Source: Anadara kagoshimensis (taxonomy: Eukaryota > Mollusca > Bivalvia > Arcoida > Arcidae). From it: 64,000 nucleotides of DNA. This document shows positions 1-64,000 of this stretch, piece by piece. The notes below the pieces were generated by a model. It saw only the letters and a program-made list of their open reading frames with translations, was not told the DNA's origin and made no database searches. The number at the start of each line of letters is the position of its first letter. The first letter of the stretch is position 1. The position numbers were made by a program, and so were the translations under genes. The stretch is from NCBI GenBank assembly GCA_021292105.1, contig CM037874.1:35452185-35516184 (forward strand), written 5' to 3'.

Positions 1-288
1 TGTCCAATTCTTGCATACTTTCATAACAAAAAGAAAAATTAACTTCATATCTTATAATTCAATATTTATATTTTTTCAACAACAAATAAACAATTTAAAT
101 AACAATATTGACGTAGCTAATAAAAATAGCATCGCTATGGCGTAGGAATTCAAATGCCTCTGTGCGTAATATAAGATAATAAGATGATGTTACTGATAGC
201 CAATCCATTCATGCAAACGTAAGAAAAAAACATGACCAATCAAAATGCTTGAAACAAAGGAGAATTGAATTATTTAATTTTATTAAAG
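1..288. other. Left edge, intron of gene A
   Basis: AT-rich, no exon or repeat recognised. It should be the intron between the coiled-coil exon (off window) and the stalk exon. Confidence 0.5.
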
Positions 289-12250
<11,962 letters not shown>

Positions 12251-12273
12251 TTTGGATTGAATTGACTTAAGCG

Positions 12274-12293
12274 AATAAACGTAATTGAATAAA
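12274..12293 (+). promoter_or_regulatory. Poly(A) signals of gene A
   Basis: Two AATAAA hexamers lie at 12274-12279 and 12288-12293, 24 and 38 bases after the stop codon. The second runs directly into the end of a retroelement copy, so cleavage probably falls inside inserted DNA. Confidence 0.6.
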
Positions 12294-13136
12294 TCAAAAA
12301 CAAACATACTAATCCATTTCCGAATCACAATCCAGAAGCAAAGTAAACACTTTGGAACTGACAAGTTAGGTTAGACACGTGAACTTCCACCAGGGAAGTG
12401 AGGCCGGGTGCTCCGGAAGGGTAAGCACCTCCTGTTTAGCTAGCTACACCCGCCACGTGTGTAATCAAAATTGTGTGAAAGGAACATCGAACTACGAGAC
12501 GTCAAATATATCCAAGGCAATCCTGGACACAGAGACACCAAACTTATCAACAATACTGTGATGACGGCCATAAAACTTTTTGAGGGTCTTGATAAGCCTA
12601 GGCTTGCAATATCCCTGAGTCAACAATTTATTTGCAAGCAGCCTACTTCGTTGTACAAAGTCCCCATAGTGGGAACAAGCTCTACCATAGCGTATTAATT
12701 GGGAAACAAATACACCGTAAGCAGAAGAAGCAGGTATATTGCTGCATAAAAAAGGAAAGTTGACAATAGAAAAATTGAAGTCATCACGTTTGTCATAAAG
12801 TTTTAAATGTAGCCTTTCCTGTGCGTCATAATTCAGGTATAAGTCTAAATATGAAGCAGAACTTGAGGAATCAGTCGTGTCTTTTATTTCAAGCTCACTA
12901 GGATAGATGACATTTACATAGTCTCCAAATTTAGGATTGTTAAGAGACAGAACGTCATCTATATATCTGTATGTTGAGTTGAATGACTGCGACAGTCTCC
13001 AGATAAAATGTTTCAAGTGACTTAATAAAGATCCTTCTAATATTTTAAGAACATGAACTGGTATGTTTGTACTAAGGCAAAGTTCAATCCCCTTAGTTAA
13101 ATTCGCTGTAATTGGATAATACTGCCTAGAACTCAT
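12293..13136 (-). mobile_element. Retroelement copy of the same family, long open RT part
   Basis: It begins at gene A's second poly(A) hexamer. On the minus strand 13136-12492 stays open for 214 codons and contains TYRYIDDVLSLNNPKFGDYV, then IKDTTDSSSSASYLDLYLNY, LYDKRDDFNFSIVNFPFLCS and KFYGRHHSIVDKF. The first 50 or so codons do not match the part that precedes YIDD in sister copies, so the copy looks rearranged or joined to another segment. It looks young but is not whole. Confidence 0.7.
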
Positions 13137-13374
13137 CCCTTAGACTTCATCAGTCACTATCTCTTTTCCTTTTCGGACAACATTATAGAAAAACAGTTCC
13201 GAGGGAGAGGTTCATAATATCTTTGTTTCAATTAATTTCAATTTCATTCAACATCATTGATTTTCAACTGTAATAATAAATAAATAAATAAATGTAAAAT
13301 AAATCTCAATATTAATGTGCAATCACACATATTAACAAATAATAAAGTATAGTCCCTGACGTGAGTGGCTATAC

Positions 13375-13745
13375 CTAGGTATAGTCCCGTTGCTATGCGT
13401 TGTCGAGGACATATGTTTTCTACAGAAATTAGTATTTATGTAGTTATCCAATGATTTTCCAACAAATTAACATGTGATGTACTAAAGTACTGTATAAGCG
13501 ATACCTACGTTTTGAGACTATACAAAGGTTGCGAAATTATTGAAAATTACATAATTTTTCAAAAGTGTATTTAATGGAGATGGTTCAAACGATTTTCGAC
13601 ACAGCAAAAAAGAACCATTCACGATCTTGTGTTTTAGTAAAACACATATGTTAATTTGTTGAATAATCATTGGATAACTACATGAATACTATTTTATGTA
13701 GAAATCATCTGTCCTTGTCTCGGCACCTCTTAAGACAACAATATA
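13375..13745. mobile_element. Foldback element between genes A and B
   Basis: The left arm about 13423-13490 (TATGTAGTTATCCAATGATT, CAACAAATTAACAT) and right arm about 13637-13705 (ATGTTAATTTGTTGAATAAT, CATTGGATAACTACATG) are inverted copies; weaker pairing continues outward to the AGTCCC blocks. Confidence 0.65.
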
Positions 13746-13774
13746 GGAGAATAGTCCCCTCGATAAAGGTCCAT

Positions 13775-14050
13775 AATAGATTAATAATCTTCAATTTGCA
13801 TGTCGTTGGTCGATGGTATGGTGCATTTACTCACCATCAATGAATTGATCGCTTCGATATAAATGAATGGATCTTCACTGAAGCGAAAATATCATTACTA
13901 TATATGTTTTGTTTATATTTATTTTTCAACATCTAAAATGCACTTAACAGAGTTATTTTATAATGGAAGTTTTGTATCAGCCACAAACATACCTATCCAG
14001 ATCCAAGTCGCAATCCCAAAAGCATATTGAAAAATGTAAATTAGTGAAAC
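13775..14050 (+). repeat. Gene-flank duplicate below gene B
   Basis: ATGAATGGATCTTCACTGAA, TATCAGCCACAAACATACC and AATCCCAAAAGCAT recur in order at 36525-36790 below gene C. It appears to be part of the unit duplicated with the genes. Confidence 0.6.
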
Positions 14051-14549
14051 TTGCACAAAGAAAGTGTAGTATTATAAACATATCAATGATAATTATAACC
14101 ATATGCCTTAAATAGAAAAAAATTATCTACAAAAAATTAATATAATTAATTTTTTTTCAAAAAAACTTCAGTCCATCAAATCAAACTTTTATTAAAATAA
14201 AATCATAAATTACATTCTTTTACATTTGATTAAAATTTCAAATCAATTATTGCACAAGAAAAACTATAAGTTTCTTTTTAGGTACATTATGATACCTGCT
14301 TTTGTTGCACGTATAACAGAATTAAGCAATACTGTATTTTCAACTTTTTGTTATTTCCGAACATTTCATAATCATTAAAAATAAACTTTCGTTTCACAAT
14401 AATGTAAACTACACTACAATAATGGTTTCATGATAGTAAATATATAAGCACAATAAGTTTTCAAATCATTTGTACAAACAGTCATAAAACTAATCACAAA
14501 AAACATTTGCTAAGAATCATGTAAGTATATACAGCTGAATGTATACAAA

Positions 14550-14650
14550 TACATATCAAAATCAAAATCTAAAAACGAAGTAATTACTTTGAAACTGGCA
14601 ACTTAGGTTAATCACATAAACTTCCACCAAGAAAGTGAGACGAGATGATC
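14550..14650 (-). repeat. Retroelement terminus fragment below gene B
   Basis: Degraded family terminus and leader (AAACTGGCAACTTAGG, AACTTCCACCAAGAAAGTGA). Confidence 0.5.
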
Positions 14651-14763
14651 CAAAAAAAAGGCATATATGGAAGGAATATTAACATTTTTTAACCAGTTCT
14701 GTGCATTCATTTTTATTACTAAACTGTTGATTTTTATCTTACTTTTTCAGGTCAGCAGTTCAC

Positions 14764-14769
14764 TTTATT
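14764..14769 (-). promoter_or_regulatory. Candidate poly(A) signal of gene B
   Basis: An AATAAA on the minus strand lies about 190 bases after the gene B stop; another is at 14712-14717. AT-rich DNA makes chance matches likely, so this is only a candidate. Confidence 0.35.
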
Positions 14770-14955
14770 CGCGCGATAAACGCGTTGCCCAAATCCATTT
14801 CGATGTCAGATTAAATTTTAAATATATTTCTTTTACCATGCACAGGCCCTGATTAAAACAATTATGTTTAAAAACACCATTTCAAGCGGTTAAAACAAAA
14901 TTTGCTTGGCTTAAACAGCTTTCTGTTGATCTGAATTACTTGAATGGATAGTCGC

Positions 14956-29718
<14,763 letters not shown>

Positions 29719-31041
29719 CTTTAACACGAACTGAAAATTTTATTACTGTCCTTATTATTATGTCAAAGCAACACTTAGGATTTTTTAAAATTTTAATGTA
29801 ATACGACTTTGACCAAGTACCTTAATTATAAGTCATATGTTTGTTTAAGTTGTTTTCTACTTACGTACTTACATGTTTGAGAGCCTTTGTGGTAATAAAG
29901 TATGAATCCCATTTACACTCTTAACCCCGTAAGCGCCATATGACGTCAACCTCATTGTAAGACACTGTGCTTTGCATATTTTGGTGTAAAAACCGTAAAT
30001 ATTGACGGATCGATATAAACTTGGTTTCATAAGAAACTACAGATAATTGCCTACACAGTACTTCCTTCGGGTATTTTGATATTTCAGATTTTTTTTTCAA
30101 AATTGTGGAACTTTGACGTTTTTGATGAGTTTACGCATTGGAGTTGTTTTTTCTACGGAATAAGTAACTGGTTTAAATTTTTTAAAAATACCTTATTAGG
30201 TACAAATCACATATTTATGAAAAAGATTGTTTGTTTATTTTAACGAAATCAATTATTGAGACATAAATATTATAACATTGATCACATCGAACAATTACTA
30301 CTTTTTCTTTTCAACACGTTTCATTTTGTACACATTTTACCTTCGTCCTGGGAAAACGTCTTTATTAAATTGTTGAGTTTGAAGTATTTAAATTATATCC
30401 TACAACAGTGACTATAATTCACAAAATAAAATGCCGTCATACAAACTATTTCATGCAGTTAAGAAGAAAACTGCTTTAAAAAGCCAAATAAATTATCTCG
30501 AAACAACTGAAATTGAAAATTGTAGCTTCTATCTTATTTTAACTGAAAACGACCGCGGCAAAAACAAGTTAAATAGTTATGGGGACAGTAAATATTTTCT
30601 GTTATGCTCATATAGTATATTGACAAACTTTTGAACCTTTTCAAGTGAATTTTATTCCCTTAAAATGCGCATATCATAAACATATAGACACAGGAACTAG
30701 GGAAAATCTAAACGCACACATTGAATAAAATCGGTAACCACAAAGGTTTGGAAAGAACGAGCCATTTTCACGAATTAGGATCCCTCGCCAGTAGGTTTTT
30801 AGTCAAAGGACAGTAACTCTCAGGAAAACGAGCACACCAACTGGTGCTTATGATATGTGCATTGTTAGAAAATGAAATTCACTTGCAATCGTTCAAAAGT
30901 TTGCCGATATATATTTATATTTAAAAGCATGACAAAATTATTTACACCCCCCCCCCGTTAATTATTTAGTTTTTACTAAAAGGCTGTACTATAAGGACAA
31001 AATACAAGACGATGATATTGATATTAATTTCATTATTAATG
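29719..31041. other. Upstream region of gene B
   Basis: It should contain the gene B promoter. No convincing TATA box. TAGGATCCCTCGCCAGTAGG with AAAGGACAGTAACTCTCAGG at 30775-30825 recurs at 51325-51390 upstream of gene C, in a degraded form, and may be a repeat or duplicated flank. Confidence 0.4.
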
Positions 31042-31365
31042 GATTTGAGTTGAGTTGAGTTTTCGTGTTTAACGTCGCAGTGAAGATTATGTTTGTTAAA
31101 TCTAGACGTCACAAGCCATTGGTGAAAGTGAAGACATTTTGCCTGTGCCTTTTGCTGATGGCATTTTACAGCAGGGTTTTTTATCGTGTGACGCCTACCC
31201 TTACACGGGACCTCGTTTATTTTAAGTTCTCATCCGAAAAAAACGGTCACTTTCTTTTCGTAATGCGGAGTGCTTGGCGAAGGAACAGTCACTATACACT
31301 TTCAAGTCTTGGTTCAGACCCGGCCGGGGTTCGAACCCACGACCTCCCACTTACGGATTTATTGT
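31042..31365 (-). repeat. tRNA-derived SINE, reverse orientation
   Basis: It starts with the inverted tail (GAGTTGAGTTGAGTT), then the body (TACAGCAGGGTTTTTTATCG, CCTCGTTTATTTTAAGTTC), then the inverted B box (GGGTTCGAACCCACGACC). The head is truncated after the B box. Confidence 0.8.
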
Positions 31366-32329
31366 TATTTTGATTTATTGATTTCAATCTCGGACTGTGT
31401 TCTACAAAAAATTCTTTGTGTTCTTGTTTGGGCCAAATGTGGCCTAAAGCGCATTACCGCTCTTCAAAAAATATGTTACATTTTTTGTTTTATTTCTTAT
31501 ACTAATCTTTTATTAAGTTCGAGACATATAAATGATTGCTTCGTTAAAAAGGAAGTGAACAATAAATACATTTGTGCATTTGAATCTTAGTTGATGAGTT
31601 ATCACCCATTCTCAGTAATAAGGCCCAAATAGTGTTATATTACAGTATAATGAATTGGCTTTGGAAAAGACCAAAGAATAAATGTTCCAACAGAAACTAC
31701 ACATTTTATCTACAATTATCAATTACAGTTTTCTAGCTAATCCATGTATTTGATTATTTTCCAATCTCATAAACCTTCAAAATGATACAAACGTTACTGT
31801 TACCGGGTAAGGTTTTTATGTTTTAAATCGCCAGATCTTCAATATTTGGAAAGTAACAAACATTTAAAGAATTGTTTTTGTTAATGCTGCATTGTTGTCA
31901 TATCTAAAACTGGTTTCTGATGACAGTGCAATATATTGGTAAAATCTGGTGCCAAATAAAGATGTGTTACCAGCTGTATGATACAAACGTTACCACATAT
32001 AAAACTGTCTCCATGGTTATCATATATTATTGTCATACTTACCACTGACGTGGGCAAATTGAAGCTTATCTTACGCATACTTAACGGAACAATAAAATTT
32101 TCAACTAAACAGTCGCTATTGGGCCTGAACAAGCATGACACAAAATTGAATGGAAGGTTTTATTTTCATCAATACTTACGTTACGTCATTCATATGGTTA
32201 AATATTTTATCCAAGTCAAAATTAATATATTGTCAAACGAAGAATTTTGATATAATATTTAAAATATATCATCTTTATTCCGCTCAAGTTCCTATTATTT
32301 AAACCACATATTGTAACAGTTGAAAAAAA

Positions 32330-35060
32330 TACATACGTTACCGATACATACGTGATAACATCATTTGAAAATACACCTAAATCACGTCAAGTGACCACTA
32401 TAATTTGTATAGTTCTAGATTTAAATTATAGAAGTGTGCATGTGAAGTTTTAACCACATCGATTGTTGTTAAAATAAAAATTCTCAAGCAAAAGTGAAAC
32501 AGTCGAAGGTGACCTCTTTTGATGGCAAGAATCCATTCAAAGATTTCAATTTGAAATAATACATCTGACTATATAGATAATAAACCTTGTCGTTTCCATC
32601 AAACCCATGATGGTATGTCTACCCTTGATCCATAGTCTGGAATTCATTTTCCAAAAAATGATATATACGTTACTATAGGTAACGTATGTAATTAACACAA
32701 GTAACGTATGTATCAGTACTTTCATTTCAATTACAATGAAAACGTTAAGCAAACTGTCATTAGATACAACAATAAACAAACACTTAAAGTTTCTAGCTTA
32801 GTTACGTGTAGAGAAATTAAACAGTTTTCAACTTCAAATTGGATTTTGAAACGATAGATGTCACTGGTCTAATTTATTTGGATAATTTTCTCATATATTT
32901 GAATACAACATTGTTCATTTTAATATTTGTTACACATACAAATAAAATACCTGCAATTTCATAAATTCTGATTATGAAAGTGTAAATGCAGCGTAAAACA
33001 AAACTTCAATGGTCAAATGGGTAGTCAATATACATCCATATATCTGCAGACCCCCAGGTAACGTAAGTATTGGTATCTACGTTACTGGTCTGAATTACAA
33101 ACACAGTTGCTGTCTAATGTTTCATGATGGATGAATGATGTCTTGAAATTCAGTCAAATTACAGAGATAAAGAAAATGGGATATGATCGGAGTTCTTAAT
33201 TAAAGAGAAACTAAGAATTAAACTGAAAAAAACAAACCTACTATTCCATGTGTCCGAATCACAAATCCAGAAGCAAAGTGAAAACTTTGAAACTGACAAG
33301 TTAAGTTAAACACATGAACTTCCAGAACAGATAACCGCCAAGGATGTTTCAGATAGTGGTTATGTCTCTTTGGAACCAGTCCCCGTTGCGTCATTAACAA
33401 CAGTGGTCATACTCTACTTAGTTTTAGGTTACCTTCTAGGGGTAAACTAGGGGTAAAAACTAAAGTTCTGACAAGAAGTTAAGAGGGAAGCTTAATGTAA
33501 TGTATCTAAAGACGTTAAAATTTTAAAAGATAAATCATGAGAAAGAAATTTCAGATAGAAAACTTTCATATTAGAAAGGATAAAAGAGTTACATTTTCAA
33601 ATGAGAAGTTAACATTATGAAAGCAAACAGAAAGTGATGTATCCATTATTAACTTGACACCCAACAAGCGAAGCTCAGCAAGAAAAAGTTTTTCTTGGTA
33701 ACACCTTATTGACAAATATTAAATACATGTATAGTGATAGAATCAACAACAAAATATAAGTGATTTTAAAGACACAATATACATGTTATGTTTAGCAATA
33801 TAATTTTCCAACAATAATCAGTAATGGACCTAAACTGTGCATCATTGCTGACTGATTTATTTCATATTGCAGCAAAATCTATGTAAAACCGTTTTTAATT
33901 TGAAAGATGAGTGTAACAAAACCATTTAACTCCACATATATACAGATACATGATGTCTGGTATAGGATTTTAAAATTCTTAATTCGAAGGCTTTTGTGAA
34001 TGTCATCTATCTTAAGGATATTGACATAAAAGATACAACTGATCCTTCATGTTCTGCTTCATATTGGGACTTGTACCTCAACTATGGCACCCACGTGGAC
34101 TTTATAAAACGAAGCAAACTGCTTGATTACTAATACCAAAATACAATGGACATTGTTGATTTGTTCTCACTTTCCTGGTGAAAGTTCGTGTGTTTAACTT
34201 TATTTGCAAATGTTCAACGTTTGTTCTCTGCTTTGGGATTATGAAATTGGCATGGATCGGTATGAGAGACATTTTAAGTCACATGATTGATTAAAAGATA
34301 ATTAGAAGAAAAAGAGATCGACTTTAAATAAATTGACTGGTATAGACAGTAAATGTTTGTAAAAGGCACATAGCATGTAAGATTTTTCAGTCTATCCTGA
34401 ATTTAGAAACAGTACAACCAATCGGGTGGAGAAAAAAAGTTGTTAGAAATAAAGGATAAGTCCAGATTTCAGGTTTAAAAACTAAATATGAAAAGTACTA
34501 CTGGAGAGAAAAATACAGACAGTGGTTCCTTTAAAGATATGGCATTTTAATCAGCAATTAAGACTTTCTCATTCCATTAGCCTTGTTTTTTAGAATGTAA
34601 CTCGGGTATATTTTATTGAATTTCTTTAAAGGAGGACATGTCACTGAGTGAAGAAGTTTTAACCCCCAGTATGTAATTGTTACATACGTGACTAAACAGT
34701 TACATACGTTACTTACTTAATTAATTATTTTGTCACTAGAAAAGTGAACATTTACATCGTGATAATTGATAATTTTAAAGGCTTTATATCTCTTGTTGTC
34801 TTAATAAAGAAATTGAAGACTTCATTGTAAACGATACCATGTACATAATCTTATTATCGGTTAAACTGTTACATACGTTACCGATAAATAGTTTTTGTCA
34901 TTTCGCTAGAAAAGTGAACATATATACCAATATCATGTGTTCTATTGATAAGTTTTACAATTTTATTATGGAAAACAAGAGTTAATAATTTGTAATATAA
35001 TATAATTTAGCTGTCTTTATATTGACTCAAAGTCATCTAGAGGTGCTACATACGTTACCG
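32330..35060 (+). repeat. Field of TACATACGTTACC motifs, partly about 170-177-bp tandem
   Basis: At least eleven copies on both strands, near 32330, 32345, 32664, 32678, 32701, 33057, 33076, 34680, 34700, 34869 and 35046. The last three lie 169 and 177 bp apart and share following sequence (CTAGAAAAGTGAACAT), so they look like a decayed satellite. Region B-C intergenic. Confidence 0.65.
33225..34265 (+). mobile_element. Retroelement copy with inverted ends, RT on + strand, broken
   Basis: It lies in the B-C intergenic region. The forward terminus is at 33225-33325 and the inverted terminus at 34185-34265. In between, + strand sequence resembles the RT core (NCASLLTDLF near 33830-33865) and the IKDTT region near 34030. 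It is strongly diverged, so among the older copies. Confidence 0.55.
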
Positions 35061-35792
35061 AATACACTGTTTACTTAAGTGAAAATTATCTTGAAGATAA
35101 TAAGTTTTGTACAGTTCTTTTGGTTAGCAATTTCATCAAGACATATTTGCATTTTGATTTGAGTGTTGATTAATGACTACCTGTTTGAAATTTTGTTTCT
35201 GTTACCAACTTGAGAATACAGAAATAAATTTATTGTATTTTTGCGTAAAAATACTTTAATTTCTGTAGACTACAAACATCGTCATTATCATTTCGATATG
35301 CCGAAGTGGTCTCAAGGCACATTTTTAAATTAATAACAATGTAACCTAATGTTCAAGCATAATAAACATATAAATACTACTACCTGGTAAGAATATGATG
35401 AACTTTAACTACGGTCACGTAAATATCAACTCATTTAAATACAAATGGTATGTATGTAACAATAAAGTGAAATTACAACCAAAATAATCAATTGGTGTTA
35501 ATAATTTTGTTGTTTCTTAATCTTCTGATATGTCCAGTCTCTGAAAATACCAGAAGTTCATTGCTTGTAAGACTTTTATTTTCATCATCTTGAAATAGTG
35601 AATTGGGCCTTATTACTGAGAATGGGTGTATATATACATATAAAGGAAATGTCAAATTAAATCTTAAATTACTCTTAAGATAAAACAACTTAATTACTAG
35701 TGGATTTGAGTGTTTCGAGAAATAAGTTGCAATAAACTTTCGAGAAATAACAAAAGTATAACATGGGAAATTTTTTGAAGGAAATTATGTCA

Positions 35793-35991
35793 ATTGACGT
35801 ATCGCTGACCACGCCCACGATGTTCCGACATAAAGCTGGCATGCTTGAATTACACGCAAATAGAATGAAAACTCGGCCTGAATTGTGCCATTTAATGACA
35901 TTGGTACGTCATTAGTTTCCGTGATGCTGCTTGGGTTCCGTGATGGCGGCTTTTGTCGGAACATTGTGGGCGTAGCCGGCGATCCGTCAAT
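35793..35991. mobile_element. Palindromic MITE, about 200 bp, copy 1
   Basis: Left arm ATTGACGTATCGCTGACCAC and on to GATGTTCCGACA; right arm TGTCGGAACATTGTGGGCGT and on to GATCCGTCAAT. The interior AAAACTCGGCCTGAATTGTG is shared with the copy at 59.8 kb. Confidence 0.75.
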
Positions 35992-36524
35992 CACATATTG
36001 GATTTGTAGTTTTATTCGCAGTGTACTAATTTTCGCTTATTTCACGGCCTATTTTTTCTGCCCACATTTGTATTAAATAATATATAGTCTCGATCGTATA
36101 GTCAATTTCATTAATTACTCCTTCTTGCAAAGTATTTCCTTAGCTTAATATGGTAAAATATATTTTGGTCCTTTGGGTATCTTTTCAACATCTTGATAAC
36201 AATTGTGATTTCATAATTTTGCTCCAAGCACTACTGATGAGGAATGTTATTCCTATCCATATTTTCTAGTCCATATGTCAAGCATTTGGATTTTTTCAAA
36301 ATAGTTTTATTTGTTTTACCATTCTTGGTTCACTTGAACAAAAATTAAACCTTTGTAACAATTATGTTTAAAAAAAACAAAAATAGTTGTTCCTCTATCT
36401 CAAATAACCACAGCTACATTTGATTTCCCACAATTCCATGTTGCCTCCATTTATTGTTTTTAACACCTGCGCTGTCTAAATTCGAATCCTAATCTGACAG
36501 ATGCTTGTATGAGAAAAGTTATTA

Positions 36525-36790
36525 GTAAGCTTGTCGGGATCGATGGTTTGGCGTATTCCGGTTAAGAACTGATCTCTTCGACATAAGTAAATGGATCTTG
36601 ACGGGAGAAAAAAAAAACAAAAAAAAACCACCATTACTCCATACAAGTTGTACAGCTAGAATGTACAAATCATAATAAATTATAAATAAAAGTTCTCTGT
36701 CAGCCACAAACATACAAATATGCCAACCCAGTATCAAGTCATATATCCCAAAAGCATTTAAAACTTTATAAATTACATATTATACCAGTT
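36525..36790 (+). repeat. Gene-flank duplicate below gene C
   Basis: GTAAATGGATCTTGACGGGA, TGTCAGCCACAAACATAC and TATCCCAAAAGCATTTAAAA match 13775-14050. An A-rich insertion separates two blocks. Confidence 0.6.
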
Positions 36791-37155
36791 TAAATTTTAC
36801 AGCACTAGACGACCGTTTCGGAATAACTTTAAAAATAATTATAATGATGTAAACTTCAATCTGGAAAATAGCATATTCCAAGTATATAATGGTAATCATT
36901 GGGATGAAATACATACATGATAAGTTAGAAAAGATTGAGTTCATCAAGCAACCTTTGATAACAATGTGTAAGGTATACCAAACTATCTTACTAATAATCA
37001 CTGGTGTACAATTGGAATGCAAGTAAGTAGTAAGTTTCATAAAATCAACAGGGGAAATAATATCCTTGTGCTTGGTAGGCCTTATAAGACCGTGTTTAGG
37101 TATTTATTTCAATTTTCCGTCTAAAATATCATTAGATATGTGAAGTTTTGTCTTC

Positions 37156-37279
37156 TGTCATGTGCTACTTTTGAATTTTTATGAAATAATACAATTCAAA
37201 AGTAGCACATGACAATTTATTGTCATATACCATTTTTTGAATGTATTTTATGATTAAATTCAAAAAATGGTATATGACA
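37156..37279. repeat. Two adjacent perfect 22-bp hairpins
   Basis: Hairpin 1: TGTCATGTGCTACTTTTGAA+TT at 37156-37177 with its exact inverse at 37193-37214, loop 15. Hairpin 2: TGTCATATACCATTTTTTGA+AT at 37221-37242 with its exact inverse at 37258-37279, loop 15. Spacer 6 bp. Confidence 0.9.
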
Positions 37280-37459
37280 CTTCTACAACACAATTATCAA
37301 CATCGATAGATTTATTGCAACCTGTATGCTTTTAATTCTAAGAGATTTTGAGCTATTCAGTGGCTTGTTCTTCATTTAACTGTTTTTTCTTGTTTCCGGT
37401 TTCTTAGGTGTAGCCGGTACATAACGATTTCCCAGATGTTTCTTATCTTATCTTTTTGC

Positions 37460-37742
37460 TTAGTCTGTTTCATTCGCTTCTAGTTGTAGCGTCCTCTGTA
37501 GCGGTCACAGGTGGCCTACTCTATTTTTTAACTCTACAGAGGTGTCTTTAGCGTGCACTGAGACACAAAACCTTAGTTTAAGGTCTCATTCGAAAGACTA
37601 TTTTGGCTTTTTACGGGTCTAGTAGTATAGGCAGGAGATGAATATCATCTCAGAAAATTGCAAAGTCTTCAGTGAGGTTTGAACCCACGACCCTTGATTT
37701 CGGAAGCCAATGACAGTACCACTCGGCCATGTCCGCCCAAAA
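37460..37742 (-). repeat. tRNA-derived SINE, different head
   Basis: On the minus strand the head reads GACATGGCCGAGTGGTACTG and GGGTCGTGGGTTCAAACC, resembling tRNA-Leu/Ser boxes A and B, followed by a body not clearly shared with the 22.8-kb family except AGGTCTCATTCGAAAGA-like spacing. Confidence 0.65.
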
Positions 37743-38564
37743 CAGGTACAACTCTGCAGATGTGATGAATTTGAAATCGTTTGGTTCGGCAAATGCATTT
37801 AAACTCCAGTGTAAAAATGTGGTTTTAAAAATGCATCATATCTTTTTTAATCCATAATGAGATTAATTTTAACTGTTTAGTTCCTGTTAGTTCAAATGTA
37901 GTTTTAAAAACTCATTATGTTACTTCGATGAGGTTTCTTTATTATTATTTATTTTCAATCAATGTATACAAAAAGTATGCAAGTTTGGCTTGATAAATCT
38001 GTAAATCAAAGTAGCTTAAGGAAAAACAACCAGTTTTACTGAGAAGATCAAGGTTCAAACTCTGGCTGGAAGCTGATAAAATGTTGCCTGCTTTGTTCAT
38101 TTGTTTACATTTAGGCTCTATACTTGCATTGAAACATTTTTAGTCCCCATCTTGTGTTCTTTTTAGTTGCCTTGGACTACCGACTCTCCTGGTAGGATTT
38201 ATTCTGAGCCTCACTGACTGTTTTGGATCTTCTTTGGCCTCCTTTTACATCTGTGATAAACGAGGTTGGATTCTGTTCTAGAGCTTTTTTCATCTTCCTT
38301 GCATTAAGTTCTTAAGAATTTGACGTCCGTTCAAAAAATACCACCATCGGTTTCAAAATAAAAAATCCCTAAAGTTTTCCAGTCTGTCGAACCCAAAGTG
38401 GCCCAGTTTTACATTCTGTTATTTGTAGGTGAGCAAGCATATATCGTCTCCACTCCAACGAATAAATTATAGCTTCTCGTATTTCATTGCATATATTTGC
38501 ATTGTAATGCATAAACACGCAAAACAGATGAAATCTTATGCTTGTTATCAAAGTAAAATGTATT

Positions 38565-38570
38565 TTTATT
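38565..38570 (-). promoter_or_regulatory. Candidate poly(A) signal of gene C
   Basis: A minus-strand AATAAA lies about 265 bases after the gene C stop. Candidate only, because such hexamers are frequent in this AT-rich DNA. Confidence 0.3.
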
Positions 38571-38833
38571 TGATGGTGATTGAATCAAAAATATTGATAA
38601 GGGCAAACAAAAACGAGATTCATTGTGATCTTTACTGCAAAGGTTTTTTTTAACAAAAGTGTAATATACTTTATACTTTTGTTTAAGTACACATTGTTTA
38701 CATTCTGCCATTAATTACAAAAAAGTATTGCTGAAGGTCTAAGTTAAAAAAGGTTTATGAGGAAATAACTCTTTTAAGCGAACCTGAATGAGTGATAATG
38801 GCAAAATTTAATTATAATCAATTGGATATTAAT

Positions 38834-39002
38834 TCACGAACAAATAACACCGACATCTTCGCTATGAAAGCAATTCCCGAGGTTCCATTTCGTGTGTCCA
38901 CATTCGAGTAAACTTTTTTCTCTGCCATTACAAGCAAGGTTATTTAACCATATTGGTCCATGTCCTTGACCGTAAAATGCTCCAGTCTTTGCAGTCCCAC
39001 CA
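38834..39002 (-). CDS. Gene C SRCR domain 4, second half and stop
   Basis: 169-bp terminal exon encoding [41 protein letters not shown] and EDVGVICS, then TGA at 38834-38836. Confidence 0.9.
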
Positions 39003-42000
39003 CTACAAAAGATTATCGTTTTTAGAGTTGGAATCGGATGTTAAAGGTTACTCATATATTCATATTCGAGAAACAGAATCATTTTTTTCGCTTTACACAA
39101 AATAGAATAGTAACAATTCATCTCATATTTGACTATTCTTGTTTTGTTTCAATTGTAAATTATCCAAAAGTATTTAAAAATACAACATACAAACAGAAGC
39201 AGCTCACTCATGGTACAAAGAGTGATGATCTCAAACACTCAAGTCTACCAATATGCGTAATGTACCAACAATGGACATCCCAACTTGTATTTATTAACTG
39301 GGTTTGATAGCACATGTATATCTGTGAACTGAGGATGACATTTTCTCAAACCATAGATAAGTTTTTGCGTTTTAGGTATCAGTTTTTAAGGAAGAAATTT
39401 ACTTTTCTTTCTTATAAAACAAGTTTTTAAAATGCACTACCAAATTATTATCTGTAATATTAATACAAACGTTTTAACAGTCTTTAAATAAATGATTTTT
39501 CTAATCTAGGCTCAATCTAATATGGATTCTTACAAAATGTGATGAATTACTTTACCATCTTGATCATATTTTTTCAAACGCAGCGGATACAGCTAGCTAG
39601 AAAGGGGGTGCATACGTTTTCCACTTAATTTACCAGCTTTTATAGTTGTACTTTACATGTAGGATTGTGATTTCTACACTTAACGCCACTCTCCCTCCTT
39701 AGAAATGAACATAATTCAACTGTTATGTTTTACTTAACACCGGAAGGCCAAGATATAAATATCTAGAGCTGAATAGCGTGTCTGATAAAGTGGCCAAACA
39801 CACTAAGGACTGCAAACAAAAGCCATTAAAGATACCATAAACAAAATTTCAAAGTTTTTGATTGCTAATGTATTTATGTATCCCAATATTGCTGATGTCT
39901 GTTTACTAAATTATCCTGAATATATATCACGTCCATTAGTTCTATATTTATTTCGTACTTTTAATTTTATAGTTGGCCGATTTAGCTGCCTGAACAGGAG
40001 ATATGTACCCTTCTGACAAACCAATTTCATAGTTATCAGTTTTTAACATGGATCGATATTATTTTTAATTATGTTTTGCAATATAATTTCCCAGTACACA
40101 ATCGTCAATTATATATATAAGATATATCTTATAATACTCCTAAATTAGAGCATATGCGAATGGCATCTATTACAGTGAGCTGGACCAATTTCTAATTTAT
40201 GCCATACCTGTATCCAGCCATTCTGCATGCAACAACAGCATCGTTATCATCCCAGCTGTCATCACATATGGTTCCCCATTGACCATTGTGGAATATTTCG
40301 ACTCGGCCAGTTCTTGGTTCTCGGCTATCTACTATTCTTATGATGATATCAACTGGTTTCAAATCTAATAAGCAAAATTATATATATTAAATAGATCGTG
40401 TTGCAGAAAAATAAATTGAATTTGGTAATATCCAGAACAACCGAAAACACTATGCAAACAAACGCAAAATGGTTGCAATAAACGTCAAGAATAGCGAAAA
40501 TCATGTGATATATTTCTATCTTAAATCAATTTATATGAAAGATGTTTCTAATCAAACTCGAATTTTATAAAGGATTTATTATCGTTAAACTACGCAAAAC
40601 GTTACATCGTTTGCAATTGCAACCCATTTGAATTGATGACATCACAACAAAATTATACTGTGATGTCATAGCGTGTGTAGCTTGTCTTACTCTAAGGTAA
40701 GGCAGAAAAAAATTTCCTTTGATAACGTGGGAATTTTTTTTTGTCAGATATGGGAGAAAAAATTCTACTGTTGACTCTCTGCGGGTAAAATTAAGAATAT
40801 CAAATATTACAAAAAGCATTCTCCAAGTACTTGTGTATCGAATTTGTATTTAAGAGATAATGATTTCACCCTGGATATATTTGACGTCCCTTAGTTTTAT
40901 TTTCAATTCATTCCCAATTTTTATTACAAACTTGGCGGTTTCGGTAGCTTAACAGGAGGTGAGTTACCCTTCTGAAACACCCTGCCGAATTTCCTTTTTA
41001 GAAGTTTGCGTGTTAAACCTATTTTATCAGCTTCAAAGTTTTACTTTGCTTTGGGATTTTGTTTTGGAAATGGATTGGTATGTTAGTGTTTGATAAAAAA
41101 GCTAGTAGTGATACTGCAATTACCACAGGCTACCCCGGCATCTTCTTTATGTTGACAGTTAGTGTTGCCCCATTTTGATGTTTGACATTGAACTATGTCG
41201 GATTCATGTCCATGACATCGGACGTCATCCAGCCATATTTTAGAAGTCCCTGATCCATAATAGGCATCTAGGTAAGCAGTACCATTACTATATTAGGAAA
41301 AAATAGTTTAAAGCAGAAAAGCGCAACACACAACAAGACAGAACAATCACCTATTAAGATAGTTGGTTCTACAATTAAGTTATAGTTAGATTAATAGCAT
41401 GAAAGATAGATTCGATCAAAAGATTAATTTAGTATGAATCAATTATTTTCATTTTTTCGCTGTACAATCCCCATAAAAAAGATTAATTTAGTATGAATCA
41501 ATTTTCATTTTTTCGCTGTTCAATCCCTTTCTTTTTTCTGTGTTGTTGATTTTATTATTAATGTAATGTATTTTTTAATAAAGATCACGAGAGGATGCAT
41601 ATTTGTCAATCAATAACCTGAGTGTATGCGTTCCTTGGTACCATCATGAATCACCTGTATTTTTAAGGTATATGGTAATATTTAACAACAATTCTGTGGT
41701 GTATATGTCTATAAATAAATTTACCTTAAATTAGCCTCTTTAATTAAATTTTAAACACTTTTACTGGTTTTATGGCTATTGTTCACAAGTTATACACATA
41801 TATTCAGAAGTTAATATTTCTAAAATTTAAAGGAGTATATATGTATACATATAAGATTCGCCAGTATACCACGTGGTACCCCTTAGTTTTGTGTTGTTAA
41901 CCTATTTCCAATGGATATTTATCAGTAAGTAGATAAGGAGTTGATTATGACAACGTTATCAAGATATGCTATGCTATTAAAATTTGGTTTTACTGATATA

Positions 42001-45000
42001 TTAAGATGAAAGTATGTATACTCATATTTGTTTTTGTTGAAAACGTTAAAATTATTGATTAAACAAAAAGTATTCTCGACACGATAGACATTTGATAGAA
42101 CGTTTGAAAGAAACAATTTTATTATAACTCATTAGTAAAATACGATACTATCTGCCATTTGATTGGATCGTTGGATCATGTGATCAGGGTGGAGAAAACA
42201 TCATGTATCCCTCTGAAAACACCATATCCTACCTCCTCGGAACACATCATGACGTCACAATGATATGACGTCATCGATTGAAAATCGGTCCCGACGTTCT
42301 AGCGTTAGCGATGAGGTCCGATAGGAGAAAAATCAATGAATCGGAGAAGGAATGATGCTTTCAGACTGTTTTTTTTTAAAATAGTTTTCTTTCTTTCTGT
42401 CTTTCTTATGGTTATCTTTCGGTATAATAAACAATTTATTGCCTTTGTTTGAGGGAGATCTCTCTCGCTCAAAGGCAATAAATTTATAACGTTTCATTAG
42501 GCGTGTTTTTTAAATAAAAACCCTTATCCTTTTTTGATGCTCAAGACAAAATAGCATCAATTAGCTTTTTTCATACATCTTTGGATATTATGCAATTATT
42601 GTTTTTTGATGAGGTGCATATGGGATTGTACGGACCCGAACAAGTAATACTGACTGAGGCCGTCGGGCCGAGGTGAATATTATTTTGGTCAGATCTGTTG
42701 CTTCCATATCCACCGATATCAAAAGACAGTAATTGTTGTATTATATGACACTTCAAAATGAGATTTTAGTTTACTTAGCAAAATGATCGACATTACTGGA
42801 GACGTTCATCGAGTTGGTAAAGCCGGTTTTTAAAGCTCTTTTAAATAACTTCTTGTTAGTTTAATAGCACTATCTGTTAACTTTTTTGCCCATGGCTTCT
42901 TTAGATGTCAAAATTGCCTTCAGTATTCTAAGATTTCCACAGACGCAAACGTTTACACTGCTCATCATCCCACATTTCATTTTCGTGAATTGCAAAAACC
43001 GTGTCAATGACGTCAGCACATGCTATCTTTTGACGTCTAATTAATTATGACGTCAAAATTTTCGGAAAGTCCCATGAAGTTACATGAAAGAAGACATATG
43101 ATTGGATATTATCTCGAGTCTTGTCCAATTAGACAAACCAAAACTCAGAAAAGTGTCGATTGAATTTGTAAATTCCCTACTCTGTTTAGGGGTACTATCT
43201 GGGATGAAAATGTGATATCTAGGTGGATATCGCATTTTATCCTGCGAATTAAATTGCTTCAAGGCCAATCAGATCGTATGAAATTTTTCAGTCATATAAT
43301 AATAAAGGATATTGCATGTCAAACACTTATATTCAACTCGAGAAGTAAAAGTAAATTTGTCGCTGTTAAATACATGTGATAGCTTTCAATAAAAAACGTT
43401 AATGTTTAATTTACATATTACCCGTATCCCAACATTTTGCACACGACGTTAGCGTCCTTGTCACTCCACGAATCATCACAAATCGTTCCCCACTGACCAT
43501 TATGAAATATCTCTACTCTTCCTTTATTAGATCCTGTTCCATTAACTAACCTCACATTGGCTAAATTAAAAATGAGAAGTTTATAAATATATTGGAATTA
43601 TCCCTACACAGTCTATAGGAAACACCTAGTATATCGAAAAATCTAAAAACATTTTTATAGTTAATTATGCCTCTTGATACCCTGTGGAAAAAAGGGCCGC
43701 ATTTTTTCTATAATTGTAAAATTCCATTTCAAAATAATGGGTTTGAACCCATGTATTGTAGAAAACAATATGTTATATGTTGAGGCTATTAAAAATTACA
43801 AATTATATTTTGTGTCTATTTACATTTAAAAACAAGCCATTTTTTGATTGTAAAAATATAAGAAATGTAATGAGCGGCAAAAATGGTATGCAATAAAGAG
43901 AACAAAACTAGAACTTTTGATATATTAGTTTGAACAACACGCTTATACATTGACAAATATATTCAATAAGCATTTGCCGTGTTTATTGCCGTTTAATTTA
44001 TAATAGGAAACAACTGATATTTTAAACTTCTGTGACATTAAAAAGTAATGCTTGATTACAATAACTTTTTCTATAATTTGAACTGGAATATAAAGCTTAA
44101 CGTATGTCATTTCGTTTCAAATCTGTTTACAATGACATTCATGTAGCCATATGGTGCAAGTACAGGGAAAGCGGAGAACAGTTCATATCTCATTGTCATA
44201 TTAGAAAGTTGAGATATAGTACTATTTATTGCATACTATTTCTGCACCTCTTATTATAAAAAACAAACATTCCAATCCATGTCTTACAAGTTTTCGAAGG
44301 GTTTTTTATATATTTTATCAAATATTGAGTGCTTATGATAACATCAATACATTGAAAGGGAAATTTTTATGACGTTTAATTTGTTATTATGAAAACAAAT
44401 TTGGACATTATAAAAACAATATATCCATGTAGAATTTACTGGCAACACATTGATTAGTTTAAATATATTTGCTCATAAGATATTTTTTTTAAATCACATT
44501 ACACATTATATATGCTATAAGATAAAAACGTGTTTTTATTCCTAAACTAATAACGACTCCTGAATTAATTTATCTATTTTGATTGCAGATAAAGCATACG
44601 GTTTATTTCTTCTATGCAAGATATCGAAACGTTTGATTCTAAAGTTATATCTTTTCAAAAATCTGATTTGTGAATATTTTATTCAGATTTGGTTAAGGCG
44701 TGTTCAAATTTATGGTATGCATTTAAAAGAAATACCCTAAAAAACTAACCACATTGAACACCGGCGTCTTCTGAGTGATTGCAGTCATTAATTCCCCAAC
44801 CATTATGAGGACATTCTGTGATTACTCCTTCCTGTCCATTACACTGAAGGTAATCCATCCAAATCATTCCATGTCCATCAGGGGGGTTGTATAATGTCCC
44901 GCCTCTGATTGCAAAAAAGAATGTAATAAATTATTCAAATTACAATAAATTTTTGTCTTTCTATTTTCTTTATTTTAACGTCTTAAAGATATTTGGATTT

Positions 45001-48000
45001 TCATAATTTAATCTGAGCACTACTTACGGAGAATTTTATTCCGAAACGACCGTCTAGTGCTGCAAAATTAAAACAGGTTTAGTAAAAATCAATCAAATGC
45101 TCCACTAATGGCAACATGAAAAATATTGGAAATAAATCTTGTGGTTTCTTTATAAGGTGTACAAAGGATTTGGACTTAAAATAAGGATTCTGTGATATAA
45201 TAAAACACAAACATACTATTCCATGTCCGAATCACAATCAAAGTAAAAGCTTTGGAACTAACAAGTTAGGTTAGACACGTAAACTTCATTACAGAGTAAA
45301 TGCTTTGCAGTTGTCTGAAGTTGTTAGAAAAACATAAAACGTAGAGAAAATTCTAAATGTTTGTATTATGCCTTACGTATATCTGTCTAATACGACCTTC
45401 AAGTTTCAATCTATCATAGCTACATCGATTACTAATGAACCTTTATTTGTTTTGTTTCCCTATTAACAAATTCTCTTGGTAGCTAGTGATGTGTCATTTA
45501 TCATAAGTAAATATTAAAAACGTCATTCAAAAATTCAAACCTGTCATTATTCTATAGTTTCGATACATGTCCGTTATAATAAGATTATGCAACGTGCCTT
45601 AAATGTACTGAAGGCATAAACAAAGAATTGAAACTGTTTTTTATGTGTGGTGTTTTTTTCAACTAAAACCAAATGTTGTTTTCCATACATAGTAATTGAA
45701 GTAGTTCATCGCATATCCATATGCTAACACTACTTATGTTATATGAAATGTTTCGTTAAAAAGGGTAGAGATAGCAACAGGGCATTACAGTGACGGATGT
45801 TCAGACGTACAAACGGATGAAGCGACAGTCGGTTGGACATGTACACAGATGAAGTAAATAACATATACCAGTATAAATTTAATTGCACTAGACAGTCGTT
45901 CAGGTATATTATTGTGCAACTAATTTTTTCCAAGTGGTTGAAAAATAATCAAACAAGAAAAAAATATTTAACCAAGTTTAGCTGAGGAAATACTTTGCAC
46001 GAGTAAGTATTGCGGATTTTAAGATTTTAACTAGCAGCATTAGAACATTGTATATTTCTAACAATACAAAAGTATTGATATCCTGGTATCCCCTTTCAGT
46101 TTTGGGGTCATAATAGAGCTTGCAGTTATGTATGTTATCTAAAGCTGTGATGCCAAGATTCCAGTCTTTTAATACAAGTATAGTCGTTTTGGTGTATTCC
46201 GCCATATTAGATTTTTCTATTGTTTTACATACCTATACATCAAAGAAATGCATACATGATTTTGCAAATAAATGTTACAATTTCTTTCAAATCTGTGTTA
46301 TGAACCATGTGGATAATTTATTTACCTTAAACTGAATATGAATAAATTTAGTTTTACTAAAAATGTTAATTATTTGTTGTTACTTGTCAGTTCCAAAGTT
46401 TTTACTTTGCTTCTGGATTGTGATTCGGACATGGATTAGTATGTTTGTTTTTGATTGTTAATCATACGTCGTTCCAATGTTAAACATGATATAACGTCAA
46501 TCGTAATATGATGCATTTCCCTGTAACAATGACGAATTAATGGGTTACTGATTTTATGAATTATTTTATTTGGTCAGTGTTGCTCTGATTCAAATGGCTA
46601 ATTAGTTATCCCTATCTTGTTTGGGAGAATGAAATTGATAGAATTTATTGTTTGAAAAAATGTAACTTACGTCAGCCCGAGCATGGAACATATTACCCTT
46701 GCTTCTTTAGCATCAAAGTCTTTATTGCAAACAGTCCCCCATTGACCATCGTGATAAATCTCAACTCTTCCAGAATATGCATCTGAACCGTCTACCAATC
46801 TTAAATTCCCTTCAAAGATGAAAATACTTGTTAAAATGTGGTTTATTTTTTATCTGTTAAGGATGTGGGCGTGTTAGATGCACATTGTGCCTGCAATTGG
46901 AAGTATAAGGTTTGATTGTTTAAATGTTTAATAGGTTAATATAAAATAGCACAAAAAGCGTGTTACAAGTGCATAATGGAGAATACAGAGAAGAGCATTC
47001 CAGCGCATATGTGCATAACACTTATTAAATCATGTATATTATATGATTTATACTCTGATCTTGTCTTTTTTATGTTAAAGTTTATTCGGTTTCAAACTTT
47101 AAAAGAAAAAGACTAAAATTACAAGGAATGATAAAAAAGGTTCAATCCACTTACCACAGACAACACCGACATCCATATTATGAGTACAGTCATTGTGTCC
47201 AAATTTCAAGTGCTTGCAGTAGTTCAATGAAGTTTCTGATCCTTCACACTGTATGTTTTCAAACCATACCTTACCTATTCCTTGACCAAAGTGTGCTTTA
47301 GAATATGGCGAACCGATACTATATTGAAAAATCAAACCAAAGGAGAAAATCAATGTTATGCGGAATATATAGAAAACATATAACACTAAAATGATATATA
47401 TATCTTGCAACTTGTTCTTACTCTGAAGAATTATAAACCGGGAAATTATTTGATGTCAATCTATTCTTAAACAAATAAGCTTGCAAAAATACGACTTAAT
47501 ACTTTAAGTGTTTTTTTTTCAATTTCGACTTAGACCTCAATTATGACACCCCCAACAGACTACATTTCACATAAATTACAACTTTATTGTTTTTCTATTG
47601 TCAACGTTCCTGTTCTTCTATGCGCTAAATTACATGTTCTGCTTATTGTATATATGTTACACAATTACTTCACTATGGTAGAGCTTGTTTGAACTAACGA
47701 AGCAAGCTGATTACAAATGCATTGTTGACGCAAGGATAAAGCAAGTTAAGACTTATATAGGCTCTCAAAAAGTTTAATGGACGACATCACAATATTGTTG
47801 ATAAGTATGATTTCTATGTATCCAAAATTAAACTGGGTATATTTGACGTAAAAATATTCGATGTTCTTTTCATTCTCAATTTTAATTTCACACATGGCGG
47901 GTGAAACTAGCTAACCAGAAGGCGTTTACCCTTCCAGAGCACACAGTATGTACGTATCACTTCCAAGGTGAAATCGCGACTTTTTCTAATTTTTCTTTTG

Positions 48001-49221
48001 AGATAATGAATTAAATCGGGATCTGTATATTTGTATGTATAAGCGTAAAGCATCAACTTTACAAGTATACTAGACACATTTGATGGGGAAGCATAAAAAG
48101 ATCTATCTACTATTCATGCATAGCAAAATACTCAAACAATAAAATAACTTTTTGTAGTAGTTAAGGCTCCATAGATATTTATAATATGTCCTAATTTCCT
48201 TATGTCTTTTCAATTTTTTAATGTGTTTTTTATAATTGGATTTAAAACATTTGAAATAATTATAAAACTGAATTTAAACTCACTTTATCCATGATTGGAT
48301 ATGAATCATGGAAATAGTCGATGTTATAAAATTGAATACAGTAACAGTTATGTCTTTTACAATGACACTTTTTTGACAATCGTCTCCCGTTCGACTATTG
48401 TCTCTATCAGTATTTTATTTTTATCACTGGAAGAACTGCTATTCAAATACTTACTTACTTTTTAAGATTTTTAATACCGACTTTTATGTTACGAGTAAAT
48501 TAACCTTGTGTTTTTTGCGATTTTTAAAATTTTTCTTGTAGAACATTTTGTGTTCTAGGTGAAAACAAAACTTTACTAAATAAAAGTTCAAATTACCTGT
48601 ATCCAAGCATTTTACAAACTACTGTTGCATCATGTTCATCCTAATGGTCGTCACAAATAGAACCCCAGCTCCCACTATAGAACACCTCTACCCGGCCCAT
48701 ATATGGACTTGGACTTCCAACAAGTCTTACGTTGGCTAAAAAAACAATACAGATTTAACCAATTGCGCCCGATACAAAATATTTAGATGTATGCCAAATG
48801 TAATGACTAATTTTTCTATTGTCAAATTTCCTTAATATAGTAAGCCTGCTTCTTCTGCTTGTGTTGTTTTGTTTTACAATTAACACTTCTAAGGTAAATG
48901 TAGTTCACACTAACGAAACAAGCTGTTAACAAGTTCATTGTTGACGCAGGGATATTTCAAGGACTTATCAAAGCCCCCAAAACGTTTTATGGCCGTCGTC
49001 AAAATTAAAAGTATGATGCCTCTGTATCTAAAAATACCCAGGGTATATGTAATCTCCCATAGTTCGAAGTTCCTTTCATTCTAAAAATATAGGATGATTA
49101 CCAATTCGGAACACCCAGTTTAACTTCCCTGACGGCTTATTTCTTAAATAACTAAACGTTTGTATTATCAAACGGGGCCGACATCTAACATTAAAATACA
49201 TTATAAATAACGGGCGCGCGC

Positions 49222-49273
<52 letters not shown>

Positions 49274-50774
49274 AAACAGCTTTGTACTTATTTCTTCTGT
49301 TTTGATAGACAATCCATTAATACTGGTATTTGCGTTGGTTCCAGTGATACCCTGTGGGCCCAGGTTACTGCTATGTCCAGAAATAGTGTTTGGACCTGTT
49401 GTATGAGTATTTAAAAATAAAAAAAATATTATTTGTATCAAGTACTATCATTTTACGTGTTTATCTAAATCCACCACTTTTCAAAACAAAACCAGTAAAT
49501 ACTCGTTATTACGTCGCACTGTATCTTTCTACCTTACTCAGCGCCACTATCTAAAATCCGTTTCTTCTTCCATACCCCCCCCCCCTTGCGTATTTTAGCA
49601 AGATCACTTTAAATTGCGATAATGTGACTAAATTATTATATTCTAATGTTTCTGATTTTGATTCAACGGCACATTTTTCGTTGCCTCTTTTTGTAAATTT
49701 TAAATACAATACTTAAGTGACGCAAAAACAAACATACATGTGTATATAAAAAGTTAACATATTACCAACACATAGAACATGTAATATGTTGTACATTTAT
49801 CATTTATGGTTTATGAATGTATATAATCCAGTATGTCCTGTAAATATATGATTTCATGCTAATTTTATTAACATTAAACATACATAATAAAAGCTTAATT
49901 GTCGTGCATTCGCCGCAATATATGTTTCTGACTGAGAAATGTAGACGCAAATATTGACGTTTGGTTAACTTTAAAGAAAGGCCTCTACAAGTCAAGTGCA
50001 GTGATTATTGATGATTTTATTAACATTTCATACATTATATACATATATAATTTAATAATTGTCTCCAACTGCATTTCTTGTTGGATAGATTTGAGCAGGT
50101 ATACTGACGTTTGATTGACATCACAAAAACGCTTATACGCAATAAACGATGTGTAGCTCGGTATAGTTTGCTGGCCAATTTATTATCATTCTGCGTTTGT
50201 TTGGTTTGTTTAACCTACTTTCATGCCCCCAATTAACAAACTTTGTAATTAGAAAATAATTGTAGTTTGCTCTCACTCCTACTTGTTTATTAAAGCGAAA
50301 CGTGATAGTGAAAATTCTTCCAAATCTAATCATATTGGTTCAGTGGTTTTTTTTTTTTGTGTTTTTATCATTTTGGAACAGTTTTGTGAATTTATTGTTG
50401 AGGCAGATTTTATGTTTTGTATAAAAAACACTTTATATTTGTTTTAATTATTACATTTGGTTTTGTCCCAAAAAAAGAGTAAATAAAACAAAACATTACA
50501 AATGCAAATATTTACCTGTAACCGTCTGATTTTGGTTCAAAAGAATATGATGAACTTGTGATAACAGATGTTGGTATTGTAACTTTAGGTCACTAACTTC
50601 TTGTGTGAGATGTAATACTGTGTTTTCCAGTTGGTTTCTTAACTGTTTCTCTTCAACTAATAGGTGTAATAAATCTTGGTCATGAGTCGGGGTCACTGTT
50701 GATCCTGGAAGTTGTGATAGAAAGCCATCAACGGTAACGACAAACAAAAACACTACGAGTATTTTCGCTGCCAT
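38834..50774 (-). CDS. Gene C: coiled-coil, four-SRCR secreted receptor-like protein (spliced; in-frame TAG in SRCR1)
   Basis: Ten exons in transcription order: 50774-50516, 49395-49288, 48735-48597, 47318-47155, 46809-46671, 44904-44750, 43560-43422, 41287-41124, 40364-40208 and 39002-38834. Together they make 1593 coding bases (530 residues plus stop), exactly in frame. Order: signal peptide, coiled coil, degenerate stalk, four group A SRCR domains. Codon 154 is TAG (48643-48641) where the Trp after CDD is expected; gene B has TGG there. Translation would end inside SRCR1, leaving a 153-residue coiled-coil fragment. Everything downstream is intact, so the change is recent, polymorphic or a base-call error. 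It is a tandem paralogue of gene B about 22 kb away. Confidence 0.87.
39890..40060 (+). repeat. Old retroelement 3' end fragment
   Basis: It has weak but ordered matches (ATATATCACGTCC, TTGGCCGATTTAGCTGCC, ATGTACCCTTCTGAC, ATGGATCGATA) to the 3' end of the family, in the intron below SRCR4a of gene C. Confidence 0.4.
40208..40364 (-). CDS. Gene C SRCR domain 4, first half
   Basis: 157-bp exon, one codon longer than in gene B. The linker DLKPVDII precedes [40 protein letters not shown] and MAGY. Confidence 0.9.
40860..41097 (+). mobile_element. Retroelement 3' end fragment
   Basis: It lies in the gene C intron between SRCR3 and SRCR4, 27 bp beyond the donor of exon 41124-41287. It reads ATTTGACGTCC, CTTGGCGG, AACAGGAGGT, then the terminus GGATTGGTATGTTAGTG. 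Confidence 0.6.
41124..41287 (-). CDS. Gene C SRCR domain 3, second half
   Basis: 164-bp exon encoding [41 protein letters not shown] and EDAGVACG. A retroelement end finishes about 27 bp beyond its donor (41097). Confidence 0.9.
41421..41527 (+). repeat. Tandem duplication, about 58-bp unit, two copies
   Basis: AAGATTAATTTAGTATGAAT and CATTTTTTCGCTGT occur twice, in the gene C intron above SRCR3b. Confidence 0.75.
42432..42490. repeat. Short inverted repeat
   Basis: AATTTATTGCCTTTG and CAAAGGCAATAAATT around GAGGGAGATCTCTCTCGCT. In the gene C intron between SRCR3a and 3b. Confidence 0.65.
43422..43560 (-). CDS. Gene C SRCR domain 3, first half
   Basis: 139-bp exon encoding [40 protein letters not shown] and CKMLGY. 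The acceptor is TTTAATTTAG and the donor GG/GTAATA. Confidence 0.9.
44750..44904 (-). CDS. Gene C SRCR domain 2, second half
   Basis: 155-bp exon encoding [38 protein letters not shown] and EDAGVQCG. The donor is GTTAGT, a slightly unusual +3 to +4. Confidence 0.9.
44985..45070. repeat. Dispersed GACCGTCTAGTGCTG repeat
   Basis: TTATTCCGAAACGACCGTCT followed by AGTGCTGCAAAATTAAA. Related pieces at 15295-15345, 36795-36840 and 45865-45915. Probably a MITE end family. Confidence 0.5.
45198..45295 (-). repeat. Retroelement terminus fragment
   Basis: AACACAAACATACTATTCCA, then GACAAGTTAGG-like and GACACGTAAACTTC blocks. A shorter piece with the same start is at 44255-44310. Confidence 0.55.
46378..46462 (+). 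repeat. Retroelement 3' terminus fragment
   Basis: A clean 85-bp inverted terminus: CTTGTCAGTTCCAAAG, CTTTGCTTCTGGATTG, ATGGATTAGTATGTTTG. Confidence 0.6.
46671..46809 (-). CDS. Gene C SRCR domain 2, first half
   Basis: 139-bp exon encoding [40 protein letters not shown] and CSMLGL. The donor is GTAAGT. It shares CNKxFD with gene B. Confidence 0.9.
47155..47318 (-). CDS. Gene C SRCR domain 1, second half
   Basis: 164-bp exon encoding [40 protein letters not shown] and [11 protein letters not shown] replaces the usual xWG. The donor is G/GTAAGT. Confidence 0.9.
47515..47985 (+). mobile_element. Retroelement C-terminal RT and 3' end fragment, broken
   Basis: It lies in the gene C intron between SRCR1a and 1b. 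Plus-strand sequence resembles the RT C-terminal part (TATGGTAGAGCTTGTTTGAA, then the KFYGRHH-like region), then the 3' leader and a degraded terminus. Confidence 0.55.
48597..48735 (-). CDS. Gene C SRCR domain 1, first half (contains TAG)
   Basis: 139-bp exon, acceptor TTTTTTTAG, donor AG/GTAATT. It encodes [30 protein letters not shown], then a TAG at 48643-48641, then [14 protein letters not shown]. Gene B has CDDQWDEND at the same place, so the change is TGG to TAG at an invariant Trp. Confidence 0.88.
48825..49085 (+). mobile_element. Retroelement C-terminal RT fragment, broken
   Basis: It lies in intron 2 of gene C. It resembles the 47.5-kb piece in order (GAAACAAGCTGTTAACAAG, GTTTTATGGCCGTCG) and stops before the terminus. 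Confidence 0.5.
49214..49271 (+). repeat. (GC)n(TG)n microsatellite
   Basis: Short GC run then about 24 TG units, about 16 bp from the gene C exon 2 donor, in the same place as in gene B. Confidence 0.95.
49288..49395 (-). CDS. Gene C exon 2: degenerate collagen-like stalk
   Basis: 108-bp exon, acceptor CATACAACAG, donor A/GTACAA, phase 1 on both sides. It encodes [30 protein letters not shown] and a tail IKTEEI. Only GPQGITGTN still resembles Gly-X-Y. A long (CA)n tract follows the donor in the intron. Confidence 0.7.
   Translation of the reverse strand, partial: VQTLFLDIAVTWAHRVSLEPTQIPVLMDCLSKQKK
50516..50774 (-). CDS. Gene C exon 1: signal peptide and coiled coil
   Basis: It starts at ATG 50774. 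Residues 1-18 or so ([17 protein letters not shown]) are a signal peptide. From about residue 30, [20 protein letters not shown] and following heptads form a coiled coil of about 50 residues. NQT near the end is a possible N-glycosylation site. Donor G/GTAAAT, phase 1. Confidence 0.87.
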
Positions 50775-50936
50775 CTTATCTTAACAATGCACTGCTTTGA
50801 AATTATATCTGACATCGAATTTAAATCCTTATTTCCTTAAGGTTAGTGTAGGTTCACATATGATAAAAATATTCTATTTATAAGTATCAAAGTTGTCTTA
50901 CTATGAAATGTCGTGATAGACATAGGTTGTTTTATC

Positions 50937-51240
50937 AAACACAAACATACTAATCTATCTCCAGACTAAACACACAAAGTAAAGTAAAAACTTTGAAAGT
51001 AACATATTAGATGAAACAGGTAAACTTCCACAAATGAAGTTTATTCGGATGCTCCGGAAGGGTAAGCACCTCCTAATTACCCTAGTTATATCCGCCACGG
51101 TTGTATTTAATGTTTGGAGCACCCGACCTCACTTCCCTTGTGGAAATTTACGTGTCTGACCTAACTTGTCAATTCCAAAGTTTTTACTTTGCTTCTGGAT
51201 TATGATTCGGACATCGATTTGTATGTTTGTTTTTTTATTA
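50937..51240. mobile_element. Inverted-end derivative of the retroelement upstream of gene C
   Basis: Forward terminus at 50937-51095, then inverted terminus at 51085-51240, almost without spacer: a palindrome of about 150-bp arms. It begins about 160 bp upstream of the gene C start codon, where the promoter should be. Confidence 0.6.
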
Positions 51241-51534
51241 ACTGTTGTAACACGTGTGTTGTGCCAAAAAAAACATATTGTTTGCGTAATCCATTTATAC
51301 ACAATAAAAGAAAATTCACTAAATTAGATCCCTCGCTAGTGCGTACTTTTGTGATTTGCACTTATAATATCGAAAGGGACATAACTCCCAGGAAAATCAA
51401 CACACTTTCTAAAGACCTGTTCAAAATCATATTTATATCATGCATATACAAACTTACTTCAAATGAAATAAGAAATTTCACTGAATTAAGATGTCTTGCT
51501 AGACGAAATGAGGACGGGCGACGGTCGTCATCTA

Positions 51535-52020
51535 AATATTGCTTGAAAAGTATGATGTCTCTGTATCCAAAATTACCCTGCATATAATTGACGTTCATAA
51601 TCCCATGTTCATTTCATTCCCAAATTTATAAGAAGCTTGCGAAACAAGAGGTACTTACCCTTTCGGAACTTTCGGTCTCACTACCCTAGTGTAAAATCAC
51701 TTGTTTTACCTAATTTGCTACCTTTAAAGATTTATTTTGGGGGGGGGTGTGGTTTGGACATGGATTGGTATGTTTGTTTTGAATCAGTCTAAACTAAAGA
51801 CAATGCTTACTTTGTGTTCATGAATATTGTGTTTAAGTATAACCATTATGTATTAATCAAACACAAACATACTGGTTTATGCTCAAATCAAAATCGAAAA
51901 AGCAAAGTAAAAACTTTGAAAACTGGCAAATTACGCTAAAAAGTGACCTTCCGTCAGGGTAGTGAGTCCGTGCGCCTCGGAAGGGTAAGAACCTCCTGTT
52001 AAGTTAGGCAAGTGTTTATA
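51535..52020. mobile_element. Two retroelement ends in outward-inverted order
   Basis: A + strand 3' end (51535-51785, terminus GGATTGGTATGTTTGTTTTG) is followed after about 70 bp by a forward terminus (51855-52020). They may be neighbouring insertions or the two inverted ends of one rearranged copy. Confidence 0.5.
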
Positions 52021-52061
52021 ACACAGCTATGATATAATACTGGTTAACAAGCAGGCCGAGT

Positions 52062-52402
52062 TGCTTACGTTTGTAACGTCCCATTCAAGAATATTCAACT
52101 TATATCGAGACAACGCCAGCTTTAAGCGAAGGTGCAGAAATTGTTCCTGTGCGTTGCGCAAATGGAATTATACAGCAGGGTTCTTTAGTGTGCCAAGCCC
52201 ATCGTGACGAAGCTTATCGGACCTCGTTTATTTTAAGTTCCCATCCGAACGAACTGTGACTTTCATTCCGTAATGCCGAGTACTTGGCGAAAAAACAGTC
52301 ACTACCAACTTTTAAGTCTTGGGTCGGACCCGGCTGGGGATGAACCCACGACTTCCTACTTACGGAGCGAACACTATACCAACTGAGATACCTCAGCGGT
52401 AT
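52062..52402 (-). repeat. tRNA-derived SINE, reverse orientation, nearly full length
   Basis: It has the inverted body (CAGCAGGGTTCTTTAGTGTG, CCTCGTTTATTTTAAGTTCC), the B box, and the head ending AACTGAGATACCTCAGCGG. Same family as 22.8 kb. Confidence 0.8.
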
Positions 52403-52791
52403 TACGCAACGTATGAACATACAACTATAGAGCAAAACATTTTAATGTATATTTTCCTTATTGACCAATTATTCTACATACGAATATATGTACCTGTGTG
52501 TTACAGTACATGTATAGGTCTATCGAAAGTTTCAGACTAAGCGAACTAATAAGTCCCAAATCGGCAGCTTATATTATCGCCCACACTTTACCTTTTGGCA
52601 AGTTTGGGTAACAAGCTATCCTTATCTCAGCAATTTGACAGTGCTGGCCGAGTTTTGACACCTTTTCGTTAGGCGAGTGTTAAACTTTTAAATCTGCATT
52701 GAAAATGATTCCCATAATGTATTCGAAGTAAACAAGTAAATAATAATTTCTGTTTCCTTTACATGATGTATGTACTCGTTCATGATAAATA

Positions 52792-52953
52792 CTGTCAAAC
52801 TTGTCTATTATGGCCACCCAAGGCCACCCAAGGCAACCAGTAAAAGGGGTCTTTATGGGCAAGTGGCCTTTATATACAGCTTTAAATAATATGAATAAAG
52901 AACAAATGGGATAGAATTCTATTGGTCCTTATAAAGAGTGGCAGATTGGACTG
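52792..52953 (+). mobile_element. TA-flanked MITE (CAGTC family), copy 4
   Basis: Starts CTGTCAAACTTGTCTATTA, ends GGCAGATTGGACTG, flanked by TA. 162 bp, with a small internal duplication of GGCCACCCAA. Confidence 0.7.
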
Positions 52954-53224
52954 TATTTAAATTAAAGGTCAAGCTGATAGGTCAATGTTGTCTGGAAACC
53001 AGTGATCGTTCCTTTTAAATTAAAACTATGTTGGATCGATAACGATCTCTGACACATAAAAAGATAAACATTATGTAAACCATTACTTCTTTAACAGACG
53101 AATATCATTTTCAATTTTTTGACAATCAAATATGATTCAAATTAAGAGATAACAATGTTATTTAAAGAGTTTCGACTGTCGCAAAATAAGCTATATAAAC
53201 GGTATTTGAGACGTTTTCACGTTT

Positions 53225-53660
53225 TACGGTCGGAATTCTTCAAATGTTACATAGTTATCTCCATTCTAATGCATATAAAAACAATGCTCAAATTAATTGA
53301 ATAAATGAAGATTCCCGATGCTAAAGTCAGACATTGTTTAGTACGACACATCGATGTGGACCTGTATCCTTCCGCCACAAATATATGTCTATCACTAAAC
53401 CACTGGTATCCATAGATATAATAATTTTATTGTTTAAAATACAGATGCCGAGTGAATATCAATATTTAACAAAATCTTTGTTTACAACGATGAATTATGT
53501 CATTACGTTTTGTAAACAAAAGCACGTGTAACGACATGTAGGATTACATGACGTAATCGTAGCCTAGGTAGCAAGCGACGTCATCACTCCAACCGTAAAA
53601 CGTAGATTTTACTGCGGTTGGGGTCCAATCAAAATCCTGTTTACAAATTCTTTGCATTAG
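53225..53660 (+). repeat. Dispersed segment shared with 5490-6075
   Basis: Same ordered blocks as in gene A intron 3, without the CAGTC MITE. Confidence 0.6.
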
Positions 53661-53750
53661 AATAAATTATTACATGAAGTGTAAGCAAAGAACATTGACC
53701 TGTTCGTTTGAACTTTAATATATATAATTTATTATGAAGGAGTACTATTA

Positions 53751-53893
53751 GTTACACAGTAATTTAGTAACCTAATACGGAAATATATGGATTCATTAAA
53801 AAATCTATACTGGACGATCTCGATAGCCGAGTCCATTGTGGATTTTAACGACTCCATATATTTCAGTATAAAGTCACTAAATCCCTGTGTAAC
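53751..53893. mobile_element. Small MITE, about 143 bp
   Basis: Left arm GTTACACAGTAATTTAGTAA to ATTAAAAAATC, right arm GATTTTAACG to ATTTAGTGA-like, ending CCCTGTGTAAC. The 55-bp arms pair with about 80 percent identity around a 35-bp centre. Confidence 0.65.
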
Positions 53894-54306
53894 GAAGTTC
53901 TTGATCTTCAAGAAACATTAGTACATCTGCAGAAACAGCAAACTGCTTTGATGACGCCATTTTTATACAGGTTACAGGCGACGTAATGGCTACTGACGTA
54001 ATATTTTTGGGAACCAAGGAAGATAATCACTAGAGACCTAATATAACCCATGTTAGGTTACTAATTGACCAATGGAAATAAAGAAATTTATATATAAAGA
54101 ACACATTTTATCTATACCATGGCAAATATACATTGTTTATTTTAACTGTGAATCCTAACACTACCCAAGTGATAATTTGATCATCGTATATGAATAGTTT
54201 TAATAAAAGGTCAAGCGGGCGGGTTGTCAATTGTTGTTTGTCTCTACCAGTAATTCGTCCTCGTTGTTTGGAAGATCAATTAAAATATCGATTAAATGGC
54301 ATTTGA

Positions 54307-54620
54307 TCTCGGAAACATAAAAAGTATACTAATTAGTATTAGGTAGATCATAGTTTATTCAACAGACAAGTTTCATTTACATTTCATCTAGGAAACAAAA
54401 AATGTATACTAATTAGTATTAGGTAGATTATTGTTTATTAAACAGACAAGTATTATTTCAATTTATCTAGGAGACATAAAAATGTATACTAATTAGTATT
54501 ACGTAGATCATTATTTATTAAACAGACAAGTATTATTTAAATTTTCTCTGGGAAACATAAAAATGTATACCATAGTATTAGGTAGATCATTGTTAATTTA
54601 ACAGACAAGTATCAATTCCA
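54307..54620 (+). repeat. About 80-bp tandem repeat, four units
   Basis: Each unit has GGAAACATAAAAATGTATAC, TAGTATTAGGTAGATCAT and TTAAACAGACAAGTAT. Units begin near 54307, 54389, 54468 and 54548. A single unit in the duplicate (60100-61015) is split by a retroelement. Confidence 0.85.
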
Positions 54621-54935
54621 TTTTATTTATTTGTCAATCAAAATTTGAATAATATATAAGGAATAATCACCAGTAATATTTAACAACTGTACTAATTCTA
54701 CAAGAATAAAATACATCTCTTTGTAAAGAACACCTGTTTAACAAACAATTTTAATTAATATTTTTTCTATTTTGTATTTAATTTCAAATGCTGTCTCTCA
54801 CTGCCTACGTTCAAATTCCAAGCAGGACAAACCTCAGTGTGTATTTCAGTAAGCGTTCCGAATTTCTCCGAGCATACTGGTTTCCTCAAACATTTCTGAA
54901 GTGTCTGCATCGATATAGTCAACAAAATTGTGTTG

Positions 54936-54937
54936 TG

Positions 54938-54969
<32 letters not shown>
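54936..54969 (+). repeat. (TG)n microsatellite in duplicate copy 1
   Basis: About 14 TG units followed by AAGCTTATTGACTTATTTCA; the same follows the tract at 62133. Confidence 0.95.
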
Positions 54970-54970
<1 letters not shown>

Positions 54971-55584
54971 GCTTATTGACTTATTTCAGACGTAACCCCC
55001 TCAATAATTAATACAAAGCCTAAGTATCTACTTTTTGATATTTATTTTTCAATCCATGTATTCCTGTCTCATATGTCTTATTTATCAAATTTTGACTATC
55101 TAAATTTTAAAAAAAATCAGAAAATTGAAAACTTATAATAAGAGGCACGATCTCATTACCTGAAAAGTACAAATGACGGGGAATCCCATGAGATTTTTTG
55201 CATTGCATTCGTAAAATTGATGAGATAAGGATATTTAATTTCAGAACACATCAAGTTAATTTTTAGTTCTACGATATTTTTTTAAAAAATATAAGGGGCG
55301 AGCGAGCGATCAAAATTAAAGGTATTTTTCTACAAAATATACACTTGCGGAAAATATAAGGAAATGACCTATAGGAAAATTTCATACATGTCAAAATTTA
55401 CATTAATAAAAAATTGGTTAAAAGTACTTCCTATCTATAGAATAAAGTATGTTCTAAAGTGTCATGTCAAAAAAGATATCCTTGGTACCGGATAAGTATT
55501 TCTATATGTGCATGGAAACGGTGATTCAAAGCAAAAATGGTTATTTCCATACATTTGACTGCATAGATATTGCAATTTCATACC

Positions 55585-55682
55585 GATGGCAGGCCTGCCC
55601 GTGAACAAAACCGACATTAAAATGTAGGTATATATTTTAGTTTTCACTGACCTAAAGATTATCCACGGGCATGCCTGCCATC
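55585..55682. repeat. Stem-loop, 19-bp arms
   Basis: GATGGCAGGCCTGCCCGTG at 55585-55603 and CACGGGCATGCCTGCCATC at 55664-55682, one mismatch, 60-base loop. It lies about 90 bp before the tRNA-like sequence. Confidence 0.7.
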
Positions 55683-55773
55683 ATAGTGAAAAATTGAAAA
55701 AAAAACTCTTAAAAATTAAACCATTATCCTTGTCAGTCACTCATATATTATAGCGTATACAAAGCGTTCGTAA

Positions 55774-55875
55774 GCTTCGGTAGCTCAGTGGTAAAGTATG
55801 TGGACTACTAAGATATCACGAAATGTTGTTATTTTAGTGTGTAGGTTCGAATCCCATACATTGCACGGGATTTTG
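55774..55875 (+). repeat. tRNA-like sequence (SINE head), not a working tRNA
   Basis: A good A box (TAGCTCAGTGG) and B box (GGTTCGAATCC) lie about 60 bases apart, more than in a normal tRNA. The seven bases before the A box do not pair with those after the T arm. Most likely a SINE head or tRNA pseudogene. Confidence 0.5.
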
Positions 55876-55879
55876 ATTT

Positions 55880-57345
55880 TTTTATTTTTCCTAATTTTTC
55901 TATCTTCAAAACACATTATTTACTTAATTATATTTAACTCAATTGTAAGTGAATAAGTTTTAATACTTTTTTCGTCAAAATTTAATGTTTAAGCATCGAT
56001 ATTTATATATATAACCAGACAAAACAAAGTCTCGTATAAACATGCCGTCTAAACAACGTGCTTCTTGTTGTATACTGGTATATGTAACAAGAGTGTCATA
56101 GTTGTAGGTTTTGTAATCTGGAACGAGTTGAAAATCCTGCTGGGGCATCGGTAAATCACAAAAAATAATTTACTTCCGATTTAACGTACATTTATAAACT
56201 GTACAGCCACTTTAACTACGGATTTAAACTGAATCGTTATCACCGGTTAAGTGACAGAAAACACTTTTTTATATAATAGTGGCCTCATACAGGTAAAATC
56301 TTATAGCCATGCCATGAATATTCCTGTGGGTCGATCGCTCGCAAAAACCGAAGACATCCTTTAAGCCAAAAGAGCAAGAGAAAAAATGAACAAAAAGATA
56401 GTTAATGAATGAAATGGCAAAACCAATGTACAAAAAAATGTATAACTCACAAAAGCAAAGAATTTGCTGATATGGCAAATTTCAATAAAATGACAACAAA
56501 TTATTAATCAATAAAGGTTCTTATACCACCTTCCCGGTGGCGTAATTCGCCGAAACAAAATAAAATCGCGGGATGATTACGTACGCCTTACACCTGGAGT
56601 TCCGTGCTTATAATTTCTTTAATTTTCTTTTTTGTGTTTCATCCGAATTATTGGCAGGACTAACATCTTTGCAACTGATAAATGTATTACGTCGTACCTG
56701 GCGCAAGACATTCATGTTTGAGAAATTACACCATAGCCCAAGAATCCAACTATTTAACCCCAGTCTGTAGAATCATTTGAAGACAAATCTTGTTTTTTCC
56801 AAAAAAAAGGCTGATTTTAAACTATAAATTTCATTGAATTGGATCGAAATTAACAACTTTTGGGTTAATGCGCACACGTGAAAGTACTAGAACTGAAGTG
56901 TCAATCTCTAACCATTGCGTATCTTAATGTATATCTGATTTAAGCAAACTAAATATTTGTCACGATTTATCTTGAATTACGTTGCCAAATTATTATGTAT
57001 TAGTTTTTTTAAATATATTTGACTACAAATCAATCAAACATAACCAGATTAAAAGTCAGCTTTCATGTTGATGAGGACCGAATCGATATGAACACCACCT
57101 GGAAACAGGGGGACATAACCAGGTCAGTAAAATCACAACTGGTTTCCCACTGGAAAGGCCGCAGACGAGCTTTCTTAATTATAGAAGGGATATAAAACCT
57201 TTAGCTTCTAAATACAGACATACTTACAAATACAAATATCAAACGAGAATTTTTTCGTTTGTGCAGTAGAAGTCATACTGACAACCGAAACCGCATGACA
57301 CGTCCCTTGATGGCTTATGAGAACTGTCAGAATTCTTTCTGAGTT
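55880..57345. other. Intergenic, nothing recognised
   Basis: AT-rich. GCCGCAGACGAGCTTTCTTA and CATACTTACAAATACAAAT at 57163-57235 recur loosely at 27345-27420. No gene. Confidence 0.4.
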
Positions 57346-57349
57346 AAGT

Positions 57350-57850
57350 ATAGGGCCTGGGGGTTCCCGGGGCTAAATAATTTCAAGACCAAACCATCAG
57401 CTGGCGAGATGTTGGCCACAATAATTTGGAACGCAAAATGTGTTATTATGTTTGGCTTTTTCCCAAGAGAAGTACAATAAGTGAAGTGTACTATGCAAAC
57501 TTATAAGATCAGCTGCTAACCACTGCAACAGGGGAACTTGAGAGTCTACACTTGCAAAGTTTCAATGGATGCTGTTGAGTGAAACGGGTGTGGATACAAG
57601 ATCCTACCTATTCGGGTAACCTAGCTTCTGGCAACTTCTTCCAAATCCCGTAATTTAAAAAAAATGGTATGTGTAGACGTCATTTCCGGTCTGAAGAAGA
57701 AGTCGAGGGAAAGTTGAGGATTGGGCAATGGATAGAATCTAGTCTTTTCAGTTCTATTTTGATGGCACTTAAACACCTTTGGTCTAAGCGCATCACACTA
57801 GAAGACAATTACATCGGAAAAGAAGAGACGTATCGCAACCTGAAATAAGT
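57350..57850 (+). pseudogene. mariner transposase remnant, second copy
   Basis: It contains ACGCAAAATGTGTTATTATG, CCCAAGAGAAG, CTAGCTTCTGGCAACTTCTT, GGTCTGAAGAAGAAGTCG and CACACTAGAAGACAATTACA, matching the 28.7-29.0-kb copy. It keeps an extra block (TGTACTATGCAAACTTATAA) lost from that copy. Degenerate. Confidence 0.7.
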
Positions 57851-57859
57851 TCGGCTTTT

Positions 57860-59780
57860 TACTGATTGACGCGCCCTCATATATCAAAGATAAGGTTTTA
57901 TGTTTTGTCAATTAAAACGATTATATGCAGATTGTTGCCATATAAAATTTAGATACTGAGATTGTTATTTAAAGCATTCCTTTTTGTTTAAGGATGTCAC
58001 AGTTGGTTTTAAACATCCTGTACCATTTCGTTGACATGCAAATTCCTGGGTTGAAATATTCACCAAAACAATAAATATTGGGTTACCACTAAAATTAAAA
58101 ATTTTACAGTATAAAAACCATTCTGAGAGACAAGCGAGGCAACTCAACGGTTTTAATGTTGCTCATTAATCGTATTATAAGCTTCTAATATTAATTGTTT
58201 AATTTTACATTAAGAATTTATGTTTATTCAATAACTATTTAATTAATTGATATTAAAAAAATATTTAAATTTCTTACAAAGCTTAATGATGTGCACATTA
58301 ACGATACAACAGCTTTAATTATATAAATAGATTGAAATAACATGACGTATATATTTTATTTCTCCTTAAGGTGTTAAAATCGAGTTCGTATACAGTACAA
58401 ACCTGTCGAAAGTTTAACATTAAGCAACGCATAAGTGTTTGCGCCAAACGCGACCCCCTCGATATAAATATACTCAACAAAAAAGTTAAGGGCCACATCA
58501 AAAACATTATTTAATTTTGTAGAACATAAATCATATCATGCCATATTCAGTCTTCTTATAATTTCATAAGGGGGATAGATTTCATGCACAAAAAATTTAC
58601 TTCATAACATCATTTGAAACAAGAAAAGAATAAGAACAAAATACAGATGGATTTTACATTTTGCAGATTTTGGATTTTTATTTCAAATTTTACAATGGTC
58701 CCTTACTTTTTTGTTGAATATAAATCTCGCCAGCTTTTTGGCCGTTGCTGTCTTTTTTCGGAAGATTTCCAACCACTTGTTAGTCATATCTTTGGCACTC
58801 GGAAGACGAGCTTCGTTAGTTTAAGTTTTAAACATTCGACAGGTCTGTACTGTTTCTTTTAAAAATAATCTTTAAATGTTAATGAAAGATTTAATATTTG
58901 TTTCTTGTAATTTTGTAAAGCAATTAATCAATCCTTTCAATCGATTTGACCGCTCACAAAGGTTATTTAATCATTTTTAAATGATTTTTGTTTGGATTTC
59001 TTGTTCAAAGTGTTAAACTTATGATTCGGTCAATAAATTAATAAACGACAAAAAATTGGTAATGTCAATCAAATGCAAATACAGTACACGTCTGTCGAAA
59101 GCCCTCAATCTGATATTGGAGTCTCGGGTCGATATGACATATGATGTGGATTTAACCATGTTTTATTCTCTACAAAGGGTCCCGTGTAGACGAAATAAAC
59201 GACAATCGGAACGCCAAGTCAGCAATTTCTACAAATTGTGTTTCGGCTTTACAAGTTTGTTACCTCCATTCGTTTGGAAATTTGGGATTACTTTTCGACA
59301 AGTGTCTGAGTGGCGAAAAAGACAACCGTCTTTAAACTTAAAAGTAAATTTATCTAGTATGAAACTTTTGAATTATATGCCAAAGAACAACAGTTTGATA
59401 TTTCATTTTGAATTTAGCTAAGCGATACTGTTATTGACACACTATTTCTGATTTCTTGACGACAATCAATTTCTTCTCACGATTGCCAAAAAATTTTTGA
59501 CAATCTTAAAAAACTGGACATTTTTTGTGTACATTGAATTGCCACTTTATATTTTGTAAAATGTGACATTATACAATTAGAATTAAACTTAATAAAGAAT
59601 GTTTTCTGCGCATTGGTTGTTAATATCTTAAAAAAACGAAAGATTGGATGGTATATTTAGTTGTCAATAAAACAAAGATGGCTGTCCCCACGATGATCGA
59701 TGCTTCAATTTCAACGGGGTTGACGTTCCGAGTGCAACTTTTGTTCTCTGTACATGCATGTACTTACTTGTACTAGTTCA
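57860..59780. other. Intergenic, nothing firm recognised
   Basis: AT-rich. CTCAACAAAAAAGTTAAGGG at 58475 resembles the end of a DNA transposon. The open frame at 59056 is listed separately. Confidence 0.4.
59056..59421 (+). other. Unrecognised 121-codon open frame
   Basis: Open from ATG 59056 to 59421, Lys/Arg- and Ser-rich, with FGITFRQVSEWRKRQPSLNL. No domain is recognised, and no splice sites or neighbours support it. CAGTACACGTCTGTCGAAAG near its start has a relative at 58395 (CAGTACAAACCTGTCGAAAG), which suggests a repeat. Probably a chance or transposon-derived frame. Confidence 0.2.
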
Positions 59781-59827
59781 TATTAAAGGTCAAGTGGACA
59801 GGTAAATGTTGTTTACCTGCAACAGCA

Positions 59828-60035
59828 ATTGCTGGATCGCCGGCCAAGCCCACAATGTTCCGACAAAGGCTCAACATGTTTGAATTACACACAAAAAGAA
59901 TAAAAACTCGGCCTGAATTGTGTCATTTAATGACGGCACTGATACTACAACGTCATTAGTTACGTTTACGCTGTTTTGTTACCGCGATGGCGGCCTGTGT
60001 CTGAACATAAAATGCGTGGCCAGCGATACGTCAAT
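59828..60035. mobile_element. Palindromic MITE, about 200 bp, copy 2
   Basis: Ends GGATCGCCGGCCAAGCCCAC and GCGTGGCCAGCGATACGTC, flanked by AATT on both sides; the homologous site near 54.25 kb has a single AATT and no insertion. The interior matches the 35.8-kb copy. Confidence 0.75.
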
Positions 60036-60126
60036 TCGTCATCGTTGTTTTGAAGATCAATTAAAATATAAAATATATCGATTAAATCACATTTGATCTC
60101 AGAAACATAAAAAATGTATATTAGGT

Positions 60127-60985
60127 AATCAAAAACAAACATGCTAATCCATGCCCGAATCACAATACAGAAGCAAAGTAAAAACTTTGGAACTGACAAG
60201 TTAGATTAGACACGTGAACTTCCAGCAGGGAAGTGAGGCCGAGTGCTCAGGAAAGGTAAGCACCTCCTGTTTAGCTAACTACATCCGCCACGTGTGCAAT
60301 CAAATCTATGTGAAAGGAACATGGAACCATGAGACGTCAAATATATCCAGGGCAATCCTGGACACAGAGACGTCAAACTTATCAACAATACTGTGATGAC
60401 GGTCATAAATTTTTTTGAGGGCCTTGATAAGCCTAGGCTTGCAATATCCCTTAGTCAAAAATTTATTCGTTATCAGCCTACTTCGTTGTACAAAGTCACC
60501 GTAGTGGGAACAAGCTCTACCATAACGTATTAATTGGGAAACAAATACACCATAAGCAGGTGAAGCAGGTATATTGCTGCATAAAAAAGGAAAGTTAACG
60601 ATAGAAAAATTGAAGTCATCACGTTTGTCATAAAGTCTAAATATGAAACAGAACTTGAGGAATCAGTCGTGTCTTTTATTTTAAGCTCACTAGGATAGAT
60701 GACATTTACATAGTCTCCAAATTTAGGATTGTTAAGAGACATAACGACATCTATATATCTGTATGTTGAGTTGAATAATTTGGGGACAGTCTTCGCTCCA
60801 GATTTAACAAGGATCTGCATAAATTCTACTTCATAAGAATAAAGAAACAAATCAGCAAGGAATGGTGCACAGTTTGTACCCATTGGTATACCGATTGTTT
60901 GCTGAAACACTTTATTAACAAACACAACAAATATGTTATCTATCAAAAACTCCAACATTTTGTTGATGGTATCTTCAGCATATTT
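60127..60985 (-). mobile_element. Longest retroelement copy, broken
   Basis: It sits inside the 80-bp repeat family (GTATATTAGGTA on the left, CCATTGTTTATTTAACAGAC on the right). The minus strand shows FQQTIGIPMGTNCAPFLADL, FLYSYE, the YIDD region and IYPSEL, then the leader and terminus AATCAAAAACAAACATGCTA. The upstream part of the RT is absent, as in all copies here, so copies are 5' truncated. Confidence 0.7.
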
Positions 60986-61029
60986 TTGTTTGGAATACCA
61001 TTGTTTATTTAACAGACAAGTATCGATTT

Positions 61030-61650
61030 AGGAAATAATCATCATTTACTTGTTGTATATCGTCGAATAATACACGGACCGGAGTTAACATGCGGAAGAA
61101 TATATCACGAGGTGGCTATGCCATCGAGTGATTTATTTGCCGTATATTAACGAAAATTATAACATGAATTAGATAAAAATGATTGCAATAAATATTGCGA
61201 AATCTTTCTTCAAAAGTACATTTGACTATCTACTTGCAAAGAGGTCCATTGATACAATTTGGTTGTTGAGATTGCCTCCATTGAAATCAATTATTTTATG
61301 AATTAAAATTACATCACAACCATACTAGACAACAAAAAACATGACATCATAAGATAAGCAAGGGATTACGTCTTTAAAACGAAACAGCGATTGGTATATC
61401 GTTTTTTATACCACGGGTTGCTCTCCTCATGTTTTATATAAGGAAAAACACAGGTTATGTTACAATTAAGAAATAATCAACATTTACCCGTGGTATATCG
61501 CCGAATATACATGGATCGAAATTCACATGCGGAAGAATATATCACGAGGTGGCTTTGCATGTTAACATGCGGCGAATATATATATCACTCGGTGGCAAAG
61601 CCTCCTCGTGATATATTCTTCCGCATGTGAACTACGGTCCGTGTTAAAAT
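61030..61650. mobile_element. Palindromic repeat block
   Basis: ACATGCGGAAGAATATATCA and CGAGGTGGCT occur directly at about 61090 and 61518, and inverted at 61595-61640 (AGCCTCCTCGTGATATATTC, TTCCGCATGTGAAC). 61518-61640 is a long hairpin. It looks like two degraded foldback elements, absent from the homologous segment at 54.65 kb. Confidence 0.6.
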
Positions 61651-61711
61651 CACCTGTTTAATAACCAATTTTGATATTTTTTTATATTTCAAATGTTATC
61701 TCTCGCTCTGA

Positions 61712-62030
61712 GTTCCCATTCCGCTCAGACCACATGTGGAAAAGTGAATTTTTCCTTGCCGTTTACCTTTACTGATTTACCTGGTATCAGTATAATGGAC
61801 TTAGAGAGTGGTACGCTTGTCTGCGGCGTACTGGCTCTGTAAGATAGCACGATAAAGTCTACCTGAGTGACCGCCTCTACAAGACAGACCATAAAACACA
61901 CTCGCACTTCGTATGCGTACACTAAATTGTTCATGGATTAACATAGAGATTATTTAAAATATTTATCGTTGCGAATAGCAGAAAAATTGCTGATGCGACG
62001 TTAAGCAACATTCAACCAACCAACCAAGCG
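61712..62030 (+). repeat. Non-LTR type insertion with CAAC tail
   Basis: It ends GATGCGACGTTAAGCAACAT then CAACCAACCAACC, a tail like those of SINE/LINE 3' ends. The homologous segment at about 54.81 kb lacks this stretch. No A or B box seen, so perhaps a 5' truncated LINE or a headless SINE. Confidence 0.5.
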
Positions 62031-62132
62031 GGACAGACCTTAGTGTGTATTCAGTACGCTTTCCTAATTTCTTAGTGCAACCCCGTTTTCTCCAGCATTT
62101 CTAAATTGTCCGCATCGATATAAGTGAACAAA

Positions 62133-62134
62133 AT

Positions 62135-62182
<48 letters not shown>
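62133..62182 (+). repeat. (TG)n microsatellite in duplicate copy 2
   Basis: About 24 TG units, same flank as at 54936. Confidence 0.95.
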
Positions 62183-62184
<2 letters not shown>

Positions 62185-62257
62185 GCTTATTGACTTATTT
62201 CAGACATAAATAATAAATATAAAGCCTTGGTATCTACTTTTTGATATTTAATTTTTA

Positions 62258-62714
62258 CTGTAGGAACCACTTTGACTGTGACAGTAAAATACTCTTTATA
62301 TCCATAGAAAATCAAATTAATTTGAATAAAGATCGATATTTTTCACTTACTTGTACCTAGTCGTAACAGGAAATCTGTATGCGCATCCGCTATTAGCCCA
62401 AAATATATATGCATAGGGTAAAACGTTGGTGCTATGGGAATTTACCATGTTGAAAAACCAGGCAAATGACGGATTTTGTTGCGCATATGACGTAAAGCGG
62501 TGTAAACATCGTCCTTTTCGCATGTGTAAAATCCCTATACCGCCAACATTTTCCATTCTACAGACATACTTTATGACAATCGCGGGGGCGCATACAGATT
62601 TCCTATTACGACTAGGAACAAGTAAGTGAAAAAGATCAAACTTTATTCAAATTTATTTGATTTTCAATGGATATAAAGAGTATTTTACTGTCACAGTCAC
62701 AGTGGTTCCTACAG
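62258..62714. mobile_element. 457-bp MITE with about 135-bp inverted repeats
   Basis: The left arm (62258-about 62395, CTGTAGGAACCACTTTGACT...) and right arm (about 62582-62714, ...CAGTGGTTCCTACAG) are inverted copies with few mismatches. TA flanks both ends (62256-62257, 62715-62716). The homologous segment at 55.05 kb has no insertion here. This suggests a Tc1/mariner-type non-autonomous element. Confidence 0.85.
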
Positions 62715-62738
62715 TAATTCATGTATTCTTGTCTGATG

Positions 62739-63571
62739 CAGGGTTCACGCTGCCGTTCGCTTTTTTCGCAAAATGAGAAAAATAAATAAATTTGGCGATA
62801 AAAACTAAACATCGGCGAAAGTGTTGGCGAAAAAAATGTTTACATTAACAGGTTCACTGCACATCGCGGACATGAGCAGAGAGTCATTAAAGCGACAGGT
62901 TTCCGTCTCCGTCTATGTGTATATCTAACGATCAATCTAGTGAGTTCCGAATGAGTGTTTAAATGGGTCATCGAAGCCATGCTCATGATGTTGAATTAAC
63001 AAAAGTCCACGTGTAAAGGTGGTAATTACAGGTGGATTAATCCTTTAACGAGATTAATTAACGTTGTCAGCGAGTGATTACCAAGTCGCGACTGGCGTCT
63101 GTGTAGTGTCCCAAGAACAATTACGGATAAACACAGGTAATTTAGAAAGATTATTATCGGCGATAGATCTATGGACGCTGAGTACTTTTTGATAATTACG
63201 AAGCTTGTGCCTCATCTTTGATCAACCGACCGATAGACTTATAAATCGACATGCGAATTCAAAGAAATCAGATTATTGGCATTATCGCCACTGTGCCATT
63301 GTGGTTAAACGTAAACCAACTGACGACTTGGAGAATTTGGCTAAAGCTCCAAAGTTGTCATCGAATAAAAGAAATAAAACAAGAAAACTGTTGTTGTTTG
63401 TCATGTCACCAGACATGCATTGTATTAGACAATTTTATTTCTCTTAAATTTTCGCTAGAAATTACAATTACATCAGAAAATATCTTTGGCCCATAAAAAT
63501 TATGTTTGGCGAAAAAAAATAGTTCTAGCGAAAGTTTTGGAGAAAAAAGATGGAAGTCAGTGTGAACCCTG
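62739..63571. mobile_element. 833-bp non-autonomous DNA element
   Basis: Ends CAGGGTTCACGCTG and CAGTGTGAACCCTG are inverted copies, flanked by TGATG on both sides (62734-62738, 63572-63576). The homologous site near 55.07 kb reads straight through without it. Inner subterminal regions are rich in GGCGAAAA and TTTTCGC. No recognised transposase. A 5-bp target duplication would fit several superfamilies, so it is unassigned. Confidence 0.75.
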
Positions 63572-63871
63572 TGATGTGTCTTCTTTATAAAATTTTGCTT
63601 ATCTAAATGAAACATTTCAATTCAGAAAATTCAATCATTTTTAATTTTTTAGATTTTCAATAGCATCATTGCTCACCGCGTAATATGTTCGAATTTCATT
63701 CGTGAAACTGATTTGATAGGGATTTTATATTTTAGGCCACATCGAATTAATTTCTAGTTCTACAATAGTTTTTTTAAAGAAATAGATGCGAGCGAGCGAT
63801 TTAAAAAATAAAAGGTTTTTCTTAAAAATATTTAGGCAAAACAAATTCATATTATACGGCTGCAAGATAAA

Positions 63872-63929
63872 AACAATGTGTGTGTGTGTGTGTATGTGTG
63901 TGTGTGTGCGTGTGTGTGTGTGTGTGTGT
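63872..63929 (+). repeat. (TG)n microsatellite, interrupted
   Basis: TG tract with TA and CG interruptions near the right edge. Confidence 0.95.
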
Positions 63930-64000
63930 TTAAAAGGGGATTTAGAATTAAATAATAATTCAGATTTGTGTTCTATGTACGGGATTCGTTCAAAGTTATA

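Follow-up and report, generated by a model that had tools for sequence, protein, structure and literature searches.

MITEs, including palindromic and tandemly arranged ones, are already known (PMC1784062, PMC2872659), and several systems, as described in the available portions of the papers cited, resemble in part the 124-bp element of Anadara reported here, which is framed by 4-bp target-site duplications (TSDs). Made1 is likewise tiny, non-coding and nearly all inverted repeat, and folds as a single hairpin; however, it consists of one 80-bp hairpin with 37-bp arms and comes from the mariner element Hsmar1 (PMC1784062), whereas the Anadara element carries hairpin halves inside a second palindrome and has 4-bp TSDs of varied sequence. 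The CMITEs of corals are MITEs of about 100 bp in tandem arrays, attributed to replication slippage, but they have TTAA TSDs and piggyBac-like ends, and no internal hairpin pairs are described in the available text of that report (PMC2872659). Among elements with similar ends, Ginger1 and Ginger2 share TGTNR ends, which the TGTCA of our element fits, and 4-bp TSDs; yet the TSDs of Ginger1 are CCGG or CCGT, neither of which occurs among the 62 exact TSDs of the element, and Ginger2 targets RTATAY, whereas the TSDs here are varied and TATA is absent from the 62 (PMC2836005). IS481EU elements have TGT...ACA ends and, in several families, 4-bp TSDs, both found here, but were reported from parabasalids and also make TSDs of about 15 bp, the likeness being one of ends and TSD length (PMC10045372). 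The comparison with Ginger likewise concerns ends and TSDs, no transposase being linked to the Anadara family. Galileo, a foldback element of Drosophila, is much longer than the Anadara element. Dominated by terminal inverted repeats, to which some copies are reduced, it is a case in which template switching during gap repair has been proposed; it differs in belonging to the P superfamily and in having TSDs of 7-8 bp (PMC4168063).

Twin hairpins in the window

The window, i.e. the whole stretch of 64,000 nucleotides that was analysed (C18:35452185-35516184), contains one copy of the element. The family occurs in forms which we call AA (A, ATTAAT, reverse complement of A), BB (reverse complement of B, ATATAT, B) and AB, which consists of the left half of AA and the right half of BB, each with its part of the spacer. 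The element is a dimer: two hairpin halves, each in version A or B, lie inverted to one another, and the window copy is of the AB form:

37152-37155, strand not applicable: left target-site duplication, CTTC
37156-37279, plus strand: whole element, AB type (A half, ATTTAT, B half), 124 bp, ends TGTCAT...ATGACA; copies throughout the genome have the family boundaries at these ends, and one copy (L025) is identical
37156-37177, plus strand: A half, outer arm (terminal inverted repeat)
37178-37192, plus strand: A half, loop
37193-37214, plus strand: A half, inner arm, the exact reverse complement of 37156-37177
37215-37220, plus strand: central spacer ATTTAT, interpreted as one half of ATTAAT (AA) joined to one half of ATATAT (BB)
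37221-37242, plus strand: B half, inner arm
37243-37257, plus strand: B half, loop, a relative of the A loop in inverse orientation
37258-37279, plus strand: B half, outer arm (terminal inverted repeat)
37280-37283, strand not applicable: right target-site duplication, CTTC

Both hairpins (37156-37214 and 37221-37279) have a 22/15/22 layout and are separated by the 6 bp of ATTTAT. The arms of the first are 100% complementary, and the second also has an extended form of 25/9/25 at 96%. The longest perfect arm in 100 first-order Markov simulations of the window (loop of at most 60) was 10-15 bp, so an adjacent pair of 22-bp arms is not due to chance; a longer perfect arm of 28 bp is present elsewhere in the window (61522-61631). 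The earlier note, made from the letters of this DNA, had described two perfect hairpins of this geometry six bases apart, and its coordinates hold, the pair being far beyond chance in the simulations. It was also right that the arms of the two hairpins are related and differ in a paired manner while each hairpin is internally perfect: four differences, all transitions, plus one extra T in a run of T were found between them, each compensated in the partner arm. The resemblance of the loops in inverse orientation, likewise noted before, was confirmed (11/15 identical ungapped, P ~0.007 for the better of two orientations; P 0.02 when gapped), but as stand-alone evidence it was dropped as weak. 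Copies elsewhere in the genome account for it, since the loops of the window copy look inverted because the halves of the element are themselves inverted relative to each other.

By its content the window is eukaryotic: it has one ORF of at least 150 aa, scattered exons of scavenger receptor cysteine-rich (SRCR) domains, one collagen-like exon (288-386) and many repeats. The SRCR exons form arrays of apparently three related genes, at 288-12187 (plus strand), 16980-26104 (minus strand) and 40264-48697 (minus strand). The element lies ~1.6 kb beyond 38838-39008, which was judged to be the last exon of a minus-strand SRCR gene because of its similarity to the SRCR exons at 14960-15130 and 12076-12139. 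A tRNA-like stretch at 37670-37731 (minus strand), 400 bp from the element, scored 20.9 bits, below the Rfam gathering score of 29, and is perhaps the head of a tRNA-derived SINE. A high-copy interspersed repeat is present at 2763-3610, 12292-12998, 16131-16657, 17883-18603 and 60127-60961 and as fragments, the longer copies being 79-92% identical; the two of its short ORFs that were tested matched no Pfam family. Two further inverted repeats, both perhaps MITE-like, were seen at 62255-62717 (189-nt arms, 85%) and 61509-61644 (50-nt arms, 90%, with a perfect 28-bp core), and two tandem arrays at 9810-10057 (61-bp unit, 4.1 copies, 96% matches) and 54300-54626 (80-bp unit, 4.1 copies, 86%).

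A dispersed family with target-site duplications

The genome (1,115,223,567 bases in 36 contigs) was searched with three queries, and the copies sampled are the best-scoring ones, not a random draw. The first query, 221 bp around the hairpins, gave 94 matches, with the best 40 places of 1563 loose candidates being scored, and 39 places besides the window were added to the sample. The BB query added 35 new places among the best 40 scored of 867 candidates, and the AA query, for which the best 40 of 1597 were scored, added 30, one more lying inside L117 and nine being already in the set. Many of the matches, on many contigs, span exactly from hairpin end to hairpin end (query positions 57-180). 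Among the first 75 copies (74 and the window) there were 24 AB, 10 AA and 41 BB. One copy on contig C2 (L025) is identical to the window copy over 124/124 positions and has AACA on both sides. The AB matches are more diverged: among the best 40 of the 1563 places, only the window and this copy match the AB reference exactly. An exact search of the genome found the BB core 72 times, a number obtained on each strand because the core is a palindrome, and its reversed control 0 times. Flanks shared through larger duplications were noted for L049/L135, L120/L121 and L098/L099; two further groups, L032/L034 and L033/L041/L058, have look-alike flanks and are partly still included in the counts. At L109 on contig C8, ten matches resembling the B arm (at most 4 mismatches) were seen within 5 kb, possibly a nest of old copies.

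Searches in other collections gave little. Degenerate patterns of the arm and of the hairpin had 0 matches in viral_contigs, the arm pattern had 15 in genome_contigs (257 Gb), about the number expected by chance according to an estimate made without a control run, and BLAST of plasmids and phages with the element returned only short weak matches. One of the 15, in a Lactiplantibacillus hairpin (L001:4425-4474) of which one arm nearly matches the A arm, was rejected as a relative and read as a terminator plus coincidence, because its polarity is opposite, with the T-tract outward, and it lies just downstream of an ORF.

An exact 4-bp TSD was found in 62 of the 69 complete copies, compared with 43 of 4692 control pairings of left and right flanks from different copies. 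In the enlarged set the proportion was 100 of 112 end-to-end-aligned copies with distinct flanks, leaving 12 complete copies without an exact TSD, and an independent scan for hairpins found one in 84 of 90 dimers. Target preference is weak and palindromic: at 70% of 61 sites, read on both strands, the base two positions outside the TSD is T, and the middle of the TSD is mostly A or T. When the flanks were joined, 15 of 102 matched related sequence across the junction among the sampled loci and the window. Related empty sites with one copy of the TSD were identified for the triple element L048 (L100, 94% over 158 bp) and for L080 (L113, 88% over 154 bp), junction matches in simple repeats such as L067 being left out of this evidence. 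Within the window, the paralogous gene copy could not serve for such a comparison, the region downstream of the neighbouring SRCR gene being too diverged to align across the site.

The element is short and non-coding, ends in 22-bp terminal inverted repeats, is flanked by TSDs and has many dispersed similar copies, which are the marks of a MITE. The twin hairpins of the window make up a single copy from such a family, a young, non-coding DNA transposon 124 bp long with 4-bp TSDs, and that the family is mobile we regard as virtually certain. An autonomous partner was sought next to B arms followed by A or C. Nineteen of 32 such arms were examined next to the arm and all 19 were hairpin variants, ten more aligned to the element at least partly, and no partner was seen at these 29 of the 32, ten of which had only about 200 bp of flank.

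Forms, decay and symmetry of the copies

The dimers are often perfectly symmetrical. Among the best-scoring copies, 33 of 41 BB were identical, perfect 124-bp palindromes; of 41 AA, 19 were identical perfect palindromes, and 28 were perfect palindromes of 120-124 bp. Other numbers of hairpins occur as well, and TSDs were exact at three solo hairpins (L098, L108, L117) and two triple ones (L048, L158). In the hairpin scan, 38 of 41 single-hairpin groups with distinct flanks had no exact TSD; some of these are halves of dimers whose other half was missed, and others may be solo hairpins. Solo hairpins could be deletion products of dimers. Two multi-hairpin elements were seen within single target duplications: L159:244-457, with two BB centres inside one GATC-flanked stretch, and L048:205-395, inside a duplication of CTTG. 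In the latter, the third unit resembles the part between the centre and the right end repeated directly, as if made by replication slippage.

To follow the upkeep of pairing, 19 further AB copies were set against the window copy over 836 arm-pair cells, of which 732 were unchanged and 42 were gaps. The changes comprised 58 one-sided (12 of them giving G-U), 3 both-sided and paired, and 1 both-sided and unpaired, the one-sided ones being partly common by descent and hence not all independent. This excess of one-sided over paired changes indicates that pairing is not kept up locally and that inserted copies decay freely. The paired changes between the twin hairpins separate two half-lineages of a mobile element.

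Two other accounts of the perfect hairpins have to be weighed against these data. According to published work, template switching can create perfect hairpins and repair them (PMC8794818, PMC8604942, in their available parts), and two neighbouring imperfect repeats might have been made perfect in place in this way, without transposition; a 4-bp match of flanks at the spacing of the element is in fact found by chance at 446 of 63,850 window positions. Such a local accident is nonetheless barely credible in the face of an identical 124-bp copy on another contig with a TSD of its own and of a dispersed family with matching ends. It is refuted as the whole story, although the same process may still act on the masters. 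That the locus produces small RNAs, the stems being precursors of 22-nt RNAs kept perfect by selection on RNA pairing, is very improbable as well. MITE hairpins can become miRNA genes, as mir-548 did from Made1 (PMC1784062), the folds are stable (z ~ -10.7 for a 171-nt region), and the four substitutions between the arms are without exception transitions, the pattern that change by way of G-U pairs would leave. Against this reading stand the dispersed mobile copies with TSDs, the preponderance of one-sided decay in the AB arms, and the Rfam search of the window, with 0 families at gathering score; its 47 sub-threshold hits, belonging to many unrelated families, were read as what any good hairpin would obtain by chance. 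The stems are also short, 22 bp with no pairing directly extending the stem bases in the 171-nt fold. Drosha requires a stem of about 33-35 bp in a pri-miRNA, and the 22-bp stems fall short of this. An AB transcript is predicted to fold into two hairpins, and AA and BB stretches (cut off-centre) into one long stem each; production of siRNA from the latter is conceivable.

To explain the perfect arms, the earlier note had proposed either selection on pairing or correction of one arm by the other, with a hint at small-RNA precursors, and had named a young MITE as the alternative, to be recognised by a lack of small RNAs together with many genomic copies that have decayed arms. The second of these two signs was observed: a dispersed family with TSDs and one-sided decay. 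Local upkeep of pairing has to be given up in view of the 58 one-sided changes against 3 paired ones, while correction survives for the masters of AA, as judged from their mirror variants and the concordance of their halves.

The 41 AA copies comprise 16 distinct sequences. Three variants are common to several copies, and two of them are mirror pairs: 37C>T with 88G>A, in 5 palindromic copies and 2 further carriers, and 38del with 86del, in 2 palindromic copies and 3 further carriers, one of which is palindromic with an extra central deletion. The third, 61del, lies in the central spacer. One more mirror pair (36A>G with 89T>C) was seen once, in L047, and the remaining private changes are one-sided. 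The left and right halves carried the same haplotype at four loop sites in 41/41 copies, as against a mean of 21 and a maximum of 30 in 10,000 trials with permuted right halves; as concordant copies are clonal within variants, this amounts to about three or four independent events. When 16 AB copies were scored, haplotypes GACA and GATA were present in both AA and AB, GGC-, GATC and GTC- in AB only, and GAC- and GGCA in AA only. BB behaves differently: of 47 copies, 33 are identical and 14 each have a sequence of their own, and no mirror variant is common to several of the 47. In BB copies collected by the B-arm-context search, 37C>T or 88G>A turns up repeatedly, but this is an effect of the search pattern and was left out. 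The change 106C>A was found in four BB copies (L089, L107, L151, L156), in three of them unmatched at the mirror site 19, and a deletion of two central bases is common to four (L089, L105, L116, L151). Older AB copies have a recurrent one-sided change at the place of the B half that corresponds to 106C>A. These one-sided changes, common to older BB and AB copies, suggest that older masters were not always perfectly symmetrical.

Origin of the symmetry

A transposase encoded elsewhere would recognise the 22-bp arm, of which there are four per element, and would move any unit bounded by an outward pair of arms. Integrase-like enzymes leave TG...CA ends and duplications of 3-6 bp (PMC2836005, PMC10045372, in the parts available), which makes a DDE-type transposase, working in trans on the TGTCAT arm, the candidate. 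During replication or gap repair the polymerase would fold back on reaching an arm or the central spacer and copy one half as a mirror image; on AB elements or single hairpins this would give new AA or BB palindromes, and the copies would then decay independently. Template switching between the arms of inverted repeats, which homogenises the arms and inverts the loops, has been described in yeast genes (available text of PMC8604942) and inferred for RNA genes (available text of PMC8794818). Taken together, a dimeric MITE moved by a trans-acting transposase, with masters made by fold-back, is the best joint explanation (probability about 0.85).

On fold-back copying as the cause of the symmetry we are more reserved. 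The AA mirror-pair variants, the concordant halves of all 41 copies and the sharing of GACA and GATA haplotypes between AA and AB seem to speak for it, and we lean towards it, with a confidence slightly reduced because of the one-sided changes common to older copies, which count against it. The direction from AB to AA and BB is unproven, as old-looking BB copies exist and AB could form from an AA half and a BB half. Separate palindromic families AA and BB might indeed have been joined at their shared centre by recombination or template switching, the AB form being a secondary hybrid and the symmetry of AA and BB ancestral. The spacer ATTTAT, half ATTAAT and half ATATAT, is what such a junction would give; the old-looking BB copies and the lack of common mirror variants within BB point the same way, and both main types would be symmetrical without fold-back copying. 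We nevertheless find an origin of AB by joining somewhat doubtful, because it leaves unexplained the later mirror-pair variants of AA and the abundance of old-looking copies among the best AB matches, and because the haplotypes of the A half are common to AA variants and AB.

If fold-back copying is the cause, a wider proposition, which we put forward tentatively, is that the hairpin half is the unit of heredity, that fold-back repeatedly makes palindromic masters and that one-, two- and three-hairpin elements are all mobile. A mutation would then be mirrored at once, and each outward arm would be a potential transposon end. What makes the family unusual is its halves, which are hairpins themselves and behave as interchangeable, mirror-copied units. 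In the open-licence literature, repeat libraries such as Repbase aside, the arm sequences occurred in 0 papers, and among the papers listed by the searches no family of two inverted hairpin halves with AA, BB and AB forms was seen. As to the wider problem, the origin of MITEs and the cause of their symmetry are, to our knowledge, unsettled. Here one family holds AB, AA, BB, single and triple forms, many copies of which are identical and therefore recent, and the coexistence of recent forms makes the hypothesis of fold-back masters testable by counting. The locus is also a warning that paired changes in adjacent perfect hairpins can mimic selection on RNA when, as here, they reflect two lineages of a mobile element. 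Should heredity indeed reside in the half, these MITEs would be a family that keeps restoring its own symmetry.
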